Positions 1 through 49,741 of a stretch of 49,741 nt of DNA are shown here, in pieces. The number at the start of each line of letters is the position of its first letter. Position 1 is the stretch's first letter. This DNA is from Candidatus Eisenbacteria bacterium. Lineage in GTDB: Bacteria; Orphanbacterota; Orphanbacteria; Orphanbacterales; Orphanbacteraceae. The notes under the pieces are model-generated. The model made no database searches and was not told the DNA's origin. It saw nothing but the letters and a program-made list of their open reading frames with translations. The DNA lies in contig VGIW01000018.1 in assembly GCA_016867715.1 (NCBI GenBank), positions 1 to 49,741 on the forward strand, in the 5' to 3' direction. The translations under genes and the position numbers were made by a program.

Positions 1-2
1 GG

Positions 3-185
3 GTCGCTCTCGGCAAGAGGTTCGTCTCGCGCATGGTGCGCATAGAGGATGGGGTGTTCGACGAGGGAGTCGGCACGGATAGAAGCTGGTCGATGGAGAA
101 ACCGTCGACTCAAGAACGAACCAGCCAACGGAAAGACGCTCACAAGGCTCGAGAAAGAAGAGACGCGATACCGCATGCCCGGTGA
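3..185 (+). CDS. Partial ORF at the left edge, possibly an ABC ATPase tail
   Basis: This reading frame enters from the left edge and stops at TGA 183-185. Its first twenty or so residues (GKRFVSRMVRIEDGVFDEG) resemble the end of many ABC-transporter ATPases, where an 'aDRvvrieDGrI' strand closes the domain. The remaining 40 residues are charged and low-complexity and match nothing I know. No Walker or signature motif lies inside the window, so the assignment rests on one short motif and could be chance. Confidence 0.22.
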   Translation, partial: VALGKRFVSRMVRIEDGVFDEGVGTDRSWSMEKPSTQERTSQRKDAHKARERRDAIPHAR

Positions 186-303
186 AGGAGATCGGGAAGG
201 AGAGAAACTCAGGTCGAGAGACACGTCTCTGTCAGAAGAGGTTGACGGGGGCCCGGCTCATAGAAGCCTTGATCCGACAGAAACTCGACCGGTGTTTTCT
301 CGG

Positions 304-432
304 CCGGGGCGCGGGGCAAGGGGGTGCCGGCTCAAACAGTCCTCGCGCACCGGGCCCACGACACGGTGCCGGATCGGCAAGGCCCGGCTCGCTCGCGAAC
401 TCGCCGGTTCACCCCCTCGCCCCGCGCCCCGG
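304..432. repeat. Nested inverted-repeat element, 23-bp arms
   Basis: The outer arms are 304-326 (CCGGGGCGCGGGGCAAGGGG followed by GTG) and 410-432, complementary at 22 of 23 positions. Inside are further complementary pairs, GCACCG/CGGTGC and CCGGGCC/GGCCCGG, so the whole 129-nt stretch can fold on itself. I see no convincing gene between 186 and 550, and this element is the main content. Its place beside a transposase remnant suggests a MITE or an insertion-sequence end, but no target duplication is visible. Confidence 0.5.
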
Positions 433-487
433 CGGCCCTGCAAGGAGCACACTTCTGACGGATTGACGTTAGCGGAGTTGTGCGGAA

Positions 488-937
488 TTGCGAGAGCAGA
501 TTCACGATTCTTCGGGGAGACTCTCTCCCCGGTCTTCTCTTCCGATGCGGCGGAATCGGGAGATGCTCTGGGCGGTCGTGGAGAGCTACCTGACACGCTG
601 GAAGGTGGAGGAGATGATCCGATTCCTGAAGCAGAGCTACCACTTGGAAGACATCCGGGTGCTGACCTATCGACGCTTGCGGAATCTGGTGGCTCTGGTG
701 CTCGCGGCGAGCTTCTTCGCGGTGGTGCATCTGGGGGAGCGCTTACAGGTGGCCGTGCTGGCGCGGCGCGTGCTGAAAGCCGCCAAGCGGATCTACGGCG
801 TCCCGGCGTTCCACTGCTATGCGCTGGCCGATGGGATCGCGGCGATCCTGCGACGAACGGGGCAGGGACCGCTCTGCCAGTTCCTGCGAAGAAAGCCACC
901 GCCGGTTACTCTCCAGACCGCCCTCGAAGGTCTCTGA
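488..937 (+). pseudogene. IS4-type transposase, C-terminal remnant
   Basis: From about position 557 the frame encodes the C-terminal part of a DDE transposase of the IS4 type. The pattern is 'YLTRWKVEEMIRFLKQSY' followed by 'LEDIRVLTYRRLRNLVALV'; the Glu in the RWKVEE segment is the expected third catalytic acid. The two upstream Asp-containing regions are absent, and the sequence before about 557 does not look like transposase in any frame. It is therefore a truncated, inactive copy of about 125 residues. The frame ends with TGA at 935-937, shortly before the proS promoter. Confidence 0.75.
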
Positions 938-969
938 AAAATGGGGAAAGTCCACACCTTCTCCTCCCC

Positions 970-998
970 TTGCCCCCTCCCGCGGACCGCGATAGAAT
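970..998 (+). promoter_or_regulatory. Candidate sigma70-type promoter for proS
   Basis: TTGCCC (970-975) and TAGAAT (993-998) are separated by exactly 17 bases. The same layout, TTGCGC-17-TAGAAT, precedes pepF at 21138-21166. The predicted transcript start, near 1005, falls within the palindrome at 1002-1013. Confidence 0.5.
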
Positions 999-1001
999 CG
1001 G

Positions 1002-1013
1002 GTGTTCGAACAC
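1002..1013. promoter_or_regulatory. Perfect 12-bp palindrome at the proS transcription start
   Basis: GTGTTCGAACAC is a perfect palindrome lying just after the candidate -10 box and just before the Shine-Dalgarno sequence of proS. The position suits an operator, but no repressor is identified. It also contains an in-frame GTG that extends the proS frame upstream; I reject that as the start because it has no ribosome-binding site. Confidence 0.3.
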
Positions 1014-1028
1014 ACGGAGGACTTTCGA

Positions 1029-2459
1029 GTGGCTCAGAAGGTGACCCCGATGAGCGAGGATTATTCGCGCTGGTACACGGACGTCGTCCAGATGGCGGAG
1101 CTTGCGGATTACGCGCCCGTCAAGGGGTGCATGGTGATCCGCCCGTATGGGTTCGCCCTCTGGGAGAACATGCGCGACCACCTCGACCGGATGATCAAGG
1201 AGACGGGGCATGTCAACGCCTACTTCCCCACGCTCATCCCCGAAAGCTTCATGAAGAAAGAAGCGGAACACGTGGAGGGGTTCGCGCCGGAGTGCGCGGT
1301 CGTGACGCACGGCGGCGGCAAGAAGCTCGAGGAGCCGCTCGTTCTCCGGCCCACATCCGAGACCGTGATCTACCACATGTACGCGAAGTGGGTGATGTCG
1401 TACCGCGATCTCCCCATCCTCATCAACCAATGGGCGAACGTCTTCCGGTGGGAGCTGCGGCCGCGCCTCTTTCTTCGCACGCTCGAGTTCCTCTGGCAGG
1501 AAGGGCACACCGCCCACGCCACCTACGAGGAAGCCGAAGAAGAGACGCTCAAGATGCTCGAGGTCTACCGCGTCTTCGCCGAGGACGTGCTCGCGATCCC
1601 GGTCTACCCCGGCGCGAAGAGCGACTCCGAACGCTTCGCGGGCGCGCTCCGAACGTACTGCATCGAGGCGATGATGCTGGATGGGAAGGCGCTCCAGGCG
1701 GGGACGAGCCACAACCTCGGCCAGAACTTCGCGAAGGCGTTCGATCTCGTCTTCCAGGACAAGGACGGCGAGACGCGTCACGCGTGGAACACGAGCTGGG
1801 GAGTCTCGACGCGCATGGTCGGCGCGGTCGTGATGATGCACGGAGACGACAACGGCCTCATTCTGCCGCCGCGGATCGCGCCGATCCAGGCGGTGATCGT
1901 TCCGATCTATTCGTCCGACGAGGATCGCGCCGCGGTCTTCCCTGCGGCGGAGACGCTGAAGAAGCGGCTCGCGGAGGCGGGCGTCCGCGCGCACATCGAC
2001 TCGCGCGAACAGCACAAGCCGGGATGGAAGTTCGCCGAGTGGGAGCAGAGAGGCGTCCCGCTCCGGATCGAGATCGGACCGAAAGACGTAGCGAAGGCGC
2101 AGGTGGTTCTCGCGAGGCGCGATACGCGCGAGAAGACGGCCGTTCCGATCGGCGAAGCGGCGGACGGGCTCCCCGCGAAGCTCGAAGAAATCCAGCGCGC
2201 CCTCTTCGAGCGAGCGCGGAAGTTCCGCGACGAGCACACGCACGCGGTCGATGATTATGAAGACCTAAAGAAACTCGTCGAAAAGGGCGGCTTCGCCTTC
2301 GCCCACTGGGACGGAACGCGCGAAACCGAAGCCGCGATCAAGGAAGAGACGAAAGCGACGATCCGGTGCATCCCGTTCGGGGGGGGCGCGGAAGAGGGGC
2401 GCTGCGTTCGGAGCGGCAACCCTTCGAAGCAACGCGTGTACATCGCCCGCGCGTACTAA
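1029..2459 (+). CDS. proS: Prolyl-tRNA synthetase, type 3 (archaeal/eukaryotic-like)
   Basis: This enzyme charges tRNA-Pro with proline in the cytoplasm. The 476-aa product opens with the type 3 signature '[19 protein letters not shown]' and has class II motif 2 (around '[22 protein letters not shown]') and motif 3 regions. It lacks the large editing insertion of the common bacterial type and has the C-terminal zinc-binding-like extension that ends in tyrosine (IARAY). I chose GTG 1029 because GGAGG (1016-1020) sits eight bases upstream and the protein then begins like its family; a GTG at 1002 in the same frame has no ribosome-binding site. The gene is monocistronic or leads into the Trm112-like gene 119 bases downstream. 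It is the only aminoacyl-tRNA synthetase in the window. Confidence 0.95.
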
Positions 2460-2463
2460 CGGT

Positions 2464-2547
2464 ACCTGATACCCTATTACCCATCGGGGAGCGCTCCAAC
2501 TAGCCTACTTGTTGCTGGGTAATGGGACAGCAAATAGGGTATCAGGT
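2464..2547. repeat. REP-like palindromic element A
   Basis: The arms ACCTGATACCCTATT (2464-2478) and its exact complement (2533-2547) flank a 54-nt loop. The loop has a second pair, ATTACCCA (2477-2484) and TGGGTAAT (2516-2523), and a GGAGCGCTCC palindrome. The right half carries GGTAATGGGACAG, close to GGTAATTGGGGACAG in the element at 36406-36497, so the two may belong to one family. It fills most of the gap between proS and the Trm112-like gene. Confidence 0.65.
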
Positions 2548-2578
2548 CCCGAAAAGCGGACAGAAGGAGAAGAACACG

Positions 2579-2788
2579 ATGGGTCTTCCGAAGGACTTCC
2601 TCGAAATCCTCGCGTGTCCGGAGACGAAGGCGCCGGTCGTCGAGGACGGAGACTGGCTCGTCTCGACCGATGCGAAAACTCGGCGCCGCTATCCGGTTCG
2701 CGACGGCATCCCGATCCTGCTCGTCGAGGAATCCGAGATGATGGGCGAGGAAGCGTGGCGCGAGGTGATGAAGCGCCACGCCTTGTGA
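2579..2788 (+). CDS. Trm112-like (UPF0434/YcaR family) small protein
   Basis: The 69-aa product has the Trm112 fold signature: 'FLEILACPETKAPVV' near the N-terminus and 'RRYPVRDGIPILLVEES' in the second half. In eukaryotes and archaea Trm112 activates methyltransferases; the role of the short bacterial form is less clear. Only one Cys (in LACPE) remains of the usual zinc-binding set, as in many bacterial members. I chose ATG 2579 because AAGGAG (2564-2569) lies nine bases upstream; the frame stays open further up but runs into the REP-like element. Repeat elements of two different kinds flank the gene on both sides. Confidence 0.85.
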   Translation: MGLPKDFLEILACPETKAPVVEDGDWLVSTDAKTRRRYPVRDGIPILLVEESEMMGEEAWREVMKRHAL

Positions 2789-2795
2789 AAGAACT

Positions 2796-2859
2796 GGTGT
2801 CAGACACCGATTTCCAGACTATAGGGAAAACTGGTGGTGTCCAATAGGTGTCGGATACC
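2796..2859. repeat. REP-like element B, paired GGTGTC motifs
   Basis: GGTGTCAGACACC (2796-2808) is a palindrome with one central base. A diverged copy, GGTGTCGGATACC, follows at 2847-2859; both are followed by GATTTCC or GATTCC, so they also form an imperfect direct repeat. The second copy contains a GTG that would extend the UPF0316 frame upstream, which argues against that start. Confidence 0.55.
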
Positions 2860-2880
2860 GATTCCGATGATGAGCAACCG

Positions 2881-3453
2881 ATGATCCTCGGAATGGATTG
2901 GGGCACTCTCCTTCTCGGCGTGCTCGTCTTCTTCGCCCGCGTGCTCGACGTCTCTGTCGGGACGATGCGGACGATCAGCATCGTGCAGGGGAAGACGCGC
3001 ACGGCCTTTTTCCTCGGGCTCGTCGAGGTGAGCACGTGGCTCGCGGTCGTCGCCGCGGTCGTTAACCGCGTCATCGACCAGCCGATCCTCGGCGTCTTCT
3101 ACGCCTTCGGCTTCTCGACCGGCAACGTCGTCGGGATCAAGCTCGAGAGGCGGCTCGCCTTCGGACACACCGTCTTTCGCGTGATCACGCCGGAGAAAGG
3201 CGATGAGATGGCGACGTCGGTCCGCGCCGCCGGGTTCCCGGTGACGACGTTCACCGGACAGGGGATGAGCGGGCTGGTGACCGAGCTCTACATCGTCTGC
3301 AGAAGAAGAGACCTCAAGCGCCTCGTTCCGATCGTCCTCGGCATCGACCCGACCGCGTTCTATATCACCGAGCAGGCGGGGAGCGTGAGCAAGCTCCGCC
3401 GTCCTTTCATGACGCCCCGCACCGACTGGCGCGCGATCTTCAAGAATAAGTAG
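2881..3453 (+). CDS. UPF0316 / DUF2179-DUF5698 family membrane protein
   Basis: The 190-aa protein has three hydrophobic segments in its N-terminal half ('GTLLLGVLVFFARVLDVSVG', 'FFLGLVEVSTWLAVVAAVV', 'PILGVFYAFGFSTGNVVGI') and a soluble C-terminal DUF2179-like domain ('VTTFTGQGMSGLVTELYIV'). The family is of unknown function and sits in the inner membrane; the C-terminal domain resembles a ligand-binding fold. ATG 2881 is preferred over GTG 2848, which lies in repeat element B; ATG 2893 is also possible, and neither has a strong ribosome-binding site. The gene converges on the HAD phosphatase 24 bases away. Confidence 0.85.
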   Translation: MILGMDWGTLLLGVLVFFARVLDVSVGTMRTISIVQGKTRTAFFLGLVEVSTWLAVVAAVVNRVIDQPILGVFYAFGFSTGNVVGIKLERRLAFGHTVFRVITPEKGDEMATSVRAAGFPVTTFTGQGMSGLVTELYIVCRRRDLKRLVPIVLGIDPTAFYITEQAGSVSKLRRPFMTPRTDWRAIFKNK

Positions 3454-3477
3454 GCGCCCGCCGCCCCGCCGAATTCG

Positions 3478-4137
3478 TCAGACGTCCGCTTCCCCAGCGA
3501 GAACGCGCTGCACCGCGTCCGGTATCTCCGCCGCGCGCCCCACGATCACTTCGGCGCCCTCGATCTCCTCGCGCGAGCCGAAGCCGTAGGCGCATCCGAC
3601 CGAACGAGCGCCGTTCGCGCGGGCCGCCTCGACGTCGTCCCGCCGGTCCCCGATCCCGACGACCGGCCGGACCGCCTCGCGCGCGAGAAGATCCCTCATC
3701 ATGAGCGTCTTGTTCTCGCCTTCGATCTCGCGGTACCGCACGGCGCCGAAGAAACGCGCGATCCCCATGCTCTCGAGAACCGTGCGCACGTAGGGGTTCC
3801 GACCGTTCGAGCAGATCGCCATCCGAAAACCTTCGCGCGCGAAGCGATCGAGAACCTCCGGAACGTCCAGAAAGAGCGCTCCTTTCGACGGGACGAGCTC
3901 CACCTCGCGGCGTTCGATCTCGACAAGAGCTTCTTCGATGTTCCGTTCGGGCGCGAGCGAGCGGAGCCAGGCGTGAAACTCGTGGATCGGCCTTCCGAAG
4001 TAAGAACAGATTTCCCGCGCGCTCGGACGGGCGAGCCCGATCCGGTCGAGCGTCTCCCACACCGCGGCGGCGGTCGCCCCGTCCCCCCGAAAGAGCGTCC
4101 CGTCGAGATCGAACACGAGAAGAGCTCGTTTGTTCAT
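3478..4137 (-). CDS. HAD-superfamily phosphatase, phosphoglycolate phosphatase-like
   Basis: The 219-aa cytoplasmic protein has the HAD motifs in order: motif I 'VFDLDGTLF' (nucleophile Asp about residue 10), motif II 'ICSNGRN' (about 108), a conserved Lys in 'GENKTLMMRD' and motif IV 'VGIGDRRDDVEAA' (about 162-174). A helical cap lies between motifs I and II, as in the Gph/phosphoglycolate phosphatase branch. The substrate cannot be inferred. It starts at ATG 4137, 48 bases downstream of the large LamG/TPR gene on the same strand, so the two may be co-transcribed. The match to the family is clear; the specific name is not. Confidence 0.88.
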   Translation of the reverse strand: MNKRALLVFDLDGTLFRGDGATAAAVWETLDRIGLARPSAREICSYFGRPIHEFHAWLRSLAPERNIEEALVEIERREVELVPSKGALFLDVPEVLDRFAREGFRMAICSNGRNPYVRTVLESMGIARFFGAVRYREIEGENKTLMMRDLLAREAVRPVVGIGDRRDDVEAARANGARSVGCAYGFGSREEIEGAEVIVGRAAEIPDAVQRVLAGEADV

Positions 4138-4185
4138 ATGAATGACCTTCGATTCGGCCGGCCGCGGTTCGCGCGGAGCGCGGCT

Positions 4186-6591
4186 TCAACGTTTCTGCAA
4201 CAGAAGACCGATCTCCCGCTCCGCGAGGTCCGCCCGGCGGTCCGCGACCGACCACGCGGTCCACCGCGAGAGACTCTCGATGAAGCCGCCCATCGGATGA
4301 TCGTCCTTGTACGCGTGTTGCAGCAAGGTTCGAAAACGCGTCGGGTCGAAATCGGGAATCGTCTCCGCGTCGGGACTCGGAACGACGAACGTCGGATCGA
4401 GACGCGCGGCCTGGGCGAAGAGGTCCATCGCCCGGCGCGTCTTCTCGCGGTAGGCCGGATAGCTCTCTCCCTCCCGGAAGTCGAGGAGCGCGAGCGCGGC
4501 GCGCACCCTTCCGAGAAGATCGAGAAGGATCCCGTCCCCCTGCGCCGGCGGGTCCGGGATCATCCCTGCAACGATCTTCTCCGCTCGCTCGAGCTCCGGA
4601 CGCCCCTCCGCGTCCGCCGCCCGCCCGCTCTGATAGAGCGCGAACGCCTCGAGAAGGCCTCGCGCGCGCCGCGTCCGCGGGTCCTCCGTCTCGGGAAGGG
4701 CGGCCAGCGCGTCGGCGGCCGCGCGATACTCTCCTCGTTCGAACCGAACGAGCGCCATGCGGGCGCGAACGTTCGCTTCCGGAACGGGCGCGAGCCCGCT
4801 CGCGAGAACGGCTTCGTACCGCGCCGACGCTCCGGCGAGATCTCCCTGCGCGCGGAGAAGATCTCCCTCGACGAGTGAAAGGTCGATCCGTCCAGGACCG
4901 AGGCGGGAGGCGACGCGGAGCGCCTCGAACGCCCGATCGGTCATGCGCGACCGAAGGTAGGCCCATGCCGCCGCGCCGTGTCCGACCGCGCGAAGCGGCT
5001 CGACCGCGGCGACCGCCGCGCGGTGCTCCCGGATCAGCCTCTCGTGCTCGCCCGTTCGATCGAGCAGGAGAAGCGTGTTCTCGAGCCCGAAGGGATCGTC
5101 CGGCCGGATGGCTCGGAAGCGCGCGAGCTCTCCGTGGGCATCCTCCCAGCGCCGGAGAAGAAGAAGCGCGATGAGACGGAGCTTCTCCTCGTCCGATCCC
5201 GGGGTCGCCTTCCCCACGAGAGCGTTCGCCGCGGTGAGCGCGGTCTCTGCGTCCCCCGCGCGCGCGGCGTCCCGAAAGAGGAGATCGAGAACACCCGGAA
5301 GAGAGGGGGCGAGAAGAAAGAGATCGCGGAGGCGGTCCGACTTCGTCGCGAGCGCGCGCTGCTCGGCGAGCGATGCGATGTCGCGCCAGATCGCGGCCGC
5401 CGTCGCCGTGTCGAAAGGCGCCGGCTCGGCCGCGTCGAAGATCACGATCTCGTCGACGGCGAGCCCGCCCCCGGGCCCGACCGAGATCCCGAAGCGCCCG
5501 GGCGGGGAAGGATCGACCGCGCGCTCGAAGAGCGGCTCTCCGTTCAGGTGGACGCGAACCGCTCCTCCTCCCGACCAATAATCGAGAGTGTTCCATCGCC
5601 CGAATCGGAAATGCGGATTCTTCGGGCTCGTTTCGAGAAGCCGGTCCGCCGGCGATTCCTTGCGATACAAAGCAAACGACCCGTCCGGATCGAACGCGCA
5701 CGCGTAGCCGCGCGGAGGCTCTCCCTCCTCCGGCGTGTGGAAGAGGAACGCGGCCGGCCCCGTCCCCTCGACCCGAAAGACAACCCGGACACGGCAAGCA
5801 TCGGGCAGCGGAAACGTGAGGAAGTCCTCGAGCGTTTCCTCCGCAGACCCGGAGACGGCCAGGGCCCCCTCGCGCGCCGGAAAGAGACTCCTCGTCCACT
5901 CGTCGCGGCCGATCGAGAACGAATCGAAGAAGACCGGACGCTCTCCGGTCGAAGCGGCGCGGGGCGGCATCCCTCTCCGCGACCGATGAAGCGCGACGTG
6001 ATCGATCTCGAAGACGCCCCCCGGCGAGACGGCGAAGCCGATCGCGCTCCCGCTCGATTCCGGAAGCTCCGCGGTCAGCACCTCCTCGCCGGCGAGGACG
6101 ACCGAGAGCACCCGGCGCGACACGCGAACCGCATAGCTCCCCCATCCGGACCCGCGCTGGACCGACTGCGAAACGGCGGGCGCGATCGTCTCGAACCACC
6201 CGCCCCGCATCCGATCAACCGAGACCCGCCCGTCCGGCGAGAAGCGAACCCGAACCTCGCTCGCTCCCGGCTCGCAGGCGACGAGAAGCGCGAGCTCGGC
6301 ATCGAGAGGCCCCCCGGCCGGCCGCGCTTCCCACTCGATCGCGAAGGGATCCGCGCCTTCCCAGTGAAAGAACGCGCGCCCCCAGTCGCCGACGAAGGGG
6401 GCCTCGAGGTGAAGGACGCCCCCCTCAAACCGACCGACCCCGCGCCACCCCTGACCGTTCCCCCCGAAGTCGAAGAAGCGGTCGAGCGCCGTACCCTGGA
6501 GGAGATCCGCTCGCGAGTGAACGACACGTTCCAGGGGGAAAGCATCCGCGGCGGCAAAAATAAGGACGATTGCGGCAAGAACGCGGCCCAT
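4186..6591 (-). CDS. Exported protein with two LamG-like domains and TPR-like C-terminus
   Basis: The 801-aa product starts with a signal peptide (MGRVLAAIVLIFAAADAFPL). Two concanavalin A/DUF1080-like beta-sandwich modules follow: about residues 20-205 and 220-390, each ending in a similar strand pattern ('FEIDHVALH' and 'LAVDEIVIFDA'). From about 395 on the chain is alpha-helical with degenerate TPR units ('AAWAYLRSRMTDRAFEALRVASRLGPG', shown in part). This suggests an envelope scaffold that binds glycan or protein, not an enzyme; that is inference. GAGGG lies eight bases before ATG 6591. TAGAAT (minus strand, 6617-6612) could be a -10 box but has no good -35 partner. Confidence 0.7.
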   Translation of the reverse strand: MGRVLAAIVLIFAAADAFPLERVVHSRADLLQGTALDRFFDFGGNGQGWRGVGRFEGGVLHLEAPFVGDWGRAFFHWEGADPFAIEWEARPAGGPLDAELALLVACEPGASEVRVRFSPDGRVSVDRMRGGWFETIAPAVSQSVQRGSGWGSYAVRVSRRVLSVVLAGEEVLTAELPESSGSAIGFAVSPGGVFEIDHVALHRSRRGMPPRAASTGERPVFFDSFSIGRDEWTRSLFPAREGALAVSGSAEETLEDFLTFPLPDACRVRVVFRVEGTGPAAFLFHTPEEGEPPRGYACAFDPDGSFALYRKESPADRLLETSPKNPHFRFGRWNTLDYWSGGGAVRVHLNGEPLFERAVDPSPPGRFGISVGPGGGLAVDEIVIFDAAEPAPFDTATAAAIWRDIASLAEQRALATKSDRLRDLFLLAPSLPGVLDLLFRDAARAGDAETALTAANALVGKATPGSDEEKLRLIALLLLRRWEDAHGELARFRAIRPDDPFGLENTLLLLDRTGEHERLIREHRAAVAAVEPLRAVGHGAAAWAYLRSRMTDRAFEALRVASRLGPGRIDLSLVEGDLLRAQGDLAGASARYEAVLASGLAPVPEANVRARMALVRFERGEYRAAADALAALPETEDPRTRRARGLLEAFALYQSGRAADAEGRPELERAEKIVAGMIPDPPAQGDGILLDLLGRVRAALALLDFREGESYPAYREKTRRAMDLFAQAARLDPTFVVPSPDAETIPDFDPTRFRTLLQHAYKDDHPMGGFIESLSRWTAWSVADRRADLAEREIGLLLQKR

Positions 6592-6936
6592 CGTTGGTCC
6601 CTCAGCCGGTCATTCTACCTCTTCGAGGCCCTTTTCGGTGCAAGAACGCGCCGTCCGCCTAACTGGTCGAAAGGAGCCTCCTTGTGGATAACGCGTAAGA
6701 CGGTTTCGCGCGCGGAGCTCGTAACTACTTATCTTTATTCGCGTTGCGCGTTCCGCCCTCGCCCGCCTTCCGGCGGGACCCTTTTCCACTTTTCCACACT
6801 ATCCAGAACCCCGGAGCGGCCCCGTCCACCCCGACCCATCCTTCCCGATCGACAGAAGAGGGCCTCCCCCCGTATCCTTCTTGAAACCGTTCCGCGTATT
6901 GACCGACCCCAACCCCTTCGAAGGGAGGCGCGTTTC
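6592..6936. other. Divergent intergenic region
   Basis: These 345 bases separate the minus-strand LamG/TPR gene from the plus-strand 421-aa gene. They contain the ribosome-binding sites of both genes and a relatively AT-rich patch (about 6721-6745). I see no strong -35/-10 pair, RNA gene or ORF with coding character. Confidence 0.5.
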
Positions 6937-8202
6937 GTGACCGGCAAGCTGCGCAAGAAGCTCAACATTCCGGCCGATCGCCTCAAGGCGATCAACCAGT
7001 ATCTCACGAGTCCCGACAACACGCTCATCGACCGCTTCCTCGCCGTGGTCGAGAAGCACGGCGGCGTCGAGGCGATCAACGAGAAGGCGGCCGAGTCGGG
7101 CAAGCTGAAGAACCTCCTTCGGCGTCTCGCGGAGGCCAATTCTCCCTACCTCAAGGATCTCGAGTGGCTCGCCGAGCAAAGGGAGAAGGGCGCCTTCGTA
7201 TCGATGCAGGAGTTCCGCGAAGCAGCCCTCGCGGGGGCCAAGCCGAAGAACGCGAGCCGATCGTTCGCGGTCACGCTCGAGATCAGCGCGCTCAACTTCT
7301 TTCCGTGGCTGATCGCCGAGGCGAAGCGGGCGATCGAGAAACGCGAGCTGATGCCGGGGCGCTATATCCGCGTCCGCTCGATGAAGGAGTCGTCCGAGGA
7401 TCAAGGGGATCTTCTCGCGGTCGCAGCGGCGATGCGGATCGTCGGCGCGAGCTACGTCGAGACGCTCGACACGAAGGGGACCGACGGATCGAACGTCCAC
7501 CTCGGCGGCCCCGAGACGATCACCGGCTACTTCGGCGGGGTCGGCCAGCCGAACGAGTACGCGCTCAAGTGGGTCGACGAGTTTCTTTACTACTATACGA
7601 ACTACGGCACGCACCAGGTCCTGAACATCAATCCGGGAACCGTCTTCCTCGGGTACATGCTGCACAAGATCGGGATCGACAACGAGTTCAAGATCTCGGT
7701 CTTCATGGGGAACGATAATCCGTACGCCGTGATGTGGACGCTTCTCGCGGCCAAGCTCTTCTCCCGCGAGGACGGCACGACCCCGCTCATCGGTTTCAAC
7801 TTCTCGAACTCGGTGAACAACGAGACGATCGAGCTTTGCGCCGAGGTGCGGGGCGCGCTCGACTTCGATTCGGTGGTCCGCTTCGAGCATCACATCACCG
7901 AGACCTGGAAGGGGATCGTGCGGCAGCCGTACGACCGGAGGGACGAGCTCGTCGAGGTCGCGCGCAAGGTGAAGAACATCAGCGCGAAGCACGAGGGGGG
8001 CGACACGGAGGTCGAGGAGAAGCTCGAGCACCCCTCGAACATCCTCGAGTACTTCCTCCCGAAGAAGGAGATCGAGGCGCAGGGGCTCATGCCCTTCCTC
8101 GAAAGAAACTACATCGAGAAGCACGCGGCGTTGAACCGGACCGCGCGGGCTCTCTTGAAAAACGGGATCCCGGTCGTCGCGGCGAAGCACTTTCACAAGT
8201 AG
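6937..8202 (+). CDS. Conserved-looking cytoplasmic protein, not recognised
   Basis: I do not recognise this 421-aa protein. It has no signal peptide or membrane segment. Residues 1-100 are helical and charged; from about 105 the pattern alternates strands and helices ('FAVTLEISALNFFPWLIAEA', 'GSNVHLGGPETITGYFGG', 'FKISVFMGNDNPYAVMWTLL', 'PLIGFNFSNSVNNETIELC'), which suggests an alpha/beta enzyme fold, perhaps a TIM barrel. Invariant-looking residues include a Gly/Asn-rich stretch at about 185-200 and the His pair in 'FEHHITETWKG'. GTG 6937 is chosen because GGGAGG (6923-6928) lies eight bases upstream. Codon use is like that of its neighbours, so the gene is probably real and functional. It converges with the lipoprotein gene. 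Confidence 0.85.
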   Translation: MTGKLRKKLNIPADRLKAINQYLTSPDNTLIDRFLAVVEKHGGVEAINEKAAESGKLKNLLRRLAEANSPYLKDLEWLAEQREKGAFVSMQEFREAALAGAKPKNASRSFAVTLEISALNFFPWLIAEAKRAIEKRELMPGRYIRVRSMKESSEDQGDLLAVAAAMRIVGASYVETLDTKGTDGSNVHLGGPETITGYFGGVGQPNEYALKWVDEFLYYYTNYGTHQVLNINPGTVFLGYMLHKIGIDNEFKISVFMGNDNPYAVMWTLLAAKLFSREDGTTPLIGFNFSNSVNNETIELCAEVRGALDFDSVVRFEHHITETWKGIVRQPYDRRDELVEVARKVKNISAKHEGGDTEVEEKLEHPSNILEYFLPKKEIEAQGLMPFLERNYIEKHAALNRTARALLKNGIPVVAAKHFHK

Positions 8203-8248
8203 CGCGAGGAGCGCGCCGGAGGAGGCGGTCTCTTCTTTCGAGCCGACC

Positions 8249-8896
8249 CTACGACCGGAAGAGGCTCTTGACCGCTCCCCAGGTCATACCCTCCACCCTC
8301 TCGGCGGCCGAGGCGCGCGTCTTGTTGATCGGCCGCTGATCGATCTGCTTGTACATGATGTAGCGCTCGGCCCCCGAAGGATCCGGCCGCTGGATGAAGA
8401 CCTGGTTGCTGAGAACGACGTAGTTTATGATCCCTTCCGGGTCGTTCGGATCGTCCGCGGTGACGACAAGATCGACGAAGCAAGTCGTCCAATACCAAGT
8501 CTCTCCCGCCGGCTTCCCCGGGTAGGTGTTGTTGTCCACGACCGATTGCTTCACGTCGAGTGCGAGAACGATCCGAACGACCTGCTGTCCCCTGCTGTTG
8601 AACCTTCCGTGGAACATGTTCCCCGCGATGTCGAGCTCCTCATTTCGGTCCCACCGGCCTTGCGGGTCGTTCGGATCGATTTCCTCCGGGAGAAGCTCGA
8701 ACGTGTACTCCTCGTCGAGATACGACGCGTAGGCGGTGCTGTCCATCAACGCGTACGCGCGCGCGAAGCTCTCGATCGACATCTCCGGGGTCTCCGGGTC
8801 GGGCGTGTTGTCGCCCGGATCGACAGCGTCATCCCCGCCGCAACCGATCACGATCGAGAGAAAGAAGACGAGCAAGAATCCAATGGCGATACGCAT
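8249..8896 (-). CDS. Lipoprotein of unknown function
   Basis: The 215-aa product has a lipoprotein signal (MRIAIGFLLVFFLSIVIGC; lipobox IVIGC, lipidated Cys at about 19) followed by an acidic linker rich in Asp and Pro. The mature part has the look of a small NTF2-like or SnoaL-like domain ('SFARAYALMDSTAYASYLDE'), with conserved Trp and Tyr residues, but I cannot name a family. ATG 8896 is chosen over GTG 8905 because GAGGT lies seven bases upstream of it. It is divergent from the interrupted subtilase gene and lacks nearby partners. Confidence 0.75.
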   Translation of the reverse strand: MRIAIGFLLVFFLSIVIGCGGDDAVDPGDNTPDPETPEMSIESFARAYALMDSTAYASYLDEEYTFELLPEEIDPNDPQGRWDRNEELDIAGNMFHGRFNSRGQQVVRIVLALDVKQSVVDNNTYPGKPAGETWYWTTCFVDLVVTADDPNDPEGIINYVVLSNQVFIQRPDPSGAERYIMYKQIDQRPINKTRASAAERVEGMTWGAVKSLFRS

Positions 8897-9009
8897 GGCC
8901 GGCACCTCATGGAAAAAGGGCGTGAGTCTCTTGAAACGAGATCAGCCTACCACCGAAGGCGATTCTCGTCCATCGCAAACTTGGGGACTTCCGCACCAAG
9001 GTTTTCAAG

Positions 9010-9018
9010 TGGTATAAT
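9010..9018 (+). promoter_or_regulatory. Extended -10 promoter for the interrupted subtilase
   Basis: TGGTATAAT is a consensus TATAAT (9013-9018) with the TG of an extended -10 element. The -35 region is weak (TTCCGC at 8989-8994, 18-base spacer), which is usual for extended -10 promoters. The leader to ATG 9073 would be about 50 bases. Confidence 0.55.
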
Positions 9019-9072
9019 GATGCCTACCAAACGGTCTCCGCCGTCTCCACCCACCTTGGAAAGGAGGGAGCC

Positions 9073-11601
9073 ATGTCCCTCGCCCCCCGGTTCCGTTTCG
9101 CTCTCGTTCTCGACGCCCTCTTCGCGGTCTCGGTGTTCGCTGCCGGCCCTCCCGCCGCGGGGGCGTACCCATGCCGCGCGGACCTCATCGAGGTTCTCTT
9201 CGCCGAGGACGCGAGGGTCCGCATCCGAGGCGGGGCGCTCGTCGATCTCTCCGGAAACGCTCTCGATGGGGTATCCGACGCTCTCTCCGACCTCGACGGG
9301 CACTCGTGGCGCCGGCTCTCCGACATTCCCGAGGAGGCTTTCGATGCGTGGCAGGCGCGCGGCGAGGAAGCGGCGCGGGAGAATGTTTATAACCTCAACA
9401 ACATCTATCGCCTTCGTATCCCGCGCGGCGCGGATGTTTGGGAGGTCGCGGCTCGGCTCGAGGCTCTTCCCGGCATTCTCTCCGCTCGGCCGATGCCGCT
9501 TCCCGTGCCGCTCCCCACGCCGCCGAACTACAATTCCGGACAGGGCTACCTCCGCCCCGCGAGCACGACGCCGGCCGGGATCGACGCGGACTACGCGTGG
9601 ACCAAGGCCGGTGGCACCGGCAGCAACGTGCGCGTCTGCGACATCGAGTACAGCTGGAACTACAACCATGCCGAGATCACGAAGGCGGTCGGCTCGCAGA
9701 TCAACCCGAACACGATCCTCGACCCATTCAACAACGATGACCACGGAACGGCGGTGATCGGCGAGCTCGTCGCGAACAACAACGGCTGGGGAACGACCGG
9801 CATCTGCTACGGAGCGACGCTGAGGACGTGCGGTTCGTACTTCATCGTGCCCGGACCGCCGCCCGACACAACGTAGGACGTGCCCGCCGCGATCGCGTAC
9901 GCGATCGCCGCGCTCTCGGCGGGCGACGTGATTCTCATCGAGCACCAGTTGGACTACCAGAACCCGAACACGCCGACTCCGGACTTCATACCCATCGAGT
10001 GGTGGACGAACAACTACCCGAACGCCCAAACGTACAACGGCGTTTACGCGGCGATCGTGAACGCGGTCGCGAACGGGATCCACGTGGTCGAGGCGGGCGG
10101 GAACGGAGGAGAGGTCGCGGGGAGCGGCGTGAACACCGACAGCCTCTCTTGGTACGGCAACTCGGGCGCGATCATCGTCGGGGCGGGAGGGGCTTACGCC
10201 GGCGGCACATGGAGCGAAGGGAACCTCGAACGACTCTCCTTCTCGAGCTACGGACAACGGTTCGACCTTCAAGGATTGGGAGAGAACGTCGTCACGACCG
10301 GCTACGGCACGCTCTATCTCGCCGAGGGGAAGAACTACTACTACGCCTCGGACTTCTCGGGAACCTCGAGCGCCGCGCCGATCGTCGCCGGCGCGGTCGC
10401 CTGCTGCGTCGGACGATGGAAAGCCTCCGTCTCCCCGACGCCGCCGCCCCCCTCGTACATTCGAAGCCTTCTCAAGAACACGGGAACGCCGCAGTTTTTC
10501 GGCCTCGCGGGGAACATCGGGCCGCGGCCGAACCTTCTGGCTGCCTTCGGGCAGATGGGACTCGCGTGGAGCGACGCGACGAGCGGGCCGCTCGCCGACA
10601 CGGGGAATGGAACGAGCGTCGCGTGGGGGGATTACGACAACGACGGCGATCTCGACATCTACCACGGCCGTGGGTTCGGCTCCGCGAACAAGCTGTTCCG
10701 GAACGACGGGGGCGGGATGTTTGTCGACGCGACCGTTGGGCCGCTCGGGGACGTCGGCAGCCACAATGGGTGCGTCTTCGGCGACTTCGACAACGACGGC
10801 GACCTCGACCTCTTCCTCTCCAAGACGAGCGCGGAAGCGGACGTGCTCTTGCGGAACGACGGGGGCGGAGCCTTCACCGACGTCTCGACCCCGCTCTTCA
10901 ACGATCTCGGAAACGGCGCCTCCGCCGCGTGGGCCGACTACGACAACGACGGCGATCTCGATCTCTATCTCGCAAACTACGGCGAAGCAAACCGGCTCTT
11001 CCGGAACGAGAGCGGCTCGGCGAAGCGTTGGATTCACGTGCTCCTCGCGGGCTCCGTCTCGAACCGGAACGGGATCGGCGCGCGGGTGAGGCTCGTCTCG
11101 TCGATGGGCGCACAGATCCGAGAGGTCAACGCCGGCTCCGGACACAACTCGCAAGACTCGCCCGCGGCGGAGTTCGGGCTCGGGAGCCTCGTCCTCGCCG
11201 ACACGATCACCGTCCGCTGGCCGTCGGGAATCGTCTCGGTCCTTACCAACGTCGCCGCGGATCAAGTGATCGTCGTGAACGAGGTGCAGACTTCGGTCTC
11301 GGGAGGCGCGCTCTCCGTTCCTTCGGCGTTTCGCATCCACGCGAACGCGCCGAACCCGTTCAACCCCGCGACGGCGATTCGCTTCGAGCTTTCGGAGACG
11401 GGCCCAGCGAGGCTCGCCGTGTACGACGTGTCCGGGAGACTGGTGACGACCCTCTTCGCGGAGAGCGGCGGGGCGGGGAGCCACACGGCGATCCGGGACG
11501 GGACGACCGATCGCGGGATCGAAGCGGCGCCGGGAGTCTATCTTCTCCGCCTGGAAGCCGCGGATCGGACGGCCGTCCGGAAGATCACGCTCGTCAAGTA
11601 G
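9073..11601 (+). pseudogene. Secreted subtilase/FG-GAP protein interrupted by an in-frame TAG
   Basis: A single frame of 843 codons runs from ATG 9073 (AAGGAGGG just upstream) to TAG 11601, broken only by TAG 9874-9876 (codon 268). Before the stop lie a signal peptide, a pro-region and the first half of an S8 peptidase with Asp190 (RVCDIEYSW) and His224 (DDHGTAV). After it lie the oxyanion Asn344 (EAGGNGG) and nucleophile Ser432 (GTSSAAP), three FG-GAP repeats ('DYDNDGDLDIY' type), one ASPIC/UnbV domain and a FlgD-like sorting tail ('NAPNPFNP', 'YDVSGRLV'). Because the stop splits the catalytic set, neither half can be an active protease. A recent nonsense mutation is the simplest reading; readthrough or a base error is possible. 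TAG is an ordinary stop elsewhere in the window. Confidence 0.85.
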
Positions 11602-11650
11602 AGGCGAGAAAGGCGGAGCCTCCGACAATTCGAAACGCCGTTCAACCGTG

Positions 11651-11686
11651 GACGGCCGGAAGCTTCTCCGAAAAGAAGCGGCCGTC
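11651..11686. terminator. Hairpin downstream of the interrupted subtilase
   Basis: GACGGCCG (11651-11658) pairs with CGGCCGTC (11679-11686), with an inner CTTCT/AGAAG pair. It lies between two convergent genes, so it may act in either direction. Confidence 0.4.
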
Positions 11687-11695
11687 CCGAACGGC

Positions 11696-11731
11696 AAGAG
11701 GCCCGGGGCGACAGCCGCCCGCGGGCCTCTT
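11696..11731. terminator. Hairpin between convergent subtilase genes
   Basis: AAGAGGCCCG (11696-11705) pairs exactly with CGGGCCTCTT (11722-11731). The stem is GC-rich and is followed by a short T-containing stretch. It is a likely bidirectional terminator for the genes at 9073 (+) and 11760 (-). Confidence 0.6.
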
Positions 11732-11759
11732 CCTTGCCGGGAGACCGGCAGAACACGCA

Positions 11760-14700
11760 TCAACGAATCATGAGCATCTTGCGGTTCGCAGAGAACCCGG
11801 GCGCCTCCATCCGCACAAAGTAGACGCCGGATCCGACCGCGCGACCGGCCTCGTCGATTCCGTCCCAGGTCGCGGAGAACAATCCCGCCTTTTCCTCTTC
11901 ATCCCGCAAGATCTTCACGAGCCTCCCCGAGAGATCGTACACAGCGAGCCGCACGCGCCCCGGTTTGGGAAGCGCGTATCGAAACGTCGTTGCTGGGTTG
12001 AACGGGTTCGGCATGTTCGCGTAGAGCGCATGCCGCTTCGGAAGAGGCGGACCGCCGGCGCCGGAGAGACCCCCCGGTTCCACCAACACGATCGATTGGT
12101 TCGCCGCGATGCCCGTCGTGTCGCTCACCGCACCGCTCGGCCAGTAGACCCGGACCGAGTCGATCGTCGCCGCGGAACCGAACCCGAACTCCGCGGCGAG
12201 CGAGTTCTGCGAGCCGAAGCCTGAGCCCCCCGAGATCTCCCGGATCTGCGCGACTCCGCCGGCGACCGCGCGCACGCGCGCGCCGATCGCCGCGCGGTTC
12301 GAGACGCTCCCGACGAGAGAGACGCGAAGCCACCGGTTTCCGTCGGATGCGTCGTTCCGGAAGAGCGCGTTCGGACCTCCCGCGTTCGCGAGGTAGAGAT
12401 CGAGATCGCCGTCGTTGTCGTAATCGCCCCACGCGGCCCCCGCGCCCGACTCGGCGTCTCGAAGACCGACTTCCGTTTCGTCGGTGAACGCGCCGCTTCC
12501 TTGATTCTTCAACAGAATGTTCGATCCGGACTGCGCGACAAAGAGATCGAGCTTGCCGTCGTTGTCGTAGTCCGCCCACGCGGCGCCGACGCTCGGCCCT
12601 TCATCGCCGAGAGGCCCCGCCGTCGCGTCGACGAACACGCCCCCGTCGTTTCGGAGAAGACGGTTCGCGGTCCCGTCGTTCGCGACGTAGAGATCGAGAT
12701 CGCCGTCGTTGTCGTAATCGCCCCAGTCGACCCCGTACGAGATCCCGTCGTCTCCGAGCGGCCCCGTCGTGACGTCCGTGAAGGCACCGCCCCCATCGTT
12801 TCGGAAGAGGCGGTTCGCCCCGAAGCCGTTCCCGAGGTAGAGGTCCGGATCCCCATCGTTGTCGTAGTCCCCCCACGCCGCGGAGAGCCCGAACCCGAAC
12901 GGGTCCTGCAGAACCGTCGGCGTCGTGTTCGTGAACGAACCGCCCCCGTTGTTCCGCAAGAGCAGGTTCGCCGAGCCCGCGTTCGCGACGAAGAGATCGA
13001 CGAAGCCGTCCCCGTCGTAGTCCCCCCAGACGCCCGCGAAGGCATAGCCTGCGTCGGCGAGCGGACCCGTCGTAGCGTCCGCGAAGGTCCCGCCGCCGTC
13101 GTTTCGGAAGAGCTTGTTCGGACCTCCCTCGTTCACGAGATAGAGATCGAGGTCCCCGTCGTTGTCGTAGTCCGCCCAGGCCGCGCCCCTGCCGTCGGAG
13201 AGATCGCCCATCGGCCCCGACGTCGCGTCGGAGAACGAACCGCCGCCATCGTTTTGGATTAGGACATTCGCTCCTCCGAGGTTCGCGACATAAAGATCCT
13301 CGTCGCCGTCGCCGTCGAAATCCCCCCACGCGATTCCTTGAGAACTCCCTGCGTCCGCGAGCGGCCCTTCCGCGACGTTCACCCAAAGCGGCTGCGGCTC
13401 AACGATCGAGAGCGCTTGATCGGCGGAGACGCCGGCCATGACCTGGATCGTTCCGCTCGGCCAACGAACCTCGATCGTGTCGACCAGCGAGGCCGCGCCA
13501 AGACCGAACGCCGCGACGAGAGGGTTCTGGCCGAGGAAGCCGTTCCCGCTTGCGATCTCCCGGATCTGCGCGAGCCCTCCCGCCACGACGCGCACGCGCG
13601 CGCCGATCGCCGCGCGGTTCGAGATCCGTCCCTCGAGCGCGACGTGTATCCAGTGCGCTCCGCTCGCGAGATCGTTCCGAAAGAGCCGGTTCGTTCCCAG
13701 ATTCGTGAGATAGAGATCGAGGTCGCCGTCCGCGTCGATGTCCGCCCACGTGACGCTTTGGCCGTAACCCGGGTCGAGCAGCGCCTCGTTCGCCGCGTCG
13801 ACGAAGACACCGGATCCTTCGTTCCGAAAGAGCCGGTTGTACCCGTTGTTGGCGAGGTAGAGATCGAGGTCGCCGTCGTTGTCGTAGTCGAGCCAGACCG
13901 CCCCGTATCCGATCCCCGGATCGCCGAGAGGACCGCTCGTCGCGTTGGTGAAGACGTTGCCTCCATCGTTCCGGAGAAGCTGGTTCGCCCCGCGGTTCGT
14001 GATGTAGAGATCGAGATCGCCGTCGTTGTCGTAGTCGCCCCACGCGGCGCCCGATCCGATGCCCGCATCTCCGAGAGGCCCGGTCGTCCCGTCCGAGAAG
14101 GAGCCGTTTCCGTTGTTCACGAAGAGCTTGTTCGCGCCGTTCCGCACGAGGTAGAGATCCGGATCGCCGTCGTTGTCCGCGTCCGCCCACGCCGCTCCCG
14201 ACTTCCCGCCGGTCGAGGCGAGAAGCGTCGTCGTGGCGTCCGCGAAGGTCCCGTTTCCGTTGTTCCGGAAGAGACGGTTCGAGCCTGTGCTGTTCACGAG
14301 ATAAAGATCGACGTCGTTGTCTCCGTCGTAATCGGCCCAGGCGGCGGAGCGTCCCGTCCCGTTGTCGTCGATCGGCGCCGCCGCGATGTTCGTGAAGACG
14401 CCGCCCCCGTCGTTCCGGAAGAGCCGGTTCGCGGCATCGCCGTTCGCGACGTAGAGGTCGAGGTCTCCGTCGTTGTCGTGGTCCGCCCATGCGACGCCGT
14501 AGCTCGATGCGACATCTTGAAGCAGGAAGTTTTCGACCGCGACGAACGAACCGCTCTGGTTCTCGAGAAGCCGGTTCGCATCATCGCTGTTCGCGAGGTA
14601 GAGATCGAGATCGCCGTCCCCGTCGAAATCGCCCCATGCGGCGCCGCGCCCCTCGCCCGGATCGCCCAGCGGGAGATCATCGAGCGCCGTGAACGCGGTG

Positions 14701-17700
14701 GACGGGTCCACGGGCGGCACGATGCCGAAGACGGCGTCGCTCGTGTCGGCGGCGGAGCCTTCCGCGTTGTAGAGAATCACGCGCACGAGCGCTTCGAGCG
14801 TGGGCCAGTTCGGGATCGTCCACGGGAGAGATCCCCCCCCGTCGCCGGGAAGCGAATCCGCGAGCGGAACCCACGACGCGCCTCCGCCCGTGTTGTACTC
14901 CACCGTGTGCGCGGTCGCCGGATCGCCCGTGTTTGTCCAGACGATGCTCTCCACGCTTCCGATCTCCCACCGCTCGCCGCCGTTCGGCGAGACCACGCGC
15001 GGGATCGGAACCGCGAGAATCGAGAAGACCCCGTTGCTCGCGTCGCCGCCGCTTCCGTCCCCGTTCTCCATCGTGACGCGCACGAGCGCCTGATCGGTCG
15101 GGGTGCTCGGCACGGTCCATGAGTAGCTCCCGCTCCCCGGGCCCGTCTCGTAGTGGACCGAGTCCCAATCCGTCCCCGCGTTCGTCGAGTACTCGATGAA
15201 CCAGCTCTCCGCCACGCCGCCGTTGTTCGTCCAGTGGATCGTTCGCACCGAACCCTGACCCCATTTCTCGCCGCCGTTCGGAGAGAGGAGCGCGACGACG
15301 GGAGGGGCAAGCTCGCGGATGGCGTACACGGTGTCGACCGCGAGGTTCGTGAAGGTCTTCTCGAGACCGGAAGGCCATGTCACCCGCACCGAGTCGATGA
15401 TCGACGCGCTCCCGAGACCGAACTCGGCGTCGAGCGAACCGTGCGAAAGATAGCCCGACCCGCCGTCGATCTCGCGGATTTGCGCGGCGCCGCCCGCGAC
15501 GAGACGAACGCGCGCGCCAATCGAGGACGTGTTCGACACGACGCCGATCACACGCAAGCGGACCCAAGAGGCGGCCGGCGCCGAGAGGTTCTGGAACAAA
15601 CGGTTCGCTCCGTTCTTGGCGAGATAGATGTCGACAAGACCGTCCCCATCGTAATCGGCCCACGCCATTCCCCGCCCGCTCCCCGAATCGCCGAGCGGAT
15701 CCGGCGTCGCATCGACGAAGACGCCCCCGTCGTTGCGGAGAAGACGATTCGCGGAACCGTCGTTTACCACATAGAGATCGAGATCGCCGTCGTTGTCCGC
15801 GTCGGCCCATCCGGTCCCCGTTCCGTTCCCCGCGTCGCCGAGAGGGCCGCTCGTCGCGTCGACAAAGACGCCGCCCCCGTTGTTCCGAAGAAGAACGTTA
15901 TCCCCGATGTTCGTCACGTAGAGATCGAGATCGCCGTCGTTGTCGTAGTCGCCCCACGCCGCGCCGCGTCCGTTTCCCGCGTCGCCGAGCGGGCCGCTCG
16001 TCGCGTCGACGAAGACGCCGCCCCCGTCGTTCCGAAGAAGAGCGTTACCCCCGTCGTTCACGATGTAGAGATCCGAGTCGCCGTCGTTGTCGTAGTCGGC
16101 CCACGCGACTCCGTGCCCGTTCCCGGCGTTGCCGAGGGGGCCGCTCGTCGCGTCGACGAACACGTTCCCGCCGTCGTTCCGCAAGAGGACGTTCGTCCCG
16201 TTGTTCGCGATGTAGAGATCGAGGTCCCCGTCGCTGTCGTAGTCGATCCAGGCGCAGCTTCTCCCCTCGCCCGCGTCCCCGAGGGGGCCCGATGTTTCAT
16301 CCGAGAAGGAACCGCCGCCGTTGTTCCGGAGAAACTTGTTGGCTCCGTTGTTCGCGATGTAGAGATCCAAGTCGCCGTCGCCGTCGGAATCTCCCCACGA
16401 CGCTCCCGCTCCGGCTCCGGCGTCCCCGAGCGGACCGCTCGTCACATCTTCGAATCCGAGCGCACCGTTGTTTCGGAGGAGGCGGTTCGCCGTTCCGACG
16501 TTCACGATGTAAAGATCCGGATCCCCGTCGCCGTCATAGTCTCCCCACGCGACCCCCGCGCCGTCTCCGGCGTCCGCGAGCGGCCCCAGGGTGGCGTCGC
16601 GCCAGCCGCTGAAGAGGAGCGCCCGCTCCGCGTTCACGAATCCCCAGCCGAAGATGTTGTCGAAGCCAGGGCTCCCGAGATCCACGCACGTGTAGGCGAG
16701 GATTCTCTCCACCGCGTCGGCGGGGAGCGTCGGGTCCTTCGAGAGAAGAAGAGCGGCGACGCCCGCCGAGTAGGGGGAGGCGAAGCTCGTTCCGTCTACG
16801 AACACGTAGTCGGCGGACGAGTAGCCGGCGGAGCCGACGCGATCGGTCGTGTAGACGTCCGTTCCCGGTGCGGAGAAGGCGAGCCCCGAGCCGTAGTTGC
16901 TGAACGAGGCCTTGGCGCCGCTCGGCGTGAGGGCGGCGATCGACTGCACGGTGGGGAGCGACGACGGATATCCGAGCCCCTCGACGCCGTCGTTCCCCGC
17001 GGAGGCGAAGTGGACCATCCCTCCGGCGCGCGTCGAGGCGTACTTGTCGTTCAGCGCGGTGCTCGGCGCGCCGTATGAATTGCTGTTGTTCGTGACGCGC
17101 GCTCCCTGATTCTCCGCCCAAGCGAGCGCGTTCACGGTCCAGCTCACCTGTCCCGACCAGGTCCCATCGCAAGGAACGGTGGCGACCCCGATGCGCGCGG
17201 AAAGAACCTTGCAGTCGGGAGCGATGCCGACCGTCCCGAGCGCGTTGTTGATGATCGCCGACACGCAGCCCGCCACCGCGGTCCCGTGGTTGTCGCACTC
17301 GTTTCCCGGGCCTCCTCCCGTCGGCTGCCCCGTGAAGTCGCGGCCGGGGAGCTGGTTCAAGTCGGGATGATCCTGCTGCACGCCGGTGTCGAGGATGAGG
17401 ACCTTGATCGACGCGCTTCCGGTCGTCGTGTCCCACGCCGCATCCCCGTCCATGTCCATGTCCGGCACGCCGCCGAACTGCCCCGTGTTGCGGATCCCCC
17501 AAAGGTCGCCGAATCCGGGATCGTTCGGGATGAACTCGGACCGACCGGTAATCAAGAGGTCCGGTTCCGCCCAGGAAACGCGCGGATCGCGCGCGATGAG
17601 GTTCGCGAGCGCGAGCACGTCGAAACCGTTCTTCGTCGGCGGCCGGAAGCGGAAAGCCCCGTCCATCCCTCCGAACGGCTCGAGAGGAGCCGCGAGGTCC

Positions 17701-18134
17701 TCTGATAAAGAGCGAACGATCCTCTCCGGATCCGTTCCGCGCTCCGGATCGGCGCGGAAGAGAATGTCCTGCGTCATGGCGACGAGACCGAAGTTCGGTC
17801 CCTTGAACACCGGGGAGACGAACTCAACGCCGGGCGCCTGGGCGACGGCATCGATCCGGTTGTTCATATCCGAAGCATTCTTCGCGGGCGAGTCGAACAG
17901 GAGGAACCGCCAGCGATCGAGGGGGGCGCGTTTCGTCGTCCCTCCCGCGAAGAAAGCTCCTCCGTCGAACTTCTCGAGCGATCCCTCTTCGAGCAACACG
18001 AGAAGGCGCGTCTCGTCCAATTCGAGCGAAAGCTCGCGTCCTTGGTAGACGTAGTGGGTGGGCGGGGCGGCGGCGGCCGCGCCGGAGAGCGCGAAGAGAA
18101 GAGCCGCGAGAAGAGCTCGATAGAGGCTCGGCAT
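11760..18134 (-). CDS. Giant secreted subtilase with three 7-repeat propellers
   Basis: The 2124-aa product has a signal peptide (MPSLYRALLAALLFALSGAA), a pro-region, and an S8 peptidase domain (about 205-500) with an intact catalytic set: Asp249 (LILDTGV), His283 (NHGTAVAG), Asn381 (SAGNDG) and Ser450 (DGTSFASP). Three blocks follow, each with exactly seven FG-GAP units of the 'DYDNDGDLDLY' calcium-binding type, each capped by an ASPIC/UnbV domain ('IGARVRLVAGG...WPSG'). Two Ig-like 'SPNGGE.W' domains separate blocks 1 and 2. The C-terminus is a FlgD-like sorting tail ('NMPNPFNP', 'YDLSGRLV', 'GVYFVRMEA'). The design suggests a cell-surface or released protease with long adhesive arms. AAGGAG lies seven bases before ATG 18134, and a strong promoter lies upstream. 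It has no stop or frameshift, unlike its convergent relative. Confidence 0.92.
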   Translation of the reverse strand: MPSLYRALLAALLFALSGAAAAAPPTHYVYQGRELSLELDETRLLVLLEEGSLEKFDGGAFFAGGTTKRAPLDRWRFLLFDSPAKNASDMNNRIDAVAQAPGVEFVSPVFKGPNFGLVAMTQDILFRADPERGTDPERIVRSLSEDLAAPLEPFGGMDGAFRFRPPTKNGFDVLALANLIARDPRVSWAEPDLLITGRSEFIPNDPGFGDLWGIRNTGQFGGVPDMDMDGDAAWDTTTGSASIKVLILDTGVQQDHPDLNQLPGRDFTGQPTGGGPGNECDNHGTAVAGCVSAIINNALGTVGIAPDCKVLSARIGVATVPCDGTWSGQVSWTVNALAWAENQGARVTNNSNSYGAPSTALNDKYASTRAGGMVHFASAGNDGVEGLGYPSSLPTVQSIAALTPSGAKASFSNYGSGLAFSAPGTDVYTTDRVGSAGYSSADYVFVDGTSFASPYSAGVAALLLSKDPTLPADAVERILAYTCVDLGSPGFDNIFGWGFVNAERALLFSGWRDATLGPLADAGDGAGVAWGDYDGDGDPDLYIVNVGTANRLLRNNGALGFEDVTSGPLGDAGAGAGASWGDSDGDGDLDLYIANNGANKFLRNNGGGSFSDETSGPLGDAGEGRSCAWIDYDSDGDLDLYIANNGTNVLLRNDGGNVFVDATSGPLGNAGNGHGVAWADYDNDGDSDLYIVNDGGNALLRNDGGGVFVDATSGPLGDAGNGRGAAWGDYDNDGDLDLYVTNIGDNVLLRNNGGGVFVDATSGPLGDAGNGTGTGWADADNDGDLDLYVVNDGSANRLLRNDGGVFVDATPDPLGDSGSGRGMAWADYDGDGLVDIYLAKNGANRLFQNLSAPAASWVRLRVIGVVSNTSSIGARVRLVAGGAAQIREIDGGSGYLSHGSLDAEFGLGSASIIDSVRVTWPSGLEKTFTNLAVDTVYAIRELAPPVVALLSPNGGEKWGQGSVRTIHWTNNGGVAESWFIEYSTNAGTDWDSVHYETGPGSGSYSWTVPSTPTDQALVRVTMENGDGSGGDASNGVFSILAVPIPRVVSPNGGERWEIGSVESIVWTNTGDPATAHTVEYNTGGGASWVPLADSLPGDGGGSLPWTIPNWPTLEALVRVILYNAEGSAADTSDAVFGIVPPVDPSTAFTALDDLPLGDPGEGRGAAWGDFDGDGDLDLYLANSDDANRLLENQSGSFVAVENFLLQDVASSYGVAWADHDNDGDLDLYVANGDAANRLFRNDGGGVFTNIAAAPIDDNGTGRSAAWADYDGDNDVDLYLVNSTGSNRLFRNNGNGTFADATTTLLASTGGKSGAAWADADNDGDPDLYLVRNGANKLFVNNGNGSFSDGTTGPLGDAGIGSGAAWGDYDNDGDLDLYITNRGANQLLRNDGGNVFTNATSGPLGDPGIGYGAVWLDYDNDGDLDLYLANNGYNRLFRNEGSGVFVDAANEALLDPGYGQSVTWADIDADGDLDLYLTNLGTNRLFRNDLASGAHWIHVALEGRISNRAAIGARVRVVAGGLAQIREIASGNGFLGQNPLVAAFGLGAASLVDTIEVRWPSGTIQVMAGVSADQALSIVEPQPLWVNVAEGPLADAGSSQGIAWGDFDGDGDEDLYVANLGGANVLIQNDGGGSFSDATSGPMGDLSDGRGAAWADYDNDGDLDLYLVNEGGPNKLFRNDGGGTFADATTGPLADAGYAFAGVWGDYDGDGFVDLFVANAGSANLLLRNNGGGSFTNTTPTVLQDPFGFGLSAAWGDYDNDGDPDLYLGNGFGANRLFRNDGGGAFTDVTTGPLGDDGISYGVDWGDYDNDGDLDLYVANDGTANRLLRNDGGVFVDATAGPLGDEGPSVGAAWADYDNDGKLDLFVAQSGSNILLKNQGSGAFTDETEVGLRDAESGAGAAWGDYDNDGDLDLYLANAGGPNALFRNDASDGNRWLRVSLVGSVSNRAAIGARVRAVAGGVAQIREISGGSGFGSQNSLAAEFGFGSAATIDSVRVYWPSGAVSDTTGIAANQSIVLVEPGGLSGAGGPPLPKRHALYANMPNPFNPATTFRYALPKPGRVRLAVYDLSGRLVKILRDEEEKAGLFSATWDGIDEAGRAVGSGVYFVRMEAPGFSANRKMLMIR
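12330..13400 (-). repeat. FG-GAP block 3 (seven repeats)
   Basis: Seven in-frame units of about 150 bases encode 'D[YF]D[NG]DG..DL[YF]' motifs and lead into the third ASPIC/UnbV domain. The DNA of neighbouring units is similar enough to be a substrate for recombination. Boundaries are approximate. Confidence 0.8.
13660..14700 (-). repeat. FG-GAP block 2 (seven repeats)
   Basis: Seven units, including variants 'DHDNDGDLDLY', 'DYDGDNDVDLY' and 'DIDADGDLDLY', precede the second ASPIC/UnbV domain. Boundaries are approximate. Confidence 0.8.
15560..16612 (-). repeat. FG-GAP block 1 (seven repeats)
   Basis: Seven units, starting with 'DYDGDGDPDLY' and ending with the degenerate 'DYDGDGLVDIY', directly follow the protease domain and precede the first ASPIC/UnbV domain. 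Boundaries are approximate. Confidence 0.8.
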
Positions 18135-18499
18135 GTAGGTGCTCCTTCGTATAAGGGCCGCGCGACGGCGACCGGAGTTTCCTCTCGTGGGGAGTCTCGG
18201 AAGTCGTTTGCATCCGGCGGTCGGGAGACCGGCACAGGGGCGCCGGGATCAGGGCCGCGCGAGAAAGCGGCGCCCGCGGAACCCCTGTCGATTGCCTAGG
18301 ATTGTACCTCGTAACACATTGAAAGTCAACAGGGTAAGGGCGGTGCGGCCGCCCCTTCAACTCGTGGAGCGACACGGGGTTCCGAGGCTGCTCCGCCCTG
18401 GACAGGCCGTCCCCCCCGCGATACGTTCGGGCGGGCCCCGGCTCTCCCGCGACGTTCGTCCGATCTCGCAGGCGCCGAGAGCGGCCCGAGGAGCCTATT
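18135..18499. other. Intergenic region upstream of the giant subtilase
   Basis: These 365 bases lie between the divergent giant subtilase (-) and M28 pseudogene (+). They contain the strong minus-strand promoter at 18301-18329 and an approximately 160-base leader to ATG 18134. I see no ORF with coding character and no RNA gene in the remainder. Confidence 0.5.
18301..18329 (-). promoter_or_regulatory. Strong sigma70-type promoter for the giant subtilase
   Basis: On the minus strand TTGACT (18329-18324) and TACAAT (18306-18301) are separated by 17 bases, each one base from consensus. This is the best promoter match I found in the window. Confidence 0.7.
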
Positions 18500-20204
18500 T
18501 TGTTGAATGCTCAAGTAAGCGGAGCGGCCGCGCGGCGGGTCATTCGCCTCGCTCTCCTCGTGACCCTCGCGGCGCGGGTCGCGCATGCAAGCACGCGGAC
18601 ACCCGATCTCCCCGAGAACATCAGGAGCGCTCTCGAATCGGTCTCGCCCGAGCGGATCCTCGAGCATGCGGGGCGCCTCGGAAGCGACGCGATGGAGGGA
18701 CGAGGGACCGGAACTCCCGGAGGCGAGGCTGCGGCGGCCTACCTCGCGGGAGAGCTCGCCCGCATCGGTCTTCGCCCGATGGGGGACGGCGGCTCCTATT
18801 TCCAGCGGGTCCCGATGCGGGGAATCGCCGCGCTCCCCGAAAGCCCCCTCGATCTCGCCGCGGACGACTCGACGGCCGCGCTCGCGATTGAAAAGGACTA
18901 CCTTCTCTATACCATACCATCGGAGAGGAAACGCTCATCCCGAAGCCGGTTCCCCTCGTCTTCGTGAGCTACGGGATCGTCGCGCCCGAATACGATTACA
19001 GCGACTATCAGGAGACGGACGTCGAGAACGCGGTCGTCGTCTTTCTGGAAGGCGAACCGCGATAGGAGGATCCCGCGTACTCGCCGGAATGCTGCCGACG
19101 ATCCACTCGCTTCCCGAGATCAAGCAAAGGGTCGCTCTCTCGAGGGGCGCGCGGGGAAGCGTGGAGATCCCGTCGCGCCGCGAGCCTTCTGAGCGCGCGT
19201 GGGAAGACCGCGCGCGGATGTTCGCGTTCGAGCACGTGACGCTCCTCTACGACCTTCCGCGCAATTTGAACGTTCTCCTTCGGGAAGAGCCGGCCCGTCT
19301 TCTCTTCCGAGGCGCACCCGATTCGCTCGAGGAGATCTTCGAGATGGACCGGAACGGGACGATCCGGAGCTTCCCGCTCCGCGCACGAATTAGCTTTCGC
19401 GGTGTTCATCGCGAAAGAGAGTTCTTCGCGAACAACATCGCCGGTCTTCTCGAGGGGACCGATCCGCTTCTTCGCGAGACGTGTGTTCTTCTCAGCGCCC
19501 ACTACGATCATCTCGGGATGAGACCGGCGGCGGACGGGGACTCCATCTTCAACGGCGTGGTCGATAACGCGCTCGGATGCGCCGGCCTTCTCGAGATCGC
19601 GGAGGTGCTCGCCCGCGCGCCGATCCCGGCTCTGCGCCCCATCCTCTTCCTCTTCACGACCGGCGAGGAGAAAGGTCTTCTCGGCGCGCGACACTACTGC
19701 GCGCACCCGGTCGTTCCACTCCACCGCACGATCGCGAACATCAACGTTCAGGGGCTTGCCATTATCGACGCATTCGAGGACGTCCTCGGGATCGGTTCGG
19801 AGTTCTCCACGATCGGCGAGCCTCTTGAGGCGGCCGCCTCCGCGCTTTCCCTCTCGGTTTCGCGTACATCTTCCGTTGTTCTCGCGCGCGAGGCATTCGC
19901 GCGGTCGGATCAGCTCGCCTTCGCGCAAGCGGGCATTCCGGCGCTCCTCATCGTCGACGGAGTGCGGTATCGCAGCTACTCGGAGGAGGAGGGGATCCGG
20001 CGCTTCATCGAGTGGGGAAGGGAGCGCTACCACACCCCCTTCGACGACATGAGCCAGCCGATGTGCGGCGAGGCGGTTCTCCAGCACGGTCGCGTGATTC
20101 TCGCGACCGCGGGCGCGCTCGCGAACACGTTCGCTCCCCCGCAGTGGAAACCGGGCTCTCTCTTCGCGCGCGCGCGCTTGCACTCGATTGCGGAGGAGCG
20201 CTGA
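18500..20204 (+). pseudogene. M28-family zinc peptidase, decayed
   Basis: The full-length relative would be a secreted aminopeptidase-like M28 enzyme. Three frames together encode it. A signal peptide and N-terminal region run from TTG 18500 or 18503 to about 18915. The second frame carries a PA-like domain ('VFVSYGIVAPEYDYSDYQ'). The third frame, from about 19085, carries the zinc site ('SAHYDHLG', 'VVDNALG', 'TTGEEKGLLGA', 'YHTPFDDM'). The first frameshift is explained by a tandem ACCAT duplication (18911-18920): removing one copy restores the frame as '...YTIGEETLIPKP'. A TAG follows at 19063-19065 and a second frameshift near 19085. The usual zinc-ligand Asp in 'NINLDM' is Gln here (NINVQG). 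It overlaps the start of the PstS-like gene. Confidence 0.88.
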
Positions 20205-21115
20205 TGGGAAGAACGCGGCGGACCGGATCGGAAGCGCGCCGAAGGAAAGCGTCGCGGGATGGAGGTGGACGCGCCCTCTTGGGGCTTCTGCTCGCGGGGA
20301 TCTTAGGTTGCGGGAGCTGCGCGGGACCGGCGGAAGTGCGCCGGCCATCCGAGCCCCCCGTCGAGCGCATCGTCGGATCCGACACGATGGAGCCGCTCGT
20401 CCAAGCGTGGAGCGCGGCGTTCATGAAGTCCCGGCGCGACATCTCGGTCCGCGCCGAGGGGGGCGGCACGCGGCGCGGGATCGAGGCGCTCATCGACGGG
20501 AGGACCGATCTCTGCGCCGCCTCGCGCACAATGCAGGCGAATGAAGTGAAGCGTCTCCTCGACAGCCGCGGCTTTCTCGGGCTCAGCATTCTCACCGCCA
20601 AGGACGCTTTAAGTGTATACGTTCACCCCGAGAACCCGGTGACCGGCCTCTCTCGCGCGGAGCTCAAGGCGATCTTCACCGGAAACATCGCCAACTGGAA
20701 GAAAGTGGAGGGCGAAGACCGTCCGATCCTCATCGTGAGCCGCCAGCCGAACTCGGGGACGTATCACTTCTTCCGGCAACACGTGCTCGAGGCGGAGCGC
20801 TACGGCGGATCGGTGCGGACGGAGTCGAACACCGAGTCGGTCGTCCGGGCGGTGCGGGCCGACCGCGGCGCGATCGGATACGGAGGGATCGCGTTCGGGC
20901 CGGATCTTCGCCACTTGTCGATCGAGGGTATCGCGCCGACGCAGGAGAACGTGCGAAACGGCGCCTATCCCCTCTCGCGCTACCTGTATCTCTACGCGGC
21001 CGGGCCGCTGGAGGGAGCGGTCCAATCGTTCGTCGATTGGATCCTGAGCGACGATGGGCAGCGCGCCGCAGCCGACGCCGGCTACATTCCGTTGTGGGAC
21101 GTCGCCGTGCCGTGA
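20204..21115 (+). CDS. PstS-like phosphate/anion substrate-binding protein
   Basis: The 303-aa exported protein belongs to the PstS/PBP-like-2 family: 'IVGSDTMEPLVQAWSAAF' near the N-terminus, 'EGGGTRRGIEALIDGRTDLCAASR', 'NPVTGLSRAELKAIFTGNIANW' and 'RQPNSGTYHFFRQHVL'. These are the anion-binding loops of phosphate-binding proteins. The N-terminus is Arg-rich, then hydrophobic with a Cys ('LLLAGILGCGSC'), so it is probably a lipoprotein. ATG 20204 overlaps the stop of the M28 pseudogene (TGATG), and GGAGGAG lies just upstream, so translation may once have been coupled. No PstC, PstA, PstB or PhoU gene is nearby, so any transporter partner is elsewhere or the protein acts as a sensor. Confidence 0.88.
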   Translation: MGRTRRTGSEARRRKASRDGGGRALLGLLLAGILGCGSCAGPAEVRRPSEPPVERIVGSDTMEPLVQAWSAAFMKSRRDISVRAEGGGTRRGIEALIDGRTDLCAASRTMQANEVKRLLDSRGFLGLSILTAKDALSVYVHPENPVTGLSRAELKAIFTGNIANWKKVEGEDRPILIVSRQPNSGTYHFFRQHVLEAERYGGSVRTESNTESVVRAVRADRGAIGYGGIAFGPDLRHLSIEGIAPTQENVRNGAYPLSRYLYLYAAGPLEGAVQSFVDWILSDDGQRAAADAGYIPLWDVAVP

Positions 21116-21137
21116 CATGCCCGCTTCCGAGGCGCCC

Positions 21138-21166
21138 TTGCGCGAGGCGGGGGCTCGGGATAGAAT
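21138..21166 (+). promoter_or_regulatory. Candidate promoter for pepF
   Basis: TTGCGC (21138-21143) and TAGAAT (21161-21166) have a 17-base spacer, matching the layout upstream of proS. The leader to ATG 21261 would be about 90 bases and includes GC-rich palindromes around GCGCGGGGCGCCGCGC. Confidence 0.5.
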
Positions 21167-21260
21167 CATCCGGTTGTCGGCGGCGCCCGGCCCAGGCCCG
21201 CCCCGCGCGGGGCGCCGCGCGATCAGACCTGAAACGCTCCCGCCATCGAAGGAGAGTCCC

Positions 21261-23147
21261 ATGAAACTGCTGCGCATCCTTCCGCTCTTCCTCGTTTCTC
21301 TCGTGCTGTTCGGACCGGCGCCCGCCGCCGCGGAGGAAGAGGCTCTCTATTACGAGTCCCGCGACGAGATCCCGATGAACTACCAATGGGACCTCACGCC
21401 GATCTTCGCCTCACCGGCCGACTACGACCGGGCGTTCGCCGATGTCGAGAGGCGCATCCCCGAGATCGAGGCGTACCGCGGACACCTCGGCGACTCCGCG
21501 GAGAAGCTCGCGGCGGGGCTTCAGGCGGTCTCCGACCTGATCGAGCAGGCGTGGGAGCTCGCGGTCTACGCGGGGCAGAGCCGCGACACGAAGACGACCG
21601 ACCCGGAAGCGCTCGACCGCTACAATCGTCTCCAGTCGCTCGCCGCGAAGGCGTTCCAGGCGATCTCGTTCGTCGAGCCGGAGATCGCGCAGATCCCCGA
21701 CAAGAAGATCGAGCAGTTCCGCAAGAACGAGAAGGTGCGCGCGTTCGACCACTACCTCGACAACATCGTGCGCCAGAAGCCGCACATCCGCTCGGCCGAG
21801 GTGGAAGAGGTTCTCGCGTCCGCGTCGCTCATGGCCGGCGCCCCGCAAGATGTCTACTCGAACATGGTCGACGCCGACGTCGCGTGGCCGAAGATCAAGG
21901 ACGAGAAGGGCGACTCCGTGGTCGTGACCCCCGCCCTTTACTATAGTTTCCTCGCCAACCAGAACCGCGACATCCGCCGCGAGGCGGGGCTTTCCCTCTT
22001 CCGGACCTACGACAAGTACGGCAACACCTTCGCCGCGACCTACAACGGCCACGTGCAGCGGAACCTCTTCTTCGCCAAGAACCGCGGGTTCGAGAGGGCG
22101 ATCGAGGCGAAGCTCTTCGAGCTGAACATCCCGTACGACGTGATCGCGACCCTCATCCAGACCGTGCACGACAACTACCCGCTTATCCACCGGTACATCG
22201 CGCTTCGCGAAGAGGTGCTCGGCATCGACGATCATCACGTGTACGACCTCTACGTCAGCCTCATCCCCGAATCGGAGAAGAAGATCTCGTACGAGGAGGG
22301 GTACAAGCTCGCGCTCGACTTCTGGAAGGAGACCTTCGGGAACGAGTACTACGAGGTCGGGAAGAGAGCGTATGACGAGCGATGGATCGACGTGTACGGG
22401 CACAAGGGGAAGCGGGGCGGCGCCTACTCGTGGGGGAGCTACAACTCGCATCCCTACCTCCTGCTGAACTGGGGAGGGAACATCGAGGACGTCTTCACGC
22501 TCGTGCACGAGATGGGCCACTCGATCCACACTTACCTGACGACAGCGAACCAGCCGTTCCACTACGCCGACTACTCGCCGTTCGTCGCCGAGGTCGCGTC
22601 GGTCGCGAGCGAGGCGCTCCTCCTCGACTACATGCTCGAGCGGGCCGAAAACGACCAGGAGCGCCTCTACCTCCTCGACCTCTATCTCGGGAACATCGTC
22701 GGCACGTTCATCCGCCAGATCTTCTTCCACGAGTTCGAGGAGAACTCGCACAAGATGGCGGAGGCGGGCGAGGCGATCACCAAGGAATCGCTCCGCGAGC
22801 TGCACGGAAAGCTCTGGCAGGACTACTACGGGCCGGAGCTCGTGCTCGACGACGAGTTCAAGGCGGACTGGTGCCGCATCCCGCACTTCTACCGAACGTT
22901 CTACGTCTGGTCGTACGCGTCGAGCTTCGCCGCGGGCGAGGCGATCGCGGCGCGCGTCCGCGCCGGCGAGAAGGGGGCGGTCGAGGACTACCTCGCGATG
23001 CTGAAGCTCGGCGGGAGCGTTTACCCGATGGAGGCTCTCGAGCGCGCGCGCGTCGACATGACCGACCCGAAGGTCATTCAAACGGTGATGCAGCGCTTCG
23101 GCGAAACACTCGACCAGATGACCGAGCTTCTCCGCGCCCAGAAGTGA
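21261..23147 (+). CDS. pepF: Secreted oligoendopeptidase F, M3 family
   Basis: The 628-aa product is an M3 metallopeptidase of the PepF type, which cleaves short peptides. The zinc motif HEMGH is at residues 416-420 ('LVHEMGHSIHTYL'), with the third ligand Glu in the following 'EVASVASEALL' segment. The N-terminal 'YQWDLTPIFASPADYDRAF' and C-terminal 'GEAIAARVRAGEKGAVEDYLAML' regions are typical. Most PepF proteins are cytoplasmic; this one has a signal peptide (MKLLRILPLFLVSLVLFGPA, then PAAA), so it probably works in the periplasm or outside. ATG 21261 is supported by AAGGAG (21249-21254). All active-site residues are present, unlike the neighbouring M28 gene. Confidence 0.93.
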   Translation: MKLLRILPLFLVSLVLFGPAPAAAEEEALYYESRDEIPMNYQWDLTPIFASPADYDRAFADVERRIPEIEAYRGHLGDSAEKLAAGLQAVSDLIEQAWELAVYAGQSRDTKTTDPEALDRYNRLQSLAAKAFQAISFVEPEIAQIPDKKIEQFRKNEKVRAFDHYLDNIVRQKPHIRSAEVEEVLASASLMAGAPQDVYSNMVDADVAWPKIKDEKGDSVVVTPALYYSFLANQNRDIRREAGLSLFRTYDKYGNTFAATYNGHVQRNLFFAKNRGFERAIEAKLFELNIPYDVIATLIQTVHDNYPLIHRYIALREEVLGIDDHHVYDLYVSLIPESEKKISYEEGYKLALDFWKETFGNEYYEVGKRAYDERWIDVYGHKGKRGGAYSWGSYNSHPYLLLNWGGNIEDVFTLVHEMGHSIHTYLTTANQPFHYADYSPFVAEVASVASEALLLDYMLERAENDQERLYLLDLYLGNIVGTFIRQIFFHEFEENSHKMAEAGEAITKESLRELHGKLWQDYYGPELVLDDEFKADWCRIPHFYRTFYVWSYASSFAAGEAIAARVRAGEKGAVEDYLAMLKLGGSVYPMEALERARVDMTDPKVIQTVMQRFGETLDQMTELLRAQK

Positions 23148-23161
23148 CCGGGTATGAGGAG

Positions 23162-23347
23162 CTAGCCTAGATTGTGCACGCGTTTTCGTCGCGAGGACGC
23201 GGAGCGCGTGCAGAGAGGCCGACCTGGACGAGCCGCTCCCGGAAGCGTAGCCCCGGAGCTACGCTCTAGGAAGCGGCGACGGAAGGGAGGCCTCTTGAGG
23301 CCGCGATCCGCGGCCGCAGTAGGAAACGCGTGCATAATCTAGGCTAG
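23162..23347. repeat. Long structured inverted repeat bounded by CTAG
   Basis: The arms 23162-23185 and 23324-23347 match at 23 of 24 positions and begin and end with CTAG. The enclosed 138 bases are also highly self-complementary: AGCGTAGC/GCTACGCT (23244-23251 and 23258-23265) closes a six-base loop, surrounded by GCCGCT/AGCGGC and GAGGCC/GGCCTC pairs. The element fills the gap between the convergent pepF and TonB genes and contains the TonB stop codon (TAG, 23346-23344). It may be a bidirectional terminator, a MITE that inserted there, or both. Confidence 0.7.
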
Positions 23348-25404
23348 AATCCGATCGAGGCCTTCACGCCGAAGGATCGGCCGTCCTGCTCGATGAGATT
23401 TTGGACGTGCTCCTCGGAACCGGGATCGAAGTATCGCCGGTCGAACAGATTGTAGGCGCTCGCGGATAGCTCGAGCTTCCCCCGAAGAAAGCGAGAGGCG
23501 AGCGTGAGGTTGCCGAGGAAGTAGCCCTCCGCAGTGCCGCCCTTCGGGGTCTTTCGGTCGCCCGTGTAGCGGAGCTCAAATCCCGCGCTCAAGCGTTCCT
23601 CGAGCAGCGGAACGAGAACGCCAAGCTTCCCGAGATGTTTGGGCGAGTTCGTGAGCCTCTCTCCCGTACGGGAGTCCTCGCTTTCTTGATACGTGTAGCT
23701 CAGCCTTGACAGACAACCGGGGCGAAGCGAACCCCGGAGGCCGACCTCGAACCCGGTCGCGTGCGACTCGTCCACGTTCCGGAAGACGAGAAGCCCGTCC
23801 GCCGGGTCCGTGTCGATCGCGATGAGATCCTCGGCTTCCGTGCGGAAGACCGAGACGGTCCCGCCGAGCCGCGATCCGAACTCCTGCTCCACGACGATCT
23901 CGTACGTGCGCACGATCTCCGGATCGAGTTCAGGGTTCGCCTTTTGGGTCGGCTCTCCGCCGTCTTCGTCCGTGTAGTAGAGCTCGAACACGTTCGGCGC
24001 CCGAAACGCGCTCCCATAGAGAAGCTTCAGAGTCGTCGCCTCGAGAGGATCCCAGATCAGAGCAAGACGCGGGTGCGTGGTGCCGCCGAAGGTTTCGTAG
24101 TGATCGTGGCGAACACCGGCGTTCACGAGAAGATCCTCGAGCACGCGGATCTCGTCCTGGGCATAGAGCGCCCACGACCACGACGTCCGATTGTCGTCCA
24201 GATAGACCGTCTCCTCGTCGAAGAACTTCTGATGCAGCCTCGCGTCGTATCGAACCATGGAGCCGACAATGATGTGATGCCGGCCGGCCGCCGGAGCGGA
24301 GAGGGAGAGCCCTCCCCTCCACCACTCCCCCCGCACGTAGTCGCTGCTCAGGGAGACGACCGGCTCTTCTCCCTCTTCCGGATCGTACTCGTAAGGGTAA
24401 TCCCCGTCATATCCGTACCAGTTGTACGAAAGATCCCCCTCGATTTGGATCCCTTCGCCCAGGCTCCGGGTGTGGAGAAGCTCGACGTATCCCCGGGCGT
24501 CGACGGCGACGGTTCGCGGATCGTTGAAAACCGTCTCCCACGGCGCCGTGGGGATCGTCTTCTTCCTCCAACCGTAGAAGCCTTGCAGACAAAACCTTTT
24601 ATAGGCAAAGCGTGCGTAGGCGCTCTTCGATGCGTCCCGGTCGGAGTCCTCGGCCGTTCCGCCGTTCGTGGCCGGGTCGTCGAACTCAACGTAGTAGAGA
24701 TCCTGCCCCTCGCTCTCCGCGTATCCCCCCGAGAGGAAGATCTCCATTCCCGACGGACGCTCTTTCCCGAACGCGACGCCGGTTCCGCGCGTCCCGAAGC
24801 TCGCCGCACGCCCGCTCAGCCGGACCCCGTCGAGATCGCGTCCTTTCTTCGTGACGACGTTGACCACCCCGAACAGGGCGTTCGTCCCGTAGATGGAAGA
24901 GCTCGGCCCGCGAATGATCTCCACCTGGTCGATCACGTCGAGATCGAGGGGAAACTCGGTTCCGATGAACGCCTGACTGTAGACCTCGTCGTTCAGCCGA
25001 TGGCCGTCGACCTGAAGAAGAAACCGCGTGTTGTAGTCCCCCGGGCTCGAGAAGCCCCGGGTCCCGAGATACGTGTAGATTCGATCGTAGCTCGTGTAGA
25101 AACCGCCGACGTTCGCGAGAAGGTCGGCGAGCGTCCGGTAGCCGAAACGGCGGATCTCGTCCGCGCCGACGATCGTCACCGAAGAGGGCGCCTCGTGCAC
25201 GTTCTGCTCGTAGCGGGAAGCGGCGTAGACGACCTCGATCTCCATCAGCTCCTCGAGGCTGAGCGATGTGAGATCGCCCGGGATTTCATCGGAAGCGCCC
25301 GCCCGCGGCGGGAAGAGCGCAAGAAGAAGAGGAAAGAGGAACGGAAGAAGCCGGCGGGTTCCGGGAATGGCCGGCCGGCCGCTCGATTCGTCACGAGATT
25401 TCAA
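23344..25404 (-). CDS. TonB-dependent outer-membrane receptor
   Basis: The 686-aa product imports an unidentified ligand, such as a metal chelate or vitamin, across the outer membrane using TonB energy. It has a signal peptide ('LLPFLFPLLLALFPPRAGA'), a TonB-box-like 'LSLEELMEIEVVYAASRYEQ' region, a plug ('APSSVTIVGADEIRRFGYRT', 'VIDQVEIIRGPSSSIYGTNA') and a beta barrel that ends in the usual aromatic residue (KASIGF). I chose TTG 25404, with GGAG eight bases upstream, because the signal peptide then begins soon after; the frame stays open to 25527 but the extra 41 residues do not look like protein. No binding partner or TonB/ExbBD gene is in the window. Confidence 0.88.
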   Translation of the reverse strand: MKSRDESSGRPAIPGTRRLLPFLFPLLLALFPPRAGASDEIPGDLTSLSLEELMEIEVVYAASRYEQNVHEAPSSVTIVGADEIRRFGYRTLADLLANVGGFYTSYDRIYTYLGTRGFSSPGDYNTRFLLQVDGHRLNDEVYSQAFIGTEFPLDLDVIDQVEIIRGPSSSIYGTNALFGVVNVVTKKGRDLDGVRLSGRAASFGTRGTGVAFGKERPSGMEIFLSGGYAESEGQDLYYVEFDDPATNGGTAEDSDRDASKSAYARFAYKRFCLQGFYGWRKKTIPTAPWETVFNDPRTVAVDARGYVELLHTRSLGEGIQIEGDLSYNWYGYDGDYPYEYDPEEGEEPVVSLSSDYVRGEWWRGGLSLSAPAAGRHHIIVGSMVRYDARLHQKFFDEETVYLDDNRTSWSWALYAQDEIRVLEDLLVNAGVRHDHYETFGGTTHPRLALIWDPLEATTLKLLYGSAFRAPNVFELYYTDEDGGEPTQKANPELDPEIVRTYEIVVEQEFGSRLGGTVSVFRTEAEDLIAIDTDPADGLLVFRNVDESHATGFEVGLRGSLRPGCLSRLSYTYQESEDSRTGERLTNSPKHLGKLGVLVPLLEERLSAGFELRYTGDRKTPKGGTAEGYFLGNLTLASRFLRGKLELSASAYNLFDRRYFDPGSEEHVQNLIEQDGRSFGVKASIGF

Positions 25405-25678
25405 TTGCCACGCTCCGTGCGCGCGAGGAAATCGAAGATTTCCTTCGTGCGCCACTGTTCGAATCAAAGGCTCTCCAGGCGCTCCTCCTTGCTGTCCGGG
25501 AGGCTCGGAAGGGAAACGCCGGAGCATTCCGATTGTCGGCCAGAAGGCCTAATCGCTGAAGTCGCGGGAGATTACGAGCGGAGAGCGGGACGGAGAAAAG
25601 ACCGCCGGAATCTCTCTCCGGCGCCCCAGGCGAACGGGAACCCCTTGTCACCGAAGGAGTTGGGAGAAGGAAAAGGAC
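25405..25678. other. Leader region of the TonB receptor gene
   Basis: The minus-strand leader contains two short hairpins: CGCCGGA/TCCGGCG around 25613-25632 and CCTCC/GGAGG near 25485-25505. I looked for cobalamin, TPP and other riboswitch signatures and did not find them. I see no ORF with coding character. Confidence 0.4.
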
Positions 25679-25776
25679 GGACACCCTGCCTGTTTCGCCA
25701 ACGGAAGGGGGGCGCCATACCCATTTCGCGATCGCAGAGCTTCGGGGGGGTCGGAAATGGGTGTGGTGTCCCCCCT
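25679..25776. repeat. REP-like element D
   Basis: CCATACCCATTTC (25715-25727) and GAAATGGGTGTGG (25754-25766) are complementary at 12 of 13 positions. The pairing continues into G6/C6 runs with a bulge. Outside these lie GGACACC (25679-25685) and GGTGTCC (25765-25771). The element ends at the stop codon of the DUF192 gene. The GGTGTC core is shared with element B at 2796-2859. Confidence 0.55.
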
Positions 25777-26144
25777 CATGGCGACTCCTCCCTCTCGCGA
25801 ATCTCGATCCGATCCCCGACCCGGGTTTCGGAGCCATCGATCATTCCGAGCGCGCCCTCGATCACCCAGTGGGCGGCCCACCCGCCGAAGCGGAAACGGA
25901 AGGGGACCACGGACGGACAGGTTTTGACCACAACGTTTCGGGGATCAACAAAAATCGCGTCGATGGGGAAGCGCATCCACATCGTGTGAATCGACTCGCA
26001 CGGACGGATGACGAGCCCCTCGCCCGGCGCGAGCGTGCGTCTTCCCATCAGGCCGACGAGACGGTCCTTCCAGGAGAGCGCGAGAAGCCCGCGCGGGAGG
26101 AGCACCGTGCCGCGGGAGACGTTCCAGACCTCGACCTTCTCCAT
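25776..26144 (-). CDS. DUF192 (UPF0127) family protein
   Basis: The 122-aa protein has the DUF192 core: 'DRLVGLMGRR', 'GLVIRPCESIHTMWMRFPID' and 'AIFVDPRNVVV', followed by 'HWVIEGALGMID'. The function of this small beta-rich family is unknown. Many members are exported, but no signal peptide is visible here. ATG 26144 is favoured over ATG 26150 because GGAGG lies nine bases upstream of it and only three from the other. Confidence 0.88.
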   Translation of the reverse strand: MEKVEVWNVSRGTVLLPRGLLALSWKDRLVGLMGRRTLAPGEGLVIRPCESIHTMWMRFPIDAIFVDPRNVVVKTCPSVVPFRFRFGGWAAHWVIEGALGMIDGSETRVGDRIEIREREESP

Positions 26145-26472
26145 GTTCATCGTCCTCCCCCGCCGCGAGCAGCCTGGGCTGCGCCATTGTCACTTGATCG
26201 AGAGCGCCGGCCGAGCCGTCTTCCGCGAAACGCGCGTTTCCGCATCGAGCCGCCCGAACGGCCGCCCGATTTCGCGATGAACCGCCCGGCAACGGTTCTC
26301 GTCTTACCTTATACGTTCCGAGGAGAGTTTTCCGGGGTTGATTGCTAGAATCCATGCGTCGCGTCGCGAACCCGACGGGGCATCGGAGCGCCCTTCTCTC
26401 CCGGCGCGAAGCGCGTGCCCGGCGGCGAAACGTCATCGCGAACGGCAACCCCTTGTCTTCTAAGAGGATAGG
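26145..26472. other. Divergent intergenic region before the RND operon
   Basis: These 328 bases separate DUF192 (-) from the RND operon (+). TAGAAT (26346-26351) resembles the -10 boxes upstream of proS and pepF, but no TTG-type -35 lies 16-18 bases upstream. On the minus strand TATAAG (26313-26308) could serve DUF192. I see nothing else. Confidence 0.35.
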
Positions 26473-27618
26473 ATGATCATGCGCCTGAAACTCCGACCCG
26501 GTTTCGTTTTCGGGGACGAGCGCGTCTCTCTTCTCACAGCCCTCGTTCTCAGCCTTCTCGCCGCCGGATGCGGGGATGGGGGCGGCAACACGGCCCGCGG
26601 CGAGGCCTCGGGCGGAGGAGGAGGCGGACGCGCCGCGCTCCCGACCGCCGCCGTCGCGGTGGCGCCCGCCGCGCGCGGATCGATCGCGACCTTCTACGCC
26701 GCGAACGCCTCCCTCGACCCGAACAAGCAAGCGGATATCCTCGCGCGCGTGTCGGGGATCGTCACGAGCCTCCTCGCCGAGGAAGGGAACCTCGTGAAGC
26801 AGGGCGACCTTCTCCTTCGCATCGAAGATGCCGAGTACCGTCATCGACTCAGCCAGGCGGAAGCGGAGACGGCCAAGCAGCGCGCGCGGCACGATCGCCT
26901 GAAGACGATGTTCGACGGCGATCTCATCTCGGCGGAGGAGTACGAGGCCGCGCGAAGCGATCTCGTCGCCGCCGAGGCGACGCGCGATCTCGAGGCGCTT
27001 CAACTCTCGTATACCGAAGTGCGCGCGCCTTTCGCCGGCCGGATCGTGCGCCGCTTCGTCGATCCGGGGCAGATGGTTTCCGTCGGGACGCCCCTATTCG
27101 CCGTCGCGGACGTGAGCCGCCTCCTCGCGCGCGTGCACGTGCCCGCCAAGGAGTTCCGCAACATCAGGACCGACCAAAAGGTCGAGCTTGTCGTCGATTC
27201 GAGCGGCGAGATCCTCGAAGGGACGATCCGGCTCGTGAGCCCCGTCGTCGACCCTGCGAGCGGCACGATCAAGGTGACGGCCGAGATCGCCGCGTATCCG
27301 GAGAGCGTGCGCCCCGGGGACTTCGCCGAGGTCCGCATCGTGACCGATCGGAGGCCGAACGCCCTACTCGTTCCGAAGACCGCCGTAATCTCCGACAAGG
27401 GCGAGCAGGTGGTCTTCGTCGTTCCGGACAGCATCGCCGCGCGCCGCGTCGTCGAGGTCGGATTCCAGAACGAAGCCGACGCCGAGATCGCGTCCGGTCT
27501 CGAAGAAGGAGAACGGGTCGTCGTTCAGGGACAGCGCTCCCTTCAGGACGGGCAAGCGGTCCGCATCCTTGATCCTCTGAAGTTCGATTCATCGAAGTCC
27601 GGACGAGAGAATCCCTGA
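26473..27618 (+). CDS. RND efflux periplasmic adaptor (membrane-fusion) lipoprotein
   Basis: The 381-aa protein links an inner-membrane RND pump to an outer-membrane channel. It has a lipoprotein signal ('LSLLAAGCGDGG') and a glycine-rich linker, then the barrel-sandwich (lipoyl) halves 'ARVSGIVTSLLAEEGNLVKQGDLLLRI' (shown in part) and 'LSYTEVRAPFAGRIVRRFVD' separated by a short alpha-hairpin. A beta-barrel and a membrane-proximal domain ('VQGQRSLQDGQAVRI') follow. It starts at ATG 26473 with AGAGG upstream; ATG 26479 is also possible. Its TGA overlaps the ATG of the first permease, so the genes are translationally coupled. Confidence 0.92.
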   Translation: MIMRLKLRPGFVFGDERVSLLTALVLSLLAAGCGDGGGNTARGEASGGGGGGRAALPTAAVAVAPAARGSIATFYAANASLDPNKQADILARVSGIVTSLLAEEGNLVKQGDLLLRIEDAEYRHRLSQAEAETAKQRARHDRLKTMFDGDLISAEEYEAARSDLVAAEATRDLEALQLSYTEVRAPFAGRIVRRFVDPGQMVSVGTPLFAVADVSRLLARVHVPAKEFRNIRTDQKVELVVDSSGEILEGTIRLVSPVVDPASGTIKVTAEIAAYPESVRPGDFAEVRIVTDRRPNALLVPKTAVISDKGEQVVFVVPDSIAARRVVEVGFQNEADAEIASGLEEGERVVVQGQRSLQDGQAVRILDPLKFDSSKSGRENP

Positions 27619-30600
27619 TGCGGGCCCTGATCGCTCTCGCCGTGCGCCGCCGCGTGGCGGTTCTCATGTTCGTTCTCGCGATCGCCGCCTTCGGCGTCGT
27701 GGGGTACCAGAGGCTTTCGCTCGATCTTCTCCCCGACATTACCTATCCATCCCTCACGATCCAGACCGACTTCCCCGAGACCGCGCCGGCCGAAGTGGAG
27801 AACCTGCTCACGCGTCCGGTCGAAGAGGCCGTCGGGGTGCTGCGCGGACTTCGAACGATCCGCTCCGTCTCGCGCGCGGGCGTCTCCGAGGTGACGCTGG
27901 AGTTCGAATGGGGCTCTCCGATGGATCTTCTCGCGATGGACGTCCGGGAGAAACTGGATCGGCTCGTCCTTCCCGCCGAGGCCGAGGATCCGATCGTCCT
28001 CCGCTTCGACCCCTCGCTCGATCCGATTCTCCGGATCGCCGTCGCGGGGGGCGATCTCGCCGTCATGCGGCGCATTGCCGATCGAAAGCTGAAGCCGTCT
28101 TTCGAGACGATCAAGGGGGTCGCCGCGGCGCGTGTCAAGGGAGGCCTCGAGGAAGAGATCCAGATCAACATCGACCAGGAGCGCCTCGCCGCGCTCTCCG
28201 TTCCGCTTGACCGCGTGCGCCAGGCGGTAGGCGCTTCCAACATCAACCTTCCGGGCGGCTCGTTGGAGGACGAGGAGAGCCGATACCTCATCCGCACCGT
28301 GAACGAATACGACTCCGTCGAGGAGATCGCGGATCTCATCGTGGCGCAGCGGGAGAGCGCCGCGATTCGTCTCCGCGACGTGGCGGACGTCGGGCGAGGT
28401 GCCAAGGACCGCGAGGAGATCACGCGGGCGAACGGACAGGAGACGGTCGAGATCGACATCTTCAAGGAGGGGGACGCGAACATCGTCACCACCGCACGGA
28501 AGGTTCGCGAGCGGATGGGCGAGATCGAGAAGGACCTTCCCGAAGGATGGCGCCTTGTGCTCCTCTTCGATCAGTCCCGCTTCATCGAGCGGGCGCTGAA
28601 CGAGGTGCGCGGAGCGGCGGTCATCGGAGGGGTGCTCGCGATCGTCGTTCTCTTCGCGTTTCTCCGCCATTGGGGGAGCACGTTCATCATCGCGCTGTCG
28701 ATTCCCATCTCGCTCGTGGCCACGTTCACAGCGATGTACCGCTTCGACATCTCGCTGAACCTCATGTCGCTCGGCGGGCTGACGCTCGCCATCGGCATGC
28801 TCGTCGACAACTCGATCGTGGTTCTCGAGTCGATCTCACGAAGACGCTCCGAGGGGCTCGCGGGCGCCGCGGCCGCGGTCGAGGGGACCGCCGAGGTGGG
28901 CGGCGCGGTCTTCGCCTCGACGCTCACGACGGTCGCCGTCTTTCTCCCGATCGTCTTCGTCGAGGGGATCGCCGGCCAGCTCTTCGGCGACATGGCGGCC
29001 ACGGTGACGATCGGCCTTCTCGCTTCCCTTCTCGTTTCCATCACTCTCATCCCGATGATGGCGGCGGGCGGCGGCTCGGCCTCCCTCCCGAGCCGACGAG
29101 CGACCGACTCGTTCGAAGCCCCGCTTCCGGAGCTCGGAGGCCTCGGCGCGCGCTACGATCGCCTCCTCCGCGGCGCTCTCCGCCGCCCGGGCGCCGTGCT
29201 CGGCGCGGCACTCGTTCTCTTCCTCGTCTCGCTCGCCGGTTTTCGCCTGACCGACACCGAGCTTCTTCCGCCGATCAACGAGGGGGAGTTCTACTTCGAA
29301 GCGAACCTCCCCGAAGGGACGCCGATCGGAGCGACCGATCGCGTGATGCGGAGAATGGAGGAGATGGCCGCCGAGGAGGATGCGATCGAACGCTCGTACG
29401 CGACCGTCGGAAGCCGCCTCGTCGCGGGCGGGGTTTCCTTCAACACGAAAGCGGAGCACTTCGGGCAGCTGAACGTCGTCCTCGCCGATCGGGCGGACGA
29501 AGCGGCGGAGCGCGCGGTCGCGGAGGAGCTTCGGCGCCGCTTCGAGACGATCCCCGATCTCGAGACAAAGGAGGGAAGGCCGACTTATTTCAGTCTTAAG
29601 ACGCCGGTGGAGGTTCTCCTCTTCGGTGAGGACTTGACCGCGCTCCGCTCGTACTCCATCGAGCTCGAAGGAAAGCTCGCGCGGATTCCGGGACTCGTCG
29701 ATCTTCGCTCCTCGCTCGAGGAGGGGAGCCCCGAGCTGCAGGTGCGCTTCGACCGCGCGCGGCTCGCTTCCCTCGGTCTCGACATGCGCGTCTTGTCGGA
29801 GACGCTGCGCGACCGCGTGTTGGGGGCGGTGCCGACCCGCTTCAAGGAAGAAGACCGCCAGATCGACATCCGCGTTCGAAACCGCGAGGCCGATCGGGCG
29901 ACCGCCGAGGCGGTTCGGAACCTGGTGGTCCCGGGAGCCGACGGAACGCCGATCCGCCTCGTGACGCTCGCGGACATTCGCCTCGATCGCGGGCCCGCGG
30001 AGATCCATCGCATCCAGCAGCAGCGAGCCGCGATCCTGAGCGCGAACCTCGAAGGCAGAAGCCTCGGCTCGGCGGTGAAGGAGATCGAGGGGGCCGTCCG
30101 CGAGATGCCGCCCCCCTCCGGCATCGCGGTCGATCTCGCGGGGCAGAACGAGGAGATGCGCGTCTCCTTCGCAAGCCTCCGCTTCGCGATCCTTCTCGCG
30201 GTCTTTCTTGTCTATCTCGTCATGGCGGCGACCTTCGAGTCGCTTCTTCATCCTTTTCTCGTTCTCTTCACGATTCCTCTCGCGCTCGTCGGCGTCGTCG
30301 CGGGGCTTCTTCTCACCGGCACCGAGATCAGCGTGATCGTCCTCATCGGGGCGGTGATGCTCGCGGGGATCGTCGTGAACAACGCGATCGTTCTCGTCGA
30401 CAAGATCAACCAACTTCGCCGCGCGGGCGTCCCGAAGGAGGAGGCGGTGATTCGCGCGGCGAGAATCCGGCTCCGCCCGATCCTGATGACCACCCTCACC
30501 ACGGTCCTCGGGCTCCTTCCGATGGCGCTCGCCGTCGGAGAAGGGGCGGAGCTTCGCTCTCCTCTCGCGATCACCGTCTCTTTCGGTCTCATCTTCAGCA

Positions 30601-30716
30601 CGGCGCTCACGCTTCTCGTGATCCCCGCGCTATACAAGACCGTTCCCTCTCGGGTTTCGGCCGACGAGACGGCCCGTGCGCCCGTCACCGCGCGTGAAGA
30701 AGGAGCTCAGCCGTGA
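27618..30716 (+). CDS. RND efflux permease, first of two
   Basis: The 1032-aa inner-membrane pump uses the proton gradient to expel substrates. It has the RND layout of two repeats, each with one plus five membrane helices and a large periplasmic loop. The TM4 motif is 'GGLTLAIGMLVDNSIVVLES', with one relay Asp and an Asn where AcrB has two Asp. The late motif 'VMLAGIVVNNAIVLVDKINQ' is also present. The start overlaps the adaptor stop and the end overlaps the second permease (GTGA). The paired permeases recall MdtB/MdtC, which work as a heteromer; whether these do is inference. Substrates are unknown. Confidence 0.92.
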   Translation: MRALIALAVRRRVAVLMFVLAIAAFGVVGYQRLSLDLLPDITYPSLTIQTDFPETAPAEVENLLTRPVEEAVGVLRGLRTIRSVSRAGVSEVTLEFEWGSPMDLLAMDVREKLDRLVLPAEAEDPIVLRFDPSLDPILRIAVAGGDLAVMRRIADRKLKPSFETIKGVAAARVKGGLEEEIQINIDQERLAALSVPLDRVRQAVGASNINLPGGSLEDEESRYLIRTVNEYDSVEEIADLIVAQRESAAIRLRDVADVGRGAKDREEITRANGQETVEIDIFKEGDANIVTTARKVRERMGEIEKDLPEGWRLVLLFDQSRFIERALNEVRGAAVIGGVLAIVVLFAFLRHWGSTFIIALSIPISLVATFTAMYRFDISLNLMSLGGLTLAIGMLVDNSIVVLESISRRRSEGLAGAAAAVEGTAEVGGAVFASTLTTVAVFLPIVFVEGIAGQLFGDMAATVTIGLLASLLVSITLIPMMAAGGGSASLPSRRATDSFEAPLPELGGLGARYDRLLRGALRRPGAVLGAALVLFLVSLAGFRLTDTELLPPINEGEFYFEANLPEGTPIGATDRVMRRMEEMAAEEDAIERSYATVGSRLVAGGVSFNTKAEHFGQLNVVLADRADEAAERAVAEELRRRFETIPDLETKEGRPTYFSLKTPVEVLLFGEDLTALRSYSIELEGKLARIPGLVDLRSSLEEGSPELQVRFDRARLASLGLDMRVLSETLRDRVLGAVPTRFKEEDRQIDIRVRNREADRATAEAVRNLVVPGADGTPIRLVTLADIRLDRGPAEIHRIQQQRAAILSANLEGRSLGSAVKEIEGAVREMPPPSGIAVDLAGQNEEMRVSFASLRFAILLAVFLVYLVMAATFESLLHPFLVLFTIPLALVGVVAGLLLTGTEISVIVLIGAVMLAGIVVNNAIVLVDKINQLRRAGVPKEEAVIRAARIRLRPILMTTLTTVLGLLPMALAVGEGAELRSPLAITVSFGLIFSTALTLLVIPALYKTVPSRVSADETARAPVTAREEGAQP

Positions 30717-33700
30717 CGCTTCCCGAACTCGCGATCCGGCGGCCGGTCACGACGAGCATGATTCTCGTGAGCATCCTCGCGCTCGGGCTTGTCGCGCTCT
30801 TTCGCATTCCGCTCGGCTTTCTCCCCGAGACGGAGCAGCCGGAGGTCTTTGTCTTCGTCCCCTATCCGAACTCGACGCCCGAGCAGATCGAGCGCCTCAT
30901 CGTGCGCCCGCTCGAGGAGACGCTCGGATCCGTCAAGGGGCTCCGGAACATGTGGGCGATGTGCGACAGCGAGGGAGGGCGGGTTCGCCTCGAGTTCGAT
31001 TGGGGCCACGAAATGGATCTTGCGCGCGTCGAGGTGCGGGAGAAGGTCGATCGAGTGCGGCGCGAGCTTCCCGACGACGTCGAGGAGATCTTCGTGAGCG
31101 GCGATTGGGACTCGCGGGATTCCGACATGCCGATCCTCGAGGGAAGGCTCTCCTCGAAGCGGGATCTCAGCGAGAGCTACGATCTTCTCGACCGGAAGAT
31201 CGTGCGGCCGATCGAGCGGATTCCCGGCGTCGCGCAGGTCCGCCTCGACGGGGTGAACCCGAAGGAAGTCCGCATCAACCTTCGCGCGGCCGACCTCGAG
31301 GCGCACCGCATGGACATTCGCGAGATCACCCGCATCCTTCGCGCCGGGAATTTCGACCAGAGCCTCGGGACGATCAAGGAGCCGGAGAGGCGCTTCACCC
31401 TCCGCGCCGTCGGTTCGTTCGCCTCGCTCGATGAGATCCGCGGTCTCGTCCTTCGAGCGGATGGTCTTCGGCTCGCCGATGTCGCCGAGGTGGTTTACGA
31501 GGAGCCGCCGCTCGAATACGGCCGGCACTTGGACGGCGACTTCGCCGTCGGGGTCACCGTCACGAAGGAAGCGGGCGCCGACGCAGTCACGATCTGCGAT
31601 GCGGTGAGGGCGCGCGTCGAACGCATGAAGGACGACCCGGAGCTCGAGGGGGTGAACTTTCTCATTTGGTTCGACCAGGGCGCGGAGATTCGCCGCACGC
31701 TCCGCGATCTCGCGTCCTCGGGCGTCTTCGGATCGATCCTCGCCGCGGTCGTGCTCTTCGCGTTTCTCCGCCGCGCGAGCATGACGGCCGTTTCCGTCTT
31801 CTGCATCCCGTTCTCGCTCGTCGTCGCGTGCGGCGTGATCTGGGCCCAGGGGAAGAGTCTCAACACGCTCTCGCTTCTCGGCCTCATTGTCGGCGTCGGC
31901 ATGCTCGTCGACAACGCGGTCGTCGTGATGGAGAACATCGCGCGCCACCAGCGGCTCGGCAAGGAAAGAATGGTATCGGCCCTCGTGGGCTCGCGCGAGG
32001 TCGCGAGCGCCGTCTCCGCGGCGACTTTGACCTCGGTGATCGTCTTTCTTCCTTTGGTTTTCAACAAACCAAACGAGATGAACCTGTACCTCAAGGAGCT
32101 CGGGATCACCGTCTGCCTCACGCTGCTCGCTTCTCTCTTCATCAGCCAAACCCTGATTCCTCTCGCCACCTCGCGGTTCATCGCCCCCCGCTCCAAGGAC
32201 AAAGGCCGTCTGATGGAACGGATCGAGAACGGCTACGTTCGTGTTCTCCGCTTCACCCTCCGCCGGCGTTGGATCGCCCCGGCCGTCGGGGTCGCGATGA
32301 TTCTCTCCGCGGTCTATCCGTTCGTCCGAATCGACAAGAATTTCGATGCGAGCCGCTCCGAGGCGTTCGTCCAGGTGCGCTACGAGTTCAGCGAGGAGCT
32401 CAGCCTCGACCGCACGAAGCAAGTCGTGGAGCGTGTCGAGAGCGAGTTGGTGCCGTTCAAAGAAGAGCTTCGCGCGCGGTCGATCTACAGCTTCTGGAGC
32501 CCGCGCTGGACGCTGACTCGCGTTTACATGAAGGAGGGCGAATCGAACGAAAAGGCGATGGCCGCCGCGAGGCGGAAGCTGCGCGAGATTCTCCCCACGA
32601 TCCCGGGGGTGCGCCTCGAAGTGCAGGAGCAGGGGCCCGGATGGCGGCACGGCGGAGGAAAGCGCATCGGTTTCCAGATCGTCGGCGAGGACACGAGCGT
32701 GCTCGCGCGCCTCGCCGCGGACGCGAAGCGGGAGATCGCGGCGATCCCCGGTCTCTCGGACGTTTGGAGCAGCAGCGAATCGGGCGGCCTCGAGCTGTAC
32801 GTCCATCTCGACCGAGAGGCCGCGTCGCGCTACGGAGTTCCGCTCAGCCAACCGGCCGATGTGATCTCGCTCACGTTCCGGGGTCGGCGCTTGCAGCGTT
32901 TTCGCACGCCGGAAGGGGAGCGCGAAATGCGGCTCACCCTGGATGAACGGGAGAAAGAGAGCGTCTCGCAGCTTCGGAATCTTCCCCTCTGGACCGCGGA
33001 CGGAGAGAAGATCCCCCTCGCTTCTCTCGCCGGCTTCCACGTCGCCCCGGGCCCCGAGCGGATCAGCAGGGACAATCGTGTGACGAGCGTTTGGGTCGGG
33101 GCTCGCTACGACAAGGGGACGATCGAGGACTACATCCCGCGCGTGACCGCCGCGCTCGAAGGGCTGGAGTTTCCTTACGGCTATTCGTTCACGTTCCGCG
33201 ATTGGGAGGAGCGGCGGCGCGAGCAATCCCGGGAGTTCCTCGTGAACCTCATCCTCGCGCTTTTCCTGATCTTCGCCGTCATGGCGGGTGTCTTCGAATC
33301 GGTTCTCCAGGCGATCAGCCTCATGGTGGCGCTCCCCTTCGCGCTCGGCGGCGCGATCTGGATTCTCTATCTCACGAAAACGGACTTCGACCAACCGGCC
33401 GCGGTCGGGCTTCTTCTTCTCATCGGGATCGTCGTGAACAACGGGATCGTGATGATCGAGCACATCAATCACTATAGGCGTCAAGGGACTGGGCGGTACG
33501 ACGCGATGATCGCCGGAGGCCGCGAGAGACTCCGTCCGATCTTGATGACCGCGATCACGACCCTCGTCGGCCTCGTTCCGATCGTCGTCCAGAGACCGGC
33601 CCTGGCCGGGGTTTACTACTACTCGATGGCTCTCGTCATCATGGGCGGGCTCGCGGTCTCCACGTTCTTGACATCCGTCTTGCTCCCGACGACGGCCGTG

Positions 33701-33790
33701 CTCTCGGAGGATCTCTACGCCGGTCTCCGCGCGCGACTCGCCGCGGTCGGCGCGCGGTTTCGGGGAGGAGCGCGGCGCGAGCCGGTTTGA
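30713..33790 (+). CDS. RND efflux permease, second of two
   Basis: The 1025-aa protein is homologous to the preceding permease but well diverged. Its TM4 motif is 'GLIVGVGMLVDNAVVVMENI', and 'LLLIGIVVNNGIVMIEHINH' comes from the second repeat. The start is GTG 30713 inside the previous stop codon, with AAGGAG (30700-30705) seven bases upstream. No outer-membrane TolC-type gene follows, so the pump must use a channel encoded elsewhere. The next gene, a TPR protein, begins 89 bases downstream. Confidence 0.92.
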   Translation: MTLPELAIRRPVTTSMILVSILALGLVALFRIPLGFLPETEQPEVFVFVPYPNSTPEQIERLIVRPLEETLGSVKGLRNMWAMCDSEGGRVRLEFDWGHEMDLARVEVREKVDRVRRELPDDVEEIFVSGDWDSRDSDMPILEGRLSSKRDLSESYDLLDRKIVRPIERIPGVAQVRLDGVNPKEVRINLRAADLEAHRMDIREITRILRAGNFDQSLGTIKEPERRFTLRAVGSFASLDEIRGLVLRADGLRLADVAEVVYEEPPLEYGRHLDGDFAVGVTVTKEAGADAVTICDAVRARVERMKDDPELEGVNFLIWFDQGAEIRRTLRDLASSGVFGSILAAVVLFAFLRRASMTAVSVFCIPFSLVVACGVIWAQGKSLNTLSLLGLIVGVGMLVDNAVVVMENIARHQRLGKERMVSALVGSREVASAVSAATLTSVIVFLPLVFNKPNEMNLYLKELGITVCLTLLASLFISQTLIPLATSRFIAPRSKDKGRLMERIENGYVRVLRFTLRRRWIAPAVGVAMILSAVYPFVRIDKNFDASRSEAFVQVRYEFSEELSLDRTKQVVERVESELVPFKEELRARSIYSFWSPRWTLTRVYMKEGESNEKAMAAARRKLREILPTIPGVRLEVQEQGPGWRHGGGKRIGFQIVGEDTSVLARLAADAKREIAAIPGLSDVWSSSESGGLELYVHLDREAASRYGVPLSQPADVISLTFRGRRLQRFRTPEGEREMRLTLDEREKESVSQLRNLPLWTADGEKIPLASLAGFHVAPGPERISRDNRVTSVWVGARYDKGTIEDYIPRVTAALEGLEFPYGYSFTFRDWEERRREQSREFLVNLILALFLIFAVMAGVFESVLQAISLMVALPFALGGAIWILYLTKTDFDQPAAVGLLLLIGIVVNNGIVMIEHINHYRRQGTGRYDAMIAGGRERLRPILMTAITTLVGLVPIVVQRPALAGVYYYSMALVIMGGLAVSTFLTSVLLPTTAVLSEDLYAGLRARLAAVGARFRGGARREPV

Positions 33791-33879
33791 ACGCCGGAGA
33801 ACCGTGAACCGTCTATTCGGACAGACGCCGATGCGACCCGCGTTCTTCGGGAACATATGCAAGAAAGAGGGATCGAATC

Positions 33880-35451
33880 ATGAGACCGTCCGGAATCGCT
33901 CGTGTCGCGCTCGCCATTTTCGCTCTTCTCTCGCCGGCCGCGCGCTCGGCGCCTCCGGAACGGCTCGACCGCGCGGCCGCGCTCACGGTCGAGGGGGATT
34001 ACGCGGCAGCGATAGGCGAGTACCGGGCGTTTCTCTCCGAAGCGCCGGACGACCGGCTCGCGCCGGTCGCGGCAATGGCGATTGCGAACATCCATCTTCG
34101 CGTTCTTCGCGACACGACCGAGGCGGAGAAGACGCTGAGTCGCGTTCTCGCCGACTATCGGGGGGCCGCCTGGGCGGCGGAAGCGGCGCGGGAGAAGGCC
34201 GCCTGCGCGCGGTCGCGCGAGAGGTGGCAAGAGGCGGCGGAGTCGTATCTTCTCGCCCTCGAGCTCGCAGCCGGAACGCCGGGTTCCGAATCCGATCAAT
34301 GGATGAGCGAGGTCACGGTCGCCGCGGCCGACTGCCACTATCGGGCCGGCGACCCCGCGAAGGTGATTGAGACATACGAGAAGGCGCTTGTCGGAGAGCC
34401 GCCCCCAGAGGTCGCCGCCGTCGCTCTCTTTCGGCTCGGGGAAACGTACGAATCGAAAAACGAAGAAGAGAAGGCGGCAGAGAGCTACGCGCGTGTTCTG
34501 CGCTCGTACCCGTCATCCGAGCTTTTCGATCAGGCGATCGGAAAGCGCGAGTTGATCGATCGACACGCGGCGATCGATTGGAGACCGTACGCCGCCTACT
34601 CGGAGGCGACGCGGATGATCGCCGCCCGCGACTTGGAAGGAGCCCTCGCGAAGATCGACGAGGTTCTCGCCGCCCCTTCGGACGAAGCGCTCGCCGAGTG
34701 CGCCGAGTACCGCAAGATCGCGATCGAAACGGCTCTTCGCGCCTCCTTCCGCGAAGGGTGCGAGCGACTCGAGGCGTTCCTCGACAAGCACCCGAATGGA
34801 CAGATGAGAGGAGCTGCGGAGCGGACGTTGGAGCGCGATTGGGGTCCTGCCGCCGACCTGGAAGAAAGGGTTGAGGAAGATCCCGAGAACCCGGGGCTCC
34901 TCGGCCAGCTCGGCGGTATCTATCTTCGCGCGCGCGCGCCCGGCCGCGCGATCGATTTGCTCGAGAGAGCCGCCGCGCTCGATCCGGAGAACGATCTTCT
35001 CCGTCTTCAGCTCGGCTACGCGCACGCGCAAGCGGGCGACGACACAAACGCGCTCGAGTCGTTCCGGTCCTATCTCGACCGCCACCCGCAAGACACGCGC
35101 GTGATGAACCAGATCGGCTATCTCTACCTCGGCCGCGGCGAGGCGGAGCAGGCGATCTCTTACTTCCGGATGTACGTCGAGGCCGCGCCGGATGAAGCGA
35201 ACGCGCACGACAGCATGGGCGAGGGTTTGCTCGCTGCCGGGCGGTTCGAAGAAGCCGCGCGCGAATATGAGATGGCGGTCTCGATCGATCCGTCGTTTGC
35301 GAACTCGTATTTCATGTTGGGCCGTGCGCGAACGGAACTGAAGGACACCGCGGGGGCGATTGCCGCATACGAACGTTTCCTGGAGCTCAGCCCGACCGGG
35401 GCGCAGGCGGACCAGGCGCGGGCGGCGCTCGAAGAGCTTCGCGCGCAGTAG
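33880..35451 (+). CDS. Exported tetratricopeptide-repeat protein
   Basis: The 523-aa product has a signal peptide ('ARVALAIFALLSPAARSA') and is alpha-helical throughout. Clear TPR units include 'PGLLGQLGGIYLRARAPGRA', 'AHAQAGDDTNALESFRSYLD', 'NQIGYLYLGRGEAEQAISYF' and 'FMLGRARTELKDTAGAIAAY'. The N-terminal half resembles the TolA-YbgF/tol-pal tetratricopeptide type of periplasmic scaffold. It follows the RND genes on the same strand and precedes the DUF362 gene by 34 bases; a shared transcript is likely, a shared function is not shown. AAAGAGGG lies upstream of ATG 33880. Confidence 0.85.
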   Translation: MRPSGIARVALAIFALLSPAARSAPPERLDRAAALTVEGDYAAAIGEYRAFLSEAPDDRLAPVAAMAIANIHLRVLRDTTEAEKTLSRVLADYRGAAWAAEAAREKAACARSRERWQEAAESYLLALELAAGTPGSESDQWMSEVTVAAADCHYRAGDPAKVIETYEKALVGEPPPEVAAVALFRLGETYESKNEEEKAAESYARVLRSYPSSELFDQAIGKRELIDRHAAIDWRPYAAYSEATRMIAARDLEGALAKIDEVLAAPSDEALAECAEYRKIAIETALRASFREGCERLEAFLDKHPNGQMRGAAERTLERDWGPAADLEERVEEDPENPGLLGQLGGIYLRARAPGRAIDLLERAAALDPENDLLRLQLGYAHAQAGDDTNALESFRSYLDRHPQDTRVMNQIGYLYLGRGEAEQAISYFRMYVEAAPDEANAHDSMGEGLLAAGRFEEAAREYEMAVSIDPSFANSYFMLGRARTELKDTAGAIAAYERFLELSPTGAQADQARAALEELRAQ

Positions 35452-35485
35452 CGCCGGCGCGCCGAGCGCCGGGGGAGAAATCACC

Positions 35486-36406
35486 ATGGACATGAACATT
35501 TCAAGACGCGAGTTTCTCAAGCGATCCGCTGTTCTCGGCGCCGGAGTCGCCGCCGGCTCTGCCGCGCTGTCGGGACGCGCGCTCCCGGCGGGTCTCGCGC
35601 GCTATCGGCCGCCGATCGACCTCGCGGTGGCGGGCGGGACATCTCCCGCCCGGAATTGCCTCGCTGCCGTCGACGCCCTGGGCGGGTTCGGGAAGTTCGT
35701 CCAACCCGGAGACAAGGTCGTCGTGAAGCCGAACCCGATCGGCTCGAGCCCGCCTGAAATGGCCGTCAACACGCATCCGGAGATGGTCGAGGCGGTCGTC
35801 CGCGAGTGCTTCGCGGCCGGAGCGGGAGAGGTCATCGTCCTCAGCCATGACGGGATGAGCTCCTTCACGGGGAACGGAACCGCGGACGCGGTCGAGCGGG
35901 CGGGCGGGACGGTGAAGGCGCTCCAGAACCGGCACGAGGAGTTCGCGGAGATCCCCGTTCCGCGAGGCCGCGTTCTCCGAACGGTCGAAATCGCAAGAGA
36001 CATCATCGACGCCGACGTCTTCATCAACATGCCGATCGCGAAGCATCACGGGCAGACTCGCGTCACGTTCGCGATGAAGAACCTGATGGGCGTGAATTGG
36101 GACAGGATCTTCTTTCACAGAAACGATATCGAACGCTGCATCGCCGAGCTCGCCTCCGCGATTCCGCACAGCCTCGTGATCATGGACGCGAACCACGTGC
36201 TTCTCACGAACGGCCCGAGCGGTCCCGGCCGAGTCGTCCGCCCACAGCGGGTGATCGCCGGGATCGATCCGGTGGCGGTGGATGCGTACTCGACGCGCTT
36301 TCACGAGATTCTTCCGGAGAGGATTCGGCACATCCGCGAAGCGTACGATCTCGGCGTTGGCGAGATGCACGTGGAGAATCTCAGGATCGAGGAGGTGAAC
36401 GCATAG
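35486..36406 (+). CDS. DUF362 protein with Tat signal
   Basis: The 306-aa product starts with a textbook twin-arginine signal (ISRREFLKRSAVLGAG), so it should be exported folded. The rest is a DUF362 domain ('GDKVVVKPNPIGSSPPEMAV', 'DVFINMPIAKHHGQTRVTFA', 'MKNLMGVNWDRIFFH', 'GIDPVAVDAYSTRF'). DUF362 proteins often carry ferredoxin-like Fe-S clusters; no Cys cluster is visible here, so the cofactor that would need Tat export is unknown. GGGGGAG lies about eight bases before ATG 35486. Its TAG stop is the first edge of REP-like element C. Confidence 0.88.
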   Translation: MDMNISRREFLKRSAVLGAGVAAGSAALSGRALPAGLARYRPPIDLAVAGGTSPARNCLAAVDALGGFGKFVQPGDKVVVKPNPIGSSPPEMAVNTHPEMVEAVVRECFAAGAGEVIVLSHDGMSSFTGNGTADAVERAGGTVKALQNRHEEFAEIPVPRGRVLRTVEIARDIIDADVFINMPIAKHHGQTRVTFAMKNLMGVNWDRIFFHRNDIERCIAELASAIPHSLVIMDANHVLLTNGPSGPGRVVRPQRVIAGIDPVAVDAYSTRFHEILPERIRHIREAYDLGVGEMHVENLRIEEVNA

Positions 36407-36497
36407 GTAATTGGGGACAGTCACCTATTACGGTTCCCAATTACCTGTTTCGACTTTCGCAATGGGGATCGGTAATAGGTGACTGTCCCCAATTACC
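36406..36497. repeat. REP-like palindromic element C, 26-bp perfect arms
   Basis: The arms 36406-36431 and 36472-36497 are perfect reverse complements over 26 bases (GGTAATTGGGGACAGTCACC, then TATTAC). The 40-base loop repeats part of the arm (CCAATTACC). The first base is also the last base of the DUF362 stop codon, so the element abuts the gene exactly. It resembles dispersed GGGGACAG palindromes that I associate with REP-associated transposases, but no such transposase is in the window. Confidence 0.75.
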
Positions 36498-36530
36498 CCC
36501 CAATTACCCATGCAGCGAAAGGAGGCGCGT

Positions 36531-36974
36531 GTGTTCAAGGAATTCAAGGAATTCGCGATGCGCGGGAACGTGGTGGACATGGCGGTCGGCATCATCATCG
36601 GCGGAGCGTTTGGCGGGATTGTCGCTTCGCTCGTCAAGGATGTTCTCATGCCGCCGATCGGTCTTCTTCTCGGCAATGTGGACTTCTCGAACCTCTATCT
36701 TGTGCTGAGGGGGGGAGGGGCGGAGTTCGCCTCCCTCGAAGAAGCGGCGAAGACCGGCGCGGTCACACTGAACTACGGTGTCTTCATGAACACGGTCATC
36801 AACTTCCTCATCGTCGCGTTCGCCGTGTTCCTTCTCATCAAGAACATCAACCGCATGAAACGGCAGGAGGTGCCGGCTCCCGCCGCGCCGACGACGAAGG
36901 AATGCCCGCACTGCCTCTCCGTGATCCCGATCAAGGCGAAGCGCTGCGCGTTCTGCACGTCGGCGGTCGAGTAG
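36531..36974 (+). CDS. mscL: Large-conductance mechanosensitive channel with zinc ribbon
   Basis: This channel opens under high membrane tension to release solutes during osmotic downshock. The 147-aa protein has the conserved first helix ('[20 protein letters not shown]'), the TM1 '[20 protein letters not shown]' and TM2 '[20 protein letters not shown]'. Unlike E. coli MscL, it ends in a zinc ribbon with Cys125, Cys128, Cys139 and Cys142 (CPHC and CAFC). GTG 36531 is chosen because AAAGGAGG (36518-36525) precedes it and the protein then begins like its family; ATG 36510 would add seven unrelated residues. A hairpin terminator follows. Confidence 0.95.
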
Positions 36975-36994
36975 CGGGAACCGGCGGAACGAAA

Positions 36995-37021
36995 CGAGGG
37001 CGGCTTCTGCTGCCGCCCTCG
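36995..37021. terminator. Bidirectional terminator between mscL and the cupredoxin gene
   Basis: CGAGGGCGGC (36995-37004) pairs exactly with GCCGCCCTCG (37012-37021) around a seven-base loop (TTCTGCT). GAAA precedes it and CTTCATTC follows. It lies between convergent genes. Confidence 0.7.
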
Positions 37022-37023
37022 CT

Positions 37024-37437
37024 TCATTCGAAGAGCGCTTTCACCTGTCCCCACGATGCGAAGACTTCGCAGCACGCTTCCGGTACACCGGAGAGGTTCG
37101 GCTGAACGATGATCGTCCCCGTCATCCCCATGATCTCGTGCGGTCTGCAAAAGTATGGGTACGTGCCGGCCGTGTCGCTGAAGGCGTAAAAGAACTCCGG
37201 GTTGAGCCCGCTGAGCGGAGCGTCGAAGAGGGCGCCCGCGTTCGGATCGCCCGATCCGAAGCCGCTCGTCACCGTGTGGGAGAGCGAGCCGTTCACCCAT
37301 CGCACCGTATCCCCGAGCTGAATCGTGATCGAAGCGGGGACGAAGGTCGTTCCGGAAGTCGTGACAGTCGTCGTGTCCGCCAACGCAGGACCGGCCGCCG
37401 CGAAGAGGAGCGCAAAAACGAAAAACGCTCGTCGCAT
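37024..37437 (-). CDS. Periplasmic type 1 copper protein (cupredoxin)
   Basis: The 137-aa product has a signal peptide ('FFVFALLFAAAGPALA') and a plastocyanin/pseudoazurin fold. The copper ligands are visible: His54 ('SLSHTVTSG'), Cys97, His100 and Met105 ('YFCRPHEIMGM'). Such proteins carry single electrons in the periplasm. The C-terminal 25 residues ('GVPEACCEVFASWGQVKALF') extend beyond the fold and include a Cys pair and a helix, which is unusual. AAGGAG lies eight bases before ATG 37437. Confidence 0.9.
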   Translation of the reverse strand: MRRAFFVFALLFAAAGPALADTTTVTTSGTTFVPASITIQLGDTVRWVNGSLSHTVTSGFGSGDPNAGALFDAPLSGLNPEFFYAFSDTAGTYPYFCRPHEIMGMTGTIIVQPNLSGVPEACCEVFASWGQVKALFE

Positions 37438-37507
37438 TCCCTATCTCCTTCACATGCAACGCGTTCGGCGGGGGGATCGGGACGCGAGTTCCCGCGAGTC
37501 TGTTCGA

Positions 37508-37536
37508 AAGCTAGTCACGGATTCCCAAAGCCGCAA
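37508..37536 (-). promoter_or_regulatory. Possible promoter for the cupredoxin gene
   Basis: On the minus strand TTGCGG (37536-37531) and TAGCTT (37513-37508) are 17 bases apart. The -10 is weak, but the -35 resembles TTGCSC of the proS and pepF promoters. Confidence 0.3.
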
Positions 37537-37548
37537 GCGCACGGCTCT

Positions 37549-38028
37549 TCACGCGAACCGGTCGTCCGCCTTCTTCCTCGCGGCCCGGCGCTTGGCTTGC
37601 TTCAGCCACCCGAGACGGTCGGCCGGCGGGGCGTCCAGTTCCGGCACGTGCGGCTTGATGTCGAGGAGCGGCGTTCCGTCGAGAATGTCGACGTTTTCGA
37701 TATGAAGGATCATCCCCTCGACGCGGACGAGCCGCACGACCGAGAAGCCGATCGGGTTTGGCCTCGACGGCGCGCGCGTAGCAAAGACCCCCCGCTTCTC
37801 CGAATCGAGAAAGGGGGGCACGGTCAGCTTTGGCGTGGACGCCCGATGGAAATGGTAGATGAGGACGATATGCGAGAACCCGTCGAGGTCCTTGAGGCCT
37901 TCGGCGAAATCGGGGAAGATCTCGACGGTTCCTCGAACGCCGGCCGCCCCCGTCGGCTGGATCGGCATCCCTTCGAGCTTCGTGAACGGCGTGCGAATCA
38001 CGCCGATCAGCTCGAACTCGACCTTCAT
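37549..38028 (-). CDS. trmO: tRNA (t6A37) N6-methyltransferase TrmO
   Basis: TrmO methylates N6-threonylcarbamoyl-adenosine at position 37 of tRNA-Thr, using S-adenosylmethionine. The 159-aa protein has the family core: 'IGVIRTPFTKLEGMPIQP', 'GFSHIVLIYHFH', 'GVFATRAPSRPNPIGFSVVR' and 'DGTPLLDIKPHVPELD'. ATG 38028 is used, with GAGG upstream; a TTG at 38052 is in frame but less likely. It lies 30 bases after the TlpA-like gene on the same strand, probably in one transcript. Confidence 0.93.
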   Translation of the reverse strand: MKVEFELIGVIRTPFTKLEGMPIQPTGAAGVRGTVEIFPDFAEGLKDLDGFSHIVLIYHFHRASTPKLTVPPFLDSEKRGVFATRAPSRPNPIGFSVVRLVRVEGMILHIENVDILDGTPLLDIKPHVPELDAPPADRLGWLKQAKRRAARKKADDRFA

Positions 38029-38058
38029 CGGCTTCCCCTCAGGCGGCGGCAACTGCGC

Positions 38059-40029
38059 CTACGCGCCCGGCGATGATCGCTTGAGCGCGAACTCGATCTT
38101 CGCGCGAAGCTCCTCGTCGCTCGACTCGCCTCCGAAACCGACGGTCCGAAAGAGAATCCTCCCCTCGCGATCGAGCAAGAAGGAAGTCGGGATCCCGGAC
38201 ACCTGAAAGCGGGCCGCGGCCGAAGTCTCTCCGTCCCCACCGCTGTCCGGATCGAGAAAATAGGGCATCGTGAGCCCGAGCTCTCGCCACTTCTCCGCAA
38301 CGGCTTGCCGCCTTTCGTCTCCGGTTTCCCTCTCCCACACGTTGACGGGGAGCACGACGAAATCCGCGCCTTGCATCTCGCGAGCGATCGCTTCCACATG
38401 CGGAAGCGCGCGCCGGCAGGGCCCGCACCAGGTCGCCCAGAAATCGACGAGAACGACCTTGCCTCGAAAATCCGAGAGCGAGCGGGTCGTTCCGTCCTTA
38501 TCCTCGAAGCGAATATCGGGCGCCTCCCAATCGAGCACGCGGCTTTCGAGCTTCGACATCAAGCGGGCGCGGCGCGCTTCCGCAACGGCGGCCGCATGCC
38601 TCTCGAAATCCTCGTTCGGCCGCGCCTTCGCGAACAGATCGCGCCAGATTGCGCGTGCTTCCTCGGATGGCTTCGCGCGCTCGGCGAAACGCTCCATCGC
38701 CGCAAGAGCGTCGGCAGGCCGCGCGGCCCGCTCGTAGAGCCTCGCGAGGTCCTCGAACACCCCCGCCTCGGCCGCCTGCGACATCACGGAGGCGAGCTCG
38801 GCGAGCACGACGGCCGCCTCGCCGTACCGCTCCTTCTTCTCGAGAACATCGGCAAGACCGGCCATCGCGCGCCCGATCGTCCACTCGTGCGATGCGGCCC
38901 ACTCGGATTGCGACTCCGGTCCCGACGGAGACCATTTCTCCGCGCGCGCCTCCTCCACGCACCGTTGAAAGAGAGCTTCGGCCTCGTCGAGCTTTCCGGG
39001 TTGAGCGGCGAGCCACTCGGCGTAGGCGGTCGCCTGCTCCGTCTCCATCGGCTCTCCGCTTTGCACGATCTCGCCCGCGCGCTCGGGAGCATCGAGACGA
39101 CGGAGGTAGATCGAAACGAGCATTCCTCGGGCGGTCGGAGCGGCGGGCGACCCCGGATTCGCATCCAAGAAAGCGCGAAGGCGCGCGGCGGAACCTTCCC
39201 AATCGCGTCTGTTCGCGAGGGATTCAACCGCGAGCGTCGCGATCGCCGTGTCCCCTGGAAAGCGCGCGGCGAGTCCGGCCGCGAGCGAATCGCGAAGGGC
39301 GTTCTCGCTCATCGCCTCGAACAGTCCAAGGAACTCGATCGTCCCCGACTTCGGTGCGCCCCACGTCTCCCAGCCGGCGAAGAACCCGCCCGCCTCATCT
39401 CGGACGGCGCTCTTCAGGGAATCGAGGCGGATCGGGTCGTCTCTCCGCTCTCTCATCTTGCGGGTCCAATCAACCGGTCGGAGCAATGGGTACTTCGGAT
39501 CAGCGGTGCGGGCCGCGTCGAGACTCGCGGCCGCCGCCTTTCTGTCCGCTGCCATCGAGACAGGGCCTTCGAGACGCGTTTCCCCCCACTGAAGTCGCGA
39601 AAGCTGAAGATGCGCGCCCGGAGCCGCCCGTCCTTTCACATAAAAAGGAATCACCCAAGGGTTGCCGCGGTTGTTGTCGAAGACCTCGCGGTCGTCCGCG
39701 TTCACGAACGCCGCGACGAAAAGGACGGGGACCTTCGGCATCCGCTCCGCGGGGACGAAGCGAACGGTCCACACGTCCCCTTGCCTCGTCATCGGGATCT
39801 CTTCCGAGCGGAGATCGCCGCTCGCGGAGAGAAACGAGACGCGGAGATCGATTCTTTCCGCTCGCTCGAGAGGGGAACGAGAGAGAGAGGGCCGGTAGTC
39901 GATCATGAGCTCGTGATCCGCTTCCGGCTTCGCGGGGTAGACGGAGAAGGCCGCCGGTTCCGGCTGCTTCGAACAGAACGCGAAAAGACAAGTCGCGATC
40001 GCGAGAACGAGGATTGCCGAGCGCCGCAT
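38059..40029 (-). CDS. TlpA-like thioredoxin lipoprotein with TPR region
   Basis: The 656-aa protein has a lipoprotein signal ('[15 protein letters not shown]', lipidated Cys at about 19-20). An N-terminal beta-rich domain (about 25-130) is followed by a long helical TPR-like region (about 200-480) and a C-terminal TlpA/ResA domain with the active-site motif WCGPC (about 532-536, '[16 protein letters not shown]'). The cis-Pro segment '[18 protein letters not shown]' is present. It probably reduces or oxidises disulfides in envelope proteins bound by the TPR part. ATG 40029 has GGAGG a few bases upstream. It follows atpC by 144 bases and precedes trmO by 30. Confidence 0.9.
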
Positions 40030-40173
40030 CGAGGCCTCCATTCCTCCCGCCCGCGCCGCGCCTGCGAGCGGATTTCCGTATCGATGCATCCGCCTGAAAC
40101 GAGCGATCACCCCTATCGTGCGATCATCCGGGAAACCGCCGAAGCTCCGTGAGGCGGATGCGCGGTCTCGCCC

Positions 40174-42735
<2,562 letters not shown>

Positions 42736-42746
42736 CGAGCGCCCGC

Positions 42747-44261
42747 CTACTCTTTCGCGTAATCGGCCTTGAACTCAAGGAGCGCCGCCGCGAGAGCCGC
42801 GTCGTTCTCTTTCGTGATCTCTTTCTTCTCGGCGATGTCTCGGAGAATTCCGCCGCACGCTTCCCGCATGAACGCGAGGAACTTCGCCTCGAAATCGCGG
42901 ACCTTCGCGACCGGGACGTCGTCGAGAAAGCCCTTGGTTCCCGCGTAAATCGACACGACTTGCTCCTCGACCGGCATCGGTTTGTACTGCGGTTGCTTCA
43001 AGAGCTCCACCAGGCGGACTCCTCGGTCGAGCTGCGCCTGCGTCGTCTTGTCGAGCTCCGTCCCGAGCTGCGCGAACGCCTCCAACTCCCGGTATTGGGC
43101 GAGGTCGAGCCGAAGCGAACCGGCGACCTGGCGCATGGCGCGGACCTGCGCGTTTCCCCCGACTCGGGAAACCGAAATACCCACGCTGATCGCCGGACGA
43201 ACACCCGCGAAGAAGAGGTCGTTCACCAGAAATATCTGTCCGTCCGTGATCGAGATGACATTCGTCGGAATGTAGGCGGAGACGTCGCCCGCCTGGGTCT
43301 CGATGATCGGGAGCGCCGTGAGGGATCCTCCACCCTTGGCTTCGGAGAGCTTCGCGGAGCGCTCGAGAAGCCGAGAATGAAGATAGAAGATGTCGCCCGG
43401 ATACGCCTCGCGGCCCGGCGGTCTTCGGAGAACGAGGGAGAGCTGCCGGTACGCGTTCGCCTGCTTGGACAGATCGTCGTAGACGCAGAGCGTGTCTTCG
43501 TTCTTCTCATACACAAAATATTCGGCCATCGCGCAGCCCGCGTACGGCGCGATATACTGAAGGGGCGCGGGATCGCTCGCGCCCGCGAAGACGACGGTCG
43601 TATAGTCCATCGCGCCGGACGCGGCGAGCCGCTCGACGACGCCGGCCACCGTCGAGGCCTTCTGGCCAATCGCGACGTAGAAGCACTTCACCCCTTGGCC
43701 CTTCTGATTGATGATCGTGTCGATCGCGATGGCCGTCTTCCCCGTCCCCCGGTCGCCGATGATGAGCTCCCGCTGCCCTCTTCCGATCGGGATCATCGAG
43801 TCGATCGCCTTGAGACCGGTTTGAAGGGGCTGTTTCACCGGCTGACGATGCACGACGCCCGGCGCGTGGAACTCCACCGGGCGACGGGAACTTGCCTCCA
43901 CGGGACCTTTGTCATCGAGCGGTTGACCGAGCGGGTTCACAACGCGTCCGATCAGTGCCTCGCCGACCGGCACATCGAGAATCCGGCCGGTCCGCCGCAC
44001 CTCCTGGCCCTCCACGATACGAAGGTACTCTCCGAGGATCACGGCACCGATCGAGTCCTCTTCCAGGTTCAGCGCGATTCCGTACACGCCCTCGCCGAAC
44101 TCGAGCATTTCGCTCGCCATCGCTGAGCGAAGGCCGTGCACCCGCGCCACCCCGTCCCCGACCTCGAGGACCGTTCCGACCTCCTCGATCTCGAGATCCC
44201 GGTCGAACGCGCGGATCTTTTGCTTGATTACCGAAGTAATCTCTTCGGGTCTTATCTTCAT
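42747..44261 (-). CDS. atpA: ATP synthase F1 alpha subunit
   Basis: The 504-aa non-catalytic nucleotide-binding subunit has Walker A GDRGTGKT at residues 169-176 and typical '[20 protein letters not shown]' (arginine finger region). Length and motifs match the family. It starts at ATG 44261, 15 bases after atpH. Confidence 0.97.
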
Positions 44262-44276
44262 GAACCAGCTGCTCCT

Positions 44277-44831
44277 CTATGTTCCGGGCGGGGCGAGAAG
44301 TCTCAATCTCAGCTCCCGAATGCGCCTCCTGAGGCTTCCGTCCGCAAGGATGTCTCCGATCCGGAGAACTCCTCCGCCGAGAAGTTGCGGATCCACGGTC
44401 TTCTCGAGAATCACGCGCCTACCGGCGCGCCTTGAAAGCTCCTCGACGAGGGCGGCTGCGTCCTCTTCCGCGAGAGGGGCGGCCGTCGTCACGCGTCCGC
44501 GCAGATCTCCCTTCTCTTCTTCGCAAAGCTCGACGAACGTCCCGAGCATCTCGCGCAAGAAGACCTGACGGTTCTTCTCGACGAGGAGAAGAACGAAGCT
44601 TCGAAGGTCTCGAGAAAAATGGTCGCCGAAAACCTCGCGGACAAAAGAGGTCTTGCGCGAGGCCGTCACGCGCGGAGAAACAAGAACTCTCCCGATGCGC
44701 TTCTCTCGATCGAGAACATCGAGAAGAAGCTCCGCTTCGGCCTTTCGCTCCTCGAGCTCTCCCTTCTCGCGAGCCAGCTCGAAGAGCGCGCCGGCGTAAA
44801 CGCGAAGGAGAGGTCCCGCTCCCGCGTTCAC
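44277..44831 (-). CDS. atpH: ATP synthase F1 delta subunit
   Basis: The 184-aa peripheral-stalk subunit connects F1 to the b dimer. It has the OSCP fold pattern: 'YAGALFELAREKGELEER', 'FVLLLVEKNRQVFLREMLGT' and the C-terminal 'DPQLLGGGVLRIGDILADGS'. GTG 44831 overlaps the stop of atpF (GTGA). Confidence 0.95.
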   Translation of the reverse strand: MNAGAGPLLRVYAGALFELAREKGELEERKAEAELLLDVLDREKRIGRVLVSPRVTASRKTSFVREVFGDHFSRDLRSFVLLLVEKNRQVFLREMLGTFVELCEEEKGDLRGRVTTAAPLAEEDAAALVEELSRRAGRRVILEKTVDPQLLGGGVLRIGDILADGSLRRRIRELRLRLLAPPGT

Positions 44832-45340
44832 GACCGCTTCCCGTCCGCGGACCGCGTCGCCTCCGCCACGAACTCCTCCACGTGACGCCGGTGGTCCGCC
44901 TCGCTCATCGCGCGGCCGATCAGTTTCGCCGCCGCCTCGAGCGCCAAGTCGACCGCTTCCCGCCGCACGCGGTCGACCGCCTGCGCTTCCTCGCTCCGGA
45001 TCTCGACGCGCGCTCGCTCCAAGAGCCTCTCTGCCTCACGCTGTGAACCGGCGAGGATCTCCTCGCCGCGAGCGCCGGCCTCGGCCGCCGCTTCCGCGAC
45101 GATCCTGCGGGCCTCCTCCCGGGCGCGCGTCAGGGCCTCGGCTTGTTGCTCCAGAACTCGCGCGGTTTCCTCCTTCGCGCGCTCCGCGGCCTCGATCGCG
45201 TCGAAGATTCTCTTCTCGCGGCGCTCGAGCGCCTGAAGAACCGGCCCCCACGCGATCTTGCGCAGAAGAAAGAAGAACGCGAGAAAGCTCACGACCGTCC
45301 AGATCGCGAGTCCTGGGCTGATGCTGAGAAGTTTGTCCAT
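44828..45340 (-). CDS. atpF: ATP synthase Fo b subunit
   Basis: The 170-aa stator subunit has one N-terminal membrane helix ('LAIWTVVSFLAFFFLLRKI') and a long, highly charged coiled coil. It ends in the delta-binding region ('LALEAAAKLIGRAMSEADHR'). It lies 25 bases after atpE. Confidence 0.95.
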   Translation of the reverse strand: MDKLLSISPGLAIWTVVSFLAFFFLLRKIAWGPVLQALERREKRIFDAIEAAERAKEETARVLEQQAEALTRAREEARRIVAEAAAEAGARGEEILAGSQREAERLLERARVEIRSEEAQAVDRVRREAVDLALEAAAKLIGRAMSEADHRRHVEEFVAEATRSADGKRS

Positions 45341-45365
45341 TCCCGCTCCCCGATCGCTCGCGCGC

Positions 45366-45584
45366 CTACTTGGTCGCCAGGAGCATGCAGATCACGAGAG
45401 AAAAGAACGCGACCCCCTCGATCAGAGCCGCGGCGATGATCATCGACGTGCGAAGATCCCCCGCTGCCTCCGGTTGCCGCCCCATGCTCTCGAGAGCCGC
45501 GGCCGCGAGCTTCGAAATCCCCATCCCCGCGGCCAAGACCGTGAGGCCCGCTCCGAACCCGGCGGCGATGTTTCCGATTTCCAT
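45366..45584 (-). CDS. atpE: ATP synthase Fo c subunit
   Basis: The 72-aa hairpin protein forms the rotating ring. Two hydrophobic helices are joined by the polar loop R36-Q37-P38, and Glu56 in helix 2 ('ALIEGVAFF') is the ion-binding carboxylate. The Gln in helix 1 and the Ser/Thr next to Glu that mark sodium-binding rings are absent (Ile and Gly-Val instead), so a proton ring is inferred. I chose ATG 45584, with GGAGGG upstream; the frame is open further but that part does not look like c subunit. Confidence 0.96.
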   Translation of the reverse strand: MEIGNIAAGFGAGLTVLAAGMGISKLAAAALESMGRQPEAAGDLRTSMIIAAALIEGVAFFSLVICMLLATK

Positions 45585-45651
45585 TTCGTCTGTCCCTCCT
45601 CGTTTACTCCCTTCCGCGGCGCACCCGGCCGGCCTCGCGACCCGCAGGCCG

Positions 45652-46494
45652 TCAATGCTCCGGGTGTATCGCGGCGTTGACGAACAAGATCGACAAGAAC
45701 ACGAAAATATATGCCTGAAGAAACGCGACAAACAGCTCGAGCATGTTGATGAAAAGCGCGAAAGCGATGGCGGGGATCGCGACGGCGACCGCCTGGAAGA
45801 GGAAGATCAGCCCGAGCAGCGAGAGAATCACCACGTGGCCCGCGGTCATGTTCGCGAACAAGCGGATCGTGAGGGCGAACGGCCGGATGAAATGGCCGAC
45901 GATCTCGATCGGGATCATGATCGGAAGAAGAAAGATCGGCATGCCGGGCGGCACGAGGCTCCGGAGATAGGTCCCGAGCCCCTGCTCGCGGACGCCGGCC
46001 CCCTGCGTGAGAAGAAATGTGAGGAACGCGAGCCCGCCGGTGACCGCGAGGTTCCCCGTCGCGGTCGCCATGAACGGCACGAGGCCGAGAACATTGCAGA
46101 AGAGAATGAAGAAGAAGAGCGTGAGGAAGTAGGGCGTGAAGCGGCGTCCCGATCCCTTCCCCATGATCTCGTACACCATGTCGTCCCGCACGAAGAGAAT
46201 GATCGCCTCGAAGAGGTTGGTCACCGTTCCGAGCGGGACATCCGCGCGACGCAATCGTCTCGCGATCCCGCCAAAGATGAAGAGCGAAAGCACCCCGGCG
46301 ATCCACATCATCAGGACGGCCTTCGTGATCGAAAGATCGAACGTCGCCCCCCCGACGCGGAAAGAGGGGAGCGGGACGAGGACCTCGTCCTGCAGGTGAT
46401 GGAACAGATGGACGAAATCGAAGTGATCGGCCGAGTGGTCCGCGTGAGCCGCCGCCTCGTGCGCTCCTCTTGCGATCGCTTCGGTTCCGCTCAT
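45652..46494 (-). CDS. atpB: ATP synthase Fo a subunit
   Basis: The 280-aa membrane protein forms the proton half-channels. The essential Arg is Arg211 in 'FALTIRLFANMTAGHVV'. Five or six hydrophobic segments and a His-rich N-terminus ('HADHSADHFDFVHLFHHL') are visible; His-rich ends occur in several a subunits. ATG 46494 has AAGGA eight bases upstream. The gap to atpE is 67 bases. Confidence 0.95.
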   Translation of the reverse strand: MSGTEAIARGAHEAAAHADHSADHFDFVHLFHHLQDEVLVPLPSFRVGGATFDLSITKAVLMMWIAGVLSLFIFGGIARRLRRADVPLGTVTNLFEAIILFVRDDMVYEIMGKGSGRRFTPYFLTLFFFILFCNVLGLVPFMATATGNLAVTGGLAFLTFLLTQGAGVREQGLGTYLRSLVPPGMPIFLLPIMIPIEIVGHFIRPFALTIRLFANMTAGHVVILSLLGLIFLFQAVAVAIPAIAFALFINMLELFVAFLQAYIFVFLSILFVNAAIHPEH

Positions 46495-46498
46495 CGCT

Positions 46499-46903
46499 TC
46501 ATTCCTTCGGGCGTGCCGCGCAGCGGGCGGCGCGGCCCCGCACGATGCACAAGAGCTCGAGCGCGGTGAGAGGAACGAAGGCCGAGACGATCGCGAGCGC
46601 CGCCCCCCTTCCGTTCAGTCCGGAAAGCGCGAACCCCACCCCCACCGCGCCGCCGAACAGAACGAGCCGCCCCAGGATTCCTCCGAGAAAGACGATCTGA
46701 AAGGAGCGGTGCGACGCGGGAAGCGCGCGCATCAGGAGAAAGAAGCTCGCCGCGACGGCGACGAGAGAAACCGCGATCCCGTAAGCAAGCGTCGCGGACG
46801 CCTCGGCGCCGAACGAAGCGCGGAAGATCGGGCGAAGCGAAAGGAACAGGATCGCGCTGGTCGCGACGGATCCGATCACGAACACCCGCTCAGGATGTCT
46901 CAC
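46499..46903 (-). CDS. AtpI-like membrane protein of the ATP synthase operon
   Basis: The 134-aa protein has about four hydrophobic segments and no clear motif. Size, topology and position between atpZ and atpB suit AtpI, a helper for assembly of the c ring. It starts at GTG 46903, seven bases after the upstream gene, and its stop lies four bases before atpB. The assignment rests mainly on position. Confidence 0.65.
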   Translation of the reverse strand: MRHPERVFVIGSVATSAILFLSLRPIFRASFGAEASATLAYGIAVSLVAVAASFFLLMRALPASHRSFQIVFLGGILGRLVLFGGAVGVGFALSGLNGRGAALAIVSAFVPLTALELLCIVRGRAARCAARPKE

Positions 46904-46910
46904 GGCCGCA

Positions 46911-47183
46911 CTACCTCTTCTTCTTCTCCCCGGCGGTCAGCTCGCGGTAGAGGTACACGAAACCTCCGACAGCGCCGAGAAAAGTCCCTACAAGGGTGAA
47001 GATCGGGAGGGTTCCTGCCCAGCGATCCAGCCGGTAGCCCGCGTAGAAGAACAGGAGGGTCGAGGCGGCCAGCGTGAGACCCAGATGAAGGTGGCGTCCC
47101 AGCGCGGCTTCGGTTTTCTGAGCCTCTTTGAGGGCGGCAAGACCTTTCTTCAGACGGCTCGCCTTCCCCTTTTCCCCTTCCAT
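46911..47183 (-). CDS. AtpZ-like small membrane protein
   Basis: The 90-aa protein has a charged N-terminus and two membrane helices. It carries the 'FYAGYRLDRWAGTLPIFTLV' and 'GFVYLYREL' pattern of the AtpZ/ATPase_gene1 family, which sits at the start of many atp operons and has been linked to magnesium or calcium handling. It is the first gene of the operon. The ribosome-binding site is weak (AAAGG). Confidence 0.8.
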   Translation of the reverse strand: MEGEKGKASRLKKGLAALKEAQKTEAALGRHLHLGLTLAASTLLFFYAGYRLDRWAGTLPIFTLVGTFLGAVGGFVYLYRELTAGEKKKR

Positions 47184-47206
47184 CGCCTTTCACCCGAAGA
47201 CCTGTG

Positions 47207-47235
47207 AGTTTAGTTAACGATCCGCCGCGCGGCAA
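47207..47235 (-). promoter_or_regulatory. Candidate promoter of the atp operon
   Basis: On the minus strand TTGCCG (47235-47230) and TAAACT (47212-47207) are separated by 17 bases, about 24 bases before ATG 47183. The -35 again begins TTGC, as upstream of proS and pepF. Confidence 0.42.
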
Positions 47236-47402
47236 GGGAAAAACAAGCACGCGGCGGGCGTACCGCGCCGGTTTTCACGAAACCGGAGGAGCGCCGATCC
47301 GCCGAGGCCCCGCACCGCGGCTTCGGCGGCGATCGGCCGCGGAATGTCCCTTGCGCCCGGGTATCCGCTCCCCTACCATCACCGCGAAGCGGGAGGCATC
47401 GA

Positions 47403-48617
47403 ATGGCCATCAGCGATCCGAAAACGTTCTATCGCAAGCTCGACGCCCTTCTCTCGAAGATCCAGATCGCTTCGGGAGTCAAGCATCAGGAGCTGATCTC
47501 CACCGTGCTCCGCGACCTCGTGGAGGAGTTCGGCCAGGAGCTCTCGATCCGGAACGGGCGCGCCTACGAGATCATCGGCGGCGAGCTCGTGCTCATCTCC
47601 GATCGGAAGAGCCCGATCGCCAGCCCGCAGGGCTTCCGCCTTTCGATGGACTACCCGCCCGTCCGCCTCCTCCTCCAACACCGGTGCTACATCTTCGACG
47701 CGGCGACGCCCGGCATCGATCCGGCCTTCGAGCAAGAGGTCGTGGGCGGCACGACTTCGGCCGCGATCGTCGTCGGAGGCGAGAGGGAGTGGGTGCTCGC
47801 GTTCGGTCTCGCCGAGGGATGGGAGCGGGAGACGATCGAGTTCTCGCTGAACGCGATCCGGAACGCCCTCGGTTATCGCCTCGAGCATGAGTGGCTCCGG
47901 GCGGATCTCGAGGAGACGCGCACGATCCAACGAAGCCTCTTCCCCGACCGCATCCCGTTGTTTTCCGGATACGAAATCGCCGCGCGCGCCGAGACCACCG
48001 AGGTCGTCGGCGGGGATTTCTACGACTTCATTCCGCTCGACGAGGAGGTGATGGGGATCGCGGTGGGCGACGCGAGCGGCCACGGTCTCCCCGCGGCGCT
48101 TCTCGTGCGCGACGTCGTCACGGGGCTTCGCATGGGCGTCGAGAAGGACATGAAGATCACGCCGGCGCTCCGGAAGCTGAACGCGGTGATTCATCGAAGC
48201 ACGCTCTCGACGAAGTTCGTCTCTCTCTTCTACGGCGAGCTCGAACGAAACGGAAACTTCATGTACGTGAACGCGGGGCACAACCCGCCGTTTCTCGTCC
48301 TCGACCGCGGCGTGTTCCGGCTCGACGTCGGCGGCTCGGTTCTCGGACCGCTCCCCGAGATCCGCTTCAAGCGCGGCTTCGCGCATATCGATCGGGGCGG
48401 GCTTCTCGTGGCGTTCTCCGACGGCATCATCGAGAGGGCGAACCGAAAGGGAGAGCAGTTCGGGGAGGCGCGTCTTCAGGACACGATTCTCGCGAACCGC
48501 GGTCTCTCCGCGAAAGAGATCCTCGATGCCGTCTTCCGCGCGGCGCTCGACCATACTCGCTCCCGATGGGAGGATGACGCCACGGTCGTCGTCGTCCGCC
48601 GCCTCTCTTCGCGATGA
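47403..48617 (+). CDS. SpoIIE/RsbU-type serine phosphatase
   Basis: The 404-aa protein probably dephosphorylates an anti-sigma-factor antagonist in a partner-switching system. An N-terminal GAF-like sensor (about 25-160) precedes a PP2C-type phosphatase domain (about 165-400). Metal-binding residues are visible: Asp205 and Asp208 ('VVGGDFYDF'), Asp223 ('GIAVGDASGHG') and a C-terminal Asp pair ('WEDDATVVVV'). No anti-sigma factor or STAS protein is nearby. GGGAGG lies six bases before ATG 47403. Its stop overlaps the start of the PLD-like gene (ATGA). Confidence 0.92.
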   Translation: MAISDPKTFYRKLDALLSKIQIASGVKHQELISTVLRDLVEEFGQELSIRNGRAYEIIGGELVLISDRKSPIASPQGFRLSMDYPPVRLLLQHRCYIFDAATPGIDPAFEQEVVGGTTSAAIVVGGEREWVLAFGLAEGWERETIEFSLNAIRNALGYRLEHEWLRADLEETRTIQRSLFPDRIPLFSGYEIAARAETTEVVGGDFYDFIPLDEEVMGIAVGDASGHGLPAALLVRDVVTGLRMGVEKDMKITPALRKLNAVIHRSTLSTKFVSLFYGELERNGNFMYVNAGHNPPFLVLDRGVFRLDVGGSVLGPLPEIRFKRGFAHIDRGGLLVAFSDGIIERANRKGEQFGEARLQDTILANRGLSAKEILDAVFRAALDHTRSRWEDDATVVVVRRLSSR

Positions 48618-49138
48618 CCGAAGGCCCGCCGATCCGCTTCCTCCGAGACGAAGAGCACTACTCGATCGTGGTCGAAGAGGGGATGCTCGCGGCGCAGGAG
48701 TCCGTCCGGATCGCGACCGCCAACGTCAAGGAGATCCGGATTCGGAAGGGAAAACGTTACGTCTCGATCGTTCGCGCCTTTGAGGAGATGGCGGAGCGCG
48801 GCGTGTTGATCCGGATCCTGCACGGCGCGCCCCCGTCGCGGAGATTCCGCGAGGAAATCGACGCGAGCGGCGTTCTCTCGTCGAGCGAGCGCTTCGAGAT
48901 GCTCTTCTGCCCGCGCGCTCATCTCAAGATGGTTCTCGTGGACGGCGCGTTTCTCTATGCGGGGAGCGCGAACTTCACCGGGGCCGGTCTCGGCGTCAAG
49001 AAGCCGGAGAGGCGGAACTTCGAGATCGGGTTCGCGACGAAGGACCCCGCGATCGTCCGCCTTCACGCATCGATCTTCGACGAGATCTGGTCCGGCGCCT
49101 TCTGCGATTCCTGCGGGAGGAGGGAGTATTGCAGGTAG
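48614..49138 (+). CDS. Phospholipase D-like protein, single HKD motif
   Basis: The 174-aa protein has one PLD motif: His103, Lys105 and Asp110 in 'HLKMVLVDGAFLYAGSANF', with Asn120 of the GSxN part. Single-motif members usually act as dimers and include nucleases as well as lipases. No signal peptide or membrane segment is seen. The C-terminus carries three Cys in 'CDSCGRREYC', a possible metal site. ATG 48614 overlaps the phosphatase stop, so the two are translationally coupled and probably work in one pathway. Confidence 0.85.
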   Translation: MTEGPPIRFLRDEEHYSIVVEEGMLAAQESVRIATANVKEIRIRKGKRYVSIVRAFEEMAERGVLIRILHGAPPSRRFREEIDASGVLSSSERFEMLFCPRAHLKMVLVDGAFLYAGSANFTGAGLGVKKPERRNFEIGFATKDPAIVRLHASIFDEIWSGAFCDSCGRREYCR

Positions 49139-49348
49139 GGGGGTGAAAGCGCGGACCGCGGGCCCCGCCCATGGTGGTGCAGCCACGCGTGCGTGGCTTG
49201 CGGTCGATCTTGACGAGCCCGCCGCGTTTCCCGTCTCGCACAGTTCTTTCTTGCATCGCGTTGCAGGTTCTCGATCCTCGGCTCAACGCCCGGGATGTCC
49301 CGTTTCCCCTTGCATGGATATCTGTTATGGTGGAACAGTCGAATGGTA
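49139..49348. other. Region between the PLD-like gene and the cassette-like repeat
   Basis: No coding or RNA gene is visible here. The last 50 bases are less GC-rich than the surroundings and contain GTTATGG before the core site at 49349, which recalls attI sites, but this is weak. No TTCTAAC box precedes the core site, so it is not the end of a recognisable upstream attC. Confidence 0.35.
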
Positions 49349-49406
49349 GTTAGAAAGCATGGGTGGGCGGCGTGTTCTTGGAGAGTCGCGGGAGTTCCCG
49401 CGGCCG
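49349..49406. repeat. 58-bp direct repeat, copy 1
   Basis: The 58 bases starting GTTAGAAAGCATGGGTGGGC are identical to 49684-49741, 335 bases downstream. The first seven bases are the core-site-like GTTAGAA. The second half contains one arm of a CGCGGGAGTT/AACTCCCGCG palindrome completed at 49416. Confidence 0.95.
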
Positions 49407-49684
49407 AGAACTCCCGCGATCGACGCTGTGAGAGAGGGAACACAGAAGTCGTCAGCGGTTTGCGACGAACCCTGTGGTCGCTCCGCCGCCTAGCGCCGGC
49501 GGTGGGACGCAGGTCCCCGAAGAGAACCTCGTGCTCGGAGTGCTCCGAGCAAGGCGCTAGGCGGACGGTGGTCGCGATCGCTGCGTCCTCTTTCTAACTC
49601 GCGCCTGCAGCGGGCGGGGCGGGGGCCGGAGGTGAATCCAATCCGATTCCCCCTCCCCTTCCCGCCCCGCCGCTGAGGCGCCCG
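49350..49684 (+). mobile_element. Putative 335-bp gene cassette
   Basis: If recombination occurs between G and TT of GTTAGAA, the unit between the two core sites is 335 bases. It contains no convincing protein: a 44-codon ORF (ATG 49359 to TAG 49493) begins ten bases after the core site, and a longer frame ends with TAA inside the TTCTAAC box, both of which are typical of cassettes, but neither reads like a protein. The DNA is very self-complementary: CCGCCTAGCGCC (49486-49497) pairs exactly with 49553-49564, and CTCGGAGTGCTCCGAG lies between. A structured-RNA cassette is possible. Confidence 0.45.
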
Positions 49685-49690
49685 TTAGAA
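49592..49690 (+). mobile_element. attC-like recombination site
   Basis: The outer boxes are TTCTAAC (49592-49598) and GTTAGAA (49684-49690), exact inverse complements; pairing extends to CTTTCTAAC/GTTAGAAAG. Two-base unpaired spacers follow, then GCGCCT/AGGCGC (49601-49606, 49676-49681), CAGCGG/CCGCTG and CGGGGCGGG/CCCGCCCCG. Two Gs, 49607 and 49614, are unpaired on the 5' arm only, like the extrahelical bases that guide integron integrases. GCCGCTGA (49669-49676) matches the conserved left-inner segment of known attC sites. Deviations are the last core base (A instead of C or T) and the short spacer. No integrase gene is in the window. Confidence 0.55.
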
Positions 49691-49741
49691 AGCATGGGTG
49701 GGCGGCGTGTTCTTGGAGAGTCGCGGGAGTTCCCGCGGCCG
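49684..49741. repeat. 58-bp direct repeat, copy 2 (runs off the end)
   Basis: This copy is identical to 49349-49406 and reaches the last base of the window, so the true repeat may be longer. It may be a second copy of the same cassette, or the assembly may have stopped at a tandem repeat. Confidence 0.95.

Follow-up and report, generated by a model that had tools for sequence, protein, structure and literature searches.

The right end of the window, the 49,741-nucleotide stretch of DNA analysed here, appears to be a cassette platform set apart from its integrase, and the intact IntI encoded on a separate contig of the same genome (C80) very probably acts on it in trans (probability about 0.78). 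Integrons are normally described with a single attI beside intI. The wider arrangement suggested by these loci, for which we would give somewhat better than even odds, is a distributed integron: one IntI and scattered attI modules of ~190 bp that spread without intI, may stay similar within each genome, and provide several chromosomal addresses for cassettes.

An attC-bearing array headed by an attI homolog

The window is the entire contig C18 of a 172-contig draft genome. At its right end, a PLD-like gene is followed by an orphan attI, a 335-bp cassette with an attC, the start of an identical cassette, and the end of the contig:

48614..49138, + strand: PLD-like protein gene, chromosomal left flank of the array (Pfam PLDc_2, 54.8 bits)
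49160..49349, + strand: orphan attI module, ~190 bp (homologous blocks on C80 and C60, and four more in the sibling species G001)
49350..49684, + strand: first cassette, 335 bp, gene-less, with an attC at its 3' end (two G|TT cores, identical starts)
49592..49690, + strand: attC site (R'' 49592-49598, R' 49684-49690, extrahelical G 49607 and G 49614)
49685..49741, + strand: beginning of another, identical copy of the cassette, truncated where the contig stops (remaining 58 bases identical)

The site at 49592-49690 is a genuine attC. The original prediction had placed it at exactly these coordinates on the basis of inverse cores, paired arms, Gs on one arm only, a length of 99 bp, and an inner GCCGCTGA segment, and all of these were confirmed. 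The R'' core TTCTAAC and the R' core GTTAGAA are perfect complements of each other; compared with RYYYAAC/GTTRRRY they keep the invariant AAC/GTT, while the first base of R'' (T) and the last base of R' (A) fall outside the strict consensus. The inner arms pair except for two extrahelical Gs, both on the 5' arm and separated by 6 bp, as expected of an attC (L'' arm only, ~6 bp spacing). Across the 49.7 kb of the window, TTCTAAC occurs once and GTTAGAA three times, and the fold of the site gave z = -6.9 for both strands. For comparison, loci with integron integrases were taken from named genomes across many phyla and scanned with a structural template (cores, spacer, stem, extra base, six pairs, extra base, five pairs), which found 22 matches in these 683 kb of other bacteria, as against none after shuffling; its single match in the window was 49592-49690, with the top possible score. 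The covariance check proposed alongside the original prediction was run with a model built only from 20 attCs of other organisms, rather than with that of IntegronFinder. Covariation in the alignment of these 20 sites was strong (94% of its cells were paired, versus at most 39% in slid controls), and the window site scored 29.6 bits over its full length with no non-standard pair (E 1e-4 in 140 kb, 0.0026 at the scale of the whole genome). MicroRNA-like hairpin matches to the same site were all below threshold in Rfam and were rejected as chance fits to a palindrome.

A second core one unit upstream had likewise been predicted, and the core at 49349 does lie exactly 335 bp before the R' core, with the 58 bases after each being identical. 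This upstream core is the junction between attI and cassette, not a second attC. The recombination point falls after G 49349 (G|TT), while the left edge of the module is approximate, beginning ~20 bp past the PLD stop codon. A conserved hairpin within the module was considered and dropped, since z lay between -0.1 and -1.2 in three copies.

No convincing ORF was found in the 335-bp cassette, itself present in near-identical copies. A protein-coding role was dropped because, in our reading, each of the five differences among copies would be non-synonymous in the one long frame. In Vibrio and Treponema, cassettes without genes often contain promoters (PMC11014356); the present cassette is similarly small and without a convincing ORF, and here stands first at two attI sites, but unlike those cassettes it has no predicted consensus promoter. 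A promoter or regulatory RNA in this cassette, as in gene-less ones elsewhere, is a guess.

The array of the window genome is broken at the contig end, and its middle is not seen. Judging from the flanks, the array runs on from C18 into contig C52 (reverse complement), the two forming opposite sides of one array, because a single contig of the sibling species G001 (C334) spans both flanks. C52 carries the same attC as the window, together with the right flank found after the array in C334. Against the minimum of at least two attCs used to define a CALIN, there is thus one in the window and one on the other side of the array, with the gap between the contigs unseen.

Conservation of the locus in a sibling species

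G001:C334 carries the locus on one contig, with the same left flank, an orphan attI, other cassettes, the same right flank, and no intI. Identity to the window is 89% over 4.9 kb of left flank, up to 49158, and ~91% to C52 over 2.8 kb of right flank; the PLD-like gene that borders the module in both species matches at 479 of 525 bases. Downstream of its module, C334 carries a cassette that combines a 325-aa ORF with a 38.3-bit attC; next come a lectin-like ORF and the C52-type flank. By this comparison, the locus is conserved while its cassettes have changed between the two species.

As originally predicted, no intI lies to the left of the attC, nor is there one anywhere in the 49.7-kb window. 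Measured against a complete integron (intI and attI with one or more attCs at a single locus), the locus has attI and attC and lacks intI. We call the site an orphan attI because intI is absent from both the window and the contiguous sibling locus: on sequence homology it is related to the intI-adjacent attI, and with no intI beside it is not a standard attI. The prediction of an attC without an integrase at the start of an array therefore held, the spanning sibling contig also being without intI, whereas its description as an integrase-less cluster or the edge of one did not, as the array is headed by an attI homolog and an intact IntI is encoded on C80.

Dispersed attI modules and the IntI of C80

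The search for an IntI and for further attC hairpins in the same genome, which had also been proposed, recovered both, along with unlike cassettes. A single full-length IntI is encoded at C80:350-1294 and matches the TIGR02249 profile with 481 bits against a cut-off of 265. It aligns end to end with VchIntIA (2a3v), additional domain included, and is an IntI by the usual definition of a tyrosine recombinase with the IntI-specific additional domain. In the IntI tree it groups with enzymes of Krumholzibacteriota, Acidobacteriota, Elusimicrobiota, and Rokuibacteriota, at a distance from most of those of Proteobacteria, a placement that does not identify the phylum. The gene is transcribed toward the contig end and is followed by an attI module and the start of the window's cassette (92 of 94 bases identical). 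The same 335-bp cassette hence begins at two attI sites in one genome, C18 and C80.

Three copies of the attI module were found in the window genome, on C18, C80, and C60. On C80 the module lies between intI and the first cassette; in the window it lies between the PLD-like gene and the 49349 core. Four more occur in G001, one directly 3' of intI on C261 and the others on C334, C78, and C328. In all seven copies homology stops at G|TT, and the downstream sequence differs except for one common cassette, as expected of attI sites with different cassettes. The left ends of the copies roughly coincide, at a position that on C80 and C261 is ~60 bp 3' of intI. Sites of 38.3 and 36.2 bits follow the modules of C334 and C78, respectively, in the same orientation. 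On C78, the cassette after attI encodes a CAP12-type TIR protein and has the 36.2-bit attC; a TmtA-like protein comes next. In the window genome, the C60 module has a GTCGG core instead of GTT and is followed by a small ORF and a 23-bit attC. The C328 module precedes a gene encoding a NorB-like (nitric-oxide-reductase) protein, and no attC was found there.

The genomes are metagenome-type drafts. A different attI type was present in a second genus, G005, where the copy linked to IntI stands at the head of an array with three attCs and a 997-kb contig carries two orphan copies. No attC was found at the orphan copy at 806 kb, and only a 15.4-bit attC at that at 815 kb. The G005 intI (L119 6590-7551, G005:C28) has a frameshift close to its 3' end that divides it into two tblastn pieces in different frames, and is either a pseudogene or an assembly error. 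A genome of Krumholzibacteriota whose IntI is related served as a control, and there the region after intI was single-copy. No attI motif common to other integron clades was found, and tblastn detected no intI remnant at the orphan loci.

In a multiple alignment, the G001 modules of C261, C334, and C78 were 82 to 84% identical to each other and 56 to 65% identical to those of the window genome. The modules of the positional pair C18/C334 were 65% identical, compared with 91% for the adjoining PLD gene, while those of C18 and C80 shared 72%; a pairwise alignment of C18 and C334 with cheap gaps matched 138 of 173 columns. This pattern weakly suggests homogenization or co-adaptation of modules within a genome, the alignments being short and gappy and C328 not fitting. 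On the public contig G001:C261, the terminal AGATCGGAAGAGC (L109 3122-3134) is what we take to be Illumina adapter sequence.

Elsewhere in the window genome, C14:1-5700 (L126, L017) is a large CALIN in which toxin-antitoxin cassettes (Phd antitoxin, HigBA, MazE-PemK, and RHH-PemK) are found between attC sites. A single attC is present on C1.

Probable action in trans and competing explanations

From the comparison of these loci, we infer that IntI, encoded on C80 beside its own attI, recombines cassettes at the orphan sites and that these sites are active at present. Cassettes would be excised through recombination of the folded bottom strand of attC and inserted at the G|TT of one or another of the dispersed attI modules, thereby landing at several chromosomal loci. 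The module itself would have spread as a unit. Several features weigh against action in trans, namely C328 without an attC, the weak or absent attCs of G005, the GTCGG core of C60, the split intI of G005, and the unseen middle of the array.

Alternatively, a complete integron could have degraded: the intI-attI-array would have been duplicated, one copy losing intI and leaving a relic CALIN that is now inactive. CALINs are usually taken as degraded integrons (PMC9024848), and the orphan attI is indeed homologous to the intI-linked one. We consider this unlikely. The tblastn searches detected no trace of intI at any orphan locus, the ~20 bp between the PLD stop codon and the module leave no room for one, and the roughly common starting point of the copies also speaks against such decay. 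Cassettes at the locus also differ between the two species, which argues that it stayed active after their split, and even an ancient duplication with clean loss of intI would leave IntI acting in trans. Insertion at an attG-type secondary chromosomal site, with no attI involved, would draw on the reported ability of IntI to place cassettes at genomic sites other than attI (PMC12901181; PMC12444791). An attG site is unrelated to attI and would not predict what is seen here, where homology to the intI-linked attI and to five further copies within the genus covers the ~190 bp that precede the junction and ends there; we regard this explanation as very improbable.

The dispersed block might instead be a promoter or regulatory repeat that precedes genes, its match to G|TT being incidental, and the C328 copy upstream of a NorB-like gene without a detected attC is compatible with that. 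This too is highly unlikely, given that both intI genes (C80 and C261) are followed by the block and then a cassette, that good attCs follow the C18, C334, and C78 copies, that all homology ends at the recombination point, and that no sigma-70-type promoter was predicted in 49100-49741. Finally, a unit that is repeated and located at a contig end could be an ordinary satellite, the alternative raised with the original prediction, or an assembly artefact, in either case mimicking attC. This is refuted on present evidence by the covariance score and canonical extrahelical bases, by other attCs with unlike cassettes elsewhere in the genome, and by the independent G001 assembly, which has the same PLD-attI junction. 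Moreover, the modules of C18 and C80 are just 72% identical, so C18 is no chimera of C80.

Taking action of the C80 IntI in trans as the preferred explanation, we conclude that the arrangement goes beyond a mere CALIN and very probably represents an integron variant with several attI platforms per IntI. Its novelty is provisional, since our finding of no report of orphan attI platforms concerns the open full-text literature, with subscription papers mostly outside it. Like CALINs as described in PMC12444791 and PMC9024848, the window locus has attC cassettes, no nearby intI, a conserved chromosomal position, and an intI elsewhere; unlike them, it has at the head of its array a complete attI module with homology to that beside intI. 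Xanthomonas CALINs also sit at conserved loci, and the passages of PMC12444791 that describe them mention no attI. IntegronFinder is presented in PMC9024848 as lacking attI detection outside class 1, so orphan attI sites could have been overlooked. In the reverse-orientation chromosomal integrons of Treponema, intI is transcribed toward attI, with only one attI per integron (PMC3607928). The same orientation toward attI and cassettes is seen at C80, G001:C261, and G005:C28, whereas several attI copies here lie away from intI. In mobile integrons, delta-attI cassettes also place attI sequence away from its position adjacent to intI (PMC12901181); there, short attI fragments replace attC at the cassette end, whereas here a full ~190-bp module heads an array beside chromosomal genes. 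Secondary attG sites similarly hold cassettes at chromosomal places outside the intI locus, but they diverge from attI (PMC12901181; PMC12444791), in contrast to the ~190 bp of homology at the window site.

If this explanation is correct, integrase-less cassette arrays would be read as platforms in use rather than relics, and several attI sites with one integrase would offer cassettes a route to several chromosomal loci. Both trans action and module dispersal would become directly testable. The potential cargo includes anti-phage-like genes at one orphan site of the sibling and the toxin-antitoxin genes in the CALIN of the window genome. At the former site (L134 1306-5594, G001:C78), it is the CAP12/Pycsar-type TIR protein and the TmtA-like protein that resemble anti-phage defence proteins.

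Two dispersed repeats were also observed. A dispersed repeat of ~184 bp occurs in the window (23163-23346), at C14:5688-5876, at L105 1162-1321, and at L133 11693-11874. It resembles a MITE, with 18-bp terminal inverted repeats (GCTAGCCTGGACTATGCA) in the copy on C14, which is located at the end of an attC-like palindrome. A second repeat of ~95 bp, 85 to 90% identical among copies (L133 4552-4648, C14:2757-2852, L105 1458-1548, and L134 5619-5711), adjoins cassettes in C14 and C334. Within the window, 11760-18134 on the minus strand encodes a protein of 2124 aa in which a subtilase domain is combined with ASPIC/UnbV domains and many FG-GAP repeats; much of its repeat region accounts for the 147-bp tandem repeats in the DNA.
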